Shown: positions 1-64,000 of the stretch, in pieces
Layout: each line of letters begins with the position of its first letter
How positions within the stretch are numbered: the first letter of the stretch is position 1
Origin: Haloarcula sp. DT43
Lineage (GTDB): Archaea; Halobacteriota; Halobacteria; Halobacteriales; Haloarculaceae
Assembly: GCF_037078405.1 (NCBI RefSeq)
Contig: NZ_JAYMGZ010000002.1
Coordinates: forward strand, 620,001 to 684,000
Reading direction: 5' to 3'
DNA: 64,000 nucleotides
Notes under the pieces: generated by a model
What the model saw: the letters and a program-made list of their open reading frames with translations, nothing else
What the model was told of the DNA's origin: nothing
The model's database searches: none
Position numbers and translations under genes: made by a program

Positions 1-238
1 TGTAGCGGGCCTCGCCGCCGTCGAACTGGCCGTTGGTCCCGAACTCGCGCTGGATGGCCCGGTGGAGATGCTGGGGGTCCCGCGAGACGGCGTCGGCGAT
101 GGCTTCGAGGTTCGTCAGGCGTGTGAACGCCCCGTCGGTCTGGCCCTCGGGGTCCGGAATCGAGAGCCGCTCGCCGGCTTCTCGGGGCTGGTCTGGTAAC
201 ACGTCGTACGCACGCTGCAGAGCGGACTCGTAGTTCAT
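1..238 (-). CDS. Translation initiation factor aIF2-beta, N-terminal part (cut by window edge)
   Basis: The visible 79 codons begin MNYESALQRAYDVLP and contain the GAFTRLTNLEAIAD stretch typical of the N-terminal domain of archaeal/eukaryotic IF2-beta (also shared by the IF5 N-domain). In the family this subunit joins alpha and gamma in the heterotrimer that delivers initiator Met-tRNA to the small ribosomal subunit. The C-terminal zinc ribbon lies outside the window. A TATA-like CATTTACG about 27 nt upstream of the ATG (near 262-269) suggests a leaderless transcript. Haloarchaea often carry more than one aIF2-beta-like gene, so which paralogue this is cannot be decided here. Confidence 0.85.
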   Translation of the reverse strand, partial: MNYESALQRAYDVLPDQPREAGERLSIPDPEGQTDGAFTRLTNLEAIADAVSRDPQHLHRAIQREFGTNGQFDGGEARY

Positions 239-303
239 ACGCATCAGACGGTGCTGGCACGTAAATGGATTCCGTCACATCTGTGGTTATGTATCGGCCG
301 ATG

Positions 304-313
304 ATATTAATAT
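304..313 (+). promoter_or_regulatory. TATA box for the small gene at 336
   Basis: Perfectly palindromic ATATTAATAT centred 27 nt before the ATG at 336, the spacing expected for a leaderless haloarchaeal transcript. It stands out as AT-only in a GC-rich context. Confidence 0.6.
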
Positions 314-335
314 CAAGAGTGGACGAATCACTGAC

Positions 336-716
336 ATGGACCAGTACGAACGGCCGGGGGAGACGGTACGACTGTCTCCCGAGCGACTCGATACGCTGCT
401 TCGGGCGCTGGCAGCCGAACCGAGGCGGCTGACGTATATCTATCTCGACGAACACGAGTCGGCTGCAATCGAGCCCCTCGCTGACGCGGTCGTGGAGTGG
501 TCGCGGGCGCGCAGTCGGACCACCGACCCTCCCGACCGCGCCCACATGCCCACCGCGCTCCACCACCGCCATCTCCCGGCCCTCGACGAGGCCGGCATCG
601 TCTCCTACGACGCCGACGAGCAGACCGCGGCGCTGGCGTCGCTGTCGCCCGCCACGACCGAGGTTCTCTCGAAGATACTCGACCTCGACGCCGTTGGACC
701 GAGCCGCGAGGACTGA
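336..716 (+). CDS. Haloarchaeal DUF7344-like winged-helix protein
   Basis: 126 aa, acidic. The protein has an N-terminal helical segment (RLDTLLRALAAEPRRLTYIYL) and a central HLPALDEAGIVSYDADEQTAAL stretch, which is the usual look of the small haloarchaeal DUF7344 domain: a winged-helix-like fold that reads as a DNA-binding core followed by a beta wing. Family members are numerous, mostly uncharacterised, and presumed to be regulators. A palindromic TATA box 27 nt upstream supports the ATG used. The gene stands alone, divergent from aIF2-beta and convergent with the CapA-like gene. Function is unknown; the DNA-binding idea is inference from fold resemblance. Confidence 0.7.
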   Translation: MDQYERPGETVRLSPERLDTLLRALAAEPRRLTYIYLDEHESAAIEPLADAVVEWSRARSRTTDPPDRAHMPTALHHRHLPALDEAGIVSYDADEQTAALASLSPATTEVLSKILDLDAVGPSRED

Positions 717-725
717 ACGCGGTCG

Positions 726-1853
726 CTACTCCGGACACGCCAGCGGCACCCGAAGCCCGAGTCCGTCGCGCTCTATCGGCGTCCCGAAGGGCCGAGAGCG
801 CGCTCTGAGCGTCTCACGGAGCCACTCCGCCACTGCGTCGTCGGCGCGCCGGACCTGCGCGTACGCGTTCTCGACCGGCGTGAGTTCGAGCGCGGCCAGC
901 CGCCCGCCTTCGACGCGGAGTTCGAACAGGAAACTCCGGTCGTTGCGGTATCCCTCCTTGACAGCGTAGTCGTCGACGAAGTTGCCGGTGTCGTACATGA
1001 TGGGACGGCCGCGGTACACTTCGACGCCCTGGAGGACGTGGGCGCTGTGGCCGTGGACCACATCGGCCCCGCGGTCGACGAGCCAGCGGGCGAACGCCCG
1101 CTGTGTCTCGCCCGGTTCGGTCACCCAGTTCGGCCCCCAGTGGGCGGTGACGACGAGCAGGTCCGGGTCGGCGTCGCGGGCCGCCGCCAGTGCTCCGCCG
1201 ACACGCCGCCGAGTCAGCGGGTGGCTCGGGTCCAGCGGCGCGTAGGCCGTCCCGGGACGGTTCCGACTGGCGGCGTAGCCCGGCGACTGGTCGGTGACGG
1301 CGACGACGGCGAGAGTGAGCTCGCCGACTTCGACCACCGCAGGCTCGAACGCGGCCTCCCTGTCCGACCCGGCCCCGGCCGCGGCGACGCCGCCGTCCGC
1401 GAGGTGCGCCGTGGTGTCCGTCAGCGCCGCCGGTCCGAAATCGAGCAGGTGGTTGTTCGCCAGCCCCGCGCAGGTCACCTCGGCACGCTCTAGCGCCGGC
1501 ACGGCCCAGTCGGGGGTCGCTCGGAAGTGGAACGTTCGGCCCGGTCGCGGGTCGCCCCGCGTCGAGACGCAGCACTCGAGGTTCGCCACGAGGCCGTCGA
1601 GCGACCGGAGCCGGTCGAGCATCGACCCCCAGACAGCGGTCGGCCCCTCGGGGTCGTCGCGCCAGCGCTCGTCGACGCTCCGGCCCAGCATCACGTCGCC
1701 GACGAAGCCGAGCCGGAGCGCCTCGTCGGTGGGGACCGACGGCGGACACGTCACGGCCACCTCGCTCGCGCCGCCGAGACAGCCGGCGAGACCACCGACG
1801 CCGGCGAGGGCGAGGCCGGCCCGCGAGGCGTCCGCGAGAACGCGCCGTCGCAT
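726..1853 (-). CDS. CapA/PgsA-like metallophosphoesterase lipoprotein
   Basis: Resembles the PGA_cap (CapA) family, a calcineurin-like phosphoesterase fold first named from poly-gamma-glutamate capsule synthesis. Metal-site motifs are visible in order: GFVGDVMLGR, ANLECC, GLANNHLLDFG, VVTAHWGPNW and GHSAHVLQGVE. The N-terminus MRRRVLADASRAGLALAG followed by a LAGC lipobox indicates a Tat-exported lipoprotein. I start at the ATG because it puts the twin arginines at the N-terminus; an in-frame GTG 9 nt upstream (1862) is the alternative. It has no capsule-gene neighbours, so poly-gamma-glutamate synthesis is not implied and cell-surface hydrolase is the safer reading. It is followed, on the same strand, by an apparently separate ABC operon. 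Confidence 0.8.
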   Translation of the reverse strand: MRRRVLADASRAGLALAGVGGLAGCLGGASEVAVTCPPSVPTDEALRLGFVGDVMLGRSVDERWRDDPEGPTAVWGSMLDRLRSLDGLVANLECCVSTRGDPRPGRTFHFRATPDWAVPALERAEVTCAGLANNHLLDFGPAALTDTTAHLADGGVAAAGAGSDREAAFEPAVVEVGELTLAVVAVTDQSPGYAASRNRPGTAYAPLDPSHPLTRRRVGGALAAARDADPDLLVVTAHWGPNWVTEPGETQRAFARWLVDRGADVVHGHSAHVLQGVEVYRGRPIMYDTGNFVDDYAVKEGYRNDRSFLFELRVEGGRLAALELTPVENAYAQVRRADDAVAEWLRETLRARSRPFGTPIERDGLGLRVPLACPE

Positions 1854-1904
1854 CGGAGACACGTGGAGAACTGAGGGCGGGACCGACCTTGAATCTCGGC
1901 CCCG

Positions 1905-3035
1905 CTACGCCCCGTCGACGACGTGGGCGTCGGCGGGGTCGAAGCCGACGGTCACCGTCCCCTCGGGCGGGTCCTCGGCCCGGAGCAGGACCTCGCGGCC
2001 CGCCCAGTCGAGGTGGACGCGCGTGGTCTCGCCGAGGAACTCCGCGCTCGTCACGTCCGCCGTCAGTTCGTTCCGGCCGGCGTCGACGGCGAGGCGCTCC
2101 GGGCGGACGCAGACGGTGAGCCGGTCCCCGACAGTGGCCGACGCGTCGGCCGCGTCGGCATCGAGCGCGACGGCGAACGCGGCGTCACCGACGGCCACGT
2201 CCGCCAGCCGCCGCCCGTCCTCGTCGGTCCGCACCGCGGTCACGTCGCCGGCGAAGACGTTGTTGTCGCCGACGAACGTCGCCACGAACTCGGAGGCCGG
2301 TCGGTGGTAGACGGTCCGCGGCGGCGCGACCTGCTCGACCCGGCCCTCGTTGAGCACGGCCACGCGGTCTGACACCGCCAGGGCCTCCTCCTGGTCGTGG
2401 GTGACGTAGACGGTCGTGATGCCGAGTTCCCGCTGGATCTCGCGGACCTGCACGCGGAGGCGCTCGCGGAGCTTCGCGTCCAGCGCGCTCATCGGCTCGT
2501 CGAGCAGGAGCACGTCCGGGCCGGGGGCGAGCGCGCGGGCCATCGCCACCCGCTGGCGCTGGCCGCCCGAGAGGGTGTCGGGGTCGCGGTCGCCCATCCC
2601 ACCGAGGTCCACCAGGTCGAGCAGGTCGGCCACCCGCTCGTCGGCGCTGACGCCGCCGGGCGGGTCGGTGAACCGGAGCCCGTACGCAACGTTCTCGCCG
2701 ACGCTCATGTGCGGGAACAGGGCGTAGTTCTGGAAGACGACGCCCACGTCGCGGTCCTCCGGGGGAACGCCGGCGACGGACTCGCCGCCGAACCGGACCG
2801 TCCCCGCCGTCGGCTCCTCGAAGCCGGCGACGAGCCGGAGCGTCGTCGTCTTGCCACAGCCGGAGGGACCGACCAGCGTGAAGAACTCCCCCTCGCGGAC
2901 GGACAGCGAGAGGTCCGAGACGGCGGTCGTCTCGCCGTAGCGCCGCGTGACGCCGTCGAGGGAGACGGCCGGCGGGCCGTCGAGGTCGCCCTCGCCACCG
3001 CCGCCCGGCGGGCGTTCAGAAGCCAACGTCGTCAC
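1905..3035 (-). CDS. thiQ: Thiamine-type ABC importer, ATP-binding subunit (ThiQ-like)
   Basis: 376 aa ABC ATPase with Walker A GPSGCGKT (residues 56-63), Q-loop FQNYALFPHM, signature LSGGQRQRVAMARAL and Walker B LLLDEPMSALD, followed by a C-terminal TOBE-like region (VCVRPERLAVDAGRNELTA) typical of the CUT1/MOI importer ATPases. It powers uptake by the permease encoded just upstream. The GTG start at 3035 overlaps the permease stop by 20 nt, so the two are co-translated; a TTG at 3026 is less likely. Substrate assignment rests on the ThiB-like binding protein in the same operon; the ATPase alone would fit thiamine, spermidine/putrescine or iron importers. Confidence 0.85.
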   Translation of the reverse strand: MTTLASERPPGGGGEGDLDGPPAVSLDGVTRRYGETTAVSDLSLSVREGEFFTLVGPSGCGKTTTLRLVAGFEEPTAGTVRFGGESVAGVPPEDRDVGVVFQNYALFPHMSVGENVAYGLRFTDPPGGVSADERVADLLDLVDLGGMGDRDPDTLSGGQRQRVAMARALAPGPDVLLLDEPMSALDAKLRERLRVQVREIQRELGITTVYVTHDQEEALAVSDRVAVLNEGRVEQVAPPRTVYHRPASEFVATFVGDNNVFAGDVTAVRTDEDGRRLADVAVGDAAFAVALDADAADASATVGDRLTVCVRPERLAVDAGRNELTADVTSAEFLGETTRVHLDWAGREVLLRAEDPPEGTVTVGFDPADAHVVDGA

Positions 3036-4851
3036 CCCCGAGGCGGTCGATGAGCAGGAAACTCGCGCTGGTGACCACCAGCAAAACGACGCCCATGGCC
3101 GTCGCGGGGCCGAGCCGACGGCCGATGAACCGCTCGATTGCGATTGGCATCGTGAACTGGCTCGTCCCGGAGGCGAGGACGACCGTCGCCGAGAACTCCC
3201 CGATGGAGATGGCGAAGGCGAACGCCGCGCCGGCGACGACGGCGGGCCACACGAGCGGGAGTTCCACGTCCACGAGCGCCCTGGCGCGCGGCGCGCCGAG
3301 CGCGCGGGCGGATTCGACCAGCGTGTGGTCGATGCCTTCCAGTCCGGGCGCGACCGTCCGGACGACGAACGGGTAGCCGGCGACGGCGTGGGCGGCGACG
3401 ATGGCGAGGCCGCCGCCGACGGCGAGTCGCGTCCCGCCGACCTCGACGCCGAAGACGAGGCCCCGAAGCAGGCCCAGGCCGACGACGATGCCCGACACGG
3501 CAAGCGGGGCCATCGCCACCGCGTCGACGACCTTCCGGCCGCGGTAGTCCCGCGTCGTGAGGACGGCGACGACGACGCCCATCGGGAGCGCGACGGCGAG
3601 GGAAGCGACGCCGAACAGCAGCGAGTTCCTGACCGCGTCCCAGGGCTTGACCTGGAACGACGCGCCGGTCGTCTGGCGGTCGATGAGGAACTGGTAGTGC
3701 GCCAGCGTCAGCCCCTCCGGCCCGCTGAGGCTGGCCAGCACCATGCTCGCTATCGGCGCGACGAACACCGCCAGCGCGACGGCGGCGTAGGCGGCGAGCC
3801 CCATTCTGGGAAGCAGTTCCCGGACCGAGAGCGACGGAGGCGTCAGCGGCCGCCGCGGGAGCGGGCGAATCCCCCGCGACCGGACGGTGTGGCGCGCCTC
3901 GTAGCGGAGGTACGCGTACAGCAGGCCCAGCGAGATGCCGAGCTCCAACAGGGCGAGCGCGGCCGCCTCGGCGTACTCCAGGTCGCGGATGAGCCGGTAG
4001 ACGAACACCTCGACGGTCGCCAGCTGGAACCCGCCCAGCGCGAGGACGATGGGGAAGGTAGAGAAGGTGAACACGAAAGTCAGCGCCGCCCCCATCAGCA
4101 CCGACGGGTACAGCTGCGGGGCGACCACGTCGCGGAACGCCCGGGCCGGGCTCGCGCCGAGGCTCCGGGCCGTCTCGACCGCGCTGGCGTCGACGGACTC
4201 CCAGGCGGCGGTCGTCACCCGCGCCACCAGCGGCGCGTTGTAGAAGGCGTGGGCGACGACGACGGCTTCGAGCGTGAACAGGAGATTGACCTGCCCGAGA
4301 CCGAGCGCGCCGAGGACGGCGTTGAGCGTCCCGCGCTGTCCGAACGTGGCGACGAAGCCGACGGCGACCATGATGGACGGGAGGACGAAGGGGAGAATCG
4401 TCAGTGACCGGAGCGTCCGCCGGCCGGGGAACTCGAACCGGGCCAGCAGATACGCCGCGGGCAGCCCCAGGGCGACGCTTGCGACCGTCGACAGCGCCGC
4501 CTGGTACGCCGTGAAGCCGATGACACCGAGCCGGCGGTCCGGCGCCAGCGCGCTCTCGACGACCGCGGCTATCGGCTCGCCCGCGAGCAGGCGGGCCGGC
4601 TCGCCGAGGTAGAACGGGTCCCGGAGTATCGAGACGAACACCCGCGCGGTCAGGCGGCCGTCTACGAGCACGCTGTCGACGAACACCGTCGCCACCGGGT
4701 AGTAGAAGATGCCCAGCAGCAGGGCGACCGTCGCCGCCGCGAGCGCCAGCAGCGCATGGCGTTCGACGCTGTCGCGAACCGCGCGGCGTCGCCCGCCGTG
4801 GCCACTACCGCCGGCCTCGTCGTCCCCGCCACCGTCGGAATCTCGGGCCAC
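3016..4851 (-). CDS. thiP: Thiamine-type ABC importer, fused double permease (ThiP-like)
   Basis: 611 aa membrane protein with a hydrophilic N-terminal tail and two MetI-type permease domains fused head to tail, as in ThiP and FbpB. Each domain carries an EAA coupling loop: ESVDASAVETARSLGASPARAF in the first half and EGIDHTLVESARALGAPRARAL in the second. About twelve membrane segments can be read. The start is GTG, 8 nt after the stop of the binding-protein gene, and the 3' end overlaps the ATPase gene, giving a tight thiB-thiP-thiQ operon. Iron importers share the fused architecture, so the thiamine assignment depends on the binding protein. Confidence 0.85.
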   Translation of the reverse strand: MARDSDGGGDDEAGGSGHGGRRRAVRDSVERHALLALAAATVALLLGIFYYPVATVFVDSVLVDGRLTARVFVSILRDPFYLGEPARLLAGEPIAAVVESALAPDRRLGVIGFTAYQAALSTVASVALGLPAAYLLARFEFPGRRTLRSLTILPFVLPSIMVAVGFVATFGQRGTLNAVLGALGLGQVNLLFTLEAVVVAHAFYNAPLVARVTTAAWESVDASAVETARSLGASPARAFRDVVAPQLYPSVLMGAALTFVFTFSTFPIVLALGGFQLATVEVFVYRLIRDLEYAEAAALALLELGISLGLLYAYLRYEARHTVRSRGIRPLPRRPLTPPSLSVRELLPRMGLAAYAAVALAVFVAPIASMVLASLSGPEGLTLAHYQFLIDRQTTGASFQVKPWDAVRNSLLFGVASLAVALPMGVVVAVLTTRDYRGRKVVDAVAMAPLAVSGIVVGLGLLRGLVFGVEVGGTRLAVGGGLAIVAAHAVAGYPFVVRTVAPGLEGIDHTLVESARALGAPRARALVDVELPLVWPAVVAGAAFAFAISIGEFSATVVLASGTSQFTMPIAIERFIGRRLGPATAMGVVLLVVTSASFLLIDRLGGDDVGF

Positions 4852-4859
4852 GGTCGCGG

Positions 4860-5972
4860 TCAGTTCGAGGCGAACTGCCGTTCCCAGTCGGATATCCAGC
4901 CCGAGACCGAGCCTCTGAGTTCGTCGTAGCCGAAAGTGACCGGCTCCGGGGGCTCCTGTGCGAGTTCGGCGTAGTCCGCGGGGAGTTCGGCGGACTCGGT
5001 CGCCGGGAACTGGACGTTCCGGACGGCGATTTCGCCCTGAATATCCGGACGCAACAGGAAGCCCATGAACTCACGGGCGAGGGTGGGCGTGTCCGCTCCG
5101 TCGAACACCGCCATCCCCTCGGGGTTGGCGTAGCCCTGGTCGTTCAGGAAGCGAATCTGGTGTTCCGACAGGTCGGCGTCGTTCTGGTCGGCGAACACCT
5201 GGTCGGTGGAGTAGGAGACGACCATCGGGGCCTCGCCGCCCGACCAGGCGCTGTAGGCGTCGCTCCACGACCCGAGGACCCGGACGTCGTTGTCCTGCAG
5301 GTCGCTCCAGTAGTCCAGGTAGCCGTCGGGGCCGAACTGCTTGATTGTGTGCAGCAGGAACGCCCGTCCGGTCGCGGAACTGGCTGGGTTCTGCGTGATG
5401 AGGTCGCCGGCGTGCTCCTCGGCCAGCAGGCCCTCGAACGTCTCCGGCGCGGTGGTCGCCGTGCCGTCGAACACCAGGCTGATGTAGCCGGTGTCGTAGG
5501 GAATCGCCCGGCCGTCGGGGTCGAACTGCAGGCCCGGCTTGATGTCGTCTCGCCCGGCTACGTCGCCGACGTCGGCGAACAGCCCGTCGTCGAGCGTCTC
5601 GTCGACCCGGACGAGGTGGTCGGTGTTCAGGCCGAGGTACATGTCCGCCTCGATGTCGACGCCGGCGTTGCGGCGCTCGATGTAGTGGTTGAGTTCGTTG
5701 CTCGGCGTCTGCCAGACCAGTCGGGCGTCGAACTCCTCCTCGAAGCGCTGTTTCACCCACGCGCCCGGACTCGTCGACGGCGAGTCGATGAACGCGCTGT
5801 AGGTCCCGACGACGAGCGTCTCCTCGGACCCGTCGGCGTCGCCCGTTGTCGTCCCGGCGGGCGTCGACTCGTCCGTGCTCGACCCATCGCCACCGCCGCC
5901 CAGTCCGGCACAGCCTGCGACGGAGAGCGATGCCGCCGCGCCGGCCGCTGTCAGGAACGAACGTCTATCCAT
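4860..5972 (-). CDS. thiB: Thiamine-type ABC importer, substrate-binding lipoprotein (ThiB-like)
   Basis: 370 aa. The N-terminus MDRRSFLTAAG with Cys21 in the lipobox VAGC marks a Tat lipoprotein, followed by an acidic Ser/Thr linker. The mature part follows ThiB/TbpA landmarks: VVGTYSAF, ADMYLGLNTDHLVRVDE (the ThiB ADVVLGLDNN region), AIPYDTGYISLVFD, NPASSATGRAFLLHTIKQFG and GSWSDAYSAWSGGEAPMVVSYSTD. Its family role is to capture thiamine or its phosphates outside the membrane for ThiPQ. The ATG is fixed by a TATA-like TTAAGTA 27 nt upstream (5996-6002). It is divergent from a ThDP-dependent dehydrogenase subunit, which fits a thiamine substrate. I see no TPP aptamer. Confidence 0.85.
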   Translation of the reverse strand: MDRRSFLTAAGAAASLSVAGCAGLGGGGDGSSTDESTPAGTTTGDADGSEETLVVGTYSAFIDSPSTSPGAWVKQRFEEEFDARLVWQTPSNELNHYIERRNAGVDIEADMYLGLNTDHLVRVDETLDDGLFADVGDVAGRDDIKPGLQFDPDGRAIPYDTGYISLVFDGTATTAPETFEGLLAEEHAGDLITQNPASSATGRAFLLHTIKQFGPDGYLDYWSDLQDNDVRVLGSWSDAYSAWSGGEAPMVVSYSTDQVFADQNDADLSEHQIRFLNDQGYANPEGMAVFDGADTPTLAREFMGFLLRPDIQGEIAVRNVQFPATESAELPADYAELAQEPPEPVTFGYDELRGSVSGWISDWERQFASN

Positions 5973-5995
5973 TACTCCGTGGTCACACCCAGTGG

Positions 5996-6002
5996 TACTT
6001 AA
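5996..6002 (-). promoter_or_regulatory. TATA-like box of the thiBPQ operon
   Basis: Read on the minus strand as TTAAGTA, centred about 27 nt before the thiB ATG at 5972. It lies in a 93-nt divergent intergenic region; a separate T-rich stretch near 6031-6035 is the likely box for the plus-strand gene at 6066. Confidence 0.55.
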
Positions 6003-6065
6003 CCCCGCTGTTCCCGCTACCGGACACAGCTTTTTGCTCGTCCGCTCCGAGCGTGGTGGTACGAA

Positions 6066-7178
6066 ATGTCCCGCGACGTTCTCAATCGGGCTCCCGACGA
6101 CCGCATCCAAGCGCTGGATGCGGACGGCGAAATCGTCGCGCCCGACCTCATGCCGGACCTCTCCGACGAAGCGCTGGTGTCGATGTACCGCGACATGCGC
6201 TTCGCCCGCCGGTTCGACGAGCGGATGATAAGCCTCCAGCGGCAGGGCCGGCTCGGCACCTACTCGTCGCTGGCCGGCCAGGAAGGTGCCCAGGTCGGGT
6301 CGACCTACGCGCTGGCCGATGCGGACACTATCTTCTACCAGTACCGGGAACACGGCACGCTCGTCGCCCGGGGGCTCCCCTGGGAGTACGTCCTCTACTG
6401 GATGGGCCACGAGGCGGGCAACGCGGCCATCGGCGACGTGAACGTGTTCCCGCTGAACATCTCCATCGGCGCGCACCTTCCCCACGCGGTCGGGTGGTCG
6501 TGGGCGGCAAAGGGCAAGGGCGACGAGCGGGTCGGCGTCGTCCACTTCGGCGACGGGGCCACGAGCGAGGGGGACTTCCACGAGGCGATGAACTTCGCCG
6601 GCGTGTTCGAGACGCCGACGGTGTTCTTCTGCAACAACAACCAGTGGGCCATCTCCGTGCCGCGGGAGCGCCAGACCGCCAGTCAGACGCTGGCACAGAA
6701 GGCCGACGCCTACGGCTTCGACGGCGTCCAGGTCGACGGCATGGACCCGCTGGCGACCTACACCGTCACCGAGGCCGCCCGTGAGCGGGCCGTGGGGGCC
6801 GACGGAAGCGAGGCCGAGCCTGTCTTCGTCGAGGCGGTGCAGTACCGCTTCGGCGCGCACACGACCGCCGACGACCCGGACGTGTACCGCGACGACGCTG
6901 AGGTCGAGGAGTGGCGCGAGCGGGACCCACTAGCCCGTATGGAGGCGTTCCTCCGGAACTGCAATCTGCTGGACGACGGGAAACTCGACGTGATGGACGA
7001 CACCATCGACGAGCGCCTCGGCGAGATTATCGACACCGCCGAGGCCCACGCGGCGGACCCGACGGACCTCTTCGCCGACGTGTACGCGGCGTCGACGCCG
7101 AACATCGACGACCAGCGAGAGTACTTCGAGGCGCTCCGCGAGCGCCACGGCGACGACGCCCTGCTGGAGTCCGAGTAG
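6066..7178 (+). CDS. Thiamine-diphosphate-dependent dehydrogenase E1 component, alpha subunit
   Basis: 370 aa member of the pyruvate/branched-chain 2-oxoacid dehydrogenase E1-alpha family. The ThDP motif runs from GDG at residues 162-164 to NNN at 190-192 (GDGATSEGDFHEAMNF...CNNN). YQYREHGTLVARG and GAHLPHAVGWSWAAKG are also conserved. E1-alpha binds ThDP and pairs with E1-beta to decarboxylate a 2-oxoacid and pass the acyl group to an E2 lipoyl protein. No E1-beta, E2 or E3 gene is next to it here: the following gene is a hypothetical protein. Its partner must be encoded elsewhere, and the substrate (pyruvate, branched-chain 2-oxoacid or acetoin) cannot be decided. It shares an intergenic region with the thiamine importer. 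Confidence 0.85.
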   Translation: MSRDVLNRAPDDRIQALDADGEIVAPDLMPDLSDEALVSMYRDMRFARRFDERMISLQRQGRLGTYSSLAGQEGAQVGSTYALADADTIFYQYREHGTLVARGLPWEYVLYWMGHEAGNAAIGDVNVFPLNISIGAHLPHAVGWSWAAKGKGDERVGVVHFGDGATSEGDFHEAMNFAGVFETPTVFFCNNNQWAISVPRERQTASQTLAQKADAYGFDGVQVDGMDPLATYTVTEAARERAVGADGSEAEPVFVEAVQYRFGAHTTADDPDVYRDDAEVEEWRERDPLARMEAFLRNCNLLDDGKLDVMDDTIDERLGEIIDTAEAHAADPTDLFADVYAASTPNIDDQREYFEALRERHGDDALLESE

Positions 7179-7220
7179 CTGACCGAGCCTGTTATTGCTA
7201 TCCCGTCGTTTCCGTCTACT

Positions 7221-7943
7221 GTGACAGAGTGGCCACCGGTCGACCCCGCCGACGCGACGGCCGTTGCACAGCAGCGCGACGAACTGGTCGCGGCGGTCCG
7301 CGACCACGCCGGCCAGGTCGCCTACCAGCTCGCTCGGCTGGAGGGCGGCGACTACGGGCAGGCGGACATCGAGACCGACCGCGGCGAGTGGACCGTGAAA
7401 TACGAGGGCGGCGACCTGGAGTACCTCCGGTTCTCGCCCTCGCGGGGCTCGGACACCTACGTCATCTCGACGAAACAGCCGCCCGAGCCGGAACCGCTGG
7501 CCGACGCGCTCGCCGACTACGACGCCTTCGTCGAGGGGTTCAACGACTACGTCGCCTCGCTCGACGGCGTCCTCGACGACGTGTCGACCGACTTTCCCGA
7601 CATCGCCACCACCGACGGCGTCGTGGTCGAGCGCGACCGCGTCCTCGGGCGCATCCGCGACGTCTGTGACCGAATCGCCCGGGAACTCCAGCGCTACGAG
7701 GGCGGCGACTACGGGACCTTTACCAGCCGAATCGGGGGCACGCGCTGGGAGCTGAAGTGGGACACGGACGGGGCGTCGTATCTCCGGGTCGGCGGCAGCA
7801 GCGGGCTCTACCTCCTCTCGCAGTACGAACCGCCCTCGGCGGCCGACATCCGCGAGTACGCCCCGCAGTTCGCGGCCTTCGTGGCCGCGTACAACGACCA
7901 CGTCGAGGACCTGGAATCGGACCTCGGAACCGTCGACCTCTGA
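7221..7943 (+). CDS. Hypothetical protein with two tandem homologous halves
   Basis: 240 aa, GTG start, with a TATA-like TGTTATTGC about 27 nt upstream. I do not recognise the family. The two halves (about residues 14-125 and 133-240) are clearly related. Each begins with a helical segment ending in a GGDYG signature (QLARLEGGDYGQ and ELQRYEGGDYGT), continues with a beta-rich part carrying a conserved Trp (EWTVKYEGGDLEYLRF and RWELKWDTDGASYLRV), and ends with a helix containing AFV-x3-NDxV (YDAFVEGFNDYV and FAAFVAAYNDHV). No signal peptide, membrane segment or catalytic motif is evident. A duplicated cytosolic domain, perhaps for binding or dimer-like assembly, is inference. Confidence 0.75.
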   Translation: MTEWPPVDPADATAVAQQRDELVAAVRDHAGQVAYQLARLEGGDYGQADIETDRGEWTVKYEGGDLEYLRFSPSRGSDTYVISTKQPPEPEPLADALADYDAFVEGFNDYVASLDGVLDDVSTDFPDIATTDGVVVERDRVLGRIRDVCDRIARELQRYEGGDYGTFTSRIGGTRWELKWDTDGASYLRVGGSSGLYLLSQYEPPSAADIREYAPQFAAFVAAYNDHVEDLESDLGTVDL

Positions 7944-8106
7944 CTGGCCGGTCCCGCTTTCGACACCGTCTCTCGCCGAGCGGCCGGTGTGTCGGTCGCG
8001 TATCCTGCTGTCCCGGCTAACCGCCATACTGCAGCCGGATTACTACAGAATACCACCGAACGATATGTCGGCAGTGTTTTGAGGGGGCATCTCCCAAACC
8101 GGAGGT

Positions 8107-9432
8107 ATGAGTCGGACCGAAACCGTCGACAGTTCGGCCGTCAGCAGGGGTACCGTGGGTGACTACGTCGAGGCGATGGGGCCGTCCTGGATTGCGGGGG
8201 CAATCGCCGCCGGCCCGGCGACGATTGCCAGCCTCGTCACCGCGGGCGGCGCGTTCGGCTACAGCCTCCTGTGGGTCGTCGTCCTCTCCGCGGGGGCGGG
8301 GGCGCTGGCCCAGTACCTCGCCATGCGGTTGGGACTGCTGACCGAGCGGGGCATCGTCGGCGTCGTGGAGGACCACCTCGGCGACGCCTGGGCGTGGCTG
8401 CTCGTCGGCGACGCAGTACTTGCCGCCGGCGTCGCGCAGTTAGTCATCATGAAGACCGTCGCCACTGTCTCGGCGACGGTGACCGGTATCGACGCGCGGG
8501 TCTGGGGCGTCGCCTGGGCGCTCCTGCTGGCCGCGGGGCTGGCCGGCGGCGGCTACCGCTTTCTGGAACTGGGCGCGAAAGTCCTCGTCCTGCTCGTGGT
8601 CGTCGCGTTCGTCGCCAGTCTGTTCGTCGTGCCCATCGACGCCGGCGCGGCGGTGAGCGGCCTCGTTCCGTCCGTTCCATCCGGGAGCGCGCTGGTCGCG
8701 GCCGGCATCCTCGGCGGCGCGGTCCACATCACGCTCATCACGATGCACTCCTACACGATGCGGGCACGGGGCTGGACTCGCGACGACTACGACCTCGCGA
8801 CGGTCGACGTGGGCGCATCGATGCTCGTGGCCTTCGGCGTCTACAGCCTCGCCATCTTTCTGGTGACGGCGAGCGTGCTCACCTCCGGGGACCTCACGAC
8901 GGTCGGCGCTGCGGAGGCGCTCGGTCCCCTGGTCGGCGACAGCGCCCGCTGGCTGTTCCTGCTCGGTCTGTGGGGCGCTGCCGTCTCGACGCTCGGGGGC
9001 AACACCATCGTCCCGCCGTTCCTGCTGGCCGATAAGCTCGGCTGGGGCACCACCATCGAGGACGGTCGCTACCGCGGGCTGCTCGTCGCCGTCGCGCTGC
9101 TGTCCGCGCCGGGGGCGTTCATCGGCGGGAACGTGCTCGGCCAGCTCGTCCTCGTGCTCGCGCTCGGGACCGTCGGCACGCCCTTCGTCATCGCCGTCGT
9201 CCTCTATCTCCTGAACTCCGATGCGGTCCCGGAACCGAACTCGACGCTGGCCAACGTCGGCGGGCTGGCCCTCCTCGCGGTCTCGGGCGGCCTGGCCGCG
9301 AACTTCGTCGTCGAACAGCTCGGCGGCGGCGTCGGCCCGCTGTCCGGGTTCGTGCTGGCCTTCGCCGTCGCGCTCGGGCTCGCCATGGCCGGCCTCGGCG
9401 GGAAGTTCCTGCGGGAGGAACTCCTCGCGTGA
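8107..9432 (+). CDS. Nramp-like membrane transporter with non-canonical metal-site motifs
   Basis: 441 aa, about 11-12 membrane segments. The family resemblance lies in the TM1 region (GPSWIAGAIAAGPATIAS followed by GGAFGYSLLWVVVLS) and in the TM6 region (GILGGAVHITLITMHSYTMRA). In canonical Nramp (MntH) proteins TM1 carries DPGN and TM6 carries MPH for divalent metals. Aligned by eye, residues 36-39 here are GPAT and position 207 is His where the metal-binding Met is expected. The substrate is therefore uncertain; Mg-type Nramp relatives or a non-metal substrate are possible. A TATA-like GTGTTTTGAG lies about 28 nt upstream. The stop overlaps the start of the next gene. Confidence 0.75.
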   Translation: MSRTETVDSSAVSRGTVGDYVEAMGPSWIAGAIAAGPATIASLVTAGGAFGYSLLWVVVLSAGAGALAQYLAMRLGLLTERGIVGVVEDHLGDAWAWLLVGDAVLAAGVAQLVIMKTVATVSATVTGIDARVWGVAWALLLAAGLAGGGYRFLELGAKVLVLLVVVAFVASLFVVPIDAGAAVSGLVPSVPSGSALVAAGILGGAVHITLITMHSYTMRARGWTRDDYDLATVDVGASMLVAFGVYSLAIFLVTASVLTSGDLTTVGAAEALGPLVGDSARWLFLLGLWGAAVSTLGGNTIVPPFLLADKLGWGTTIEDGRYRGLLVAVALLSAPGAFIGGNVLGQLVLVLALGTVGTPFVIAVVLYLLNSDAVPEPNSTLANVGGLALLAVSGGLAANFVVEQLGGGVGPLSGFVLAFAVALGLAMAGLGGKFLREELLA

Positions 9433-9983
9433 CCGGCGTCGAGGTCCCGCTCTCGGGGTCGACGCTAGTCGTCGGCCGGTCGAACGCCGGGAAGACGCGG
9501 ACGACCGCCGCCGCCCTCGACGCCTGGCTCGACCGCGAGGGGCCCGACGGCGTCGTCGTCCTCGACTTCGCGCCCGAACTCGAACGGGACGGGACCGTCC
9601 TCGGCGGCCGCCTCGACCGATTCACCACCGTGCCGGAGTCGGTCTGGGTCGGCCGTATCGACGCCAGCGCCCCCCGAGCCGAGAGCGAGACGGCTGACGG
9701 GGCGGTCGCGCTCGCTCGGGAGAACGCCCGGCGTGCCGAGCGACAGCTGGACGCGCTCCCGGCGGCCCCGCGAGCGGTGTTCGTCAACGACGCGACGATT
9801 CCGTTCCAGCACACCGCCGCCGCGGTCGACCGGCTCACCGCGTACTGCGACGGGGCGGACGTGGCCGTCCTCAACGCCTTCGACAGCGACGAACTGGGCG
9901 TCGACGACCCGGTCTCGCGGGCCGAGCGGGACGCGCTCGACCGGCTCCGGCACTGGGCCGACCGGACCGTCGACCTGTCGTAG
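9429..9983 (+). CDS. P-loop nucleotide-binding protein coupled to the Nramp-like transporter
   Basis: 184 aa, GTG start inside the GTGA overlap with the transporter stop, so translation is coupled. Walker A is GRSNAGKT (residues 16-23). GVVVLDFAPELER follows as a possible Walker B, and there is a long Arg/Ala-rich helix (ALARENARRAERQLDALP) in the middle. RAVFVNDATIPF and VAVLNAFDSDELG look like core beta strands of a P-loop NTPase. I see no NKxD or GTPase G4 motif, so ATP is the more likely ligand. No family name can be given. A regulatory or energising role for the transporter is inference from the overlap. Confidence 0.7.
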   Translation: MTGVEVPLSGSTLVVGRSNAGKTRTTAAALDAWLDREGPDGVVVLDFAPELERDGTVLGGRLDRFTTVPESVWVGRIDASAPRAESETADGAVALARENARRAERQLDALPAAPRAVFVNDATIPFQHTAAAVDRLTAYCDGADVAVLNAFDSDELGVDDPVSRAERDALDRLRHWADRTVDLS

Positions 9984-10040
9984 CGAGCGGGACAGAGCGC
10001 CCGCCGGGATTTCGTCCCGGTTCGCCGCGCCGACCGGCCG

Positions 10041-10286
10041 TTACCCGCCGCGTTTCCGGAACCAGACGCGCTCGCCGACGGGGCTCTCGCCGTCGTCGAT
10101 GTCGAGCCGACTGACGAACAGGTCCCGGATAGCCACGGTGACGACGAGTTCGCTCTGCTCGCCGGACTCGTCTTCGACGGTGACGACGCAGTGGCCGTCC
10201 CGCTCCGTCAGCCCGGTGACCGTGCCGACCGTCCAGCGGTCGCGGTGGTGTGACGGCTCCCGTGCGTGAATGCGGTCGTGGTCCAT
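10041..10286 (-). CDS. Small haloarchaeal conserved protein
   Basis: 81 aa, with a His/Arg-rich N-terminus (MDHDRIHAREPSHHRDRWTVG) and then a strongly beta-predicted region (TVTGLTERDGHCVVTVEDES, ELVVTVAIRDLF) that looks like a small SH3- or OB-type barrel. I recognise no catalytic motif. It lies 10 nt downstream of a 51-aa membrane protein gene on the same strand, with no TATA of its own, so the two probably form a transcription unit. Function is unknown. Confidence 0.65.
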   Translation of the reverse strand: MDHDRIHAREPSHHRDRWTVGTVTGLTERDGHCVVTVEDESGEQSELVVTVAIRDLFVSRLDIDDGESPVGERVWFRKRGG

Positions 10287-10296
10287 CGGGCCGGCT

Positions 10297-10452
10297 TCAC
10301 CGGTTCCACTCGTAGAACCACCACGCGCCGCCCAGCACCATCAGCCCGACGCCGAGCGTCGAAGTCGCAGGCTCTGGAATGATAAACAGCACGAGTCCGG
10401 TGAGCACCATCCCGACCGGTTCGAGTTCGTCGAGGAACTTCGTGAAGTCCAT
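10297..10452 (-). CDS. 51-aa single-pass or hairpin membrane protein
   Basis: Short ORF beginning MDFTKFLDELEPVG with two hydrophobic stretches, MVLTGLVLFII and TLGVGLMVLGGAWWFY, separated by a PEPATS turn, and ending in WNR. It has typical haloarchaeal codon use. A TATA-like CTATACC (near 10474-10480) sits about 25 nt upstream of the ATG, which supports a real leaderless gene. It is followed after 10 nt by the 81-aa gene. Function is unknown; small membrane proteins of this size in haloarchaea are generally uncharacterised. Confidence 0.65.
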   Translation of the reverse strand: MDFTKFLDELEPVGMVLTGLVLFIIPEPATSTLGVGLMVLGGAWWFYEWNR

Positions 10453-10515
10453 GTCCGGTGGTTCGCCCGCCTGTGGTATAGAGGTTCGTCCGGTCGCGGG
10501 CGAGAACGGCGTCGC

Positions 10516-12432
10516 TCAGCGAAAGCGGAACGTTTCGAGGTTCTCCGGCGCGAAGGTCCGGATGTTCTGGTCGTGGTACAGCGACGAGGAGAGGTCCTGC
10601 GTCGCCGACTCGTCGCCGTGGACACAGAGGATTTTCTCGGGCCGGGGGTTCATCGTCTTCACGAAGTTCTCCAGCCCCTGGCGGTCGGCGTGCCCGGAGA
10701 AGCCGTCGACCGTCTCGACGGTCATCTCCAGCGGGACCGTCTCGCTGCGTCCGCTGCCGCCGACGGGCACCTCGTCGACGCCGCGCTGGACCCGGTTGCC
10801 GAGCGTCCCCTGTGCCTGGTAGCCGACGAAGGTGAGCGTCGAGTCCGGGTCCGGAGCCAGGTGTTCGAGCCAGGACAGCACCGGCCCGCCGGTGAGCATC
10901 CCGGAGGTCGAGAGGACGATGCAGGCGTCGCCGTCGGCGATGTCCCGCCGCTCCTCGTCGCCGCCCTCGACGTGGGTGAACTGGTCGGCGAGGAACGGAT
11001 TTTTGTCCTCGTCGAAGATGCGGTCCTGCAGGTCGTCCCGGAGGTACTCGGGATAGGTCGTGTGTACGGCCGTCGCCTCCCATATCATCCCGTCGAGGTA
11101 GACCGGTATCTCCGGGATGTCGCCCTTTCGCATCGCCTCTTCGAGGACGAGGAGGAGTTCCTGTGACCGCCCGACGGCGAAGGTCGGGATGAGGACCGTT
11201 CCACCGCGGTCGGCGGCGTTCTGGACGATTTGCTTGAGCTTTCGCTCCGAGTCCTCCTGGTCGGTCTGGTAGTCGTTGCGGCCGCCGTAGGTCGACTCCA
11301 GCACGAGCGTCTCCACGCGGGGGAAGTCGTTGACAGCGCCGTCGAACAGCCGCGTGTCGTCGTAGTGGATGTCACCGGAGAAGGCGACGTTGTACAGGCC
11401 GTCGCCGACGTGGAAGTGACACACCGAGGAGCCGAGGATGTGGCCGGCGTTGTGCAGCGTCAGTTTGATGTCCGGCGCGATGTCGGTCACGTCACCGTAC
11501 TCCAGCGGGATGGTGTGTTTGATGGCCTCGCGGACCATCTCGGAGTCGTACGGCGGGGTCCGGCCGTCGTCCGCCGCCGTATCGAGGTAATCGAGCGTCA
11601 GCAGGCCCATCAGGTCCCGCGTCGGTTCCGTGCAGTAGATTGGGCCGTCGTAGCCGTACTCGAACAGCAGGGGGACCAGCGCGGAGTGGTCCAGGTGGGC
11701 GTGGGTCAGGACGACGGCGTCGATGCCGTTGGTCCCGGCACCGAACGCCTCGGGGATGTCCAGGTACGGCTGTTCGCCGTTCGAGCCGGGCTTGTTGCCA
11801 CAGTCGACGAGAATCCGCGTGTCCGGCGTCGAGAGGATGAAGGCAGCGCGGCCGACCTCCCGACAGCAACCCAGCGTGGTGATGCGGACGTACTCGTCGT
11901 CGGACATCGGGTCGCGGTGTATCTGCCTGCCGACCCGTTCGAGGATGTCCCGGCGGTCCTCGCGCTCCTGTTTGAGGAAGTTCCGGACGTTCTCGACCGT
12001 CGAGGACTCGATGGGCGGCGTCCGGACGACCTCGGGCGTCCAGCCGACCTCGCGGGTGATGTCGCGCAGGGTGGACCCGCGCCGCCCGATGGCGACGCCG
12101 GGGCGCTGTGCCTGGACGACGACCTCGCCGGTGTCGGTGTGGAAGTTCAGGTCCACGACGCCGGCTTCCTCCGGGATGATGTCCCGAATCGCCGCCTCGG
12201 CCTCTTCCGGCGGGGACAGCACGTCGGGGTCCGGACGGACCGTGATGCGCTTGCGGAGTTTCGACGCGAGCCGGCGAACGAGGTCGCTGTTCGCGGCGAA
12301 CTCCTTCGGGTCCCGCGTGTATATGACGAGTTCCGGTCCCTCGTAGGTGACGTCCGTGACCGAGATGCGGGGCGGGACTTCCTCGTCAATCGTTGCCTTC
12401 ACGTCTTCGAGTTGCTTGTCTACAGTGCTCAT
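10516..12432 (-). CDS. KH-domain beta-CASP ribonuclease aCPSF1 (FttA), transcription termination factor
   Basis: 638 aa, full length for the family. The order is: N-terminal KH-like region with GVAIGRRGSTLRDI (about 112-125), metallo-beta-lactamase domain with HAHLDH at 244-249 and later GHILGSSVCHFH and FSGDIHYDD, and a beta-CASP insertion with LIPTFAVGRSQELL and VLSTSGMLTGGP, ending in the FSGHADRQGL and CVHGDE zinc ligands. In archaea this 5'-3'/endonuclease processes nascent RNA 3' ends and terminates RNA polymerase. No TATA box is found 27 nt upstream; candidates further up (GATAACTG near 12525, TTTTATAA near 12603) would give a 5' UTR, unlike most genes here. Confidence 0.93.
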   Translation of the reverse strand: MSTVDKQLEDVKATIDEEVPPRISVTDVTYEGPELVIYTRDPKEFAANSDLVRRLASKLRKRITVRPDPDVLSPPEEAEAAIRDIIPEEAGVVDLNFHTDTGEVVVQAQRPGVAIGRRGSTLRDITREVGWTPEVVRTPPIESSTVENVRNFLKQEREDRRDILERVGRQIHRDPMSDDEYVRITTLGCCREVGRAAFILSTPDTRILVDCGNKPGSNGEQPYLDIPEAFGAGTNGIDAVVLTHAHLDHSALVPLLFEYGYDGPIYCTEPTRDLMGLLTLDYLDTAADDGRTPPYDSEMVREAIKHTIPLEYGDVTDIAPDIKLTLHNAGHILGSSVCHFHVGDGLYNVAFSGDIHYDDTRLFDGAVNDFPRVETLVLESTYGGRNDYQTDQEDSERKLKQIVQNAADRGGTVLIPTFAVGRSQELLLVLEEAMRKGDIPEIPVYLDGMIWEATAVHTTYPEYLRDDLQDRIFDEDKNPFLADQFTHVEGGDEERRDIADGDACIVLSTSGMLTGGPVLSWLEHLAPDPDSTLTFVGYQAQGTLGNRVQRGVDEVPVGGSGRSETVPLEMTVETVDGFSGHADRQGLENFVKTMNPRPEKILCVHGDESATQDLSSSLYHDQNIRTFAPENLETFRFR

Positions 12433-12680
12433 AGCTCAAAACGGGGTGTCCTCCCGGCGGGGCCGACCACGGCTGCTGGGGGCCGACCTGGTGCCGCGGG
12501 ATGTACGCTCTCTAACAAAGTCATCAGTTATCGGTGAGTTGCCTCCGGACGTGGAGAGATGTCCGGAAAACCGTCCTCTATTTCTCAGTATTCCCTTCGT
12601 GTTATAAAAGCCTTCGCAATACGGAGGTCGAGACCGTCCGTGCCCGCAAGCGGTAAACGCATTCCGTGTGAGACACCGGC

Positions 12681-13163
12681 ATGCGACTGACGCCCGAGAC
12701 CGTCCGGGAGGAGTACGACCGGATACAGGACCGGCGCGACGACGTCGTCCCGCTCGTGAACGAAACCCGGGCCCACCTCGGGGCCCAGTTCGGCGTCGAG
12801 GTCGAGACGCTCACCGACGACGCCTACGCGGCCGCCATCGACGAGGTGTTCGCCGACGGCGACCGCGCGGTCAACGCCGCCGCGCTGGCGCGTCTGCTTC
12901 GAGACCTGGACGTCGCGGGCGATTACCCGGGGTTCGTCGTCGACGAACTTCTCGGCCGCGAGCTGGCCGCGATTATCGCCGGCGAGCAACCGCTCCGACT
13001 GCTCGCGGAAGCGACCTTCCACGTCGCGGACGTGCGGACCCACGGGGACGACGCGGAGCCGGCCGGCGCTGACGACCTCGACGCCGCCCTCGCCGCCGGC
13101 GTCCAGACGCGAGTCCCGGGGTGGCCGTGGCAACGGAGCGCGAGCCCGTTCGCCGTGGAGTGA
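12681..13163 (+). CDS. Hypothetical helical haloarchaeal protein
   Basis: 160 aa, acidic, almost entirely helical by eye (TPETVREEYDRIQDRRDDVVPLV, DRAVNAAALARLLRDLDV, FVVDELLGRELAAIIAG). There is no membrane segment, signal peptide or recognised motif. The C-terminus GVQTRVPGWPWQRS is unusual in having two Trp. It is divergent from aCPSF1, with a weak TATA-like GGTAAACG about 27 nt before the ATG and a stronger TTATAAAA near 12602-12609 usable on either strand. I do not recognise the family. Confidence 0.65.
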   Translation: MRLTPETVREEYDRIQDRRDDVVPLVNETRAHLGAQFGVEVETLTDDAYAAAIDEVFADGDRAVNAAALARLLRDLDVAGDYPGFVVDELLGRELAAIIAGEQPLRLLAEATFHVADVRTHGDDAEPAGADDLDAALAAGVQTRVPGWPWQRSASPFAVE

Positions 13164-13288
13164 GCCTCCCAGGGACGCGTCGCTCGGTTTCCCACGTCTC
13201 GCCGGAAACTGGGTTGTACGAGACACGTCTGGGAAACAAATATCAACCCACGGGATAATTCTGGCAACTATACGGACAGCACTCAGAC

Positions 13289-13444
13289 ATGTTTGATGAA
13301 CAGGTTCCGAGCCAGTGTCCGGAATGTGGGTCGGTGGACGTACGGATACACAGGGTGGCACCGTCCGACCACGAACGCGGGGACGAGTGGAGCCTCCGCG
13401 CCGAATGCCGCGACTGCGACGCGTACACCGAGTGGTTCGACTAG
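13289..13444 (+). CDS. 51-aa zinc-ribbon protein
   Basis: Short gene encoding MFDEQVPSQCPECG...AECRDCDAYTEWFD. Cys10, Cys13, Cys40 and Cys43 form two CxxC knuckles spaced as in rubredoxin-like zinc ribbons. ATAATT at about 13255-13260 lies some 30 nt upstream of the ATG. Codon use and acidity match the neighbours. Small CxxC-CxxC proteins are abundant in haloarchaea and mostly uncharacterised; RNA, DNA or protein contacts are all possible. No clear operon partner: the next gene is convergent. Confidence 0.7.
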   Translation: MFDEQVPSQCPECGSVDVRIHRVAPSDHERGDEWSLRAECRDCDAYTEWFD

Positions 13445-13460
13445 GTGTGACCGCGGCGGG

Positions 13461-14516
13461 TCAGTTCCCAAACGAGAACGACGGCGTCGCCATGAACGCC
13501 GTCTCGTACCCCTCGTGACGGGACACCTGCGGCGGGGCGACGACGTCGACGCCGACGGACGGTTCTTCGACCGTCGTCTCGACGACCGCGCCGTAGTGGT
13601 ACCCGAGGTCGGGGTGGACCGCGGCGGTCAGCGCGTCCTCGAACACCGGTTCGCCGTCGGCTTCCACGGTCCCGTCCAGCGACATCATCGGCAGGGGGAC
13701 GCGGTTGTACGGCGTCCGGACCGAGACGGCGAGATACGACTCGCCGTCGGCGAGGAACGCGGCGTCCCGGAGCCAGGTGACGGCGTAGACGCCGTCGCTC
13801 CCCTTATCGGTCCCGAGGACCGTCCCGGGCAGGGCCGACACCTCGGGCACCTGCGAGGTCGGCAGCATGTCCATGTTCATCAGGTCGACGGCGGCGCGTT
13901 CGCCCTGTGAGTCCGGGAACTCCTCGAACGAGAGCTGGTCGAGGGTGCTCTGTGCGAAGTCGAACTCGACCGTCGCCTCGCCGGCCTCGCCGAACCGCCC
14001 GTCGAAGGCCCCCAGCCGGCGCTCGCCCATCCCGTTGACGCGGACCGAGAGCTGATAGACGCCGTCGCCGTCCAGGGCGTAGTTGTCGCCGTAGTGAAAT
14101 CCCATGTTCTGTGATATCATCGGCCACGGGGACTTGTCGGCGACCGTCTCGCCGTCGCGTTCGACGGTAATCGAGAGGCCGGCGGACACCGGCAGCACCA
14201 TCTCCGTCTCGGGGTCCCAGACGGTCGCCATCAGGTGGACGCTGTCCTCGCTCCGGATGTCGACCCTCTCCGCCGTCGTCCCGGTCACGGTCCAGAAGCG
14301 GTGGGGGAACGAGTAGGTCAGCCCGACCATGTACTCGCCGGCCTGTGCCATCCCGGCCATCCCCATCCCCTCGGCGTGGGTGGGCCGGTACGTGGCGTCG
14401 GGGCGGTTCTCGACCAGCGGCGGTGCGCGCGTCGACTGCGTGCTCAGCGAGCCACACCCCGCCAGGGCCGCCGATGCGGCGACGCCGGTGCTGGCGAGGA
14501 ACTGTCGGCGATTCAT
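13461..14516 (-). CDS. Tat lipoprotein resembling the Fe-Tp/P19 iron-binding family
   Basis: 351 aa. MNRRQFLASTGVAAS with Cys21 in LAGC marks a Tat lipoprotein. The mature part is beta-rich and methionine-rich near the N-terminus (GMGMAGMAQAGEYMVGLTYSFPH), with MGFHYGDNYAL, MNMDMLP and HPDLGYHYGAVV further on. Such Met/His pairs recall periplasmic P19/Tp34-type proteins (Fe-Tp), which bind Cu or Fe for uptake, and the protein seems to contain two such beta-sandwich parts. A TATA-like TCTTTCAG sits about 27 nt upstream. The upstream gene on the same strand is a DyP-like Tat lipoprotein, which suggests an extracytoplasmic iron or haem module. Metal identity is inference. Confidence 0.6.
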   Translation of the reverse strand: MNRRQFLASTGVAASAALAGCGSLSTQSTRAPPLVENRPDATYRPTHAEGMGMAGMAQAGEYMVGLTYSFPHRFWTVTGTTAERVDIRSEDSVHLMATVWDPETEMVLPVSAGLSITVERDGETVADKSPWPMISQNMGFHYGDNYALDGDGVYQLSVRVNGMGERRLGAFDGRFGEAGEATVEFDFAQSTLDQLSFEEFPDSQGERAAVDLMNMDMLPTSQVPEVSALPGTVLGTDKGSDGVYAVTWLRDAAFLADGESYLAVSVRTPYNRVPLPMMSLDGTVEADGEPVFEDALTAAVHPDLGYHYGAVVETTVEEPSVGVDVVAPPQVSRHEGYETAFMATPSFSFGN

Positions 14517-14591
14517 GGGCCGTCTTGGGTCCTCGTCTGAAAGACCGTTCTGGTACGGCGGCCGAAACCGGGAGCCGGGACCCGCCTGCCG

Positions 14592-15860
14592 TCACGCGGC
14601 CGGGTCCGCCGGCGGCAGCGCGCGCAGCGAGCGCGGCGGCAACAGGTAGTTCCCGCGGCGTGTGACGGTCATGTACTGGAGGATACCGTTGTTGACCTGC
14701 TGGCCGACGGCGGAGTCCGCCGCGACGTCGGTCCCGTTCATCGCCTGTTTCGTGGCGACGAAGTCGGCGATGGACCGCTGCAGGGAGAGGAAGTGGACGC
14801 CGGCCTCGCCGCCGTCGGTGGAGTCGAAGTCCCGGCGGAGAATCGTCGGCGCGTCGTCCTCTCTGGCCCGGGACATCTTCTGGGCGTGCCCGACGACGCC
14901 CTCCCGTCGACTGCTCTCGACCACGTCAGCCGGGCACTCGTCGACGCCGCTGTCGGTGCCGAGGTTCTCGCCGACGCCCTCGACCTTGTCCTCGGCGGCG
15001 TGGGCCGGGCAGAACATCTTCGAGACGCGCTGGTCGTGTGACTCCTGCTCGTACCACTGCTGGAGCTGTAGCCGTATCTTCGAGAGGTGCTGGGTCGCGC
15101 CGCCGGCGAACGGCCCCGAGTCGACCGTCACGCGGTCCTCGGAGGCCTGGTTGCCGTCGAACCCGGACTTGAATCCCATGAACAGCGGCGCGTCGTCGGG
15201 AACCGGCTCGGAGTCCGGAATCCCGTCGGCGTCCTGGTTCTCGGCGGGCAGGCCGGCCCCGACGAACCCCGTCCGGCGGTCCGCCTCGTGCAGCACGCCC
15301 TCGAACGTCGCGGTCATCTCGTGGTCGTTGGCGGCTTCCCGGGTGCCTTTCAGCGCTTCCTCGGCCTCGATGACGACCCGCTCGTCGTCGCTGGCGAGGT
15401 GCAACAGGGCGTCGGGTGTGTCGAACTCGGGGTCCTCGAAGGGGGCCAGCGCCGCCGGCTCGGGCAGGTCGACGCCGGCCACGTCGGCCTCGAAGCGGTC
15501 GAAGTAGGCCGGGCTGTACCCGAGCGTGAACAGCAGCCCCTCGTTGCTCCACTCGTAGGCGCGTTCGAGGTCCCGAAGCGCCGATTCGACCTGCTCGCGG
15601 TCGGCGTCGCTCGGCGTGCCGTCGCCGGGGTAGTTCAGCAGGAGGAGGACGTGGTGGCGCGACAGCCGGTGGTTCCCCGCGTCGTCGGTCGCCAGCGCCG
15701 CGTTCCAGGCGTGCTGGCGCTCCGGGAGCGACGAGGGGTCGTCGGTCCCCTCGGGAACCGTCCCCGACCCGCGGTCGAGACAGGCGGCCAGCGCCGCGGT
15801 GCCGCCGATGGCGACGGCGCTTTTGGCGAACTCGCGTCGGGAGATACCGCGTTCAGTCAT
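14592..15860 (-). CDS. DyP-type peroxidase-like Tat lipoprotein
   Basis: 422 aa. SRREFAKSAVAIGG with Cys27 in LAAC gives a Tat lipoprotein. Similarity to EfeB/DyP is seen in the ferredoxin-like halves, in PLFMGFKSGFDGNQ (residues 226-238, where DyPs have GFxDG), in GHAQKMSRAR around His325 (the EfeB SHIRLANPR region with the proximal haem His), and in VHFLSLQRSIADF and NYLLPP near the end. DyP/EfeB enzymes use haem peroxidase chemistry; EfeB works with EfeO in iron uptake. The catalytic Asp of GxxDG is not in its usual place, so activity may differ. ATG at 15860 is used; a longer form from 15887 is less likely. It lies 75 nt upstream of the Fe-Tp-like gene. Confidence 0.65.
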   Translation of the reverse strand: MTERGISRREFAKSAVAIGGTAALAACLDRGSGTVPEGTDDPSSLPERQHAWNAALATDDAGNHRLSRHHVLLLLNYPGDGTPSDADREQVESALRDLERAYEWSNEGLLFTLGYSPAYFDRFEADVAGVDLPEPAALAPFEDPEFDTPDALLHLASDDERVVIEAEEALKGTREAANDHEMTATFEGVLHEADRRTGFVGAGLPAENQDADGIPDSEPVPDDAPLFMGFKSGFDGNQASEDRVTVDSGPFAGGATQHLSKIRLQLQQWYEQESHDQRVSKMFCPAHAAEDKVEGVGENLGTDSGVDECPADVVESSRREGVVGHAQKMSRAREDDAPTILRRDFDSTDGGEAGVHFLSLQRSIADFVATKQAMNGTDVAADSAVGQQVNNGILQYMTVTRRGNYLLPPRSLRALPPADPAA

Positions 15861-15933
15861 CACCCGTTCTAGGGGCCGGCCCTCCAATTGGGTTGTGGTA
15901 CGGGACTCGAACGCATCCGGTCCCGCGGTTCGG

Positions 15934-16437
15934 CTACCCGCTCTCGAAGAGCCGGTCCAGCAGCCGGGCGAAGCGGTCCGACAGGCGGTCGGTGGTCGTG
16001 GGGTCGACCGCCGCGAGCAGTTCGACCGTCCGCTCCGGCCGCCGGAGCGCCAGCGTCACCTGTCCCTCGGCCCGGCGCTTCTCGACGACACGGTGGTCGA
16101 CCAGCCCGTCCAGGTGATGTTCGAGCGTGCTCCGGGCGATGTCGAGCGCCTCGGCCACCTCTCCGGGGCGAGCCGTCTCGCGCTCCATGAGCGTCACGAG
16201 GATATCTCTCGCCGTCTCCCGCCGGAGGAAGGCGATGGCGTGGCGCTCCCAGGGGTCGAACGACGCCGCGTAGTAGTGGGTGCGCCCGTTGACCGACTCG
16301 CTGTGCACCCGGTCGAGTCGGGCCAGGTGGTACTGGACCTGGCCCGTAGCGAGGTCCAGCGCCCGGGTCAGCTCCCGGAAGTGAACGCCCGGGTTGGCCT
16401 CGATGTGCCGGTATATCCGGGCTCTGGTGTCGCTCAC
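15934..16437 (-). CDS. Regulator with two winged-helix domains (ArsR/MarR-like)
   Basis: 167 aa, GTG start. Two HTH units are visible: ANPGVHFRELTRALDLATGQVQYHLARL (about 14-41) followed by a HYYAASFDP wing, and ARPGEVAEALDIARSTLEHHLDGLVDHRVVEKRR (about 87-120). This doubled winged-helix plan is common in haloarchaeal regulators. The GTG lies in a GTGA overlap with the stop of the upstream membrane protein gene, so the two are co-translated. Downstream on the same strand are the DyP-like and Fe-Tp-like genes, which makes them plausible targets. The signal it senses is unknown; no Cys-rich metal site is seen. Confidence 0.75.
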   Translation of the reverse strand: MSDTRARIYRHIEANPGVHFRELTRALDLATGQVQYHLARLDRVHSESVNGRTHYYAASFDPWERHAIAFLRRETARDILVTLMERETARPGEVAEALDIARSTLEHHLDGLVDHRVVEKRRAEGQVTLALRRPERTVELLAAVDPTTTDRLSDRFARLLDRLFESG

Positions 16438-16769
16438 GCTCCCTCCTCGTCGAGGCGCTTCTCGACCGTCCTGGCGTAGTACACCGCGCCGAGGACGAGG
16501 ACCACGAACAGCGTATCGAGCGCGTGTTCGAGGAGGTGGTGGGTCGGACCCGAGACCATCGAGAACCCCGACAACAGTGCGACCAGCGGTCGGGCGAGCA
16601 GTGCGGCGAGCGCCAGCGCAATCAGCAGGTACGGGCGCGTCCCACGCCGTCGGTAGGCCGTGACAGCGAGGCCACACAGGACCGCCCCGGCGACGGCAGA
16701 GAGGCCGACGACGACGGCGATGTCCGGTATCCCGCCGACGGGGTACCCCCCGACACTGTGTAGTTTCAT
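16434..16769 (-). CDS. Small haloarchaeal membrane protein (DUF7471-like) coupled to the regulator
   Basis: 111 aa from the ATG (a GTG 9 nt upstream is an alternative). Hydrophobic stretches are IAVVVGLSAVAGAVLCGLAV, PYLLIALALAALLARPLVALL and ALDTLFVVLVLGAVYYA, with a HHLLEHALD segment between the last two that could hold a metal or haem ligand. The C-terminus is charged (ARTVEKRLDEEGA). It overlaps the regulator gene by 4 nt. Membrane proteins like this are often paired with wHTH regulators in haloarchaea, and a membrane sensor role is possible but unproven. Confidence 0.65.
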   Translation of the reverse strand: MKLHSVGGYPVGGIPDIAVVVGLSAVAGAVLCGLAVTAYRRRGTRPYLLIALALAALLARPLVALLSGFSMVSGPTHHLLEHALDTLFVVLVLGAVYYARTVEKRLDEEGA

Positions 16770-16850
16770 CACGGTCACAGTTCGGGGCCGTCACTCCTGA
16801 GTCGTTCGGTCCGGCACGGCTTTTTTATCGGCCCGCTGAGACGTGGCGGT

Positions 16851-17573
16851 ATGGACCGCATCGGCTTCATCTGCGAACCGGAGCATCCGGTGTTCGGTGC
16901 CGTCGCGGAGCGGCTCTCCGCCCGGGGGTTCGATGTCGCGTTTCTCCGTCCCGGAAACCCGGTGGCAGAGGCCGACATCGACGACTTGGCCGCGCTCGTC
17001 AACACGACGCTCCGGCCCGAGTCGTTCAGCGCGCTCCGGTACGCCGACAGGGTCGGGGTCGAGACCTGGAACGGGTTCTTCGCGACGACGGCGCTGTCGT
17101 GCCGGCTCGTCGCCCTCCACGGCCTGGAACAGGTCGGCTGTCGGGTCCCAACCGTCTGGTTCGAGAAGCCCGACTGCGAGTACGTCGCCCGGACCCGCTA
17201 CTGCTGGGACGGCGTGCCGGCGGGCAGCGACGAGGGTGACTTCTTCCAGGCCCGGGTACGCGAGGACCCGGTCGAGTACAAGTACTTCGCCGTCGACGAC
17301 GGCCGCGAGACGCACCTGCGGGCGATTCGGGTCCGGTCGGAGGTCTCCGGGCTGGACCGCGTCGTCAGCGAGGAGACCGTCGAGGTGACGCTCGCGGCCC
17401 GGGTCCGGGAGCTGCTGGACCGCTTCGGCGCGCGCGCACTCAGCGTCGAGTTCGTCGAGGGCGAGTCGGAGGTCTACGCACAGGCCGTCGACCCCGCGCC
17501 GGGGTTCGCCGGAACGGGGATGGAGCGCCGCGTCGCCGACTCCATCGCCTCGCTGACGACCATCGGGGCCTGA
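16851..17573 (+). CDS. Haloarchaeal conserved protein, possibly ATP-grasp-like
   Basis: 240 aa. MDRIGFICEPEHPVFGAVAERLSARGFDVAFLRPG looks like the N-terminal Rossmann-like pre-ATP-grasp domain, and VEFVEGESEVYAQAVDPAPGFAGTGMERRVADSIASL near the end recalls the final ATP-grasp segment. The protein is shorter than RimK-type ligases (about 290-300 aa) and I cannot point to a complete ATP/Mg site, so it may be a reduced or inactive relative. A T-rich TATA-like box (TTTTTTATC, 16820-16828) lies about 27 nt upstream and faces the minus-strand membrane protein gene. The next gene is an S-adenosylmethionine-cleaving family member 82 nt downstream. Function is unknown. Confidence 0.6.
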   Translation: MDRIGFICEPEHPVFGAVAERLSARGFDVAFLRPGNPVAEADIDDLAALVNTTLRPESFSALRYADRVGVETWNGFFATTALSCRLVALHGLEQVGCRVPTVWFEKPDCEYVARTRYCWDGVPAGSDEGDFFQARVREDPVEYKYFAVDDGRETHLRAIRVRSEVSGLDRVVSEETVEVTLAARVRELLDRFGARALSVEFVEGESEVYAQAVDPAPGFAGTGMERRVADSIASLTTIGA

Positions 17574-17655
17574 GTCCGACCCTCGACCCCTCGACTGGTG
17601 TGCCAGGGCACAAGATTCTACAGGCGCACCGACGTGGTAGCGACCGGGGTTCCAC

Positions 17656-18432
17656 ATGAGCACCTTCGTCCATCTCGTCGCGGACTACGGCCCGGCCGAC
17701 CCAGCCTTCTCGGAGGTCGTCCACCGCCTCACCGCTGCCGACCCGACGATGACCGTCCAATCGACCGCAGTCCGGCCGTTCTCGACCGTCGCGACGGGGT
17801 TCTGGCTCGCACAGCTCGGCGTCCACAACCCCTCGTTCGACGACCTGCTGATTTACTCGAACACCGCGCCACGGACCGCGGAAACGACGCCGGAGCGGGC
17901 GGACACCGGCGGCCCGCTGTGCTATCTCGAACTGGACACCGGCGTCCCCGTCGTCGCCGTCGACGCTGGCTACAACCTCTCGTTTGTCGCCGACCACGCC
18001 ACGACCGTCCGCGAGGTCGAACTGCCGGCCGACACCGGCCAGTTCCGCTCGCGTGACCTGTTCCCGCGTCGCGTCGCCGAGCTAGCGAACGGGGACCGCT
18101 CGTCGCTGGGCGCGGAGCGGTCGCTTGCGGACGTGCCGGCCCCGCCAGAATCCGTGGTCTGTCACGTCGACGGGTACGGGAACGTCAAGACCTCGATTCG
18201 GGCCTCGGCGTTCGACCCGGAACGCGACACGGTCACCGTCGAACTCAACGGCGAGTCCCGCGACGCGGTCGTCAGGGACGCCGTCTCGGAGGTACCGGAG
18301 GGCACACTCGCCGTCGTGCCCGGCTCCGCAGGCGGCGAGGACCCCTACCAGGAACTGTTCCTGCGGGGCGGCTCCGCGGCGTCGGCTTTCGGCCGACCGG
18401 AGCCGGGCGACGAACTCACGGTCCGGGGATAA
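17656..18432 (+). CDS. S-adenosyl-L-methionine hydroxide adenosyltransferase (DUF62 family)
   Basis: 258 aa. The family (SAM hydroxide adenosyltransferases, related to fluorinase and chlorinase) hydrolyses SAM to adenosine and methionine. Landmarks are HLVADYGPADPAFSEV near the N-terminus (the family's DFGxxDP region), VVAVDAGYNLSFV mid-protein, and HVDGYGNVKTSI (the IDxFGNxxTNI motif) opening the C-terminal beta-barrel, which ends DPYQELFLRGGSAASAFG. The length is normal. It is transcribed in the same direction as the ATP-grasp-like gene upstream and proS downstream. Why an archaeon hydrolyses SAM is unresolved for the family; turnover of racemised SAM is one proposal. Confidence 0.85.
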   Translation: MSTFVHLVADYGPADPAFSEVVHRLTAADPTMTVQSTAVRPFSTVATGFWLAQLGVHNPSFDDLLIYSNTAPRTAETTPERADTGGPLCYLELDTGVPVVAVDAGYNLSFVADHATTVREVELPADTGQFRSRDLFPRRVAELANGDRSSLGAERSLADVPAPPESVVCHVDGYGNVKTSIRASAFDPERDTVTVELNGESRDAVVRDAVSEVPEGTLAVVPGSAGGEDPYQELFLRGGSAASAFGRPEPGDELTVRG

Positions 18433-18483
18433 CAGCCCACGCCGGCTCCGCTCGGCGTGCCAGTCCAACCACCCTTCGGGGAG

Positions 18484-18490
18484 TTTATTA
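18484..18490 (+). promoter_or_regulatory. TATA box of proS
   Basis: TTTATTA centred 28 nt before the proS ATG at 18515, in the leaderless position. This fixes the start well inside the much longer open frame. Confidence 0.6.
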
Positions 18491-18514
18491 GCGCCCTGGG
18501 CCAGGACACACCTA

Positions 18515-19969
18515 ATGAGTGGCGAGCAGGAACTCGGCATCACCGAGAGCAAGGAGCATTCACCCGGCGAGTGGTACGCCGAGGTCGTCCAGAAGGCCGG
18601 CCTCGCGGACTACGCCCCCATGGGCGGGTTCATCGTCACGCGTCCACGCGGTTACGCCATCTGGGAGCGCATCCAGAACAACCTCGACGGCTGGTTCAAG
18701 GACACGGGCGTCCAGAACGCCTACTTCCCGCTGTTCATCCCCGAGAGCTATCTGGAGAAGGAGAAAGACGTGGTCGAGGGGTTCGACCCCGAGGTCGCGT
18801 GGGTGACCCACGGCGGCCACGACGAACTCGAAGAGCGCCTCGCCGTCCGGCCCACCAGCGAGTCCATCATCGCGCCGTTCATGGCCCAGTGGACCCGCTC
18901 GCACCGGGACCTCCCGATGCGTCTGAACCAGTGGTGTTCGGTCGTCCGGTGGGAGGCCACCGAGACGAAGCCGTTCTTCCGGACCAAGGAGTTCCTCTGG
19001 CAGGAGGGCCACACCGCCCACGCCGACGAGGACGGCGCGTGGGAGGAGACGATGACCCGCCTGGACCAGTACGCCCGCCTCTACGAGGAGGTCATGGCGA
19101 TGCCGCCGCTGAAGGGCCGCAAACCGCCCCACGACAAGTTCCCCGGCGCGCACACGACGACGACTATCGAGACGCTGATGCCCGACGGCAAGACCGTGCA
19201 GGCGGCCACTTCCCACTACCTCGGGACCTCCTTCGGCGAGGCGTTCGACATCACCTACGCCGACGCCGACGAGGAGGAGAACACCGCCCACACCACGTCG
19301 TGGGGACTCTCCTGGCGCGCGATGGGCGCGCTCATCATGACTCACTCCGACGACCAGGGGCTCGTGCTCCCGCCCGCCCTCGCGCCCGACCAGGTCGTCG
19401 TTGTCCCCATCTGGCAGGAGGACAACAAGGACGAGGTCGTGGAGTACGCCGCGGACCTCGCCGCCGAACTCGACGAGGCCGGCGTCCGCGTCGAACTGGA
19501 CGACCGCGAGCACCGCAATCCCGGCTTCAAGTACAACGAACACGAACTGCACGGCGTCCCGCTCCGCGTCGAAATCGGCCCCCACGAGGTCGAGGACGGA
19601 GAGGCGACGCTCGTTCACCGCCCCGACGGCGAGAACGCCACGGTCGACCGCGAGGGCATCGCCGAGACGGTCGAGGAGCACCTCGACACCGTCCACGCCA
19701 AGCTCTACGCCGAGGCCGAAGAGACGCTGGAGGGCGAGATACGCGAGGCCGAGTCCCGCGAGGAGATTCTGGGCACCATCGGCCAGCACGGCGGCTACGT
19801 GAAGTGCGGCTGGTGTGGCGACGAGGACTGCGAGGAACCCATCAAGGACGCTATCGCGGCCGAAATCGTGATGGTCCCGCTGGACCGCGACGAGGAGCCG
19901 ATTCACGACGAGTGTGCCATCTGCGGCGAGGACGCAGAAGAGACGGCGTACTTCGCAAAGAGCTACTGA
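18515..19969 (+). CDS. proS: Prolyl-tRNA synthetase (archaeal/eukaryotic type)
   Basis: 484 aa, normal for the archaeal-type class II enzyme that charges tRNA-Pro. Motif regions are seen in order: YAPMGGFIVTRPRGYAIWERIQ, LAVRPTSESIIAPFMAQW (motif 2), RTKEFLWQEGHTAHA, TSWGLSWRAMGALIMTHSDDQGLVLPP (motif 3), and the anticodon-binding part PDQVVVVPIWQED...ELDEAGVRVELDDREHRNPG. The C-terminal zinc domain has CGWC and CAIC pairs, characteristic of the archaeal form rather than the bacterial INS-containing form. The open frame extends upstream, but the TATA at 18484-18490 sets the ATG at 18515. A terminator-like hairpin follows the stop. Confidence 0.95.
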   Translation: MSGEQELGITESKEHSPGEWYAEVVQKAGLADYAPMGGFIVTRPRGYAIWERIQNNLDGWFKDTGVQNAYFPLFIPESYLEKEKDVVEGFDPEVAWVTHGGHDELEERLAVRPTSESIIAPFMAQWTRSHRDLPMRLNQWCSVVRWEATETKPFFRTKEFLWQEGHTAHADEDGAWEETMTRLDQYARLYEEVMAMPPLKGRKPPHDKFPGAHTTTTIETLMPDGKTVQAATSHYLGTSFGEAFDITYADADEEENTAHTTSWGLSWRAMGALIMTHSDDQGLVLPPALAPDQVVVVPIWQEDNKDEVVEYAADLAAELDEAGVRVELDDREHRNPGFKYNEHELHGVPLRVEIGPHEVEDGEATLVHRPDGENATVDREGIAETVEEHLDTVHAKLYAEAEETLEGEIREAESREEILGTIGQHGGYVKCGWCGDEDCEEPIKDAIAAEIVMVPLDRDEEPIHDECAICGEDAEETAYFAKSY

Positions 19970-19978
19970 ACCGGCCCG

Positions 19979-20002
19979 TGCGGAGCGAGGGTCCGCAGTT
20001 TT
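19979..20002 (+). terminator. Terminator-like hairpin after proS
   Basis: Stem arms TGCGGA (19979-19984) and TCCGCA (19992-19997) with a 7-nt loop, followed at once by TTTT (19999-20002), 9 nt after the proS stop. A second T-run (GTTTTTC, 20114-20120) lies further on. Archaeal termination depends mainly on the T-tract. Confidence 0.45.
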
Positions 20003-20425
20003 CGCCGACGTTTTGCGACGAGTGGTGCGCGAGCACCCGAGGAAGGAAACGGTCGAGACCCACGGCTACCGGGCAGCCGACTGAAGGAAGGATGGGGTCG
20101 GGGAGCGTGTGACGTTTTTCTCCGTGCCCCCGGTGACCACTGCTGGCCCTATGTATATAAATCGCCGTCAGACTACAGTCATACAAACGCCAAACGGCGA
20201 ACAGATTCCGTCGTGGGAACCGGCGTTGGGCCGCCGCCCGGGAGTTCCCGGCGGGCAGTCGTCCCGTGGCGACCGTCTCGGGAGACCATTGTGCAGGGAC
20301 TGGCACGGCAGTGCGCGCACGCCAGCCGCCAGCACATAATATGGCCTTATACAGTCTCGGTTCGCTGGAACCGATAGATATCCGGAACCAACACGGTTAT
20401 ATCACGGGCCATGTTATCGGCTGTC
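20003..20425. other. Gene-free, hairpin-rich intergenic region (candidate RNA locus)
   Basis: About 420 nt without a convincing ORF; frames here lack the acidic, GC3-rich character of the real genes. It holds several perfect short stem-loops: GGTGC/GCACC with a GCGA loop (20024-20037), CGGCT/AGCCG (20063-20079), CTGGC/GCCAG enclosing the palindrome GTGCGCGCAC (20300-20325), and CGGTTC/GAACCG with a GCTG loop (20358-20373). There is a strong TATA at 20154-20162 unrelated in position to the downstream CBS gene. No match to RNase P, SRP RNA or tRNA was recognised. Confidence 0.45.
20154..20162 (+). promoter_or_regulatory. Strong orphan TATA box
   Basis: TATATAAAT, one of the best TATA matches in the window, lying 272 nt before the CBS gene start, which has its own box. 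Predicted transcription start about 20185, at the beginning of a GC-rich, hairpin-forming stretch. Confidence 0.5.
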
Positions 20426-20839
20426 ATGGACGACGTGTTTGTCGGACGAATTATGTCATCGCCCGTAACGACTGTCCCCGCCGACGCGAACGCGCAAGCG
20501 GTCGCCAAGCGGATGCTCGACGAGACTATCAGTTCCGTCGTGGTCGTCAACGCTGACGGTGGCTTGTCGGGGATTCTCACCTCCACGGACTTCGTCGAAA
20601 TCGCCGCAGAGGGCGGCGACACGACCGGGTTAGCCGTCTCCGAGTTCATGACGACGGACCTGGTGACCGTGACGGCGAACGACGCCGTCGAGACGGCCGC
20701 GGGCCTGATGCTGGAAGCGGGTGTCCACCACCTCCCCGTCGTCGACGAGACGGAGGGCGTGGTCGGAATGTTGACGACAACTGACATGACGGCCTACGTT
20801 TCGGGTATCGAGGAGCCGACCGCGCCGGTGCTGGGCTGA
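20426..20839 (+). CDS. Tandem CBS-domain protein
   Basis: 137 aa made of two CBS motifs: MSSPVTTVPADANAQAVAKRMLDETISSVVVVNADGGLSGILTSTDF (about 10-56) and MTTDLVTVTANDAVETAAGLMLEAGVHHLPVVDETEGVVGMLTTTDM (about 77-123). Such pairs bind adenine nucleotides and act as energy or redox sensors, alone or with a partner enzyme. TTATAT at 20395-20400 is 28 nt before the ATG at 20426, which favours this start over the in-frame ATG at 20411. It lies directly upstream of the glutamate synthase gene on the same strand, but a 154-nt promoter-like gap argues against an operon. Confidence 0.88.
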   Translation: MDDVFVGRIMSSPVTTVPADANAQAVAKRMLDETISSVVVVNADGGLSGILTSTDFVEIAAEGGDTTGLAVSEFMTTDLVTVTANDAVETAAGLMLEAGVHHLPVVDETEGVVGMLTTTDMTAYVSGIEEPTAPVLG

Positions 20840-20993
20840 CCACCTCGGGAACCGCCAGCCTGCAGTCCAATCAATATAAATCGTGATACAAGCCGAACAA
20901 TCGTGACAAATATATATGCCTTAATGTGGGGTTAAACAACACTTATACCATTAGGAGTACCCTCTTATAGGGGCACGCCTAGTCGTGAAACAC
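20840..20993 (+). promoter_or_regulatory. AT-rich control region of gltB
   Basis: 154 nt, far more AT-rich than its surroundings. It contains AATATAAAT (about 20873-20881), TATATAT (about 20910-20916), and a final CTTATAG (20963-20969) centred 28 nt before the ATG at 20994. The octamer AATCGTGA occurs at 20879-20886 and again at 20899-20906, exactly 20 bp apart (two helical turns), suggesting a dimeric regulator site upstream of the proximal TATA box. Confidence 0.55.
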
Positions 20994-23900
20994 ATGGTTG
21001 AGCGACAGACAGGTCTCTCTGCAGGCGACGCCGGGCTTGCAGACCCCACGGACGAGCGGTCGAACTGTGGTGTCGGGGTCGTCATGGACCTCGACGGCGA
21101 CAGCGACCACTGGGTTGTATCGGACGGACTCGAACTCCTCGACAACCTCGAACATCGAGGGACGACGGGTGCCGAGCAGGACACGGGCGACGGGGCGGGC
21201 ATCATGCTCCAGATTCCACACGAGTTTTTCGCCGTCGAAGTCGACGCCGACCTGCCGCCAGTCGGCGAGTACGCCGTCGGCACGCTCTTTCTCCCGAAGG
21301 ACGACGACGAGGTCGCCGAGAGGCTGAAAGACCTCGTCGAGTCGGAACTCGCCGAGGAGGGACTGGACGTCCTCGACTGGCGCGACGTTCCCACGGACAA
21401 CAGCGACCTAGGCGCGACGGCGCTGGAATCCGAGCCCGACATCGTCCAGTTCTTCGTCACCTCCGCGACGGGCAAGACCGGCGACGCCTTCGAGAACCAG
21501 CTGTACGTCGGCCGCCGGGCGCTCGAAAACACCGTCGAAGAAGAGGCACCGACGGGTCACGAGCGGTTCTACGTCGTCTCCCTCGCCACCGACGTCGTCG
21601 TCTACAAGGGCCTGCTCAAGGCCGAACAGCTGGAAGACTACTACCCCGACCTCGAAGACGAGCGGATGCAGTCGACCTTTGCGATGGTCCACGCCCGCTT
21701 CTCGACGAACACGCTGGGCGCGTGGCATCTCGCACATCCGTACCGCCGTGTCATCCACAACGGCGAGTTCAACACCATCCAGGGCAACATCAACTGGATG
21801 CGCGCTCGGGAGACCGACATCCAGAGCGACGAGTTCGAGGGCGACTTGGAGAAAATCAAGCCCATCATCGACGACCCCGAGCAGTCAGACACCGCGAGCG
21901 TCGACAACGCGCTCGAACTCCTGTTGCAGGGCGGCCGCGACCTCCCCCACGCCCTGCGGATGCTCATCCCCGAAGCCTGGCGCGGCGAGATGAACGACGT
22001 GACCGGCGCCCGGCGCGACTTCTACGACTACCACGCCTCGCTGGTCGAGCCGTGGGACGGCCCGGCGCTCGTCGCCGCGACCGACGGCGACCGCATCGGC
22101 GCGGTGCTGGACCGCAACGGTCTGCGTCCGTGCCGGTACGACGTGCTGGAGGACAACACGCTCGTGATGTCCTCGGAGGCCGGCGCGCTGGAACACGACG
22201 CCACCGAGATTCGGGAACGTGGCCGGCTCCAGCCGGGCCAGTGCTTCCTCGCCGACCCCGAGGAGGGCCGCGTCATCCCCGACGCGGAAGTGTTCGACGA
22301 CATCACCGACGACAAGTACGGCGAGTGGGTCGCCCAGGAGCAGGTCGACATCGAGGACGTGGCCGACCGCGAGGACAACGCGCCCCGAGACCCCTCGGAC
22401 GCGCTCCGGAGCCACCAGGCGATGTACGGCTACACCTACGACGAGGTCGACCACCTCATCGAGCCGATGGCCGAGAAGGGCAAGGACCCCGTCGGCTCCA
22501 TGGGCGACGACACGCCGCTGTCGGTGCTCTCGCAGTTCAACCGACCGCTGTTCACCTACTTCAAGCAGCTGTTCGCCCAGGTGACGAACCCGCCGCTGGA
22601 CTACATCCGCGAGGAACTGGTCACCTCATTAGAGTCCCGGCTGGGCCACCAGCGTAACATCCTCGACGAGAGCCAGAGCCACGCCCGCCAGCTCGTTCTG
22701 GACTCGCCTATCCTCACCGACGAGGAGACGGCAGCCATCAAGGACCTAGACGCGAACGGCATGTCCACGAAGGTCATCGACATCACCTACGAGAAAGACG
22801 GTGACCTCCGCCAGGCCGTCGAGGACGTGCGGGCCGAGGCCGACGCCGCCGCCAAGGAACACGACGTCCTCGTGCTCTCCGACCGTGGCGCGGACGAGGA
22901 CCGCGTGCCGATACCGAGCCTGCTGGCGGTCGGTGGCGTCCACCACCACCTCGTCCGCAACGGCCTCCGCAACCACGTCGGCCTCGTCGTCGAGTCCGGC
23001 GACCCGCGTGCAGTGCATCACTTCGCGACGCTCATCGGCTACGGGGCCGGAGCCGTCAACCCCTACCTGGCCTACCAGACCATCGAGGACCTGGTGGCCG
23101 GCCCGGACGGCGCTGACCTCGCCGACGCCATCGACGCCTACATCACCGCCGTCGAGGACGGCCTCCTGAAGACGATGGCCAAGATGGGCATCTCCACGGT
23201 CGAGTCCTACCAGGGTGCCCAGATATTCGAGGCCGTCGGCCTCTCCTCGGACTTCGTCGCCGAGTACTTCGAGGGGACGACCTGCCGGACCGAGGGCATC
23301 GGTATCGAGGAAATCGAGGACGACCTCACCCAGCGCCACGAAGTCGCCTGGAGCGAGGACGAGCCCGACATGCCCCGCCAGGGCGAGTACGAGTTCCGCT
23401 CGAACGGCATTCACCACCAGTGGAACCCCAACACGGTCGGCAAGATTCAGCAGGCCGTCCGGATGGGCGACTACGACACGTACAAGGAGTTCGCCGAGCT
23501 GGTCAACGACCAGAACGAGGAGCTCCAGACCCTGCGTGGCCTGCTGGAGTTCGACTCCGACCGTGAGTCCGTCCCCATCGAGGACGTCGAGCCGGTCGAG
23601 GACATCGTCGAACGCTTCGAGACGGCCGCGATGTCGCTCGGGTCGCTGTCGCCCGAGATGCACGAGAACAACGCCATCGCCATGAACCGGCTCGGGGCCA
23701 ACGCCAACACCGGCGAGGGCGGCGAGCCGCCCGAGCGGTTCGGCACCGAGAAGGAGTGTACGACCAAGCAGGTCGCCTCCGGCCGCTTCGGCGTCACCTC
23801 CGATTACCTCGCGTCGGCCGACGAGCTCCAGATAAAGATGGCCCAGGGCTCCAAGCCCGGCGAGGGCGGCCACCTGCCCGGTAAGAAGGTCAACGAGATG

Positions 23901-25544
23901 ATTGCCCACGTCCGGTACGCGACGCCGGGCGTCGGTCTCATCTCGCCGCCGCCGCTGCACGACATCTACTCCATCGAGGACCTCAAACAGCTCATCCACG
24001 ACCTCAAGGCCTCGAACCCGGAGGCAGACATCAACGTCAAACTGGTCTCGGAGGACGGCATCGGGACCATCGCGGCCGGCGTCGCCAAGGCCAACGCCGA
24101 CGTGGTCCACATCTCGGGCCACGACGGCGGGACCGGCGCGTCGCCGAAGACCTCCATCAAGAACGCCGGCCTCCCGTGGGAACTGGGCGTCTCCGAGGCC
24201 AACCAGATGCTCCGGGCCACCGGCCTGCGCTCGCGCATCAAGGTGACGACCGACGGCGGCATGAAGACCGGCCGCGACGTGGCCGTCGCCGCCCTGCTCG
24301 GTGCCGAGGGGTACACCTTCGGGACCGCCTCGATGGTCACCTCCGGCTGCGTGATGGCCCGGCAGTGTCACGAGAACACCTGTCCGGTCGGCATCGCCAC
24401 CCAGAACGAGAACCTCCGCGAGCGGTTCCCCGGCGAGCCACAGCACGTCATCAACTACATGACGTTCGTGGCCCAGGAACTGCGGGAAATCATGGCCGAA
24501 CTCGGCTTCGAGACGGTCGACGAGATGATCGGCCGCCCGAGCGTCCTGGCACAGCGTGACGACGTGAGCCAGCCGAAGGCCCAGAAGCTCGACCTCTCGT
24601 CGGTCATCGCCGAACCGGCCGACAACGACGGCCGCTACAAGCAGCGCGAGCAGACCCACGAGGTCGACGAACAGCTCGACTGGGACCTCATCGACGCCGC
24701 CGAGGACGCCATCTACAAGGGCGACCCGGTCGCCATCGACGCCGACATCGACAACGTCGACCGCGCGGTCGGGGCGACGCTCTCGAACCGCATCTCCCGC
24801 GAGCACGCCAGCGACGGCCTCGCGGACGACACCATCCGCGTCGACTTCGACGGTACGGCCGGCCAGTCCTTCGGCGCGTTCCTCGCACAGGGTGTGACGA
24901 TGGAACTGACCGGGACGGCCAACGACTACGTCGGCAAGGGCCTGTCGGGCGGGAAGCTCGTCCTGAAAACGCCGGACAACGCTCCCTTCGACCCGACGGA
25001 GAACATCGTCATCGGCAACGTCGCGCTGTACGGCGCGACCCAGGGCGAGGCCTACGTCAACGGGATGGCCGGCGAGCGCTTCGCCGTCCGCAACTCCGGC
25101 GTCAAGGGCGTCGTCGAGGGCGTCGGCGACCACGGCTGTGAGTACATGACCGGCGGTGCAATCGTCGTGCTGGGCGAGACGGGCAAGAACTTCGCGGCCG
25201 GCATGTCCGGCGGCGTCGCCTACGTCTACGACCCCGACGGCGAGTTCGAAGCGAAGGCCAACACCGGCATGGTGTCCCTGTCCGATTCGCTGGAGGGCAA
25301 GGACCGCCAGATGATTACCCGGCTGGTCGAGAACCACGCCGCCTACACCGACTCCGACCGCGCGGCGGAACTGCTCGAGGACTGGGACGCCGAACTGGAG
25401 AACTTCACGAAGGTGATGCCCGACGCCTACGCCGAGGTCATCAGCGACCGCGAGCGCGACGACGTGCGCAACGAACCGCCGGCGAAGGCCGCCCCGAGCG
25501 CCGACGCGGCAGAGACCGACTTCGTGGCCTCCGTCGACGACTGA
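20994..25544 (+). CDS. gltB: Glutamate synthase large subunit
   Basis: 1516 aa from the ATG selected by the TATA box (a GTG 9 nt upstream is also in frame). The domains are: class II glutamine amidotransferase with catalytic Cys25 in SNCGVGVV (the short leader is probably removed), central domain, FMN-binding synthase domain with ANTGEGGE, GAKPGEGG-like SKPGEGGHLPGKK and GHDGGTGASP, a 3Fe-4S cluster at Cys1119/1125/1130 (CVMARQCHENTC), and a C-terminal GXGXG beta-helix (AVRNSGVKGVVEGVGDHGCEYMTGG). It makes two glutamates from glutamine and 2-oxoglutarate. No gltD follows, so ferredoxin or a distant partner may supply electrons. Confidence 0.95.
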   Translation: MVERQTGLSAGDAGLADPTDERSNCGVGVVMDLDGDSDHWVVSDGLELLDNLEHRGTTGAEQDTGDGAGIMLQIPHEFFAVEVDADLPPVGEYAVGTLFLPKDDDEVAERLKDLVESELAEEGLDVLDWRDVPTDNSDLGATALESEPDIVQFFVTSATGKTGDAFENQLYVGRRALENTVEEEAPTGHERFYVVSLATDVVVYKGLLKAEQLEDYYPDLEDERMQSTFAMVHARFSTNTLGAWHLAHPYRRVIHNGEFNTIQGNINWMRARETDIQSDEFEGDLEKIKPIIDDPEQSDTASVDNALELLLQGGRDLPHALRMLIPEAWRGEMNDVTGARRDFYDYHASLVEPWDGPALVAATDGDRIGAVLDRNGLRPCRYDVLEDNTLVMSSEAGALEHDATEIRERGRLQPGQCFLADPEEGRVIPDAEVFDDITDDKYGEWVAQEQVDIEDVADREDNAPRDPSDALRSHQAMYGYTYDEVDHLIEPMAEKGKDPVGSMGDDTPLSVLSQFNRPLFTYFKQLFAQVTNPPLDYIREELVTSLESRLGHQRNILDESQSHARQLVLDSPILTDEETAAIKDLDANGMSTKVIDITYEKDGDLRQAVEDVRAEADAAAKEHDVLVLSDRGADEDRVPIPSLLAVGGVHHHLVRNGLRNHVGLVVESGDPRAVHHFATLIGYGAGAVNPYLAYQTIEDLVAGPDGADLADAIDAYITAVEDGLLKTMAKMGISTVESYQGAQIFEAVGLSSDFVAEYFEGTTCRTEGIGIEEIEDDLTQRHEVAWSEDEPDMPRQGEYEFRSNGIHHQWNPNTVGKIQQAVRMGDYDTYKEFAELVNDQNEELQTLRGLLEFDSDRESVPIEDVEPVEDIVERFETAAMSLGSLSPEMHENNAIAMNRLGANANTGEGGEPPERFGTEKECTTKQVASGRFGVTSDYLASADELQIKMAQGSKPGEGGHLPGKKVNEMIAHVRYATPGVGLISPPPLHDIYSIEDLKQLIHDLKASNPEADINVKLVSEDGIGTIAAGVAKANADVVHISGHDGGTGASPKTSIKNAGLPWELGVSEANQMLRATGLRSRIKVTTDGGMKTGRDVAVAALLGAEGYTFGTASMVTSGCVMARQCHENTCPVGIATQNENLRERFPGEPQHVINYMTFVAQELREIMAELGFETVDEMIGRPSVLAQRDDVSQPKAQKLDLSSVIAEPADNDGRYKQREQTHEVDEQLDWDLIDAAEDAIYKGDPVAIDADIDNVDRAVGATLSNRISREHASDGLADDTIRVDFDGTAGQSFGAFLAQGVTMELTGTANDYVGKGLSGGKLVLKTPDNAPFDPTENIVIGNVALYGATQGEAYVNGMAGERFAVRNSGVKGVVEGVGDHGCEYMTGGAIVVLGETGKNFAAGMSGGVAYVYDPDGEFEAKANTGMVSLSDSLEGKDRQMITRLVENHAAYTDSDRAAELLEDWDAELENFTKVMPDAYAEVISDRERDDVRNEPPAKAAPSADAAETDFVASVDD

Positions 25545-25592
25545 CGCCACGTCGGCGACCCGTTTTTTGCCGCTGCCGCTCCAGGCACTGGT

Positions 25593-26576
25593 ATGGACAG
25601 CGTCCTCGTCATCGGCGGCGGCAGATTCATCGGCCGACACGCGGTCACCGAGTTCCGCGACGCGGGGTACGACGTGACGATGCTCACCCGCGGGCAGCGC
25701 CCGAACCCGTTCGCGGACACCGATATCGCCCACCTGATCGGCGACCGGCGCGACCGAGACACCCTCGAAACCGCGCGCGAGCGGGTCGACCCGGACGCCG
25801 TCGTCGACTGCGTGGCGTACTTCCCGAGAGACGTGCGGGAAGCGGCCGACGTGTTCGCCGACGCAGAGGCCTACGTCTACGTCTCCAGCGGCGCGGCCTA
25901 CGGCGAAGAGCGGGTCCCCAAGCGCGAGGACCAGACCGCGCTGGAGCCGTGCGACGACGAGCAGGCCACCACGGACAGCGCGGCGACCTACGGCCCGCGC
26001 AAGGCCGAGGGCGACCGGGAGGTGTTCGCTGCGGCCGAGGACGGGGTCCGCGCGATGAGCGTCCGCCCCACCGTCGTCTACGGCCCCCACGACTACACCG
26101 AGCGGTTCGCCTACTGGGTGGACCGGGTCGCCGTGCAGGACCGAATCGTCGTCCCCAGCGACGGCCTCAGCCTCTGGCAGATGGCCTACGTCGAGGACGT
26201 CGCGCGAGCGCTCCGCATCGTCGCCGAGGACGGCGAGGCGGGCGAGGCGTACAACGTCGGGGACGAGCACGCGCCGATGCTCACCCAGTGGGTCGACCTG
26301 CTCGCCGAGACGTGCGAGACCGGCGTCGAGCAAATCGGCGCGACGGCGCGGGACCTCGCTCGTGAGGGTCTGGAGCCCCAAGATTTCCCGATGTACCGCG
26401 CCACGCCCCACGTCCTCAGCGTCGAGAAGCTCCGGTCGCTGGGGTGGGCCTCGACGCCCCACCGGGTCGGCCTCCGGCGGACTGTCACCGAACACCGCGA
26501 GAACGACAGGACCGGCCGGAAGTACGGCCCGGACCGTGACACCGAGACGGCGGTCATCGAACGCGTCACGGAGTGA
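25593..26576 (+). CDS. Extended SDR family NAD(P)-dependent epimerase/dehydratase-like protein
   Basis: 327 aa. The Rossmann motif is VLVIGGGRFIGRH (a GxGGxxGxxG variant), VVDCVAYFP lies at the usual substrate-facing strand, and the catalytic pair is YGPRK (Y-x3-K). YVEDVARALRIVAED and AYNVGDEHAPMLTQWVDLLAE follow the plan of sugar-nucleotide epimerases and of the RNA-binding csp41-like SDRs. The substrate is unknown. A TATA-like CCGTTTTTTG is about 27 nt upstream. It follows gltB after 48 nt on the same strand, but appears separately transcribed; no sugar-biosynthesis genes flank it. Confidence 0.8.
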   Translation: MDSVLVIGGGRFIGRHAVTEFRDAGYDVTMLTRGQRPNPFADTDIAHLIGDRRDRDTLETARERVDPDAVVDCVAYFPRDVREAADVFADAEAYVYVSSGAAYGEERVPKREDQTALEPCDDEQATTDSAATYGPRKAEGDREVFAAAEDGVRAMSVRPTVVYGPHDYTERFAYWVDRVAVQDRIVVPSDGLSLWQMAYVEDVARALRIVAEDGEAGEAYNVGDEHAPMLTQWVDLLAETCETGVEQIGATARDLAREGLEPQDFPMYRATPHVLSVEKLRSLGWASTPHRVGLRRTVTEHRENDRTGRKYGPDRDTETAVIERVTE

Positions 26577-26657
26577 AAGGCGGCCCGCCGTCCTGGCTTC
26601 GGAACCGCGCCGGCACCGCACCTAAACTGTTTTCACGCGCGGCGGGGACTCACTGAT

Positions 26658-27716
26658 ATGTTCGAGAAACGCACCTGGATTCGCCTGCCCCGGAACGTCG
26701 TCGTCGGGCACGGAGTCCTCGACCGGACAATCGAGGCCGTCAGCGAACTCCACCTGACCGGCCGGCCGCTCGTCGTCTCCAGCCCGACGCCACACGAGGT
26801 CGCAGGCGAGAGAGTACTGGCCCAGTTCGAGGACGAGGGCTACGACCCCTCCGAGATAGTCATCGAGACGGCCAGTTTCGACGCCGTCCAGCGGGTCATC
26901 GACCACGCCGCGGACATCGACGCTGGCTTCCTGCTGGGCGTCGGCGGCGGGAAAGCCATCGACATCACGAAGATGGCGGCCGACGACCTGGGCCTGGGCT
27001 TCGTCTCGGTGCCGACGGCCGCGAGCCACGACGGCATCGTCTCCGGCCGCGGCTCGGTCCCCGAGGGCGATACGCGCCACAGCGTCGCCGCCGAGCCGCC
27101 GCTGGCCGTCATCGCCGACACCGAGGTGCTGGCGGAGGCCCCCTGGCGGCTGACCACCGCCGGCTGTGCCGACATCATCTCGAACTACACCGCCGTCCGT
27201 GACTGGCAGCTCGCCCACCGGCTCAAGAACGTCCCCTACTCCGAGTACGCCGGCGCGCTCTCGCAGATGACCGCCGAGATGCTCGTCGAGAGCGCCGACT
27301 CGATAAAGCAAGGGCTGGAGGAGTCGTCCTGGATTGTCGTGAAAGCGCTCGTCTCCTCCGGCGTCGCCATGTCAATCGCCGGCTCCTCGCGCCCGGCCAG
27401 CGGCGCGGAGCACCTGTTCTCCCACCAGCTCGACCGGCTCGTCCCCAACGGCGCGCTCCACGGCCACCAGGTCGGCGTCGGCTCAATCATGACCGAGTAT
27501 CTCCACAGCGGCCAGAAGGGCAAGTGGAGAGACGCCAGGGACGCGCTGGCCGCCATCGGTGCGCCGACGACCGCGGACGAACTCGGCATCGACGACGAGA
27601 CGGTCATCGAGGCGCTGACGACGGCCCACCAGATACGCGACCGCTACACGGTGCTGGGCGACGGGATGAGCGAGGAAGCGGCGATAGAAGCGGCGACCGT
27701 CACCGGCGTCATCTAG
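26658..27716 (+). CDS. egsA: sn-Glycerol-1-phosphate dehydrogenase
   Basis: 352 aa. It reduces dihydroxyacetone phosphate to sn-glycerol-1-phosphate, the backbone of archaeal ether lipids. NAD(P) contact motif GVGGGKAIDITK, then PTAASHDGIVSGRGSV, the metal ligand regions GCADIISNYTAVRDW, SGAEHLFSHQLD and GALHGHQVGVGSIM, all as in archaeal G1PDH of the iron/zinc polyol dehydrogenase superfamily. The length is full. GTTTTCAC about 27 nt before the ATG serves as TATA. Its TAG stop overlaps that of the convergent Nudix gene within a single CTAG. Confidence 0.95.
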   Translation: MFEKRTWIRLPRNVVVGHGVLDRTIEAVSELHLTGRPLVVSSPTPHEVAGERVLAQFEDEGYDPSEIVIETASFDAVQRVIDHAADIDAGFLLGVGGGKAIDITKMAADDLGLGFVSVPTAASHDGIVSGRGSVPEGDTRHSVAAEPPLAVIADTEVLAEAPWRLTTAGCADIISNYTAVRDWQLAHRLKNVPYSEYAGALSQMTAEMLVESADSIKQGLEESSWIVVKALVSSGVAMSIAGSSRPASGAEHLFSHQLDRLVPNGALHGHQVGVGSIMTEYLHSGQKGKWRDARDALAAIGAPTTADELGIDDETVIEALTTAHQIRDRYTVLGDGMSEEAAIEAATVTGVI

Positions 27717-28207
27717 ACAAGTTCCGCGACCGCCACGTCGCCCGGGTCGTCCCACCGAATCGACGCCGCCTCGCCATCATCGAGCGCGGCGCTGTCGATT
27801 TCCACGTCGAACACGAGGCTGAGCCGGTACACCGTTTCGGTGTCCGGGTCGGCTTCGTTCCGGACGCCGCAGATGGTGGCCCGCACCGCGTCCCGAACCG
27901 TGCAGGCGACGCCGGCCGTCTCGGTGACGACCCGCTCGACCGCCGTCGCCGGCCGCTCTGCTCCCTGGGTCTGTCCCTGCGGGACCTCCCAGGACCCGTC
28001 GTCGTCGCTGAGCAGCACGTCCCCCGACTCGTTGTGGACGAACGCGTGCACGTCGACCTGCCCCTCCCGCGAACGCTCGACGGCACGCTGGTACGCCTCC
28101 GCCCCCACGGAGAAGGTGGTCTGGTCCACCGGCGTCGAGCCGAACTCCTGTTCGAGTCGGGCGAGACGCTCCTGGACCCGCGCTCGCGAGCGCTCGGCTA
28201 TCTCCAT
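27713..28207 (-). CDS. Nudix-like protein with a degenerate Nudix box
   Basis: 164 aa. An N-terminal helical part (AERSRARVQERLARLEQEFG) is followed by a Nudix-like fold: VHAFVHNESGDVLLSDDDGSWEVPQGQTQGAERPATAVERVVTETAGVAC. The canonical GX5EX7REUXEEXGU is distorted: REVxEE reads ERVVTE here, so Mg binding and hydrolase activity are doubtful. TTTATGA at about 28230-28236 is 26 nt before the ATG, which fixes this start rather than a longer frame. It is convergent with egsA. A binding role or an altered substrate is possible. Confidence 0.75.
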   Translation of the reverse strand: MEIAERSRARVQERLARLEQEFGSTPVDQTTFSVGAEAYQRAVERSREGQVDVHAFVHNESGDVLLSDDDGSWEVPQGQTQGAERPATAVERVVTETAGVACTVRDAVRATICGVRNEADPDTETVYRLSLVFDVEIDSAALDDGEAASIRWDDPGDVAVAELV

Positions 28208-28316
28208 ACGAAACGGTGCTCCGGGACCATCATAAAGCCGCCCGACCGTTTTCGTCGATTGAAACCGACGTATAAAAACCACGCGGCCCGGCGTTCCGGG
28301 TCCGGCGGGGACCTGG

Positions 28317-30113
28317 TCAGACGTGCTTGTCGAGGAACTCGACGACGGCCGTGTAGGCCTCGATGCGGTTCTCCCGCTTGCTGATGCCGTGACCCTCGTC
28401 GTCGAAGACGCGTTTCTCGACGGGCACGCCCTGGGCGGCCGCCTGTTCGGCTATCTGCTCGGCCTCGCCGACCGGGACGCGCGGGTCGTTCGCGCCGTGG
28501 AGGACGAACAGCGGGGCCGCGATGCGGTCGACGTTGTTGATCGGCGAGATGGATTCGAGGAACTCGCGGTCCTCGGCGAGGGACCCGTACTCGGCCTCAC
28601 GGAGTTCGCGCCGCCAGTCGCCCGTGTTCTCCAGGAACGTCACGAAGTTCGCGATGCCGACCACGTCGACCCCCGCCGCCCAGAGGTCGGGGTACTCGGT
28701 CAGCGCCGCAAGTACCATGAAGCCGCCGTAGGATCCCCCCATCGCGACGATTCGGTCCGGGTCCACAGCCGGGTGGTCGTGGAGCCAGTCGACGCCGGCG
28801 CGCACGTCCCGCACCGAGTCCATCCGCTTCTCCACGTCGTCGAGGTGGGTGTAGGCCTTGCCGTAGCCCGTCGACCCGCGGACGTTGGGCTCGAAGACGG
28901 CGTAGCCCCGCGAGAGGAAGTACTGGGTCAGGCCCGCGAACGAGGGGCGGCGCTGGCTCTCCGGGCCGCCGTGGATGTCGACGATGACCGGCGTGTCGCC
29001 GTCGCCGGCCCCCTCGGGCAGGGAGAACAGCGCCGGAATCTCCCGACCGTCGAACGACTCGAAGCGGACCACCTCGGGCTCGACGAACGTCTCGCGTGGG
29101 ATGCCGGCCGTCGACGCCTCGGTCCACCGCTCGCTCTCGCCGGTCTCGGCTTCGACGACGAACACGTTGGTGTTCTCGGTCCGCCCGGTGACGCTGACGG
29201 CGAAGCGCTCGGCGTCGGGCCCCCAGGCGACGCCCCCGGCCAGCCCGCCCGGGAGGTCCGGCGTCGGGAACGTCTCGACCGTGGTCGGCCCCGTCAGTTC
29301 GCCGACGGTGAGTTCGTTGTAGCCGTCGACGTTACGCGAGTACACGAGCCGGCCGCTGTCCTGGTCGAGCGCGACGCCGTCGATGTTCCACTGGTCATCC
29401 GAGCGAACGACGTCGAGGTCGCCGTCCAGCGAGAGGCGGGCCAGGTCGAGCGTGTCGCTCTCGGCGTCGGTGACGCAGTAGACGGCCTCGCCCTCGGGGC
29501 CCCAGGACGCGCTCGTGTACCGGACCGTCCCCTCGTGTGGCGTGAGGTGGGTCAGGTCCCGGCCGTCGAGGTCCAGCACGTAGATGTCCTGGTCGAAACT
29601 GGAGTGGGCCTCGCTGACGAGCAGGTGCCGACCGTCCGGCGAGAACCCGCCCACGGAGAGCCAGCCGTCGCCCTCCCAGACCAGTTCCGCGTCCGCACCG
29701 GTCGCGTCGCGGTCCTGGACGTAGATGTCGAAGACGGCCTCGTCGCGGCGGTTCGAGGCGAAGGCGAACCGCTCGCCGTCCGGCGACCAGCCGCCCCAGC
29801 GGTGTTTCGCGTCGGGCATCGCAGTGAGTTCGTGGACGCGCCCGCCGTCGTCCAGGCGGTACAGCTGGGCCCGCTCGTTGCCGCCCTCGTCCATGCCGAA
29901 GACGAGTTCGGGGCGCTCGGGCGAGTAGTCGACGAAGCTCACGCCCTCGTCGTAGAAAGTCCGCTGTTCGGGCCAGCCGCGGGGCTCCGACAGCGACCAG
30001 AGCTGGGCGACGCCGGTCGTGTTCATCAGGAACGCGAGCGTCCCGTCCGGCGCGAACGAACTGCCGTAGGCGCTCCGGACGTTCAGATAGCGAGAGAGGT
30101 CGTACGCGGTCAC
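28317..30113 (-). CDS. S9 family prolyl oligopeptidase / acylaminoacyl-peptidase
   Basis: 598 aa. The N-terminal beta-propeller has repeated WSPDG-type blades (GWSPDGERFAFAS, GGFSPDGRHLLVSE, GVAWGPDAERFAVS), then an alpha/beta-hydrolase domain with GGPESQRRP, the nucleophile Ser461 in GGSYGG, Asp543 in GANDPRVPV and His575 in DEGHGISKREN. It cleaves short peptides in the cytosol; no signal peptide is seen. I use the GTG at 30113 because GGTTTTGA lies 27 nt upstream; a 66-nt longer form from an ATG at 30179 would begin with an unrelated, basic stretch. Confidence 0.9.
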   Translation of the reverse strand: MTAYDLSRYLNVRSAYGSSFAPDGTLAFLMNTTGVAQLWSLSEPRGWPEQRTFYDEGVSFVDYSPERPELVFGMDEGGNERAQLYRLDDGGRVHELTAMPDAKHRWGGWSPDGERFAFASNRRDEAVFDIYVQDRDATGADAELVWEGDGWLSVGGFSPDGRHLLVSEAHSSFDQDIYVLDLDGRDLTHLTPHEGTVRYTSASWGPEGEAVYCVTDAESDTLDLARLSLDGDLDVVRSDDQWNIDGVALDQDSGRLVYSRNVDGYNELTVGELTGPTTVETFPTPDLPGGLAGGVAWGPDAERFAVSVTGRTENTNVFVVEAETGESERWTEASTAGIPRETFVEPEVVRFESFDGREIPALFSLPEGAGDGDTPVIVDIHGGPESQRRPSFAGLTQYFLSRGYAVFEPNVRGSTGYGKAYTHLDDVEKRMDSVRDVRAGVDWLHDHPAVDPDRIVAMGGSYGGFMVLAALTEYPDLWAAGVDVVGIANFVTFLENTGDWRRELREAEYGSLAEDREFLESISPINNVDRIAAPLFVLHGANDPRVPVGEAEQIAEQAAAQGVPVEKRVFDDEGHGISKRENRIEAYTAVVEFLDKHV

Positions 30114-30193
30114 ACCGGGAGGGAAGGCGGGAGCGGTCAAAACCCTTTGCGGCAAACGGGTGGCTTTTTGAGCGGGCATACCGTCGCCCCTGT

Positions 30194-31252
30194 ATGCGTG
30201 TCGCGGTCGTCGCCATGGAGACGAGCCAGTACCGGGACACAGAGGGACGGACCCGGCTGGAGCGGGTGGCCACCGACCTCGCCGACGCCGGCCACGACGT
30301 GACCGTCTTCTGCTCGCAGTGGTGGCAGGGGTTCGACAACCGGCGCGAACGCGACGGCGTCACCTACCGCGCCGTCACCGTCTCGCCGACCGTCCCCGCC
30401 TTCTGCGCTCGCCTGCCGTTTCTGCTCGCGCGGTTCCGCCCCGACGTCGTCCACGCCCATCCGACCCCGGCCTCGGTCGCGCTCGCGGCCAGGGCCGGCG
30501 CGACGCTGTCGCGTGCGCCGCTGCTCACCGAGTGGTTCGGCGACGAGGACGTGCCCGAGAGCCGCCGGGCCGCACTCGCGCTCCGGGCGTCGGACTGTCT
30601 CGTCACGCCGTCGGAGCTCGTCCGGACGCGGGTCCGCGAGCGGGGGGCGACAGCGGACCAGACCGCGGTTCTCCCACAGAGCATCGACATGGACCTCGTC
30701 CGGGCGACCGACGCCGACGAGGAAATCGACGTGGTGTACGCCCACCGGCTGGACGGCAGCGCCAACGTCGAGTCGCTGTTGCTCGGGCTGGCGGAACTCA
30801 GACAGAAGGGCTGGTCGGCGACGGTCATCGGCGACGGCCCCGAGCGAGCGCACTACGAACAGGAGGCCGCCGACCTCCGCATCGACGACCGCGTGACCTT
30901 CGTCGGCGCGTGCGACGTCGAGGAGCGCGTCTCGATTTACAAGGGCGCACACGTGTTCGTCCAGACGGCGTTCCGGGAGTGTTTCGCCACGGACCTCCTC
31001 TGGGCGATGGCCTGTGGCTGTATCGGCATCGTCGAGTACCAGGCCGAGTCCTCGGCCCACGAACTCATCGAGCAGCGCGACCGCGCGTTCCGGGTGACCA
31101 ACCCACAGGAAATCGCCGACAAAATCACCGAGTCGGCCGGCTTCGAACGCTGGACCGTCGACGAGTCGGTCGCCGAGTTCGACCACGACGCGGTCCGCGC
31201 CGAGTACGAGGAGCTCTACGAGACACGTATCGAGGAATACGGCCTCCTGTGA
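30194..31252 (+). CDS. GT4-type glycosyltransferase
   Basis: 352 aa GT-B fold. The N-terminal half has VAVVAMETSQYRDTEGRTRLERVATDLADAGHDVTVFC and RPDVVHAHPTPASVALA; the C-terminal half has DVVYAHRLDGSANVESLLLGLAEL, ATVIGDGPERAHYEQEA and a donor-site EX7E-like stretch in FRECFATDLLWAMACGC. It transfers a sugar from a nucleotide or dolichyl donor, probably in surface glycan or glycolipid synthesis, but no other glycosylation genes are nearby. CTTTTTGA 27 nt upstream supports the ATG. Divergent from the S9 peptidase. Confidence 0.85.
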   Translation: MRVAVVAMETSQYRDTEGRTRLERVATDLADAGHDVTVFCSQWWQGFDNRRERDGVTYRAVTVSPTVPAFCARLPFLLARFRPDVVHAHPTPASVALAARAGATLSRAPLLTEWFGDEDVPESRRAALALRASDCLVTPSELVRTRVRERGATADQTAVLPQSIDMDLVRATDADEEIDVVYAHRLDGSANVESLLLGLAELRQKGWSATVIGDGPERAHYEQEAADLRIDDRVTFVGACDVEERVSIYKGAHVFVQTAFRECFATDLLWAMACGCIGIVEYQAESSAHELIEQRDRAFRVTNPQEIADKITESAGFERWTVDESVAEFDHDAVRAEYEELYETRIEEYGLL

Positions 31253-31279
31253 CCGGCGCGCGGGCGGCGAGTGCGTCGG

Positions 31280-33019
31280 TCAGTACGGGATGACGCGGAA
31301 CCCCTCGGGGACGAGGAGTCCGAACACGAGGAACAGCGCGGCCGCGACGCCCGCCGCGATGAGGGCGTAGGGGGCCTGGCTCCGGACGTGGACCATGTGG
31401 TCGCTCCCGCTCGTCGACGACGCCAGCACGGTCGTGTCGCTGATGGGCGAGGTGTGGTCGCCGAAGATGCCGCCGCTGAACACCGCCCCGAGGACGAGCG
31501 GGAGGTTCGCGCCCGTCGAGAACGCCAGCGGGATGGCGATGGGGAACATGATGCCGTAGGTCGACCACGAGGAGCCGTCGGAGAAGCTCACGAACGAGGT
31601 CACGAGGAAGACACCGACCGGGACGACGAAGGCCGGCACGCCGCCGAAGACGTTCGTCACGAACGCGGAGACGCCCAGTATCGTCACCGCGTTCTGGATG
31701 GAACTGGCGAACATGAGGATGACGGCGGCCAGCAGGATACCTTTGAAACCGACCAGCATCGCGTCGGTGGCGTCGTCGTTCGACGGGATGTCGCCCTTCC
31801 AGCGGTACAGCAGGAAGGCGACGATGAGCGCGGCGAAGGATGCCAGGCCCAGCTGGACGCCGCCGATGTTGAACGCCCACGGGCCGGCCGGCGGCGCGAC
31901 GAGCTGCCAGCCGCCGACCTGCAAGAGCGTCGCACCCATCCCCTCCTTGCCCTCGACGTAGACGACGGGGCTGGCCCGCCAGAACATCGCGCCGAGGCCG
32001 ACGACGACCATGGTGACGATGGGCCAGGCGAAGTTCCGCCAGTCCGGCGTGGCGGTCTCGGACATCTCGTAGGCGTCCATCTCCGCCGAGAGCATCGGGT
32101 CGGCGTCGTCCCCGACGACCTTCCCCTCGGTTCGTGCGCGGGACTCCTCGACGCCCATCTCGTAGAGGTTCGGGGCGACCTGCCAGGCGACCAGCCCCGC
32201 GAGGCCGAGCGCGACCCAGGAGTAGAAGCCGGTAAACAGCGTGTTGAAAAACAGCGGCCAGACCGCGCCGGTCGCCGCGGTGACCTGGTCGCCGCCGGCG
32301 TTCACGAAGTCCGCCATGCCCGACGGGAGCGTCCCCTGTCGCTCGGCTTCGACGAGGCCACTCCCGATGAACCCGACCATCGCCGCGCCCCACGTCGAGT
32401 AGAACGCGAGCCGGGAAGCCGGCGACCCTGCCGAGTCGACGTAGTAGGCCAGCTTGGCCCGCGAGACGTCGAACTTGTCGGTCAGCGGGCGCATCATCGA
32501 GCCGACCACGAGGCAGTTGAAGTAGTCGTCGATGTGGACGGCGATACCGGCCAGGAAGGCGGCCTTCTCGGCGTCCGCGGCGGAGTCGGCCCGCGCCACC
32601 AGCGCCTCCAGGACGCCCTGTATCGCGCCGGCCCGAATCATCAGCCCGATGAGCCCGCCGATGGCGAAGATGGCCAGCAGGACGTTCTTGACGTACCACT
32701 CCCCGAACAGCGGGGCCGTGGCGATTATCTCCGGGACGACCTTCAGCCCGAACACCGCCCCGAGGACGACGCCGCCGACGCCGACCGTCCAGGGACTGCC
32801 GTCCTCGGCCTGTGGCCGGACCGTCGCCACCTCGCCGCCGGCGGTGACCAGGTCCGGCGGGACCCCGACGGCCTGCGGGTGTAACGCGCCGACTAGCACG
32901 CCGGTGGTGACGATGCCGACGAACAGCCCGATGAGGGCGTCCCGAGTGTACCAGGCCAGCCCGATGGCCACGAGCGCGGGAACGATAGACCACGGTCCCG
33001 CGGCGATTCCCTCGACCAT
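31280..33019 (-). CDS. NhaC-type Na+/H+ antiporter family transporter
   Basis: 579 aa, about 12-13 membrane segments. Family regions are HIDDYFNCLVVGSMMRPLTDK, YYVDSAGSPASRLAFYSTWGAAMVGFI, and near the end FVSFSDGSSWSTYGIMFPIAIPLA with GGIFGDHTSPISDTTVLAS, the classic NhaC signature (GDHxSPISDTT). It exchanges Na+ for H+ or an organic anion/amine; some NhaC relatives are malate/lactate or arginine/ornithine exchangers, so the substrate is open. TATAT at 33041-33045 places the ATG at 33019 as a leaderless start, excluding the far longer open frame upstream. Confidence 0.88.
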   Translation of the reverse strand: MVEGIAAGPWSIVPALVAIGLAWYTRDALIGLFVGIVTTGVLVGALHPQAVGVPPDLVTAGGEVATVRPQAEDGSPWTVGVGGVVLGAVFGLKVVPEIIATAPLFGEWYVKNVLLAIFAIGGLIGLMIRAGAIQGVLEALVARADSAADAEKAAFLAGIAVHIDDYFNCLVVGSMMRPLTDKFDVSRAKLAYYVDSAGSPASRLAFYSTWGAAMVGFIGSGLVEAERQGTLPSGMADFVNAGGDQVTAATGAVWPLFFNTLFTGFYSWVALGLAGLVAWQVAPNLYEMGVEESRARTEGKVVGDDADPMLSAEMDAYEMSETATPDWRNFAWPIVTMVVVGLGAMFWRASPVVYVEGKEGMGATLLQVGGWQLVAPPAGPWAFNIGGVQLGLASFAALIVAFLLYRWKGDIPSNDDATDAMLVGFKGILLAAVILMFASSIQNAVTILGVSAFVTNVFGGVPAFVVPVGVFLVTSFVSFSDGSSWSTYGIMFPIAIPLAFSTGANLPLVLGAVFSGGIFGDHTSPISDTTVLASSTSGSDHMVHVRSQAPYALIAAGVAAALFLVFGLLVPEGFRVIPY

Positions 33020-33040
33020 GCCGGCAGGTCCGGATGGCGC

Positions 33041-33045
33041 TATAT
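33041..33045 (-). promoter_or_regulatory. TATA box of the NhaC-type transporter gene
   Basis: Minus strand reads GATATAG, centred about 24-25 nt before the ATG at 33019. The divergent helicase gene uses a separate GTTTGAG (33087-33093). Confidence 0.5.
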
Positions 33046-33115
33046 CAATGTACGTATTCGCCGGCGGAGCCGCCCAGACGAAACCCGTTTGAGCGTCCGC
33101 CGCCTCCGTCCGGTA

Positions 33116-34972
33116 GTGACAGCCGAGGAGCCAGCCGACCGAGACGACGACCCAGCGGCGCTCGAACTCGACGCCGTCTACGACGCCATCGACGCCGTCG
33201 GCCGCCCGCACCTCACGGCCACGGAGGTCTCCCGGAAGACGGACCTGACGCCCGAGGCGGCGCGGGCGGCGCTGGAGCGACTCGCCGCCGCCGGCGACAT
33301 CGAGCGCCAGGACGTGACCGAGGTCGAGTCCGTGTGGTACCCGACGGACGTCGCCGAGGTGACCGACCGCGAGCGCGTGGTCCTGTTCCCCGACCGCCGG
33401 GAGGTGGTCGTCGAACACCCCGAACAGTTCACGCGGGCCCAGCTCTCGCAGTTCGCCCGCCTGCAGGACACGAACCGCTCGGGCGGGTACGTCTACGAAC
33501 TCCGCGAGGAGGACATCTGGGCCGCGCCCCACGAGTCCCTGGACGCCCTCCTGACGACGATGCGTGACGTGCTTGGCGAGCGCTCGCCCCACCTCGAAGA
33601 GTGGGTCACGAGCCAGTGGGAGCGCGCCCGGAAGTTCCGCCTGACGACCCACGAAGACGGCTACGTCGTCCTCGAAGCCGAGAGCGACGATCTGATGGGA
33701 AACGTCGCCCGCCAGAAGCTCGACGACGATCACCTCCGGGCACCCATCTCCGACTCGGAGTCGTGGGTCAACGAGGACGCCACCGCCGAAATCAAGCGGA
33801 CGCTGTACGAGGCGGGCTATCCCGTCCGGGACGACCGCGCCCTCGAAACGGGCGACGCCCTGGAGATGGACCTCCGCCTGCGCCTGCGGGACTACCAGCG
33901 CGACTGGGTCGAGCGGTTCACCGAGCAGGGCTCGGGCGTGTTCGTCGGTCCGCCGGGGTCGGGCAAGACCGTCGCCGCGATGGGCGCGATGGCCGCCGTC
34001 GGCGGCGAGACGCTGATTCTCGTGCCCTCGCGCGAACTCGCGACCCAGTGGCGCGACGAACTGGTCCGGCACACCTCGCTCACCGACGACGACATCGGCG
34101 AGTACCACGGCGGCGAGAAGGAAATCCGGCCGGTCACCATCGCCACCTACCGCACCGCCGGCATGGACCGCCACCGCAAGCTGTTCGACCAGCGCAAGTG
34201 GGGGCTCATCGTCTACGACGAGGTCCACCACGTCCCCTCGCCCATCCACCGCCGGAGCGCGGACCTCCAGACCAAACACCGCCTGGGCCTGACCGCGACG
34301 CCGACCAGAGAGAGCGACGACGAGGAGGAGATATTCACGCTCGTCGGCCCGCCAATCGGGACGGACTGGGGCAAGCTGTTCGACGAGGGCTACGTCGCCG
34401 AGCCGGAGGTCGAAATCCGCCTCGTCCCGTGGGGGACCGAGACCGAGCAGTCCGAGTACACCTCCACGTCGGGCCACGACCGCCGGCAGGCCGCCGCCAG
34501 CAACACCGGGAAAATCGACGAGATACGATACGCGCTGGCCGAGAACCCCGCCGCGAAGGCGCTCGTGTTCATCGAGTATCTGGACCAGGGCGAGGCCATC
34601 AGCGAGGCTATCGGCGCGCCCTTCATCAGCGGCGAGACGCCACACGCCCGCCGGGAGAAGCTGTTCGACGAGTTCCGCCGGGGCGAACTGGACACGCTCG
34701 TCGTCTCCCGCGTCGGCGACGAGGGCATCGACCTGCCCGACGCCGAGCTTGCCATCGTCGCCTCCGGCCTGGGCGGGTCACGCCGCCAGGGCGCACAGCG
34801 GGCCGGGCGGACGATGCGCCCCGCCGGGGACGCCCAGATGGTCATTCTGGCGACGCGCGGAACCACCGAGGAGGACTTCGTCCGACGACAGATGCGCCAC
34901 CTCGCCTCGAAGGGCATCCGCGTGACCGAGACGGAGGCCGAGGCGGTCGAGCCACCCGAGACTGAGGAGTGA
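33116..34972 (+). CDS. XPB/Rad25-like superfamily 2 helicase with N-terminal winged helix
   Basis: 618 aa. Residues 14-80 form a winged-helix-like unit (VYDAIDAVGRPHLTATEVSRKTDLTPEAARAALERLAAAG). The helicase core begins LRDYQRDWVERF, with Walker A GPPGSGKT (278-285), DEVHH (368-372), GLTATPTR, then the second RecA lobe with FISGETPHARREKLFDEF, RVGDEGIDLPDAELAIVAS and the arginine fingers in QRAGRTMRP. XPB proteins unwind DNA in repair (with Bax1 nuclease) or transcription. The GTG start is selected by GTTTGAG 27 nt upstream. No Bax1 or XPD partner is adjacent. Confidence 0.88.
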   Translation: MTAEEPADRDDDPAALELDAVYDAIDAVGRPHLTATEVSRKTDLTPEAARAALERLAAAGDIERQDVTEVESVWYPTDVAEVTDRERVVLFPDRREVVVEHPEQFTRAQLSQFARLQDTNRSGGYVYELREEDIWAAPHESLDALLTTMRDVLGERSPHLEEWVTSQWERARKFRLTTHEDGYVVLEAESDDLMGNVARQKLDDDHLRAPISDSESWVNEDATAEIKRTLYEAGYPVRDDRALETGDALEMDLRLRLRDYQRDWVERFTEQGSGVFVGPPGSGKTVAAMGAMAAVGGETLILVPSRELATQWRDELVRHTSLTDDDIGEYHGGEKEIRPVTIATYRTAGMDRHRKLFDQRKWGLIVYDEVHHVPSPIHRRSADLQTKHRLGLTATPTRESDDEEEIFTLVGPPIGTDWGKLFDEGYVAEPEVEIRLVPWGTETEQSEYTSTSGHDRRQAAASNTGKIDEIRYALAENPAAKALVFIEYLDQGEAISEAIGAPFISGETPHARREKLFDEFRRGELDTLVVSRVGDEGIDLPDAELAIVASGLGGSRRQGAQRAGRTMRPAGDAQMVILATRGTTEEDFVRRQMRHLASKGIRVTETEAEAVEPPETEE

Positions 34973-34995
34973 GGCGGTCGCGACGGTATTCGGGG

Positions 34996-36483
34996 CTACT
35001 CGGTGTCGAGTCGGCGCGCGGTCTCGGCCACGTTCTGAATCTTCTCCGTCTGTTCCTCGTTCGTCGCCGCGAGGTCGTCGAGCCGGTCGGACATGTCGTC
35101 GATGCCGGCCGATAGCTCGTCGACCATGCTGGCGACTTCCTCGGTCGACGCCGCCTGGTCGTCGGTCGCCGCCGACACCTCCTGGATACCCTGTGACGCC
35201 TCGTCGACCGCCGACACGATTTCTTCGAGTCGCTCGGCCGCCGCCTCGACCTGGTCGATGCCCTGGGTGACCTGCTCGGTCACGGTTTCGAGGCTCTCGA
35301 CGGCGTCGACGGTCTCGTCCTGAATCTCCGTGACCGTGTCCTCGATGCGGTTCGCGTGCTCCTGTGAGTCCCCCGCGAGGGTCTTGATTTCGTCGGCGAC
35401 GACGGCGAACCCGTCGCCGGCCTCCCCGGCGCGAGCGGCCTCGATGGAGGCGTTCAGCGCGAGCATGTTCGTCTGGTCCGCGATGTCGTTGATGACCTCG
35501 ACGATGTCGTCGATTTCGTCCGCCTGCTCCTGCAGGCCGGCGATGTCGGAGGACACCGTGTCGACGGCCTCGTCGACGTCGCTCATCACGGCCGCGGCCT
35601 CCTGTGCGGCCTCGTTGCCCCGCGCCGCCTTCTGTTCGGCCGACGTGCTGGTACTGGCGACCTCTTCGGCGGTCGAGGCGATCTCCTCGATGGTCGCGCT
35701 CATGTCCGCGACCTCCGCCGCCACCTCGTCCATCGACTCGGACTGGCTCTCGGCGGTCTCGCTGATTTGCTCGTTCGTCCGGGCGACGTCTTCGGCCGAC
35801 GTGCTCAGTTCGTCGATTGGCTGGCGGAGGCCGGTCTCGACCTCCCGCATCAATGCCTGCTGGTCGTCGATTGCCGATTCGAGCCGCTGGCTGTACGAGT
35901 CGATGTACGTGTCCATCGCCACCTGCTGGTCGAGGTTGAGGAGCTTGAACACTGACAGCGCCCGCGCCTGCATCTCTTCGAGCGCCTCGTCCCGGTCGGC
36001 GTCGCCCGACTGCAGGTCCTCGACGATTGTCTCCAGGAAGTGTTCGACGTAGATGCTGTAGGCCCCGAGATATATCTTCGGCCCGAGGTCGAGCATGTCG
36101 TGAATCTTCCCGATGCGGGCCCTATTCTCGAAGTACTGCCTGTCGTAGCTCCCGGCGACGAGGTCCCGCAGGTACTGCGTCTGGGTGTTCTTGAGCTGGT
36201 CGACCGACTTGGTTGACCGCCCGAATATCTCGACGGTCTCGTCGAACGACTGGAGGTGGTCGTAGAAGTCGTCGACGACGGCTTCCGCCCGCGCGTCCGC
36301 TTCGTCTGCCATCGCGGTGAGGTTGTCGACGTCCGACTCGTCGAACCCGGTAAATTCCTTGCGCCAGCGGATTTCGTCGGCGTCCAGTCCGATTCGTTCG
36401 GTTAGCGTCGTCCCGTCGACACCCGACCTATCGGCTTCCGTGATGCGGTCCCGAGAGCCCGGACTCTCGCTCTGAAATGCCAT
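34996..36483 (-). CDS. HemAT-type globin-coupled aerotaxis transducer
   Basis: 495 aa, soluble. The N-terminal globin domain (about 30-190) includes [17 protein letters not shown], the probable proximal haem His128 in [22 protein letters not shown], and [12 protein letters not shown] long coiled coil follows with the methyl-accepting chemotaxis hairpin [19 protein letters not shown] and [16 protein letters not shown], which contacts CheA/CheW. There is no membrane segment, as in Halobacterium HemAT, which mediates oxygen avoidance. Glu/Gln pairs along the helices could be methylation sites. The minus strand reads ACATATAACC about 27 nt upstream. No other chemotaxis genes are nearby. Confidence 0.92.
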
Positions 36484-36618
36484 GGGATGTGTCAGCCGAC
36501 TCCGGGGTTATATGTTCGCCCTCGGTTCTCAGCATTGAGAAGTGCACACTGACGGCGAAAACACCGCTGTTCAGCGGTCGATGCGGGCGGTTCGCTGGTC
36601 GACTGTTCGCTACTGGCT

Positions 36619-39060
36619 TCAATCCGTGAACTTTTGTGGGTCGCGGGCCGCCTCGGCGACTCGGACGGCGGCGACGTTCTCGGGGACGTCGTGGACGCGA
36701 ACGATGTCGGCCCCTCGCTGGGCCGCCAGCGTCGTCCCGGCGATGGTCGCCTCCAGACAGTCGCCCGCCGCCTCGCCGACCAGCGAGAACAGCGACTTGT
36801 GGGAGTGGCCGACCAGCAGCGGACAGCCCAGCGCCCGGAACTCCGGGAGTCGGTCGAGCAGTTCGAAGTCCTCGGCCGGCGACTTCCCGAAGCCGACACC
36901 GGGGTCGACGATTATCTGGTCGCGGTCCAGGCCGGCCTTCTCGGCGAGCAGGACCCGCTCTGTCAGCTGGTCGATGCAGTCCGCCACCACGTCGTCGTAG
37001 TGAATGTCGCTGTCGGGGTCGACCGGCGTCTCGATTGAGTGCATCACGACGACCGGCACGTCGTACTCGGCGGCGACGAGGCGCATCTCGGGGTCCTCCA
37101 GCCCGGACACGTCGTTGAGGATGTCCGCGCCGGCGTCGAGCGCGGCCCGCGCGACCGGGGCCTTCCGCGTGTCGACGGAGACGGCCACGTCGAGGTCGGC
37201 GAGCGCCTCGATGACCGGGACCACGCGGTCGATTTCCTCCTCGACCGGGACGGGCTCGGCCCCTGGGCGGGTCGACTCGCCGCCGATGTCGAGGATGTCC
37301 GCGCCCGCCTCGACCATCCGCTCGGCGCGGGCGACGGCGTCCTCGACGGCGTTGTACTCGCCGCCGTCGTGGAACGAGTCCGGCGTGATGTTGCAGATGC
37401 CCATGACGGCCGTGCCGTCGTCCCAGGGGTGGTCGCGGTCGGCCTCGGCGGACTGCCCGAGGGACAGCGCCGCTCGGAGTTCGTCGGCGAACGTCGAGAG
37501 CCCGCCGGTCTGGCCGTCCAGTTTGCCGGCGAGCCGCCTGTACTGGGCCATCGTCGCCATCAGTACCACGTCGACGGACTCCTCGTCCTGGTCGCTCAGG
37601 CCCGAAATCGCACACTCGCCGCCCAGAGACAGCAGTTCCTGCTTCAGGTACTGGGCCTGCCGGGGCTGGACGCGGGTGCGCAGGATGCGGTGGACGCCCT
37701 TGCCCTGCATCCGGCGGGTCCCGTCCGCAGTGACGTGGGCGCTCTCCAGTGTCTCGCGGGCCTCGGCGACGGAGTCGACCCGTTTGGAGACGACCGACCG
37801 CGACCAGCGGTTGCGGGCCTCCCGGACGGCGTACAGCGACCCGGTCACGAGGACCGCATCCCCCTCGGCGGCGGCATCGAGCGCGGTCCCGAGCGCGCCC
37901 GCCACGTCCCGCCTCGTCTCGACTGCCGCGTCGGTCGCGCTCTCCATCGCGGCCGCGACGACGCGGTGGGACTCCGCCCGGTCGACGTCGGGCTGGCAGG
38001 CGACGACGTGGTCGGGGTCCGGCAGCGCCGCGGCGATGCGCTCGTGGTCCTTGTCGACCATCGCGCCGACGACGACGTGGAGGTCGTCGTAGTCGAACGA
38101 CGACAGCGTCGCCGCGGTGCGCTCGATGCTCCCGGGGTTGTGTGCCCCGTCGAGGACGACCAGCGGCGACTCGCCCATGACCTCGAACCGGCCCGGCCAG
38201 TGGGCGTTGCGCAGGCCGCGTTCGAGGTCCGATTGTGAGACGTTCGCCACCTGTCGGCACAGCGTGGCCGCGATACCGGCGTTCTGGGCCTGGTGTGCGC
38301 CCAGCAGCGGGAGGTGCGTGTCGACGGACCAGTCGGGACCATCGACGGAGACGGCCCCCTCCAGCCCATCGCGGCCGCCGTACGTGGCCGTCACGTCGGC
38401 GTCGTCGCCCTCGCCGACGGTCACCACGTCGCCGGCGACCTCGCGGACTGCGGCGAGGGCGTCGCCGGTCGTCCCGGTCACGAGGGGCGCGTCCTCGGGC
38501 GCGACGTGGGCCTTGTCGCGGGCGATTTCCGCGACGGTGTCGCCGAGGATGTCGGTGTGTTCGAGCGTCACGGACGTGACGGCGCTCGCGACCGGGTCGA
38601 CGACGCTCGTGGCGTCGTACCGGCCGCCGATGCCGACCTCCAGCACCGCCACGTCGACGTCCTGGCGGTCGAACTCCCACAGCGCCATCGCGGTCATCGT
38701 CTCGAAGAACGTGGGCGAGTCGCTGGCCGCCCCCTGCTCGGTCACGTGCGTCCGGACCGCGTCGATGAACTCGGTGAGAGCGGCCTCGGAGAGTTTGCGG
38801 CCGTTGGTTCGGACCCGTTCGCGCACGTCGTCGAGATGTGGCGAGGTGTACAGTCCGACGTCGAGGCCCGCTTCCCGGAGCGTTCGCTCGACCATCCGCG
38901 CGGTCGACCCCTTGCCGTTGGACCCCGCAACCTGGACGCAGCGAAGCCCCTCCTGTGGGTCACCGAGCGACGAGAGCAGGTCCTGCGTGGCGTCGGTGCC
39001 GGGTCGTGGGGCGAACCGGCGCAACTCGAAGAGGAAGTTCGCGGCCTCGTGGAACTCCAT
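36619..39060 (-). CDS. folCP: Bifunctional folylpolyglutamate/dihydrofolate synthase - dihydropteroate synthase fusion (FolCP)
   Basis: 813 aa. The N-terminal FolC part has the P-loop GSNGKGSTARM (46-56), YTSPHLDDVRERVRTNG, VLEVGIGGRYDATSVVDP and LDGAHNPGSIERTA. A linker of about 120 aa (MQGKGVHRILRTRVQPRQAQYLKQELLSLGGECAIS region) leads into DHPS at about 553-813 with MGICNITPDSFHDGG, DIGGESTRPGA, IIVDPGVGFGK and LLVGHSHKS. DHPS joins pterin pyrophosphate with pABA, and FolC adds glutamate, so the fusion links consecutive folate steps. The same fusion is known from Haloferax. The ATG at 39060 is set by GCTAAAGC 27 nt upstream; longer in-frame starts add a basic tail. Confidence 0.93.
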   Translation of the reverse strand: MEFHEAANFLFELRRFAPRPGTDATQDLLSSLGDPQEGLRCVQVAGSNGKGSTARMVERTLREAGLDVGLYTSPHLDDVRERVRTNGRKLSEAALTEFIDAVRTHVTEQGAASDSPTFFETMTAMALWEFDRQDVDVAVLEVGIGGRYDATSVVDPVASAVTSVTLEHTDILGDTVAEIARDKAHVAPEDAPLVTGTTGDALAAVREVAGDVVTVGEGDDADVTATYGGRDGLEGAVSVDGPDWSVDTHLPLLGAHQAQNAGIAATLCRQVANVSQSDLERGLRNAHWPGRFEVMGESPLVVLDGAHNPGSIERTAATLSSFDYDDLHVVVGAMVDKDHERIAAALPDPDHVVACQPDVDRAESHRVVAAAMESATDAAVETRRDVAGALGTALDAAAEGDAVLVTGSLYAVREARNRWSRSVVSKRVDSVAEARETLESAHVTADGTRRMQGKGVHRILRTRVQPRQAQYLKQELLSLGGECAISGLSDQDEESVDVVLMATMAQYRRLAGKLDGQTGGLSTFADELRAALSLGQSAEADRDHPWDDGTAVMGICNITPDSFHDGGEYNAVEDAVARAERMVEAGADILDIGGESTRPGAEPVPVEEEIDRVVPVIEALADLDVAVSVDTRKAPVARAALDAGADILNDVSGLEDPEMRLVAAEYDVPVVVMHSIETPVDPDSDIHYDDVVADCIDQLTERVLLAEKAGLDRDQIIVDPGVGFGKSPAEDFELLDRLPEFRALGCPLLVGHSHKSLFSLVGEAAGDCLEATIAGTTLAAQRGADIVRVHDVPENVAAVRVAEAARDPQKFTD

Positions 39061-39171
39061 GGTCGGGCTATCGGAGCCGCTCGCTTTAGCCTGTCGAACT
39101 GTCGCGTGTGGTCGCCGCGAGCGGCTCGAACGGCCCACTCGCCCGACCTGGGCTCCGGCGGCCGGCGACGG

Positions 39172-39864
39172 TCACGCCCGGTCGTCGCGGTCGCGCGTGG
39201 CCCACCGGCCCAGCGCGCTCGAGAGAATCAGGAACGCGGCACCCAGCAGCGGTGCCGGGTTGATTCTCGCCTCCGGGCGCTCGTCGTCGGTCTCGTCCGC
39301 CGGCTCGTCGTCGGTCTCGTCCGCCGGCTCGTCCGAGGGCTCGAAGCCGGCGGCACCAGATTGCTCCGTGTCCGTCTCGGTGTCCCGCCGCCACCCTTCG
39401 GACTCGGTCGGCGTCGCTTCCGAAGCCAGCGCCGTCTCCTGTGGCTCCGGCGTCGGCGTCTCGTCGGTGTCCGCCCGGGCCGGTTCGAACTCCGTCTCGG
39501 TCGGCGACGGCGTGTCGACGGTCGTCCCGGTCGGGGCCGGTGTCTCGTCCTCGGCGTCGGAGGTCCACGCCGCCGCGTACGCGTCGCTCCCCTCGTCCGT
39601 CCCGTTGCGGCGGCGATACCACCAGAGGCCCGCCGTCGCCGCGCCGAGGGCAACGAGGGACAGCCCTGTGCCGAGCAGTCCCCACTGTCGCCACAGCGAC
39701 CCGAGTCTGTCAGTCAGGCCGGGGCCGTCCGGTTCGTCCGATACCGGTGCGGGCGTCGAGCCCGCGCTCCCGTCGTCGACGACGGCGACACCGGGAACGG
39801 TATCGAGCACGGCGGCGACGGCGTCCCGCTCCACCTCGAGTTCGAGGAACGTCGGTGCGTCCAT
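39172..39864 (-). CDS. Haloarchaeal membrane protein with acidic Thr/Pro/Glu-rich linker
   Basis: 230 aa. An N-terminal cytosolic-looking part (MDAPTFLELEVERDAVAAVLDTVPGVAVVDD) is followed by a membrane segment WGLLGTGLSLVALGAATAGLWWY, a disordered acidic region rich in T, P and E (about 95-195) with two exact DETDDEPA-type repeats, and a C-terminal hydrophobic PLLGAAFLILSSALGRW. The repeated DNA is annotated separately. GTTTTACG about 27 nt upstream supports the ATG at 39864. Function is unknown; the linker could span the cell wall or act as a flexible tether. Confidence 0.7.
   Translation of the reverse strand: MDAPTFLELEVERDAVAAVLDTVPGVAVVDDGSAGSTPAPVSDEPDGPGLTDRLGSLWRQWGLLGTGLSLVALGAATAGLWWYRRRNGTDEGSDAYAAAWTSDAEDETPAPTGTTVDTPSPTETEFEPARADTDETPTPEPQETALASEATPTESEGWRRDTETDTEQSGAAGFEPSDEPADETDDEPADETDDERPEARINPAPLLGAAFLILSSALGRWATRDRDDRA
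39280..39327. repeat. 24-bp in-frame tandem repeat, two copies
   Basis: Two identical 24-bp units (39280-39303 and 39304-39327) encode the eight-residue block DETDDEPA repeated in the linker of the membrane protein at 39172-39864. A third partial unit follows. Copy number is likely to vary between strains by slippage. Confidence 0.8.
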
Positions 39865-39906
39865 ACTCGACCTGTCGTCGGGCGGCCACGTAAAACCCAC
39901 TCAGTG

Positions 39907-40437
39907 TCACTCCCGGCTCAGTTCGCGCTCGGCGTCGGCCCCGGCGGACTCGGCCTCTATATCGGGGTCGCCCAGCAGTTCGGCGTCCGGGTCTTCGGCC
40001 TCGCCGAGAAGCGCCTGCAGTTCCCGCTCGTACTCGGCCTCCGTGAGGTCCCCGTCGACGTATCGGCGAGTCAGCGCCTCGTGGCGCTCCTCGACTGTCG
40101 GCTCGGGTGGCGCGACCATCTCCGAGAGGCCCAGCGACGCGAGCGGCGGGACGACCGCTTCGAGGCGGGCGAGCGCACCGGCCACGCGTTCGCTCTTCGG
40201 CACCGACGCCTGCCGGGCCAGTTCCCGAACCAGCGCGACCGAGAAGACGACGTCGACGCCCACGAGCAACAGCGTCCCGAGCAGGAACGCGGCGAACGTC
40301 TCGACGACCGCGCCGCCGCCGAGCAGCGCCCCGGCTGTGGCGACGATGCCGACGATTCCGAGCCCGACAGCCCCCAGCGTCGTCAGCACGACGGCCGCAA
40401 ACAGGAGCAGCAGGCGGTTCCGTTTCACCCAGCGCAC
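39907..40437 (-). CDS. Membrane protein with C-terminal SHOCT domain
   Basis: 176 aa, GTG start. Two membrane helices, LLLLFAAVVLTTLGAVGLGIVGIVATAGALL and AAFLLGTLLLVGVDVVFSVALV, then a cytosolic part ending in RRYVDGDLTEAEYERELQALLG, the short SHOCT motif, and an acidic tail. SHOCT domains are small helical hairpins of unknown role, frequent in haloarchaeal membrane proteins. CATTTCAA about 27 nt upstream supports the start. Neighbouring genes on the same strand appear separately transcribed. Confidence 0.75.
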   Translation of the reverse strand: MRWVKRNRLLLLFAAVVLTTLGAVGLGIVGIVATAGALLGGGAVVETFAAFLLGTLLLVGVDVVFSVALVRELARQASVPKSERVAGALARLEAVVPPLASLGLSEMVAPPEPTVEERHEALTRRYVDGDLTEAEYERELQALLGEAEDPDAELLGDPDIEAESAGADAERELSRE

Positions 40438-40473
40438 ACCGACGATAGCCGGAGGGCGTTGAAATGGTTTGTG

Positions 40474-41460
40474 TCAGGGGTCGCTCTCGGGCGGTTCCGG
40501 GTCGCTCCGCGGGACTTCTTCGGTCGCCGGCACGTACGAGCGGCCGGAGGCGGACCAGCTCCCCCAGAGCCACTCCCGGACCGTGAGCTGGCGTTTGGTC
40601 CCTTCGTCCCTCGCGGTTTCGAGCCGCCGCTCGGTCGTGTGGAAGTAGTTGACGACGGTGACGAGCACGACGCCGCCGACAGAGTTACCGAGGAGCACCG
40701 GCAGGACGAACTGCCAGAGGCCGACCGACAGCGCCAGTTCGCCGATGAACACGAGGTAGAACATCTCCGTCGCGGAGACGACGACGTGATAGAGATTCCC
40801 GAACGGAATCGCCAGGAAGGAGATGTAAATCAACACGAGCCTGGAGATGCTGTCCCGCAGTGAGTAGTCGACCCAGACGACGCCGGCGACGATGAGGCCG
40901 GCGAACACCGCCTTCGAGAACAGCGTCACCTGTGAGGTTTCGATGGCTTTCTGCGCGAAGCCCGCGGCGGCCGACGCGGCCTCGGGGGAGAGTACGTCGG
41001 TCGTCGCCAGCGCGAGCGCGCCGAGCATCCCGCCGAAGACGTTCGACACCAGGACGACGACCCAGATGCGGAGCAGCGACGGGAGGCTCGCCAGCCGTTC
41101 GAGGACGAGCGCGACCGGCGGGAGCGTGTTCTCGGTGTAGAGCTGGTAGTCCCCGAGGATGATGAAGACGAACCCCAGCGGGTACAGGAGCGCGCTCAGT
41201 ATCGGGTCGCCGCCGGTTTTCGCGTACAGCGACGCGTACAGCATGAACGTCACCGTGATAGCGAACCCGCCCGCGATGCCGGCGAAGAACAGTTCGCGGG
41301 TCCCGACGGTCACTTCCTCGTCGGCCGCGACGATGATGCGCTGGAAAATCTCGTCGGCGGAGAACCGGTCGCGGATGACGCTGCCACCCGCCGGCGCGCC
41401 GCTCCGGGACACGTCTACGGCGTCCCGAACGGCTTCCTCCCTGTCGTTGTCGTTTGCCAT
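40474..41460 (-). CDS. Formate/nitrite transporter (FNT) family channel
   Basis: 328 aa. A hydrophilic N-terminal tail leads into six membrane segments of the FNT (FocA/NirC) fold, with ELFFAGIAGGFAITVTFMLYASLY, YPLGFVFIILGDYQLYTENTL (the FNT FxxxxxLxTGN-like slit region), VNVFGGMLGALAL-type SNVFGGMLG, and LGNSVGGVVLVTVVNYFHT near the end. FNT proteins are pentameric channels for formate, nitrite, hydrosulfide or acetate. The canonical channel His is not obvious from the visible slit region. No formate or nitrite enzymes are nearby, so the substrate is open. It lies downstream of the purNH repeats on the same strand. Confidence 0.82.
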   Translation of the reverse strand: MANDNDREEAVRDAVDVSRSGAPAGGSVIRDRFSADEIFQRIIVAADEEVTVGTRELFFAGIAGGFAITVTFMLYASLYAKTGGDPILSALLYPLGFVFIILGDYQLYTENTLPPVALVLERLASLPSLLRIWVVVLVSNVFGGMLGALALATTDVLSPEAASAAAGFAQKAIETSQVTLFSKAVFAGLIVAGVVWVDYSLRDSISRLVLIYISFLAIPFGNLYHVVVSATEMFYLVFIGELALSVGLWQFVLPVLLGNSVGGVVLVTVVNYFHTTERRLETARDEGTKRQLTVREWLWGSWSASGRSYVPATEEVPRSDPEPPESDP

Positions 41461-41520
41461 CGACAGCGGGTTCAGAACCCTCCGGAAAACCTCTTTCGTT
41501 GCCGCGGTCGGCCGCCCCGC

Positions 41521-41663
41521 TCAGTCGTGGGGGAAACACCGATAGGCGCGCTTCGCTCGTCTATCGAGCGTCAGACACTCCAGTCAGTCGTGGGGGAAAC
41601 ACCGATAGGCGCGCTTCGCTCGTCTATCGAGCGTCAGACACTCCAGTCAGTCGTGGCGGAAAC
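41521..41663. repeat. 63-bp tandem repeat with stem-loops, overlapping the 3' end of purNH
   Basis: Two identical 63-bp units (41521-41583, 41584-41646) plus 17 nt of a third (41647-41663, one mismatch) that is the real end of the purNH coding region including its stop. Each unit contains a 9-bp stem, CGATAGGCG and CGTCTATCG with one G-T pair, around the loop CGCTTCGCT (41540-41566 and 41603-41629). An alternative, mutually exclusive hairpin is CGCTCG/CGAGCG. The units sit downstream of purNH on its own strand, in the 186-nt gap before the FNT gene. Confidence 0.88.
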
Positions 41664-43227
41664 TGCGCTGGCCGGTGAACACCATCGCCATGTCGTGTTC
41701 GTTCGCGGCCTCGATGACGCTGTCGTCGTTCTTCGAGCCGCCGGGCTGGATGACGGCCTCGATACCGGCGTCGGCGGCCTCCTCGATGCCGTCGGGGAAC
41801 GGGAAGAAGGCGTCCGAGGCCATCACCGCGCCTTGGGCGTCCTTGCCCTCGGCGTGCTCCTCGGCCTTCATCGCGGCGAGGCGGACGGCGTCGACCCGGG
41901 AGACCTGCCCCATGCCGATGCCGACCGTCTCCGTCCCGTCGGCGAAGAGGATGCCGTTGGACTTGACGTGCTTGAGCGTGTGCCAGGCGAACAGCATCGA
42001 CTCGACCTGCTCGTCAGTCGGTTCGCGCTCGGTGACGACCTCCAGGTCGTCGGCCGTGAGGTGCTGGGTGTCCCGTTCCTGGACCAATCGGCCCCCGACG
42101 AGGGGCTTCTCGGTCAGCGCGTCCGTGACCTCGAAGTTGTCGTTCACGTCCAGCACGCGGAGGTTCTCCTTCTCGAAGAGCACGTCCAGCGCCGCGTCGG
42201 TGTAGCCGGGGGCGACGACGACCTCCTTGAACGAGTCGATTATCTGCTCGGCGGTGGCGGCGTCGCACTCGCGGTTCAGCGCGACGATGCCGCCGAAGGC
42301 GCTCATCGGGTCCGTCGAGAGGGCCTTCCCGTATGCATCGGCGACAGAGTCGGCGGTGGCACAGCCAGCGGGGTTGGTGTGTTTGATGACCGCGGCGGCG
42401 GGCTCCTCGAACTCCTTGATGAGGTTCAGCGCGCCGTCGGCGTCGTTGTAGTTGTTGTACGACAGGGCCTTCGCGCCCTCGTTGAGCTGGTCGGCGTGGA
42501 CGACGCTGGCCTCGGTGACGGTGGCGTCGGCGTACAGCGCGGCGTCCTGGTGGGGGTTCTCCCCGTATCGCAGGCTCGCGGCGATGTCGTCGGAGACGAT
42601 GCGCCGAGCGGGGAAGTCGCCGCCTTCGTCGCCCTCGACGTGGACCGCGCCCTCGCCCCAGTCGACCTCGACGCGGTCCTCGGCGAACCACTCCACGACG
42701 CGGGGGTAGGCGGTGAACTCGCCCTCGTAGAGGACGCGCTCTTTCAGGCCGTCCTCGTCGTCGCCCTCGAAGACGGGGATGGGCTCCTGCGTGACGATGG
42801 GACCGCCGTCGACGCTCTCGTCGACGACGTGGACCGTACAGCCGGTCACCTTCACGCCGGCGTCGAGCACCTGCTCGTGGGCGTCCATGCCGGTGAAGTT
42901 CGGCAGCAGCGACGGATGGACGTTCAGCGTGGTCGGGGCCGAATCGAGGAACGTCTCGCTGAGGACGCGCATGTAGCCGTCCAGCGTGACGAGGTCGAAG
43001 TCGTACTCCGAGAGCGCGTCGAGGACGCGCTCCTCGTGGGCCTCGCGGGCCTCGTCGTCGTCGCGCTCGACGACCTCCGTCGGGATGCCGCGCTCGGCCG
43101 CCGCTTCGAGGACCGGCGCGTCGGCGTCGTTCGTCAGGACGACGGCGAACGACGCGCCGCCCGGGGTGCGGTCGGCGATGTTCATGAGGTTTCGGCCGCG
43201 GTTACTGGCCATACCGGCGAGTTTCAT
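41647..43227 (-). CDS. PurN-PurH fusion: GAR formyltransferase plus AICAR formyltransferase
   Basis: 526 aa. Residues 1 to about 195 are a PurN-like formyltransferase ([10 protein letters not shown], Asn102 and His104 in [12 protein letters not shown], Asp140 in [12 protein letters not shown], the same spacing as in E. coli PurN). From about 215 the protein matches the AICAR transformylase part of PurH ([33 protein letters not shown], Lys284-His285 in [17 protein letters not shown]-type and [15 protein letters not shown]). The IMP cyclohydrolase part of bacterial PurH is absent, so PurO elsewhere probably closes the ring. Both domains use 10-formyl-tetrahydrofolate. The ATG at 43227 is used; an upstream in-frame start adds nine basic residues. 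Confidence 0.92.
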
Positions 43228-43351
43228 GTGCGACCGACGGACCGGCCCGTGCAAAGTTGTTGCGAAACCCCCGGCCGGCCTGTGGCGTGGGACCGGGACA
43301 CACGTGGCCGCGGTGCGGTGCGCATTTGTAGCCCGCCGCCGACTCGCCCGT

Positions 43352-43906
43352 ATGGCGAAGCTACGGTGTCAGCGCGCGGGCGCGGTCGCCGCCGTCGGCG
43401 GTGTCGTCTGGATTGGCTGGGCCCTGGCGCTGTCGGCGACCGCCCGGACCGCGACGAGCCAGCCCGTGCTGGTCGGAACCGTCGTCTCCGCGCTCGGCGT
43501 CGTGGCCGGCCACTACGCCGTCGAGGACTTCTACGGCGCACGGATGAAACGGCCCGGCACTGTCGGCGCGTGGGCGGGCGGCCTCGGGGGCCTCGTGTTC
43601 GCGGCCGGACAGCTCGTCCGCCTCCTCTCCGGCGGCGGCGAGGCAATCGTCGGCATCGGCGTGCTCGTCCTGGTCAGCGGGTCGCTACTGGTCGCGGCCG
43701 GCCTCGTCAGGACCCGCATCCAGCCGCCGTGGCTGGGCGTCCTGCTCGGGTTCGGGACTATCGCGTTCCTCGGGTTCGAGGTACAGCCCGCGACGGCGAC
43801 CGTCTACGGGCTCGCCTGGGCCGCGCTCGGGCAGGACCTCTACCGCTTCGACCCGCCGGACGGCCGCTTCGGCGACGCCGAGGCCGACTACGGCTGGCTC
43901 GGCTGA
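43352..43906 (+). CDS. Six-segment haloarchaeal membrane protein
   Basis: 184 aa. About six hydrophobic segments can be read, for example AGAVAAVGGVVWIGWALALSA, PVLVGTVVSALGVVAGHYAV, GAWAGGLGGLVFAAGQLVRLL, AIVGIGVLVLVSGSLLVAAGLV and PPWLGVLLGFGTIAFLGFEV. No functional motif is recognised. CATTTGTAG about 26 nt before the ATG fits a leaderless start and excludes the longer open frame. It is divergent from purNH and 62 nt upstream of the PrsW gene on the same strand, perhaps one unit. Function is unknown. Confidence 0.7.
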   Translation: MAKLRCQRAGAVAAVGGVVWIGWALALSATARTATSQPVLVGTVVSALGVVAGHYAVEDFYGARMKRPGTVGAWAGGLGGLVFAAGQLVRLLSGGGEAIVGIGVLVLVSGSLLVAAGLVRTRIQPPWLGVLLGFGTIAFLGFEVQPATATVYGLAWAALGQDLYRFDPPDGRFGDAEADYGWLG

Positions 43907-43968
43907 CTGCGCATAATCTTGCAAATGCGGGCGAAACCCTCACGTAGCCGCCGCGTGACGCACCAGCC

Positions 43969-44913
43969 GTGACTGACGACGAGACGGACCCGGTCGCGGC
44001 GTCGATGAGCGGGACGACCGACTTATACGACATCGCCGAGTGGGACGCCAGGTCGCGCCTCGACGGGGTGGCCGTCGGGCTCTACGGCGCGTTGCACGCG
44101 TCGCGGCGCTGGCTGCTCATCGCCGTCGCCGTGCTCCTGTTCGTGGTACAGCTCGCGGCGACTATCCTGTTGGCGCTCAGACGACCGGAACTGGGCGTGC
44201 TGGCGGCGCTGTCGGCGGTCCCGGCGCTCGGCATCGTCGGCTTCCTCTGGTACGGCGACCCGACGATGCGCGAGCCGCTGGAGCCGCTTGCGATTACGTT
44301 CGTCCTCTCGATACTGTTCGCCAGCATCGCCGCGCTGGTCAACACCCTGTTGCAACCGCTGTTCCAGTTCGTCCCCGTCGTCGGGATGGCGCTGTTCTTC
44401 TTCGTCGTCGTCGGCCCCATCGAGGAGACGGTGAAGTGGCTCGCGGTCCGCGTCGGGAGCTTCGGTACCATCGACGCGGTGGTCGACGGCGTCGTCTACG
44501 GGGCCGTCGCGGGCCTGGGCTTTGCGACCATCGAGAACGCGCTGTACATCTCGCAGGGCTACTCCCAGGCCATCGCGGCCCAGAGCGGCCAGCCCATCGT
44601 CTCGGCCATCCAGACGGCGACGAGCCGGGCGTTCGTCGGCCCGGGCCACGTCCTCTACTCGTCGTTCGCCGGCTACTACCTCGGCCTGGCGAAGTTCAAC
44701 CCCGAGGACGCCGGCCCCATCGTCGTCAAGGGGCTGCTCGTCGCGGCGCTCATCCACGCGACGTACAACACCGTCGTGACGTACGCGCCGCTGGGCACGC
44801 TGGCGTTCCTCGGCTTCGTGCTCGTCTTCGACGGCGTCGTCGGCTACCTGCTGTACCGGAAGGTTGCCCGCTATCGCTCGCACTACCAGGCAGCGACGGG
44901 CACGGGACAGTAG
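43969..44913 (+). CDS. PrsW-family intramembrane metalloprotease
   Basis: 314 aa, GTG start, about eight membrane segments. The metal/active-site motifs of the PrsW branch of the CPBP/ABI superfamily are present: GPIEETVKW (EExxK), GFATIENALYI (E near the second site), GPGHVLYSSFAGYYLGLA (first His) and ALIHATYNTVV (second His). PrsW cleaves anti-sigma factor RsiW in Bacillus; archaea lack that pathway, so the substrate here is unknown. The Asp-rich N-terminus is typical of haloarchaea. It is followed by purB after 50 nt, but purB has its own TATA-like CTTTTTCG. Confidence 0.85.
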   Translation: MTDDETDPVAASMSGTTDLYDIAEWDARSRLDGVAVGLYGALHASRRWLLIAVAVLLFVVQLAATILLALRRPELGVLAALSAVPALGIVGFLWYGDPTMREPLEPLAITFVLSILFASIAALVNTLLQPLFQFVPVVGMALFFFVVVGPIEETVKWLAVRVGSFGTIDAVVDGVVYGAVAGLGFATIENALYISQGYSQAIAAQSGQPIVSAIQTATSRAFVGPGHVLYSSFAGYYLGLAKFNPEDAGPIVVKGLLVAALIHATYNTVVTYAPLGTLAFLGFVLVFDGVVGYLLYRKVARYRSHYQAATGTGQ

Positions 44914-44963
44914 CCGCGACCGGGAACGACACGCTTTTTCGCGCCTCCCGCGGACAGTCCGAC

Positions 44964-46346
44964 ATGACCGACAGAGGGCCACTGGCCGCCGTCTCGCCGC
45001 TTGACGGCCGATACGCCCGCTACACCGAACCGCTCGTCCCGTACGCCAGCGAGCGGGCGCTGATGCGCGCCCGCGTGAATGTCGAAGTCGAGTATCTGCT
45101 CGCGCTCGCCGATCTCGACGCCACGCCGCTTTCCATCGACGACGACCAGCGGGCCGTGCTCTGGGCGCTGTACGAGGACTTCGACGACGAGGACGCCGCC
45201 GTCGTCAAGCAACTGGAGACGGAGGGCTACGGCGAGTACGCCGCGACCAACCACGACGTGAAAGCCATCGAGTACTTCATCCGGCTGGGCATGCCCGCGG
45301 ACTTGGACGCCGACAACTGGATTCACTTCGGGCTGACCAGCGAGGACGTGAACAACCTCGCCCAGCGACTGCTCGTCAAGCCCGCCGCCGAAGACGTCCT
45401 CGTCCCCGAACTCCGCGAGATTCGCGACGCGCTGGTCGAGATGGCCCACACCTACGCCGATGTGCCGATGCTCGCCCGCACGCACGGCCAGCCCGCGACG
45501 CCGACGACGTTCGGCAAGGAGATGGCCGTCTACGCCTCCCGTCTGGGCCGGGCCATCGGGCGCGTCGAGCGCGCCGCGGACGACCTCTCCGGGAAACTGG
45601 CCGGCGCGTCCGGCACTTACGCGGCCCACGTCGCCGCCTACCCCGACGTCGATTGGCCGGCGTTCGCCGAGTCTTTCGTCGCCGACCTCGGCCTGGAACA
45701 CGAGCCACTGACCACGCAGGTCAACCCCTGTGACGACCTCGCGGTCCTGTTCGACGCGCTCCGTGGCGCGAACAACGTCCTGCTCGACCTCGACCTGGAC
45801 GTGTGGCTGTACGTCTCTGACCGCTACCTCGGCCAGGAGGCCGTCGAGGGCGAGACGGGGTCGTCGACGATGCCCCACAAGGTCAACCCCATCGACTTCG
45901 AGAACAGCGAGGGGAACCTCTCGAAGGCCAACTCGGACCTCGTCTTCCTCGGGGACTACGTGACGAACTCCCGGCTCCAGCGGGACCTCTCGGACTCGAC
46001 GGTCAAGCGCAACATCGGGGCCGCCTTCGCTCACTGTCTCATCGGCTACGGCAAGTGCCAGAACGGGCTGGCGAAGGTCGTCCCGAACGAGCAGGTGATG
46101 GCCGACGACCTCGCCGCCACGCCGGAAATCATCGGCGAGGCCGTCCAGACCATCCTCCGGCGCGAGGGGTACGCTGACGCCTACGAGCAGGTCAAGAAGG
46201 CGACGCGGGGCCGCGAGGTCACCATCGATGACTTCCACGACATGTTCGCGGACCTCGACGTGAACGACGACGTGCGGGCGGAACTGGAAGCGCTGACGCC
46301 CGGCGAGTACACGGGCATCGCCGAACAGCAGGCCGACGGCATCTGA
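44964..46346 (+). CDS. purB: Adenylosuccinate lyase
   Basis: 460 aa, fumarase/aspartase superfamily. It acts twice in purine synthesis, on SAICAR and on adenylosuccinate, releasing fumarate. Conserved regions are SPLDGRYARYTEPL, HFGLTSEDVNNLAQ, ARTHGQPATPTTFGKE and the signature GSSTMPHKVNPIDFEN with the mobile catalytic loop Ser. CTTTTTCG about 27 nt before the ATG at 44964 marks a leaderless start within a much longer open frame that belongs to the antisense pattern of the PrsW gene. It lies 1.7 kb from purNH, with two membrane protein genes between. Confidence 0.95.
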   Translation: MTDRGPLAAVSPLDGRYARYTEPLVPYASERALMRARVNVEVEYLLALADLDATPLSIDDDQRAVLWALYEDFDDEDAAVVKQLETEGYGEYAATNHDVKAIEYFIRLGMPADLDADNWIHFGLTSEDVNNLAQRLLVKPAAEDVLVPELREIRDALVEMAHTYADVPMLARTHGQPATPTTFGKEMAVYASRLGRAIGRVERAADDLSGKLAGASGTYAAHVAAYPDVDWPAFAESFVADLGLEHEPLTTQVNPCDDLAVLFDALRGANNVLLDLDLDVWLYVSDRYLGQEAVEGETGSSTMPHKVNPIDFENSEGNLSKANSDLVFLGDYVTNSRLQRDLSDSTVKRNIGAAFAHCLIGYGKCQNGLAKVVPNEQVMADDLAATPEIIGEAVQTILRREGYADAYEQVKKATRGREVTIDDFHDMFADLDVNDDVRAELEALTPGEYTGIAEQQADGI

Positions 46347-46417
46347 GGGGCGGCGGTACGGGGCCGGCGGCGGGCGAACGCAACGCTCAGGGGAGTGGGG
46401 TCGTTCACCTACGATAG

Positions 46418-47725
46418 ATGGTCCTCGGAACCGACTCACGAGTCCTGACGCTCGCGTTCGCCCGGATGGCGGACGCGCTCGGCAACTCGTTTCTCATCAT
46501 CGTGCTTCCCCTGTACATCGCCAGCGGGCAGGTGTCGCTGGCCGGTATCGCCGGCCAACAGGTACTCGGCTTCACGCTCCAGACGGAGACGCTCATCGGC
46601 CTGGTGCTGTCCCTGTTTGGCCTCCTCAATAGCTTCGGCCAGCCGTTCACCGGCCGGCTCTCGGACCGGACCGGGCGGCGGCGGGTGTTCGTCCTCACCG
46701 GGCTGGTGCTGTTTGCCATCGGGAGCGCGGCCTACCCCTTCCTCTCCTCGTACTGGACGGTGCTGGCCGCACGGGCGTTCCAGGGGCTCGGTGCGGCGTT
46801 TACGATTCCGGCGACGGTCGCGCTGGTCAACGACTACGCCGCCAGCGACGCCGAGCGCGGCGGGAACTTCGGCGTGTTCAACACCTTCCGGCTCATCGGC
46901 TTCGGCTTCGGGCCGATAATCGCCGGCGTCGTCATCACCGGCGGGCTCGACGCGAGCGACGTGGTGACCTACCGGCTCGCTGGCGCTGCGATATCCGGCT
47001 TCACCGCCGCCTTCGCCGTCGCCGTGCTGGGCGCTGCCGTGAGCTTCCTGCTCGTCTGGTTTCTCATCCAGGACCCGCCGTCAGAGGCCGATGCGGGCAA
47101 AGACCTCTCGATAGCCGTCTTCGACCGCGAGGGAGAGGGGCTGGACTCGGTGTTCGTCCTCGGCGTCGGCACGTTCATGATGGCGACGACCATCGCGCTG
47201 TTCGCCACGCTCGAAGGCCCGATTCGGATGCGCCTGGACGAGTCGACGCTGTTTTTCAGCGTCCAGTTCGCCGCCGTCGTCATCGCGAACGTCGTCTTTC
47301 AGGTCCCCATCGGCCGGGCGAGCGACCGGTACGGCCGCCGGCCGTTCATCGTCGCCGGGTTCGTCGTCCTCGCCCCGTCGGTGTTCGTCCAGGGCCTCGT
47401 GACGGACCCGTGGCTCATGCTGCTGGCCCGGTTCGTCCAGGGTATCGCCGTCGCGCTCGTGTTCGCCCCGTCGCTCGCGCTCGCCGGCGACCTGGCCGGC
47501 GCGCGCGGGTCCGGGACGACGCTGTCGGTGCTGACGATGGCCTTCGGCCTCGGCGTCGCCGCCGGGCCGCTGGCCTCCGGCCTGCTGTACAACGCGGGGT
47601 CGTTCAGTACGCCCTTTACCGTCGGTGCCGGGCTCGCGGCCCTCGCGCTCGTGTTGACCTACACCCAGGTCGAGGAGACCCTGGAGTTCGGGGGCGACCC
47701 GGACCAGCCGGTCCCGCAGGACTAA
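46418..47725 (+). CDS. Major facilitator superfamily transporter
   Basis: 435 aa, twelve membrane segments. The MFS loop 2-3 motif appears as GRLSDRTGRRRVFVLTG and the corresponding loop 8-9 motif as GRASDRYGRRPFIVAG. The central loop (PPSEADAGKDLSIAVFDREGEG) is acidic. The drug:H+ antiporter-1 type is the nearest resemblance, so efflux is likely, but the substrate cannot be inferred. No convincing TATA is seen close to the ATG. The next gene, a phosphoribosyltransferase, is 67 nt downstream. Confidence 0.87.
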   Translation: MVLGTDSRVLTLAFARMADALGNSFLIIVLPLYIASGQVSLAGIAGQQVLGFTLQTETLIGLVLSLFGLLNSFGQPFTGRLSDRTGRRRVFVLTGLVLFAIGSAAYPFLSSYWTVLAARAFQGLGAAFTIPATVALVNDYAASDAERGGNFGVFNTFRLIGFGFGPIIAGVVITGGLDASDVVTYRLAGAAISGFTAAFAVAVLGAAVSFLLVWFLIQDPPSEADAGKDLSIAVFDREGEGLDSVFVLGVGTFMMATTIALFATLEGPIRMRLDESTLFFSVQFAAVVIANVVFQVPIGRASDRYGRRPFIVAGFVVLAPSVFVQGLVTDPWLMLLARFVQGIAVALVFAPSLALAGDLAGARGSGTTLSVLTMAFGLGVAAGPLASGLLYNAGSFSTPFTVGAGLAALALVLTYTQVEETLEFGGDPDQPVPQD

Positions 47726-47792
47726 CTCGCGCCGCCGCGGGCCGATACCGGCAATCGGAACCGTTAGGACGCCTGACACCATATCACGAGCT

Positions 47793-48437
47793 ATGTTCAC
47801 AGACCGCTCGGATGCGGCGCGACAGCTCGCGGCCGCGCTGCGCCGGCGGGATGTCGTCGGCGACGTCGTCGTCGCGCTCGCACCGACCGGGGTCCCCATC
47901 GCGAGCGTGGTCGCCGACGCGGCCGGCCTCCCGGCGGATGTCGTTGTAATACAGCGTATACGGGCCCCGAACCACCCCGACCTGACCATCGGGGCCGTCG
48001 CGCCGGGCGGGTTCTCGTGGATTAACAGCCCGATGATGCGGTTTCTGGACGTGACCTGGGAGTACGTTCTGGAGGCCAAGACACAGGCGAGCGACGCCGT
48101 CGAGACGAGAGCGGTCAGCTACGACGAGACGTGGGGTCCGCTCGACGTCTCCGGGAAGCGGGTGATACTGGTCGACGACGGGATTCAGACGGGGGCGGCG
48201 ATGCGCGTCGCCACCCAGCGCCTGCGGACGGCCGGTGCCGACGGGGTCGTCGCCGCCGCTCCCGTCGCGCCGCCGGACGTCATCGACGAGGTCCGGCAGT
48301 GGGCCGACGCCGTCGTCGTCCCGCTGAAGCCGGCGGCGTTCCAGGCCACCGCCGACTACTACGAGCAGTTCGACAGCGTGACGGACGAGGAGGCGACGAC
48401 GGGGCTGGGGGACATCGGCCGCCAGCGGTCGGCGTAG
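47793..48437 (+). CDS. Phosphoribosyltransferase-family protein
   Basis: 214 aa type I PRTase fold: an opening helix (SDAARQLAAALRRRDVVGDVVVALAPTGVPIASVVADAAGLP), the flexible loop region (RAPNHPDLTIGAVAPGG) and the PRPP-binding signature VILVDDGIQTGAAMRVA. The relation is to the ComF/predicted phosphoribosyltransferases of haloarchaea, where the base acceptor is unknown and some members act on PRPP-linked regulation. CGTTAGGA lies about 27 nt upstream. It is convergent with dapE. No nucleobase salvage partner is adjacent. Confidence 0.82.
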   Translation: MFTDRSDAARQLAAALRRRDVVGDVVVALAPTGVPIASVVADAAGLPADVVVIQRIRAPNHPDLTIGAVAPGGFSWINSPMMRFLDVTWEYVLEAKTQASDAVETRAVSYDETWGPLDVSGKRVILVDDGIQTGAAMRVATQRLRTAGADGVVAAAPVAPPDVIDEVRQWADAVVVPLKPAAFQATADYYEQFDSVTDEEATTGLGDIGRQRSA

Positions 48438-48450
48438 GCGGGGCCGCGAC

Positions 48451-49632
48451 TCAGACCAGGCGCTCGACCGTCTCGCGGACCGCCCGGGCGGCCGTCCGCA
48501 CCTCGGAGAGGCGGACGTACTCGCGCTTCGAGTGGGCGACCGCGCCCACCCCGTCGCTCAGGTCGCCGGGGCCAAACACCACGGTCGGGGCGTGTTCGGC
48601 GAAGTACGAGGCCTCCGTCGCGGCCCCGAACGGCCGGACTGCGCCGCCGCTGGCTTCCTGTAGCGTCCGGACCAGCTCCGCGTCGGCGTCGGTGGCGAAC
48701 GCCTCGGGGAAGGGCGTGTCCGGGCGGATGAGCTCGACCTCCAGCCCCATCGCGTCCGGGAGCCACTGTTCGAGGTGGGCCTGGAGGCCGGCACAGAACG
48801 ACTCGCTCGTCTCCGGCGGGACGCTGCGCCGGTCGAAGGTGATGGTACATTCGGCCGGGACCTGATTGGTCGCCTCGCCGCCCTCTATCATCGACGCCGT
48901 GAGGATGGGGCGGCCGAGTGTCTCGTGTTCGCCGGGGCCGCTGGTTCGCGGTTCCCCGTCGTCACCGCTCGCGGGTCCAGAGGCGCTCCGCGCCTCGCTG
49001 TCGTCGTAGGACTCCATCGCCTGCAAAATAGGCGCGGCGGCCCGAATCGCGTTGTGGCCGCTGCCGGGGTCGGCGGCGTGGGCGCTCTCGCCGCGGATGG
49101 TGACGGTGCCCTCGAACTGTCCCTTCGCGGCGGTACACACGTCCAGGCCGGTCGGCTCCCCGACGATGTAGCCGTCCGCGTCGATGGTTTCGGCGAGGTG
49201 CGCACCGCCGGTCTGGGTGGTCTCTTCGTCGGTCGAAACCGCCAGCGTGACCCGGCCGTCCTCGGGCGTGACGGTGAGGAAGGCGTCCAGCAGGGCCGCG
49301 AGCGGTCCCTTCGCGTCACAGGCTCCGCGGCCACAGGCGACGTCTCCATCCCCGTCGTCCCCGGTGCCGTCGACGGCCTCGTCCGGCCCCGGCGGCTCGG
49401 TCCGGCGCTCGTAGGGCAGATGCGGCGGGACGGTGTCGATGTGCGTGTTGAGGAGGACGTGCGGGCCGTCGCCCTCGCCCCGAGTCGCGATCACGTTCCC
49501 GAGGTCGTCGATTTCCGGGTACTCGCCGGCGTCCTCCAGCGTGTCGACCAGTAGCGCGCGCATCTCGTCGACGTTCTCGTGCGAGGGCGTCTCGACCGCC
49601 GTTCGGTGGAAGGTGGGGATGTCGAACGCCAT
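48451..49632 (-). CDS. dapE: M20 metallopeptidase, succinyl-diaminopimelate desuccinylase (DapE-type)
   Basis: 393 aa. The metal-site motifs of M20 are present: NTHIDTVPPH, ACDAKGPLAALL (bridging Asp), STDEETTQTGG (catalytic Glu pair), and the dimerisation lid CTAAKGQFEGTVTIRGESAHAADP; the final His lies near the C-terminus. Family members include DapE, ArgE and carboxypeptidase G2. The DapE call comes from overlap with lysA: the ATG shares its A with the lysA TGA. The in-frame GTG at 49635 would give a 4-nt overlap. DapE removes succinate to give LL-diaminopimelate, which must be epimerised before LysA can act. Confidence 0.85.
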   Translation of the reverse strand: MAFDIPTFHRTAVETPSHENVDEMRALLVDTLEDAGEYPEIDDLGNVIATRGEGDGPHVLLNTHIDTVPPHLPYERRTEPPGPDEAVDGTGDDGDGDVACGRGACDAKGPLAALLDAFLTVTPEDGRVTLAVSTDEETTQTGGAHLAETIDADGYIVGEPTGLDVCTAAKGQFEGTVTIRGESAHAADPGSGHNAIRAAAPILQAMESYDDSEARSASGPASGDDGEPRTSGPGEHETLGRPILTASMIEGGEATNQVPAECTITFDRRSVPPETSESFCAGLQAHLEQWLPDAMGLEVELIRPDTPFPEAFATDADAELVRTLQEASGGAVRPFGAATEASYFAEHAPTVVFGPGDLSDGVGAVAHSKREYVRLSEVRTAARAVRETVERLV

Positions 49633-50867
49633 CACTGCTCCATGCGGGTCACGTCCGCCAGCGTCTCGCGCTCGCGGACGACCCGCGTCTCGCCGCCCTC
49701 GAAGGCGACCTCCGCGGGGCGGGGCTGGGAGTGGAACTGGTTGGCGAGTTCGTAGCCGTACGCGCCGGCGTTGCCGATTGCCAGCAGGTCCTCGCGCTCG
49801 GGGCGGGCGATGGGGCGGTCGGTACAGAACACGTCGGCGCTGGTACAGCAGGGACCGCCGACGGAGACGGGCGCGCTGTCGCGGCCCGGCGCGGTGACGT
49901 TGCGAATGGGGTGATACGAGCCGAACATGGCGGGGCGGATGAGCGTCGCCAGCGAGGCGTCGACGCCGACGACCGTCGCCGCGGGGGTGTCCTTTATCGT
50001 GTTGACCTCGGTCAGAATCAGTTCGGCGTCGGCGACGACGTACCGGCCGGGTTCGAGTTTGACCTGTGCGTCGAGGTCGCCGACGGCCTCGCGGACCTTC
50101 TCGCCGACGATGTCCATGTCGAGGGGGTCGACGGTCTCGCGGTAGGGGACGCCGAAGCCGCCGCCGAAGTCGACGAATTCGAGGTCCGCGCCGTCGGCGA
50201 TGACCTCCCGGCCCATGTCGGCGACCTTCTCGATGGCCCGGCAGTGGTCGTCCAGGTCGTCGTGGAGGACGCCGCTGCCCGCGTGGGCGTGCAGGCCGAC
50301 GAGGTCGAAGCGCTCGCGCACGTCCGCGGCAACCTCCGGCACCGCGTCGTAGGGAATGCCGAACTTCGCGTCCTTGCCCGTGGCGACCTTCTCGTGATGG
50401 CCCGTGCCGATGCCGGGGTTGATGCGGATGGCGACCCGGCCGTCGTAGCCCCGTTCTTCGAGGCGGTCGAAGGTGTCCCGCGCGCCCGCCGTAATCGTCA
50501 GGCCGGGGTTGTCAGCGGCCAGCTCCACGGCGTAGTCGAGGTCGTGGTCGGGCGGATTGACGGCCGTGTACTGGAGCGTGTTCGGGTCCGCGCCGGCGTC
50601 GATGGCGCGCTGGAGTTCCCCCCATGCGGCACACTCGATGTCAGCCCCGGCCTCGAGCAGTTTCGACAGGACGGCCTGTCCGGTGTGGGCCTTCGCGGCG
50701 TACATGACGTGGGCGTCGGGGAAGGCCGCGGCGAAGCGCTCGTAGTTCTCGGCGACGCGGTCGAGGTCGACGACGTACAGCGGCGTGCCGTGCTCGGCGG
50801 CGACCGACTGGAGGCGCTCGTGGTCCCAGTCCGCCAGGCGGCGGACCGGCGGCGAGTCGTGACTCAT
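49632..50867 (-). CDS. lysA: Diaminopimelate decarboxylase
   Basis: 411 aa fold-type III PLP enzyme. The PLP Lys59 is in VMYAAKAHTG. Further conserved points are AWGELQRAIDAGAD, HAHAGSGVL (His), FVDFGGGFGVPY (glycine loop for phosphate), LEPGRYVVADA, and GPCCTSADVF with the partner-subunit Cys. It makes lysine from meso-diaminopimelate, the last step of the pathway. The ATG at 50867 is chosen because the protein start matches the family; a weak TATA-like TTGTTAGC is about 27 nt upstream. Two-gene unit with dapE. It is separated from dapD by the divergently oriented bactofilin-like gene. Confidence 0.93.
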   Translation of the reverse strand: MSHDSPPVRRLADWDHERLQSVAAEHGTPLYVVDLDRVAENYERFAAAFPDAHVMYAAKAHTGQAVLSKLLEAGADIECAAWGELQRAIDAGADPNTLQYTAVNPPDHDLDYAVELAADNPGLTITAGARDTFDRLEERGYDGRVAIRINPGIGTGHHEKVATGKDAKFGIPYDAVPEVAADVRERFDLVGLHAHAGSGVLHDDLDDHCRAIEKVADMGREVIADGADLEFVDFGGGFGVPYRETVDPLDMDIVGEKVREAVGDLDAQVKLEPGRYVVADAELILTEVNTIKDTPAATVVGVDASLATLIRPAMFGSYHPIRNVTAPGRDSAPVSVGGPCCTSADVFCTDRPIARPEREDLLAIGNAGAYGYELANQFHSQPRPAEVAFEGGETRVVRERETLADVTRMEQ

Positions 50868-51215
50868 TGGGAAAACAACGGCGACGGCGGCTAACAAGGG
50901 TTCCGCTTCCAGCCCTGGTGCTCGCTCCCGCCGGCCGCAGCGAGAGCCGACGACCGTGAAACCCGGTGTCAGAACCCGGGTAGGTCCGCGCCGGCGGGGC
51001 GGCTGCACGAAACCGAATCGCCACTATCCGAGTGACTGCCCGTCCAGGTCCGAACTCGTAAACCAGTTCGAAAAGTCGGTTAACGACCATATTCAACGCC
51101 TCCACCTGGCCGTCGGCACGCTCGGCCGCGGCTCACCTCTCCATTTTCGTGCCCTGTCACCGCTTGCATCTCCTATCAGCATAGACTTATTAGTCATCCT
51201 ACACGAATGTCTCGT
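50868..51215. other. Divergent intergenic region between lysA and the bactofilin-like gene
   Basis: About 350 nt with no supported gene. It holds two perfect 6-bp stem-loops: CTCGCT/AGCGAG with a 12-nt loop (50921-50944) and ACCCGG/CCGGGT with a 9-nt loop (50961-50981). The second half (51050-51180) is less GC-rich. The only clear promoter element is CTTATTA at 51186-51192 for the plus-strand gene. Confidence 0.5.
51186..51192 (+). promoter_or_regulatory. TATA box deciding the start of the bactofilin-like gene
   Basis: CTTATTA centred 27 nt before the ATG at 51216 but only 18 nt before the in-frame ATG at 51207, so the downstream ATG is preferred. Confidence 0.55.
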
Positions 51216-52331
51216 ATGCCTTCCAGGCTCTCCAGCGGCGGCCGCCGGGTCGCCGCGTTCGCGCTCGCATCGCTCGTCCTGCTGTCGGCCGCGACTGGCG
51301 TCGCCGCCGCGCAGTCGTATCAGGGGGCTTCAGACACCATCGTCGTCGGCGTCGACGAGACGTACGACAGCGTCGAGGGGTTCGCCGGGACTATCGTCGT
51401 CCGCGGGACGGTGACCGGAGACGTCTCCGCGGCGGCGGGAACCATCCACGTCACGGAGACCGGCGAGGTCGGCGGGAACGTCGAGGCCGCGGCCGGAACC
51501 GTCCGCATCGACGGCACCGTCGGCGGCGACGTGAGCGCCGCCGGCGGCACGGTCGAAATCGGCGAGTCAGCCCGGATAGCCGGGAACCTCGACGCGGGCG
51601 CGGGCTTTCTCGCGATTCACGGGTCCATCGACGGGACCGTCCGCGCCGGTGCAGAGGAAATCGTTCTCGGCCCGACGGCGTCGGTCGGCGGGGACGTCCG
51701 CTACGACGCCGAGACGTTCACCCGTGACCCCGATGCCACCGTCGCCGGAAGCGTCGTCCGGGACGAGACCATCGGTGACAGCGCCGGTCCGGACTTCGGC
51801 GAGTTCGCGCTCCCGTCGTGGCTCGGCGCGGTCTACGGCCTGTTCGTGAACCTCCTGCTCGGCGCGGTTCTGCTGGCAGCCTTCCCGTCGTTCTCGGCGC
51901 GCGTCGCCGAGCGTGTCGGCGAGAGCCCGGCGAAGTCCGGCGGCGTCGGGGCGCTGACGCTCGTCGCCGTACCCGTCGTGCTCGTCGTGCTCCTGCTGAC
52001 TATCGTCGGCATCCCGCTCTCGCTGGTCGGCGCGGCCGCGTTCGGCGTCGCCGCGTGGGTCGCCGTCGTCTACGGCCAGTTCGCCGTCGGGTCGTGGGCG
52101 CTCTCGCTCGCCGACCGCGACAACCGCTGGCTCGCGCTCGTCGTCGGCCTCGTCGGGTTCGCGGTCCTCGGCGCGGTTCCGATTCTGGGCGGCCTGCTCG
52201 AACTGATAGCGTTCCTGCTCGGCCTCGGCGCGCTGGCGCTCACGCTCCGGGAGTCCTACCGGAGTCGCAGGCGGGCACCGGGCGGCCGCCAGACGACGCT
52301 CGGCGAGACCGGCGACACGCCGACGGCGTGA
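51216..52331 (+). CDS. Exported bactofilin-like (polymer-forming) domain fused to a membrane domain
   Basis: 371 aa. A Sec signal peptide (RRVAAFALASLVLLSAATGVAAA) precedes a repetitive beta-helix of bactofilin type (about 35-180) with recurring G-T-V-x-G-D-V turns: VVRGTVTGDVSAAAGTIHV, VEAAAGTVRIDGTVGGDVSAAGGTVEI, GSIDGTVRAGAEEIVLG. From about residue 200 there are four membrane segments (WLGAVYGLFVNLLLGAVLLAAF, GALTLVAVPVVLVVLLLTIVGIPL, AAAFGVAAWVAVVYGQF, LLELIAFLLGLGALAL). Bacterial bactofilins are cytosolic polymers; here the helix lies outside the cell. It interrupts the lysine genes. A surface scaffold role is inference. Confidence 0.8.
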   Translation: MPSRLSSGGRRVAAFALASLVLLSAATGVAAAQSYQGASDTIVVGVDETYDSVEGFAGTIVVRGTVTGDVSAAAGTIHVTETGEVGGNVEAAAGTVRIDGTVGGDVSAAGGTVEIGESARIAGNLDAGAGFLAIHGSIDGTVRAGAEEIVLGPTASVGGDVRYDAETFTRDPDATVAGSVVRDETIGDSAGPDFGEFALPSWLGAVYGLFVNLLLGAVLLAAFPSFSARVAERVGESPAKSGGVGALTLVAVPVVLVVLLLTIVGIPLSLVGAAAFGVAAWVAVVYGQFAVGSWALSLADRDNRWLALVVGLVGFAVLGAVPILGGLLELIAFLLGLGALALTLRESYRSRRRAPGGRQTTLGETGDTPTA

Positions 52332-52361
52332 GGGCGACGCCGCGATACGGGTCTCACTCAA

Positions 52362-52578
52362 GAGAGCCGCCCCGTTCGGTCGTGCCGCTCGCTGTCCACG
52401 GTTCGCTCCGCTCACCGTTCGTCTAACGAGAGCCGCTCCCTGCAGTCGCGCCGCTCGCTATTCACGGCTTCGCCGTTCGTGCCGTCGGGGTTGCTCCCGC
52501 TGGTCGCAACCTCGCTACTCGCGGGTCACTTCGTTCCCCGCTCGCCTATCGAGGTTCTTCGCTTCGCTCAGAACCTCG
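52362..52578. repeat. Array of five stem-loops between the bactofilin-like gene and dapD
   Basis: Five perfect stems with 11-12 nt pyrimidine-rich loops: ACGGT/ACCGT (52398-52418), ACGGC/GCCGT (52464-52485), GGTTGC/GCAACC (52489-52511), GCGGG/CCCGC (52521-52541) and GAGGTTCT/AGAACCTC (52551-52577). Loops include TCGCTCCGCTC and TCGCTTCGCTC. Units recur with about 64-66 bp period: GAGAGCCGC at 52362 and 52428, AACCTCGCTACTC at 52508-52520 and 52572-52584, the latter running into the dapD stop codon. The stems differ in sequence but are internally complementary. Confidence 0.8.
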
Positions 52579-53409
52579 CTACTCCCGAAGCGCGTCCTCT
52601 CGCTCCGTCGCTTCCAGCGTCTCCTCCTCCACGTCGGTCGCCACCACAGCGGGCTTGTACGCCCCGCCGGGGATGAGGTCGTTCTCGCCGACGGAGGAGT
52701 CGACGAAGCGCTGGAAGGCGCGCCGCTCCGGCGGCAGTTCGCCGTACAGCACCTCGTCCTCGACGAGGTCGTAGACTGGAATCCGCGGCGTCAGGAGCGT
52801 GTTCTCGCCGACGATAGAGTCCTCGCCGACGACGAAGCCGCTGGTGACCCGACAGCCAGCGCCCAGCGACACACCGTCCTCGACGATGACCGGCGCGTTC
52901 TCGACCGGTTCGAGGACGCCGCCGATGAGCGTGTTCGCGCCGAGCTTGACGTTCTCGCCGATTTGGGCACAGGAGCCGACGGTGTCACAGGAGTCGACGA
53001 GCGTGCCGTCGCCGACGTAGGCCCCGATGTTGACGAAGGAGGGCGACATCATGATGCAGTCCTCGCCGAGGTACGCGCCCCGGCGGATGGCGGTCCCGTC
53101 CGGCGTGTTGCGGGTCCCGCGCTCGCCGAGGTCCGCGGTCTCGCGCAGCGGCAGTACGTCGTGGTAGTCGACGCCGCCGTACTCGCGGGCGACGGTCTCG
53201 CGCAGGCCGAAGTTCAGCAGAATGCCCTGTTTAACCCAGGCGTTTGCTTCCCACTCGCCGCCGGACTTCTCCGCGGCGCGGACCTCGCCGGCTTCCAGCG
53301 CCGCGAGGAACTCGTCGAGAACGGCGAGGTGGTCGTCGGTCGCGTCGGTCGCAGACAGGCCGTCCTGTTTCCGTTGCCAGAGGTCGTCGATGTCGGCTTC
53401 GAGGCTCAT
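52579..53409 (-). CDS. dapD: 2,3,4,5-Tetrahydropyridine-2,6-dicarboxylate N-succinyltransferase
   Basis: 276 aa. The N-terminal helical part (IDDLWQRKQDGLSATDATDDHLAVLDEFLAALEAG) is followed by a left-handed hexapeptide beta-helix (RRGAYLGEDCIMMSPSFVNIGAYVGDGTLVDSCDTVGSCAQIGENVKLGANTLIGG and onward). DapD transfers succinyl from succinyl-CoA to tetrahydrodipicolinate, so this organism uses the succinylase DAP branch, matching dapE. GTAAGTAAGCC about 27 nt before the ATG supports the start. The last stem-loop of the array begins 2 nt after the stop and may end the transcript. Confidence 0.93.
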   Translation of the reverse strand: MSLEADIDDLWQRKQDGLSATDATDDHLAVLDEFLAALEAGEVRAAEKSGGEWEANAWVKQGILLNFGLRETVAREYGGVDYHDVLPLRETADLGERGTRNTPDGTAIRRGAYLGEDCIMMSPSFVNIGAYVGDGTLVDSCDTVGSCAQIGENVKLGANTLIGGVLEPVENAPVIVEDGVSLGAGCRVTSGFVVGEDSIVGENTLLTPRIPVYDLVEDEVLYGELPPERRAFQRFVDSSVGENDLIPGGAYKPAVVATDVEEETLEATEREDALRE

Positions 53410-53484
53410 ACCACCCGGTTGCAACGCCGGGGGCTTACTTACCGGGGTTTCGGAACGGCTGTGCTACCGTGACTCACTCCCGTC

Positions 53485-53616
53485 TCAGTCCGCCCCGCGG
53501 CCCGGGATGTACCCGCACTCCTGGCACATACTGATTCGGGGGGCCGTCGCTTCGAATTCACTGGAACATCGTGGGCAGTCGGTCGCTGGCAGTTGTACGT
53601 GGTGGTTCGTAGCCAT
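53485..53616 (-). CDS. 43-aa zinc-ribbon protein inside the dap cluster
   Basis: Short gene encoding MATNHHVQLPATDCPRCSSE...SMCQECGYIPGRGAD. Cys14, Cys17, Cys31 and Cys34 make two CxxC knuckles. The minus strand reads CTTATATGT about 27 nt upstream of the ATG, a strong TATA box, so this is probably a real leaderless gene with its own promoter between dapB and dapD. It lies on the same strand as the dap genes. Function is unknown. Confidence 0.72.
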   Translation of the reverse strand: MATNHHVQLPATDCPRCSSEFEATAPRISMCQECGYIPGRGAD

Positions 53617-53715
53617 ACGCGACAATCGGCAGTTCCGACATATAAGGCTGCCCGTAATATTGAGAGAAGTGTTTGTGTGTGTATTATCACATATTAATTC
53701 CGCGGCCGCGCTCGC

Positions 53716-54465
53716 TCAGGCGTCCACGACCTCGCTGAAGTCGTACCAGCCGGCGTCGCGGCCGACGAGCCACGTCGCGGCATCGAGCGCGCCGGCGGCG
53801 AACACCCCGCGGTCCTCGGCGCGGTGGGACAGCGAGAGGACCTCGTCGTTGCCGGCCAACACGAGTTCGTGCTCGCCGCGGATGTCGCCGGCGCGGCGGG
53901 CGAACACGCCGATTTCGTCCGCCTCACGCGGAGCGTGTCCCTCCCGGCCGTACACCGGTTCCACGTCGCGCTCCGCCTGAATCACGTCGAGGATACTGTT
54001 GGCGGTCCCCGACGGCGCGTCGACTTTGCGGTTGTGGTGGGTCTCCATCAGCTCCAGGTCGTACTCTTCGAGCGTGCCGACCGCCTCGCTCACGAGGCGC
54101 TGGAGGACCTGAATCCCCTGCGAGAAGTTGGTCGCCTTCAGCAGCGGAACCTCCTCGCTGGCGTCTCGCAGGCGGGCCAGCCCGTCCTCGTCGAAGCCGG
54201 TCGTGCCGACGACCATCGGGACGCCCGCCTCGACGCAGGCGTCGGCAACGGTCAGCGCGCCCTCGGGGACGGCGAAATCGACCACGACGTCCACGTCGTA
54301 CTCACGGAGCGCCGCGGCGGCGTCGGTCGGGTCGACGACTGGGACCCCCTCCACTGCGTCCGTCCCGTTGGTGGCGAAGCCGACCACGACCTCGCTGTCG
54401 GTGGCGGCCTCGATGACGGCCCCGCCCATCTGGCCGGTGACGCCGTTGACCGCCACCCGCGTCAT
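53716..54465 (-). CDS. dapB: 4-Hydroxy-tetrahydrodipicolinate reductase
   Basis: 249 aa, normal length. NAD(P) motif VNGVTGQMGGAVIEA at the N-terminus; FAVPEGALTVADACVEAGVPMVVGTTGFDE; and the active-site signature ETHHNRKVDAPSGTA (HHxxKxDAPSGT). It reduces the DapA product to tetrahydrodipicolinate. The ATG overlaps the dapA stop by 4 nt, giving translational coupling. The C-terminus RDAGWYDFSEVVDA is intact. Confidence 0.94.
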   Translation of the reverse strand: MTRVAVNGVTGQMGGAVIEAATDSEVVVGFATNGTDAVEGVPVVDPTDAAAALREYDVDVVVDFAVPEGALTVADACVEAGVPMVVGTTGFDEDGLARLRDASEEVPLLKATNFSQGIQVLQRLVSEAVGTLEEYDLELMETHHNRKVDAPSGTANSILDVIQAERDVEPVYGREGHAPREADEIGVFARRAGDIRGEHELVLAGNDEVLSLSHRAEDRGVFAAGALDAATWLVGRDAGWYDFSEVVDA

Positions 54466-55382
54466 CGCTCGGCCTCCGCGTACTCGTCTTCGAGGTCCTC
54501 GGTTTCGAGGCTCGCCAGCACGTCACGCAGGTGGTCGAGGTGCTCGTCCGAGAGGCGGGTCAGCGGCGACCGCAGGTACGCCGGGCCGTACCCGCGGATT
54601 CGCATGGCCTCCTTGACCGGGATGGGGTTGGTCTCGACGAACAGCGCGCGGAACAGCGGGCCGAGTTCGTGGTGAATCTGGCGGGCGCGCTCGAAGTCGC
54701 CGGACAGCGCCGCGCCGACCATCGCGCAGGTACGCTCCGGTTCGATGTTGGCCGAGACGGAGATACAGCCGGTCCCGCCGACCGACAGCATCGGGAGCGT
54801 CATCCCGTCGTCGCCGGACAGCACCGCGAAGTCCTCCTCTCGCGTGCGCTCGATGATTTCGGAAATCTGGTTCATGTCGCCGCTCGCGGCCTTGTAGGCC
54901 CGGATGTTCGGGTGCGCGGCGAGTTCGACCGCCGTGTCGGGCTCGATGTTCTGGCCCGTCCGCGAGGGGACGTTGTACACTATCTGTGGCAGGTCGACGG
55001 CGTCGGCAAGGGTCGTGTAGTGGTCGACGAACCCCTGCTGCTCGGGCTTGTTGTAGTACGGCGAGATGAGCAGGAGGGCGTCGGCACCGGCCTCGGCGGA
55101 GCGGCGGGACAGTTCGAGCGCCTCCGCCGTGTTGTTCGAGCCAGAGCCGGCGATGACCGGCACGTCGTCGACGGCGTCGATGACCGCCTCGACGACCTCG
55201 ACGTGTTCGTCGTGTGAGAGCGTCGCCGACTCGCCGGTCGAGCCGACGGGGACGAGCCCGTCGACGCCGGCGGATTCGAGCCGCTGGGCGTCGTCTCTGA
55301 GCGTTTCGAAGTCGATACTGCCGTCCTCGTGGAACGGCGTGCACATCGCCGGGAACACGCCGCGGAAGTCGATAGCTGTCAT
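54462..55382 (-). CDS. dapA: 4-Hydroxy-tetrahydrodipicolinate synthase
   Basis: 306 aa class I aldolase fold. It condenses pyruvate with aspartate semialdehyde, the committed step to lysine. Conserved points: VPVGSTGESATL (pyruvate carboxylate site), ISPYYNKPEQQG, Tyr136 in YNVPSRTGQNI and the Schiff-base Lys164 in RAYKAASGDM. It is first in the dapA-dapB unit. No TATA is seen 27 nt upstream; CGTTTTAGT (55507-55515 on the minus strand) would give a leader of roughly 100 nt, unlike most genes here. Confidence 0.94.
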   Translation of the reverse strand: MTAIDFRGVFPAMCTPFHEDGSIDFETLRDDAQRLESAGVDGLVPVGSTGESATLSHDEHVEVVEAVIDAVDDVPVIAGSGSNNTAEALELSRRSAEAGADALLLISPYYNKPEQQGFVDHYTTLADAVDLPQIVYNVPSRTGQNIEPDTAVELAAHPNIRAYKAASGDMNQISEIIERTREEDFAVLSGDDGMTLPMLSVGGTGCISVSANIEPERTCAMVGAALSGDFERARQIHHELGPLFRALFVETNPIPVKEAMRIRGYGPAYLRSPLTRLSDEHLDHLRDVLASLETEDLEDEYAEAER

Positions 55383-55757
55383 TGCTGTGTCGTGGTGTCG
55401 TTGTGGGTGGGTTGTCCGGTCGGAGACGGTACGATGGCCGGCCGATACCGCCGGCTGGTGTCAGTTGGTTCGACCCGGGACGGAGTCGCCACGTCCGCCA
55501 CGAGCCACTAAAACGTCTGTTTGCGTTTCGCGCGGACGACGCACTCTCCGGAGAACGGGGCAGTTCCGGACCGATGGCGTCGTCGCATGGTCGAGTAACC
55601 ACGTCTGACCGACTTAGCTTTTGTGTTCTCGCTGTCGGCTCCCGCCGGGCCTGTGAGCGCGTCGGTGGCCCGACCGATGTCCGGCGCGTTTGCTCCCGAG
55701 CGTCCCTGAGACGCAGTTCCAACGGTTTAATATCTGTGAGTGAACAGTACCACACCC
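55383..55757. other. Divergent intergenic region between dapA and the gene at 55758
   Basis: 375 nt with no supported gene. Towards dapA it contains a possible 100-nt leader with a 6-bp stem-loop GCCGGC/GCCGGC around a 7-nt loop (55437-55455). Its other end carries TTTAATAT (55725-55732), the TATA box of the plus-strand gene. Confidence 0.5.
55725..55732 (+). promoter_or_regulatory. TATA box of the gene at 55758
   Basis: TTTAATAT, centred about 29 nt before the ATG at 55758. It argues against the in-frame GTG at 55740. Confidence 0.55.
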
Positions 55758-56573
55758 ATGAGTGACTGGCAGCAGCGTATGAAGTCCGGGTCGGAAACCC
55801 TGCACAAACAGGCGGTTCGACTTCCCCTCCCGGACCGAGAGGCCGAACGGTCCGTTCACGAGAACATGATGCGGATTGCGGCCGCAGGGAAGCGAAAGAG
55901 CCAGTTACTCGCAGACCCGGACGTGCCGCTGACGGAAGTGTACGAGGACGAACTGACCGACATGCGAAAGAGCTTCCAGCACCGCTTACAGCAGGTCGCC
56001 GGCGAGGACTACTACGAGGTCGCGACCGCGTACCTCGACGGCAACCGCGACGACTGGATCGGCGCGCTCGCGGCGTACTATCTGGAGTGTTACTACCGCT
56101 TGCAGGAGCGGTACACCGTCGACGAGCAGATATTCTGTCTGGTGATTCTGCGCTATCCGGAGAGTTTCACCGTCAACCTCAGTTTCCTCACGGGTGACAT
56201 CAGTGCACCGGGCGTCCGGTACGAATCCTCGAAACACGTCGAGGACGACCTCGACGGCGACGACCGGGAGCAACTCTACGCCGACTGCCAGTACTCGCAG
56301 GCCAAAGCGTCGGAGTACCTCCGTGAGAACGTCGGCTGTATTCGGCACGCGTTCCCAGACCCGGACACGACACCGTTCGAGCAGCGACCATACGGCGGGT
56401 TCGTCCACATCACCGGCCGACAGGGTGCGACGTTCGGCGAGGTGCTCGACACCCTCCAGCCCAGTCCGGACCGCTTCGAGGACAGCCCGTCGGCACCCGG
56501 ACTCGTCCCGGAAGGACCGGCGGCCAAGCGGGCGAAGGAGGCGTACCTCGGCGACACCACGGTCGTCAGCTGA
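55758..56573 (+). CDS. Hypothetical protein upstream of an NYN-domain gene
   Basis: 271 aa, soluble. I do not recognise the family. It opens with a helical, relatively basic region (WQQRMKSGSETLHKQAVRLPLPDREAERSVHENMMRIAAAGKRKSQ), unusual for this organism and suggestive of nucleic-acid contact. A Tyr/Glu-rich stretch follows (VAGEDYYEVATAYLDGNRDDWIGALAAYYLECYYRLQERYTVDEQIFCLVIL), then a beta-rich C-terminal half with FVHITGRQGATFGEVLD. The next gene on the same strand, 65 nt away, is an NYN-type putative RNase. A shared RNA-related role is inference from position and charge only. Confidence 0.65.
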   Translation: MSDWQQRMKSGSETLHKQAVRLPLPDREAERSVHENMMRIAAAGKRKSQLLADPDVPLTEVYEDELTDMRKSFQHRLQQVAGEDYYEVATAYLDGNRDDWIGALAAYYLECYYRLQERYTVDEQIFCLVILRYPESFTVNLSFLTGDISAPGVRYESSKHVEDDLDGDDREQLYADCQYSQAKASEYLRENVGCIRHAFPDPDTTPFEQRPYGGFVHITGRQGATFGEVLDTLQPSPDRFEDSPSAPGLVPEGPAAKRAKEAYLGDTTVVS

Positions 56574-56638
56574 CACGAACGGGTCCGTTCGACGGCTGTA
56601 TCCCGAAAGCATATTCCGGGGGATAGCCAACACCGGAT

Positions 56639-57136
56639 ATGACAGTCTCCCATCCGGGACAGCGCGTCGCCGTGCTGGCCGACGCGCAAAACCTCTATCA
56701 CACTGCCCGGAGCCTCTACTCGCGGAACATCGACTACGACGCACTACTGCAAGAGGCCGTCGACGACCGCGAACTGACCCGCGCCATCGCCTACGTCATC
56801 CGGGCGGACTCCCCCGAGGAGGAGTCGTTCTTCGAGGCGCTGGTCGACATCGGCTTCGAGACGCGCATCAAGGACATCAAGACCTTCCAGGACGGGTCGA
56901 AGAAGGCCGACTGGGACGTGGGGATGAGCCTCGACGCCGTCACGCTGGCGAAGCACAACGACGCCGTCGTCCTCTGTACCGGCGACGGCGACTTCGCCCG
57001 CCTCTGTCGCTATCTCCGCCACGAGGGCTGTCGCGCCGAGGCGATGGGCTTCGAGGAGTCCTCCTCGGAGGACCTCAAAGCCGCCGTCGACGGCTTCATC
57101 GACATGAGCGACGACTCCGAGCGCTTCCTGCTGTAG
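56639..57136 (+). CDS. NYN domain protein (LabA/DUF88-like), putative RNase
   Basis: 165 aa PIN-like fold. The acidic site residues are visible: Asp15 in AVLADAQNLY, DWDVGMSLDA, and CTGDGDFARLCRYLRHEGC (the GDGDF motif of LabA-type NYN proteins). Such domains are metal-dependent nucleases or RNA-binding relatives; LabA takes part in clock output in cyanobacteria. CATATT about 27 nt upstream supports the ATG. The C-terminus (DGFIDMSDDSERFLL) is normal for the family. Substrate unknown. Confidence 0.83.
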   Translation: MTVSHPGQRVAVLADAQNLYHTARSLYSRNIDYDALLQEAVDDRELTRAIAYVIRADSPEEESFFEALVDIGFETRIKDIKTFQDGSKKADWDVGMSLDAVTLAKHNDAVVLCTGDGDFARLCRYLRHEGCRAEAMGFEESSSEDLKAAVDGFIDMSDDSERFLL

Positions 57137-57176
57137 CTGGCGGCGTCGCGTTCCGAGAACTGTCAGTGAAGCGGCG

Positions 57177-57359
57177 TTAGACCGGGCGGCCGTCTTCCGA
57201 CGTTCCGAGGAGGAGCGCGCCGGCGGCGAGTCCCAGCGCAGCCACCGTCCCGGCGGCGGCCGGAATGCCGATGTCGATTGCGCCTGTGCCGAGAATGAGG
57301 ACGGTACTGACCGCCAGCAGAACCGCACCCAGAACGACTTTCCGCGTGTCTGTAGCCAT
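57177..57359 (-). CDS. 60-aa two-segment membrane protein
   Basis: Sequence MATDTRKVVLGAVLLAVSTVLILGTGA...IPAAAGTVAALGLAAGALLLGTSEDGRPV: a charged start, two hydrophobic helices and a short acidic tail. The ATG at 57359 is in the only part of the long open frame with haloarchaeal character. TATAAATTT at 57387-57395 reads as a TATA box on this strand too, about 32 nt upstream. Function is unknown. Confidence 0.6.
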   Translation of the reverse strand: MATDTRKVVLGAVLLAVSTVLILGTGAIDIGIPAAAGTVAALGLAAGALLLGTSEDGRPV

Positions 57360-57881
57360 ATCACCCGCTACTTGGGAGTCATCCGGTATAAATTTCCCCA
57401 AAACCGACGGAGGAAAGTATGGTACAAGGCAGCAATGTCCACGGTGCTCCGAGAGCCGTCGTCCCGGCGGGGATTCGGGGCACCTGCAACACTGAAGCAG
57501 TACATACATCCCCTCGTATCGCCCCGTCCCAGGTGGGTCGCACGGACGACGCGTTGTCGCTTGCAGATGATGTCGGTACCCCTCGTGGCCGCCCGTCACG
57601 GGCCGGTCGCGAGTCGGAGACCCACCGCAGTTCCAGGCATCGTGGTCACTCCCTGACCGCGGGTCGGATACGGAGGCACGCGCCCCGCGCGGGGCGACCG
57701 GCGGAGCGAACCGACGGCATTCCGGTTCGGAGACTTTACACCGCGAGTCGGAACGGACTGGGGAGCGGCTTCGACATCGGACACACCTTCGGTCGGCCGT
57801 GGTTCGGGCAGCCACGGTCTGACACACCGTTATTTGCGACAGACCGAAAGGCGGTTTATCTCCCGGCATCGAACACGGGCA
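57360..57881. other. 522-nt region without a convincing gene
   Basis: An ATG at 57419 lies 28 nt after a strong TATA, but the frame that follows (to 57889) is basic, poor in Asp/Glu and low in third-position GC, unlike every real gene nearby, so I do not call it. The region contains a 16-bp perfect palindrome CGCCCCGCGCGGGGCG (57681-57696) and a 6-bp stem CCGTGG/CCACGG with a 9-nt loop (57795-57815). It could be a non-coding transcript or a decayed gene. Confidence 0.45.
57387..57395. promoter_or_regulatory. TATAAATTT, possible bidirectional TATA box
   Basis: Lies about 32 nt upstream of the minus-strand 60-aa gene and 28 nt upstream of an unsupported plus-strand ATG. It is near-symmetric, so direction cannot be decided from sequence. 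Confidence 0.45.
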
Positions 57882-58349
57882 ATGAGTGACGACGAGTTCC
57901 GCGGACTCCGACGTGCGGCCGACTACCAGTTCGGCGGCGGTGGCGGAGCGGCGCTGTTTGCGGGTCCCGACGCCCTCGACGTAACGCACACCAGCTCCGG
58001 GCGGCCGCGACAGGTCCATGCCACGGACGGCCGCATCGCCACGTACGGTGACGACGGGCGCTTCCGGCTCGGTCTCGCCGGCGGGAACCGGCTCCTCGAT
58101 GCGTTCGACGCGCCGCGACACCGCGTGGTCGTCGGCGACGAGAGCGAGCCGTTCGTCCGCGAGGGCCGGAACGCCTTCGCGAAGTTCGTCCAGTCGGCCG
58201 ACCCGGCGCTGCGACCGGGCGACGAGGCCCTCGTCGTCCACGAGGACGGCTATCTGCTTGCCGTCGGCCGCGCGGAACTGCCCGGCGGCGGCATGGACGA
58301 CTTCGAGACGGGGATGGCCGTGAAGGTCCGCCAGGGCGCGGAGGACTGA
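57882..58349 (+). CDS. PUA-domain protein
   Basis: 155 aa. The C-terminal half is a PUA domain: HRVVVGDESEPFVREGRNAFAKFVQSADPALRPGDEALVVHEDGYLLAVGRAELPGGGMDDFETGMAVKVRQG, with the R-G-x-N-V/A-F-AKFV and LAVGRA features seen in archaeosine tRNA-guanine transglycosylase-associated PUA proteins. The N-terminal half (AADYQFGGGGGAALF...VTHTSSGRPRQVHATDGRIATY) is the usual pre-PUA region of these stand-alone archaeal proteins. It probably binds tRNA or rRNA. GGTTTATC 27 nt upstream fixes the ATG at 57882. Confidence 0.85.
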   Translation: MSDDEFRGLRRAADYQFGGGGGAALFAGPDALDVTHTSSGRPRQVHATDGRIATYGDDGRFRLGLAGGNRLLDAFDAPRHRVVVGDESEPFVREGRNAFAKFVQSADPALRPGDEALVVHEDGYLLAVGRAELPGGGMDDFETGMAVKVRQGAED

Positions 58350-58401
58350 GGCGGGAGCGCGGCGACAGAAAGCACTTTGCGTCGTGTTCGGAACGACGGG
58401 T

Positions 58402-58893
58402 ATGCGCCGCCGGCAGGCCCTCGCCGCTCTCCTCACCCTCCCGGTTACCGGGTGCGTCGCGCCCGGTTCAGACCGGTCGACGCAGAGCGGTTCGTCGCGG
58501 ACAGCCGCGGGACGACGGTCGCCAACGCCTCCCGACCAGTCGTCACCGACGCCCACCGACCAGCCCGCGTCGACACCGCCGCTGACGGTACCTCCGGACG
58601 ACCCGATACTGTTCGTCGTTCACAACGCGACAGATAGCGAACGAACCGTCCATCTCCGCGTCGCTCGCGGCGGGACGCCGGTGCTCGACGAGGCGGTGAC
58701 GCTCCCCGGCGGCGAATCGAGCGAGTTCGATTCGGGCATCGCCGCGACCGGCGAGTACTCCATCAGCGTCGACGTGGAGGGCGGTCTGAGCCGGACGCTC
58801 GACGTTCACATCGGTGAGTTCGACATCCGCGGCGGGTCGAATCACTACGTCGAAGTCACCGCCGACGGGGTCGATGTCTTCTGGGAGGAGTAA
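58402..58893 (+). CDS. Small lipoprotein with Thr/Pro-rich linker
   Basis: 163 aa. MRRRQALAALLTLPVTGC gives a Tat-like signal with Cys18 as lipid anchor, followed by a disordered S/T/P linker (about 30-65) and a compact beta-sandwich-like domain (ILFVVHNATDSERTVHLRVARGGTPVLDEAVTLPGGESSEFDSGIAATGEYSISVDVEGG). This is a common haloarchaeal surface lipoprotein plan. An in-frame GTG 18 nt upstream is the alternative start. It is convergent with the AEC transporter gene: its TAA ends directly before the other stop. Confidence 0.72.
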   Translation: MRRRQALAALLTLPVTGCVAPGSDRSTQSGSSRTAAGRRSPTPPDQSSPTPTDQPASTPPLTVPPDDPILFVVHNATDSERTVHLRVARGGTPVLDEAVTLPGGESSEFDSGIAATGEYSISVDVEGGLSRTLDVHIGEFDIRGGSNHYVEVTADGVDVFWEE

Positions 58894-59844
58894 TCATAGC
58901 ACCAGCCCGGACTGCAACGCCCAGACGAGCACCGTCACCGTCACCGCGCTGGCGACGGTCGTCAGGAACACCGTCGCGCTGACGAGTTCGTCCGGGGAGC
59001 GGTCCCCGGTCCCGTGGCTGAACGCGCCGACGAGGATGATAGTCGTCACGCCGGTCGGCGTCGCGAGCAGGAGCACGACCACCCGCGCGACCGTCTGGTT
59101 CTGGAACCCCACCGCGAGCACCGCCCCGAGCGCGACCACCGGCGCGAGCAGGAGTTTCAGCGCGCTGGCGGCTCCGACCGAGCCGAGGTCGCTGTCCCCG
59201 TCGACGCTCGACAGCTGAATCCCGAGGATGAGCAACATCACCGGAATCGAGGCGTTGCCGAGCAGTTCCAGCGTCTGCATCACCGTCGACTCCGCCGGCG
59301 GGACCGCGCCGAGCCAGCGGAGGCCGAGCGCGACGACGACGGCGTAGACGAGCGGCACGCCGAACACGCGGCGCATGTCCGCGAGCGGGCTGCTGGCGCT
59401 GCCCCGGGCGGCGATGTAGATGCCGACGGTGTAGAGCAACACGCCCTGCAGCGCGGTCACGAGGACGGCGGTGCTCCGGCCAGTGGGACCGAAGGCGAAG
59501 TCGGCCAGCGGGATACCGTAGTTCCCGGTGTTGGGGAAGATAGAGATGAGGACGAACCCGCCCAGCAGGGGTTCGGAGTGGCCCGTCAGGCGGCCGACCC
59601 CCTCCGCGACGGCGAGCATCGCCGCGGTGAACACCACGACGGCGAGGACGACGCTCAGAATCGTCCCGCCGGCCAGCGTCGACGTGGTCAGGCTGTGGAC
59701 GACGAGCGCCGGCGCGAGAACGTACACCGTGATGGTGTTGAGTGCGTCGGGGTCGGTGTCCTCCACCCGGCCGAGCGCGAAGCCAGCCGCGGCGACGACG
59801 ACGACCGGCAGGATGGCCGTGGCGAAGATAGACAGCAGTGACAC
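58894..59844 (-). CDS. AEC family (auxin efflux carrier-like) transporter
   Basis: 316 aa, ten membrane segments in two inverted halves, normal for prokaryotic AEC proteins. Landmarks are ALNTITVYVLAPALVVHSL (family ...YVxxPALxF), ISIFPNTGNYGIPLADFAFG (the conserved NxGNYGxP) and LLGNASIPVMLLILGIQLS. The GTG start is supported by TTCTAAGG about 27 nt upstream. AEC proteins export organic acids such as malate or malonate, or indole compounds; the substrate here is unknown. Confidence 0.88.
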   Translation of the reverse strand: MSLLSIFATAILPVVVVAAAGFALGRVEDTDPDALNTITVYVLAPALVVHSLTTSTLAGGTILSVVLAVVVFTAAMLAVAEGVGRLTGHSEPLLGGFVLISIFPNTGNYGIPLADFAFGPTGRSTAVLVTALQGVLLYTVGIYIAARGSASSPLADMRRVFGVPLVYAVVVALGLRWLGAVPPAESTVMQTLELLGNASIPVMLLILGIQLSSVDGDSDLGSVGAASALKLLLAPVVALGAVLAVGFQNQTVARVVVLLLATPTGVTTIILVGAFSHGTGDRSPDELVSATVFLTTVASAVTVTVLVWALQSGLVL

Positions 59845-59978
59845 GGCGGGAATGGACGGGCGAGCCTTAGAATCGTTACGAAGCCGCTGTGGCGTGCCTG
59901 TTTCGGTCGCTAGCGGTCCCGACGACCGGCCGAGCCCGGGTCGCTACGCTTTTCTGCCCTGGCCCGCCAGTCCTACGT

Positions 59979-60362
59979 ATGTTTGGCGGAGGCGGCGGGA
60001 TGAACCCGCGCAAGATGAAACAGATGATGGAACAGATGGGCATCGACATGGAGGACATCGATGCGCAGGAAGTGATTATCCGCACGCCGGACGAGGAACT
60101 CGTCTTCGACGACGCGGAGGTCCAGCTCATGGAGGCCCAGGGCCAGAAGACCTACCAGGTCGTCGGCGAGCCCGAGAGCCGCGACCTCGACTCCGACGCG
60201 GGAGCGGCAGACGACGCCGACGAGAGCGGCAGCGACTCCGGCGTCGACGAGGACGACGTTGAACTCGTCGCCATGCGGGCCGGCGTCGACGAGGACACCG
60301 CGCGAGCGGCGCTGGAAGCCAACGACGGCGACCTCGCGGACGCGGTCGACGAACTGGAGTAA
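59979..60362 (+). CDS. nac: Archaeal nascent polypeptide-associated complex protein
   Basis: 127 aa. [43 protein letters not shown] is the archaeal NAC start, with the NAC beta-barrel to about residue 65, an acidic linker, and a C-terminal UBA helix bundle ([36 protein letters not shown]). The homodimer binds ribosomes at the exit tunnel and contacts nascent chains. CTTTTCTG about 27 nt before the ATG at 59979 sets the start. Two nt downstream the tRNA methyltransferase gene begins. Confidence 0.95.
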
Positions 60363-60363
60363 C

Positions 60364-61086
60364 GTGGCGTACCTCTTCGTCCACGAGGACCGCGAGTACC
60401 TGCTGGACCCCGGCGAGCGCTTCGAGTCCGACCTCGGCATTCTGGAGGTCCCCGAGGACGTTGCACCGGGCGATGTCGTCGAGACCCATCTGGGCACCGG
60501 CTTCACCGTCCGCCGGCTGCGCGGCCCGGACCTGTTTACCCACCTCGAACGCACCGGCGCGCCGATGATGCCCCGCGACGTGGGGCTGGTCGTCGGTAAG
60601 ACCGGCGTCGCCGCCGCGGACCGCGTCCTCGACGCTGGCACCGGGACCGGCATCCTCAGCGCGTACATGGGTCGCATCGGGGCCGACGTGGTGACCTACG
60701 AGCGCGACCCCGACTTCGCCGAGGTGGCCCGCCAGAACATGGCCGTCGCCGGCGTCGCGGACGCCGTCGAGGTCCGGACCGGCGACGTCACCGACGACCT
60801 CGACGACCTCTCGGGGTTCGACGTGGTGACTCTCGACACGGAGGACGCTCCCACCGTGGTCGAGCGGACGCCCACGCTGCTCGACCGGGGCGGGTCGCTG
60901 GCGGTGTACTCCCCGTTCGTGGAGAACACCCGCGAGGTCGTGGCCACGGCCACCGAGGTCGGCCTGGAAGGCGTCGAGACGCTCGACACTATCCAGCGCG
61001 AGATGGACTTCGACGACCGCGGCTCCCGCCCCTCGACCGGCGGCGTCGGCCACACCGGCTACCTGACGTTCGCCCGGCGGCCCTGA
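60364..61086 (+). CDS. trmI: tRNA (adenine-N1)-methyltransferase (TrmI-like)
   Basis: 240 aa, GTG start one nt after the NAC stop, so co-transcribed with NAC. The N-terminal beta part (REYLLDPGERFESDLGILEVPEDVAPGDVVETHLG) is followed by a Rossmann methyltransferase with the SAM motif VLDAGTGTGILSAYMGRIG, the acidic ribose contact YERDPDFAEVARQN, and DVVTLDTEDAPTVVERTPTLLDRGGSLAVYSPF. Archaeal TrmI methylates A57 and A58 in the tRNA T-loop. The NAC-TrmI pairing links two ribosome/tRNA functions and is common in haloarchaea. Confidence 0.9.
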   Translation: MAYLFVHEDREYLLDPGERFESDLGILEVPEDVAPGDVVETHLGTGFTVRRLRGPDLFTHLERTGAPMMPRDVGLVVGKTGVAAADRVLDAGTGTGILSAYMGRIGADVVTYERDPDFAEVARQNMAVAGVADAVEVRTGDVTDDLDDLSGFDVVTLDTEDAPTVVERTPTLLDRGGSLAVYSPFVENTREVVATATEVGLEGVETLDTIQREMDFDDRGSRPSTGGVGHTGYLTFARRP

Positions 61087-61158
61087 CGCCCACCCGAGCC
61101 GGGCACCCCTACCGTTGGGGTCGGTTTTAAACATGCAGTAGCACGTACATGTCACTGC

Positions 61159-61368
61159 ATGAGCGACTCAGAGACGCCGATGGAGACGACGACCTGGCCC
61201 GACCTCGCAATCGGGCTCTACGACCGTCTGACCGGGCGCAACGCCGAGATAACGTACGACTTCGAGGACATGGAGGTCGACGTGCCGAGCAAGGCCGGCG
61301 AGGACGCCGAACACGCCCGCTGGCGGGTCGACGGCACGCTGACCATCACAACACGCGACAACGACTGA
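61159..61368 (+). CDS. 69-aa acidic haloarchaeal protein
   Basis: Acidic protein with WPDLAIGLYDRLTGRNAEITYDFEDMEVDVPSK and HARWRVDGTLTITTRDND; the C-terminal half reads as a small beta sheet. TTTTAAA (about 61125-61131) lies some 31 nt upstream. It is followed after 2 nt by the gene at 61371, so they form a unit. No family is recognised. Confidence 0.68.
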   Translation: MSDSETPMETTTWPDLAIGLYDRLTGRNAEITYDFEDMEVDVPSKAGEDAEHARWRVDGTLTITTRDND

Positions 61369-61370
61369 CA

Positions 61371-61751
61371 GTGGCGACCACGGCGAAGACGGTCGGCGCG
61401 CTGGTCGACGTCCTCGAACGGAAGCCGGACCTCCTCGTCGACGCCGACCTGACCGTCGAGCGTGACGGTGTCGCCTTCACCGTCCGCGGGTACGACGACC
61501 TCGTGGCCGTCGACCTGCCGTCGTTCGGAGCGGCGCTCACCCTCTGGCGGGACCGGCCGGTCGAGGGCGCGGACGCCGCCGCGGCGCTTTCGGCTGCTGG
61601 ACTGACGGCCGAACTCAGAGTCCGCGGAGCGCCCGTCGCCCGCCTCGGCGCGTCCGCCGTCCCGGGCCCGCTCACGGAACGGCTCGGCCTCGGCCCGGTC
61701 GAACTGTTCTCCGAGGGCGCGCTCCTGGCGCTTACGCCACGGCGCGGATGA
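61371..61751 (+). CDS. Hypothetical protein in a unit with the 69-aa gene
   Basis: 126 aa, GTG start 2 nt after the previous stop. ALVDVLERKPDLLVDADLTVERDGVAFTVRGYDDLVAVDLPSFGAALTLWRD shows alternating strands and helices without a recognised motif. The longer open frame upstream is rejected because it is Arg/His-rich and overlaps the previous gene. The last 20 nt overlap the convergent gene at 61732-62343. Function is unknown. Confidence 0.65.
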   Translation: MATTAKTVGALVDVLERKPDLLVDADLTVERDGVAFTVRGYDDLVAVDLPSFGAALTLWRDRPVEGADAAAALSAAGLTAELRVRGAPVARLGASAVPGPLTERLGLGPVELFSEGALLALTPRRG

Positions 61752-62343
61752 GCGCCAGCAGTTCGGCCCGGTAGTCCGACGGCGTCCGTTCGAGCGTCTC
61801 GGTGGGGTTCTCGATACCGAGCAGCGTCGCCAGCGCCCGGTCGGGGTACGCCCCGGCGGCGATGCGGAAGCCGTCGCCGTGCCAGACGCCGACCCAGCCG
61901 GTAATCGACAGCGTCGCGTCGACCGCTTCGAGGGAGAGTTCGGCGCTGTAACTCCGGAGCCGTGCGCGGTCGCCGCTGTCGACGCGGACCCGCTCGCTCC
62001 GCCCGCGCTCGACGGACTCGAACCCCCTGTCGGCCAGTTCGTCGGCGAAGGCCGACTGGGCCTCCGAGCGGACTGTCGGGAGAATCATCGCCGGGCCGAT
62101 ACCCGGCGTGAGCGGTGGCGTAAACGACAGCGCGGTCGCGAAGAAGAACCGCCACTGGTGGTCGAGCCCGACCGCGTCCCGGACGGCCGCGCGCGTCTCG
62201 GCCGCGTCGTACACCTTCGTCGCCCCCTCGACGCGGGCCGTCGGGAGCTCGAAGACGGTCTCGACGCTCTCGTCGACGAGCTCCCAGCCGCCGTCGCGCA
62301 ACTGGTCGGCGGGGACGTCCGGGTACGCGGGGTCAGTGGGCAC
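61732..62343 (-). CDS. Haloarchaeal hypothetical protein with a hydrophobic centre
   Basis: 203 aa, GTG start. An N-terminal soluble part (ADQLRDGGWELVDESVETVFELPTARVEGATKVYD) leads to a Pro-rich hydrophobic stretch (WRFFFATALSFTPPLTPGIGPAMILPTV) that could be a membrane-interacting loop, then a beta-rich domain (SYSAELSLEAVDATLSITGWVGVWHGDGFRIAAGAYPD). No recognised family motif. It lies 9 nt downstream of the TFS gene on the same strand, so probably co-transcribed, and its 3' end overlaps the convergent gene by 20 nt. Confidence 0.68.
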   Translation of the reverse strand: MPTDPAYPDVPADQLRDGGWELVDESVETVFELPTARVEGATKVYDAAETRAAVRDAVGLDHQWRFFFATALSFTPPLTPGIGPAMILPTVRSEAQSAFADELADRGFESVERGRSERVRVDSGDRARLRSYSAELSLEAVDATLSITGWVGVWHGDGFRIAAGAYPDRALATLLGIENPTETLERTPSDYRAELLALIRAVA

Positions 62344-62352
62344 GGGCTGGCC

Positions 62353-62679
62353 TCAGTGGTCGTCCTCGCGCCACTTGTGTTCGCACTCGGTACAGGTGAA
62401 AAAGCGCGTCTCGGACTCGTCGGCCGCGCGAATCTGCTTCATTTCGTAGAAGGCCCGCTCGTTGCCACACTCGGGACAGCGGGCCCCCGTGGTCGGCCCC
62501 ATGTCCTCGGCGTCGACCTCGGACGTGTCGACGACCTCCGACTCCTCCTGGCCCTGCGTGGTGACGGCCATCTCCTGTTCGGCCTCGGCGTTCCGGCGCT
62601 TCTCGTACCCGCAGCTGCCACAGACCCAGCGCTCGTCGTCCGTTTTCATCATCGAACCGCATTCGTCGCAGAACTCCAT
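62353..62679 (-). CDS. tfs: Transcription factor S (RNA polymerase cleavage factor, TFIIS/RPA12-like)
   Basis: 108 aa. Two zinc ribbons: an N-terminal one with CDEC and CGSC (MEFCDECGSMMKTDDERWVCGSCGYEKR), and a C-terminal one with CPEC and CTEC (ARCPECGNERAFYEMKQIRAADESETRFFTCTECEHKWRE). The C-terminal hairpin carries the catalytic acidic pair in RAADESETRF; TFIIS-type RSADE reads RAADE here. TFS stimulates RNA cleavage by backtracked archaeal RNA polymerase. GTTTAAC about 30 nt upstream serves as TATA. Confidence 0.94.
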   Translation of the reverse strand: MEFCDECGSMMKTDDERWVCGSCGYEKRRNAEAEQEMAVTTQGQEESEVVDTSEVDAEDMGPTTGARCPECGNERAFYEMKQIRAADESETRFFTCTECEHKWREDDH

Positions 62680-62737
62680 TGTAGTACCACCGTATGCCTG
62701 CCGCCCGTGTTAAACGCCCGGTTTCGCTCAGCCCGTC

Positions 62738-63760
62738 TCAGTCGTTGCGGACCCACGCCGAACACGGCTCCATGTCGTCCATGACCTCGCCGTGGAACGA
62801 ACAGTACGGCTCGATGTCGCCGTCTTGCATCACGTACTCGAAGTGCCGGCAGTTCCCGCAGTAGGTGTCCGGCTCGCCCCGGTGGACCGCCGTCTCGGTA
62901 ATCGCGTCGTGGCCCGTCGTCGCCGTGCCGCCGTCGGTCGACGCCGACGCTTCCGGGCCGGCCTCGGCTATCCGCGGGTCGAGCGCGCTCTCGGAGGGGC
63001 CGGTCCGGCCTGTCGACCCGGCGTTCGCCTGCCGCCCAGTCGCCGCTGCGTCGTCGGACCGCCGCTGGGACCGCGTGCCGCGGTCGGCCCCCGACTGGCC
63101 GCTCGCGTGCGTCCCGCCCGACTGCCCGGTCCCGCCGTCGCCGACAGCGCCCTCGTCGGTCAGGTTCGCCCGGTTCGTCTGCGTCTCGACCGTGCCGTCG
63201 GGGTCCTGTCCGAAGAACCCGATGCCGCCCAGCCCCGGCAGGGTCCGGGCCTCCTCGACGAGGCGAATCGTCCCTTCCTCCGTCACTTCCATCCGGGCCG
63301 TCCCGCCGGGGTCGTTCCGCGTCTTGAACGTTGCGAGCGACACGAACAGACACCAGAACGTCGTCACGATACCGGCGAAGTACACACAGCCCGTAAGCAG
63401 CGCCAAGAGCGGGTCGCTGCTGGTCCAGCTGTAGGGGTACAGCGACTGGAACAGCCCGACGCCGACCGCCGCGACGGCCGTGCCGCCGAGGGCGGTCAGC
63501 CGGATGCGTCGGCTGGCCGGCAACACCGCGAACATCCCGAGGATGACCGACGGAAGTCCGAGTCCGGCGACGATGCCGGCGATACGCCTGGCGGCGTAGG
63601 CGTCCAGCCCGTACCCGTTCCCGACGCCGGTCGTGGCGAGCGCGATTGCCCCCACGAGCCCGGCGGTACCCGCGAGAAACAGTGCCGTCCCGACGAGTTG
63701 CTGGCGACGCGATGCGACGCGCCCGACCTCCCCCTCGTACACGTCGGTGAGACTAGTCAT
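62738..63760 (-). CDS. Membrane protein with a cysteine-rich cytosolic C-terminus (DUF7139-like)
   Basis: 340 aa. Four membrane segments occupy about residues 20-135 (VGTALFLAGTAGLVGAIALATT, IAGIVAGLGLPSVILGMFAVLP, ALGGTAVAAVGVGLFQ, LLALLTGCVYFAGIVTTFWCLFVSLATF). A long low-complexity Gly/Ser/Thr/Gln linker (about 180-295) follows, then a compact module CGNCRHFEY...EPYCSFHGEVMDDMEPCSAW with four Cys and two His, likely a zinc site. GTTTTATCC about 27 nt upstream fixes the ATG at 63760; an in-frame start 9 nt upstream is less likely. Function is unknown. Confidence 0.75.
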   Translation of the reverse strand: MTSLTDVYEGEVGRVASRRQQLVGTALFLAGTAGLVGAIALATTGVGNGYGLDAYAARRIAGIVAGLGLPSVILGMFAVLPASRRIRLTALGGTAVAAVGVGLFQSLYPYSWTSSDPLLALLTGCVYFAGIVTTFWCLFVSLATFKTRNDPGGTARMEVTEEGTIRLVEEARTLPGLGGIGFFGQDPDGTVETQTNRANLTDEGAVGDGGTGQSGGTHASGQSGADRGTRSQRRSDDAAATGRQANAGSTGRTGPSESALDPRIAEAGPEASASTDGGTATTGHDAITETAVHRGEPDTYCGNCRHFEYVMQDGDIEPYCSFHGEVMDDMEPCSAWVRND

Positions 63761-63891
63761 GCGGTACACTACTGCTACATCGGATAAAACTACCCGTCAG
63801 ACACACGCATGACGCGGGCGCGCGTACACGCATCGCCCGCGGTGCGCGGCGTTCCGAAAGCACTAATCAGGCCGGCGGGTACAGTCCGGGT

Positions 63892-64000
63892 ATGAGCGAC
63901 GACGAAAGCGAGGACGCGGAGGAGCCGGCTGTCGAACTCGGCGACGGCCCCGACGTGGCCGGCGCGCCGCTGGCCCGCGTCTCGGCCCGGCTCACCTGGG
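63892..64000 (+). CDS. DUF5789-like haloarchaeal protein, 5' part (cut by window edge)
   Basis: The visible 36 codons begin MSDDESEDAEEPAVELGDGPDVAGAPLARVSARLTW, matching the start of the small acidic DUF5789 family, whose members continue with a short conserved domain of unknown function (usually under 100 aa in total). ACTAATCAGG about 27 nt upstream is a plausible TATA box. The rest is outside the window. Confidence 0.65.
   Translation, partial: MSDDESEDAEEPAVELGDGPDVAGAPLARVSARLTW

Follow-up and report, generated by a model that had tools for sequence, protein, structure and literature searches.

The 247-nt spacer between dapD and a convergent bactofilin gene, located in a 64-kb window of haloarchaeal DNA (69% GC), carries an array of hairpins, a single member of a repeat family that is distributed across the order Halobacteriales. 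Covariation supports selection for structure in the stems of these hairpins. The array is best explained, at a likelihood just short of even, as structured elements in the 3' UTR of the dapD mRNA that could act in transcription termination and/or 3'-end protection, a reading drawn from sequence analysis; within it, we infer that the working molecule is RNA and that termination or protection is its function. Prior description of such elements in haloarchaea was not found in the open-access literature, the RepRanger survey sampled no haloarchaeon, and the family is apparently undescribed.

The dapD gene of the window has its nearest named relatives in Haloarcula, with H. japonica at 99%. The array that follows it is composed of three head-to-tail units of approximately 65 nt on the minus strand and a decayed fourth copy, and each unit combines a longer hairpin (A) with a shorter one (B). 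Covariance model matches on the minus strand define unit 1 (52518-52581, starting at the dapD stop codon), unit 2 (52461-52517) and unit 3 (52395-52460). The features are as follows.

52579-53409, minus strand: dapD, encoding tetrahydrodipicolinate N-succinyltransferase (Pfam THDPS_N_2, Hexapep), the gene preceding the array; an alternative start may reach up to 53424
52579-52581, minus strand: TAG stop codon of dapD, its three bases also opening unit 1 (GAG-TAG-CGAG)
52550-52578, minus strand: hairpin A1, CGAGGTTCT-GAGCGAAGCGA-AGAACCTCG, 9 bp, GA/GA, GC-GAA-GC
52521-52541, minus strand: hairpin B1, GCGGG-GAACGAAGTGA-CCCGC, 5 bp, GA/GA, AC-GAA-GT
52486-52514, minus strand: hairpin A2 (unit 2), CGAGGTTGC-GACCAGCGGGA-GCAACCCCG, 8 of 9 bp, GA/GA, CC-AGC-GG
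52464-52485, minus strand: hairpin B2, atypical, ACGGC-(12 nt)-GCCGT
52427-52457, minus strand: hairpin A3 (unit 3), imperfect, CGAGCGGCGC-GACTGCAGGGA-GCGGCTCTCG, GCA triloop
52398-52418, minus strand: hairpin B3, ACGGT-GAGCGGAGCGA-ACCGT, GA/GA, GC-GGA-GC
52358-52391, minus strand: fourth A hairpin, decayed and scoring under the model threshold, recognised from a direct repeat (52357-52401 against 52423-52467, 80% identity) and its fold
51216-52331, plus strand: gene for a bactofilin-domain membrane protein (Pfam Bactofilin), the convergent flank

An alternative pairing of hairpin B2, ACGGC-GAA-GCCGT with a 3-nt loop, spans 52464-52476. An earlier note on this DNA had described five stems within 52362-52578, ACGGT, ACGGC, GGTTGC, GCGGG and GAGGTTCT, four with 11-nt loops and one with a 12-nt loop, in units recurring at about 64-66 bp. 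All five are present, at 52398-52418, 52464-52485, 52489-52511, 52521-52541 and 52550-52578, respectively, with loops of these lengths, and direct repeats lie 64 and 66 nt apart. The last stem pairs as described but is in fact 9 bp long (CGAGGTTCT/AGAACCTCG), and the inventory, right for its five stems, had overlooked the sixth, imperfect long hairpin A3. The end of the array had been put 2 nt from the dapD stop codon, whereas the contact is direct, with 0 nt between A1 and the stop. The view that no named family covers the array agrees with Rfam 15, which gave no match above the gathering score; its only two matches in 51000-54000 were at chance level, and neither lay over the array.

The loops had been described as keeping a TCGCTYCGCTC-like character. 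This conservation is real, but it is the complement of a module that folds on the sense strand of dapD. In the minus-strand sequence, four of the five loops fit GA-NN-NNN-NN-GA (GA-GC-GAA-GC-GA, GA-AC-GAA-GT-GA, GA-CC-AGC-GG-GA and GA-GC-GGA-GC-GA), so that GA faces GA, followed by two inner Watson-Crick pairs and a 3-nt tip; the antisense strand would place TC opposite TC. Facing GA dinucleotides are the setting for tandem sheared G.A pairs, and such pairs would form here. Hairpins of this type with arms of at least 4 bp are limited, within the 64-kb window, to these four, compared to 0 to 3 (mean 0.6) in each of ten shuffled windows. Folding of the whole spacer as RNA outperformed dinucleotide shuffles on the minus strand alone (z -3.3, against -0.5 for the plus strand), and in most intact copies of the first dapD hairpin the sense strand was predicted to be about 3 kcal/mol better than the antisense strand. 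A kink-turn or L7Ae site was ruled out by the lack of a bulge beside the GA pairs. Mini-hairpins with a C-GNA-G tip have extraordinary stability in DNA (PMC4686876). The d(GCGAAGC)-type GNA mini-hairpins of Hirao, Yoshizawa and co-workers (cited in PMC4686876) have the identical C-GNA-G tip on two base pairs and are known as a synthetic or physical motif; no dispersed genomic family with this motif as its core was found in the literature.

To compare homologous sites, the post-stop sequence of dapD was taken from 30 Haloarcula genomes, picked by position rather than by pairing. In most Haloarcula these sequences form the same hairpin with different stems, including CGAGGTTCT/AGAACCTCG, CGAGATTCT/AGAATCTCG, CGAGGAAGC/GCTTCCTCG, CGAGACGTC/GACGTCTCG and CGAGGCGCT/AGCGCCTCG. 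In a 20-row alignment of the dapD hairpin, 86.6% of the cells were paired compared to 66.4% after shuffling, and 56 cells had changed on both sides compared to 20.6±3.5 after shuffling and 7-10 in the sliding controls; as rows had been cut to the length of the hairpin and species clearly without an array had been excluded, these figures are unbiased for the inner stem, not for presence. A stronger test used a sequence pattern with unconstrained arms, AGCGAG-N5-GA-N7-GA-N5-CTCG. Among its 107 distinct matches in Haloarcula and its nearest genus, the N5 arms were paired at 447 of 535 positions (219 after shuffling, with a maximum of 248), with 52 distinct 5-nt stems and a GNA triloop in 76 matches. 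The difference between G-U and A-C in the stems (14 vs 7) was weak. As a control, the reversed pattern occurred 0 times in each Haloarcula genome, and chance matches to the pattern in viral contigs had two or fewer of the five pairs in 62 of 76 cases. Together with the shuffles and the control mismatch pairs given below, these controls rule out chance in GC-rich DNA. The earlier argument that variable stems with kept pairing point to selection on structure is supported by the covariation seen when the homologous site is compared between species, and a simple tandem repeat or repeat expansion, which would have identical stems everywhere, was ruled out since the stems differ at every locus and still pair.

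The same pattern of pairing could also arise in old repeats with no function, if template-switch repair (quasi-palindrome correction) or gene conversion between copies maintained the complementarity of the arms. The low number of G-U intermediates, the recurrence of certain stems in several genomes and the tandem duplications at dapD in two loci (L045 and L056) are consistent with this explanation. The facing GA/GA mismatches and the 3-nt tip, however, vary least within the element, and such correction would erase them as well. In addition, of the 99 members with three or more of the five pairs, nearly all have a pyrimidine before the first GA, and a stem of 9 bp, i.e., five variable pairs, is preferred, both of which point to selection, and the avoidance of divergent spacers and the anchoring at stop codons reported below would be left unexplained. 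This explanation is therefore considered improbable.

A covariance search across haloarchaeal genomes, of the kind that the earlier note had proposed, found matches well beyond this locus, showing that what had been seen as a local array belongs to a repeat family of the whole order. With the covariance model used (R1), for which E-values are rough and counts are lower bounds, the unit was found in all 32 Haloarcula genomes, with at least 5 to 144 matches each (E<=0.01), in at least 126 of 146 genomes of the family (E<=1e-4), and in at least 247 of 392 genomes and at least 63 of 95 genera of the Halobacteriales (E<=1e-6). In a phylum sample of 120 genomes, 12 were positive among the matches listed, all from the order, and non-halobacterial genomes had no unit among these R1 matches. 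Copy number in Haloarcula varies several-fold, from at least 133-144 matches in two genomes (G021 and G016) to at least 20-30 in many species, which points to an expansion of the family in certain lineages.

Between species, the dapD array differs by whole units at the GAG[T/C]AG|CGAG border. The second unit of one locus (L052) is nearly identical to the first unit of another (L050), and the L045 and L056 arrays contain near-exact tandem copies. This fits gain and loss of units by recombination at the repeated borders, which would leave the stop codon intact. Read-through coding after UAG was ruled out, as the unit lengths (62-66 nt) and the in-frame stops vary between species.

Context statistics were obtained from 4.0 Mb of sequence (2.06 Mb of the window genome, 0.4 Mb of Haloarcula rara, designated G016, and approximately 1.5 Mb of named haloarchaeal dapD loci), with genes called by the author's own codon-model caller. 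Hairpins with GA/GA and arms of at least 6 bp were noncoding in 62 cases and coding in 9, while control hairpins found by the same search with AG/AG, AC/AC, GT/GT, CA/CA or TG/TG were noncoding in 1 case and coding in 27 (Fisher p ~1e-15). Convergent spacers make up 16% of the noncoding bases in the window genome and G016 and contained 29 of the 56 noncoding units; divergent spacers make up 35% and contained 5. Hairpins in co-directional spacers were sense in 25 cases and antisense in 7; with dapD left out, the bias is modest (17 vs 7, p 0.03), and some units are antisense or lie within divergent spacers.

Among the top-scoring distinct arrays with a same-sense upstream gene, 23 of 26 start exactly at the stop codon, a figure that applies to the best-scoring loci and to a covariance model that itself includes the leading TAG; of the arrays in the window genome, only about one in two does so. 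With every sense TAG in the 250 nt after a gene counted as usable, 34% would be expected (p 2e-8). The anchoring stop codon is nearly always TAG, and the unit border TAG|CGAG overlaps it. Genes marked in this way include dapD, ahcY, carA and fumC and, by inspection, pyrE, the gene for RNase Z and a bacteriorhodopsin gene. At the ahcY stop codon, both the window genome and G016 carry an array, with unrelated stems. The dapD stop codon is followed by an array in 22 of 30 Haloarcula, and the 8 of 30 without one by the scan criterion indicate that the array is dispensable in some species; the dapD protein has equal length with and without it.

Taken together, the sense bias, the preference for convergent spacers, the avoidance of divergent spacers and the stop anchoring favour an mRNA 3'-end element, and between RNA and single-stranded DNA as the working molecule, orientation and position lean towards RNA. 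A cruciform or duplex binding site for a chromosome-organising protein in 3' spacers would account for the enrichment of inverted repeats in convergent spacers and for a conserved foot and tip around a variable middle of fixed length. By comparison, the tip and the GA/GA are strand-asymmetric and follow gene direction, and convergent spacers often have the array of one gene alone, which makes such a site very improbable.

The nearest known kind of element is the bacterial GTAG REP, which the haloarchaeal arrays are like in position and palindromic form and from which they depart in three tested features. GTAG REPs and REPINs with their RAYT transposases (PMC3733652, PMC2817692, PMC3116915) are likewise small, dispersed extragenic palindromes that occur in clusters, with stems of 5-13 bp and stem sub-families with complementary changes, and their TAG commonly doubles as the stop codon of an adjacent gene (PMC3733652). 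The haloarchaeal hairpins fall within the REP size range (20-40 bp with a 5-13 bp stem, dispersed and intergenic), at 29 nt and 9 bp for A and 21 nt and 5 bp for B; arrays are multi-copy in all 32 Haloarcula genomes, and in 23 of the 26 top-scoring same-sense arrays noted above the tag serves as the stop. However, an unpaired GTAG at one foot is present in more than 90% of the members of most REP families, whereas haloarchaeal first units start with TAG or [A/G]AG and internal borders read GAG[T/C]AG. REPs are associated with RAYT, a Y1 HUH transposase, while the corresponding domain (PF01797) was found in only 18 of 28 good Haloarcula genomes, the window genome having a single short copy of 150 aa. 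Furthermore, REPs mostly form head-head or tail-tail dimers, as opposed to the head-to-tail haloarchaeal units, for which opposite-facing arrays occur mainly at convergent genes. The haloarchaeal arrays also differ from REPs in the alternation of long and short hairpins, almost free stems, the GA/GA with a C-GNA-G tip, a strong sense-strand preference after the stop and the restriction to an archaeal order.

As the main alternative, the array could be viewed as a REP-like DNA element, in which a nuclease or transposase would recognise single-stranded sense hairpins and insert units 3' of [T/C]AG; stop codons would then be tolerated targets, and stems would be free since just the foot and tip are read. 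The overlap of the TAG border with the stop as in GTAG REPs (PMC3733652), the dispersed, high and variable copy number (at least 5-144 model matches per Haloarcula genome), the extreme stability of C-GNA-G tips in DNA (PMC4686876), the scarcity of G-U pairs and the rearrangement of units between species precisely at their borders all agree with this view. It is nevertheless rather unlikely, given that 10 of the 28 good Haloarcula genomes lack PF01797, among them G009, G022 and G008 with at least 85, 79 and 53 matches, that the tag is TAG, with a preceding G in only about half of the top-scoring distinct arrays, that arrays are head-to-tail, that stop TAGs are used beyond TAG availability, that the dapD protein is the same length with and without the array, and that the species comparison yielded no empty site with a clean insertion. 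A Y1 transposase as a required partner was ruled out by the several high-copy genomes without PF01797. The family could represent a counterpart of REP elements in archaea, conserving structure as sequence drifts, apparently without the transposase that is presumed to drive REPs.

If the array is an mRNA 3'-end element, each unit would give rise to two hairpins on the sense strand, with a free stem, facing GA, a 2-bp helix closed by C-G and a GNA triloop. The location of the first hairpin at the stop codon suggests that it would refold after the last ribosome leaves; the refolded hairpin could then end or pause transcription without a T-tract and/or block 3'-to-5' decay, and the dapD array would insulate the convergent neighbour gene. 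The conserved foot (CGAG/CTCG) and the GA/GNA tip may be the recognition site of a protein. Units would be gained or lost at their repeated borders with the stop codon preserved. A wider proposal, that there is an order-wide class of stop-anchored mRNA 3'-end elements consisting of hairpins with free stems and fixed GA and C-GNA-G tips, with a binding factor of its own, replacement of the T-tract as end signal and unit-by-unit turnover, is possible, though clearly less probable than the main reading. Two findings count against RNA, namely the rarity of G-U in the stems, lower than expected for RNA evolving by single steps, and the DNA-type hyperstability of the C-GNA-G tip.

T-tracts account for many, but not all, intergenic transcript ends, and termination in archaea is only partly understood. 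Among GA/GNA hairpins, 5 of 63 had a T5 within 3 nt downstream (0.18 expected) and 0 had one upstream, compared to 29 of 5037 generic hairpins with a T5 within 3 nt downstream. In H. volcanii, T5C is a tested strong intergenic terminator, and one hairpin structure alone terminated 59% of transcripts (PMC7237163). The subset of hairpins followed by T5, together with T5C and hairpin termination in H. volcanii, favours termination and/or 3'-end protection. The arrays resemble these terminators in their sense-strand 3' intergenic position, in that hairpins are located upstream of some H. volcanii 3' ends and one of them terminates (PMC7237163), and in that a minority of GA/GNA hairpins is directly followed by T5C; they differ in having no T-tract requirement, in belonging to a repeat family with a conserved tip and in abutting the stop. 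A T5 was found within 150 nt of array-bearing dapD in 0 of 22 cases, compared to 8 of 77 elsewhere, a difference that is not significant, and replacement of a T-tract at dapD was for this reason rejected; genome-wide, no T5 depletion was detected behind arrays. Clusters of hairpins without U-tracts, proposed as bacterial terminators, also place several hairpins just 3' of the stop (PMC8355165). These clusters are most common in GC-rich genomes and show no sequence conservation near the hairpins (PMC8355165), whereas the haloarchaeal units are homologous and have a common structural tip.

Single GA/GNA hairpins followed by CTTTTTC or a similar sequence were observed in the window genome (C2:187226 and C2:151726) and in G016 (L250:38, L253:2759 and L260:3040), and this joining of the GA/GNA tip to the haloarchaeal T5C terminator represents a second architecture of the family. 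At three further sites (C1:191929 in the window genome, L260:2987 and L109:19225), GA/GNA hairpins lie between a left-hand TTTTTC and a right-hand GAAAAA, forming a larger inverted repeat that may be a bidirectional terminator or MITE-like.

The protection of haloarchaeal mRNA 3' ends is only partly understood, and a stop-anchored family is a testable candidate signal for it and for transcript termination. Roughly two in three of the Halobacteriales genomes sampled carry the family, which lies at the stop codons of genes such as dapD, ahcY, carA, pyrE and fumC, and for annotation it accounts for many unassigned haloarchaeal 3' spacers.

Elsewhere in the window, a 63-bp tandem repeat (41521-41663, 2.3 copies, 98% identical) is located just behind a minus-strand gene and probably corresponds to the "purNH units" of the earlier note. 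Its hairpin, CGATAGaCGaGC-GAA-GCgCGcCTATCG, is akin to those of the array but distinct from them and shares the GC-GAA-GC tip; the repeat resembles a recent duplication. In Haloarcula rara, a GA/GNA hairpin is found between inverted copies of a tRNA T-arm-like sequence at two sites (L249:16905-16970 and L244:2518-2576) near tRNA-Gln and tRNA-Thr genes, and could perhaps be a remnant of an old tRNA-targeted integration.
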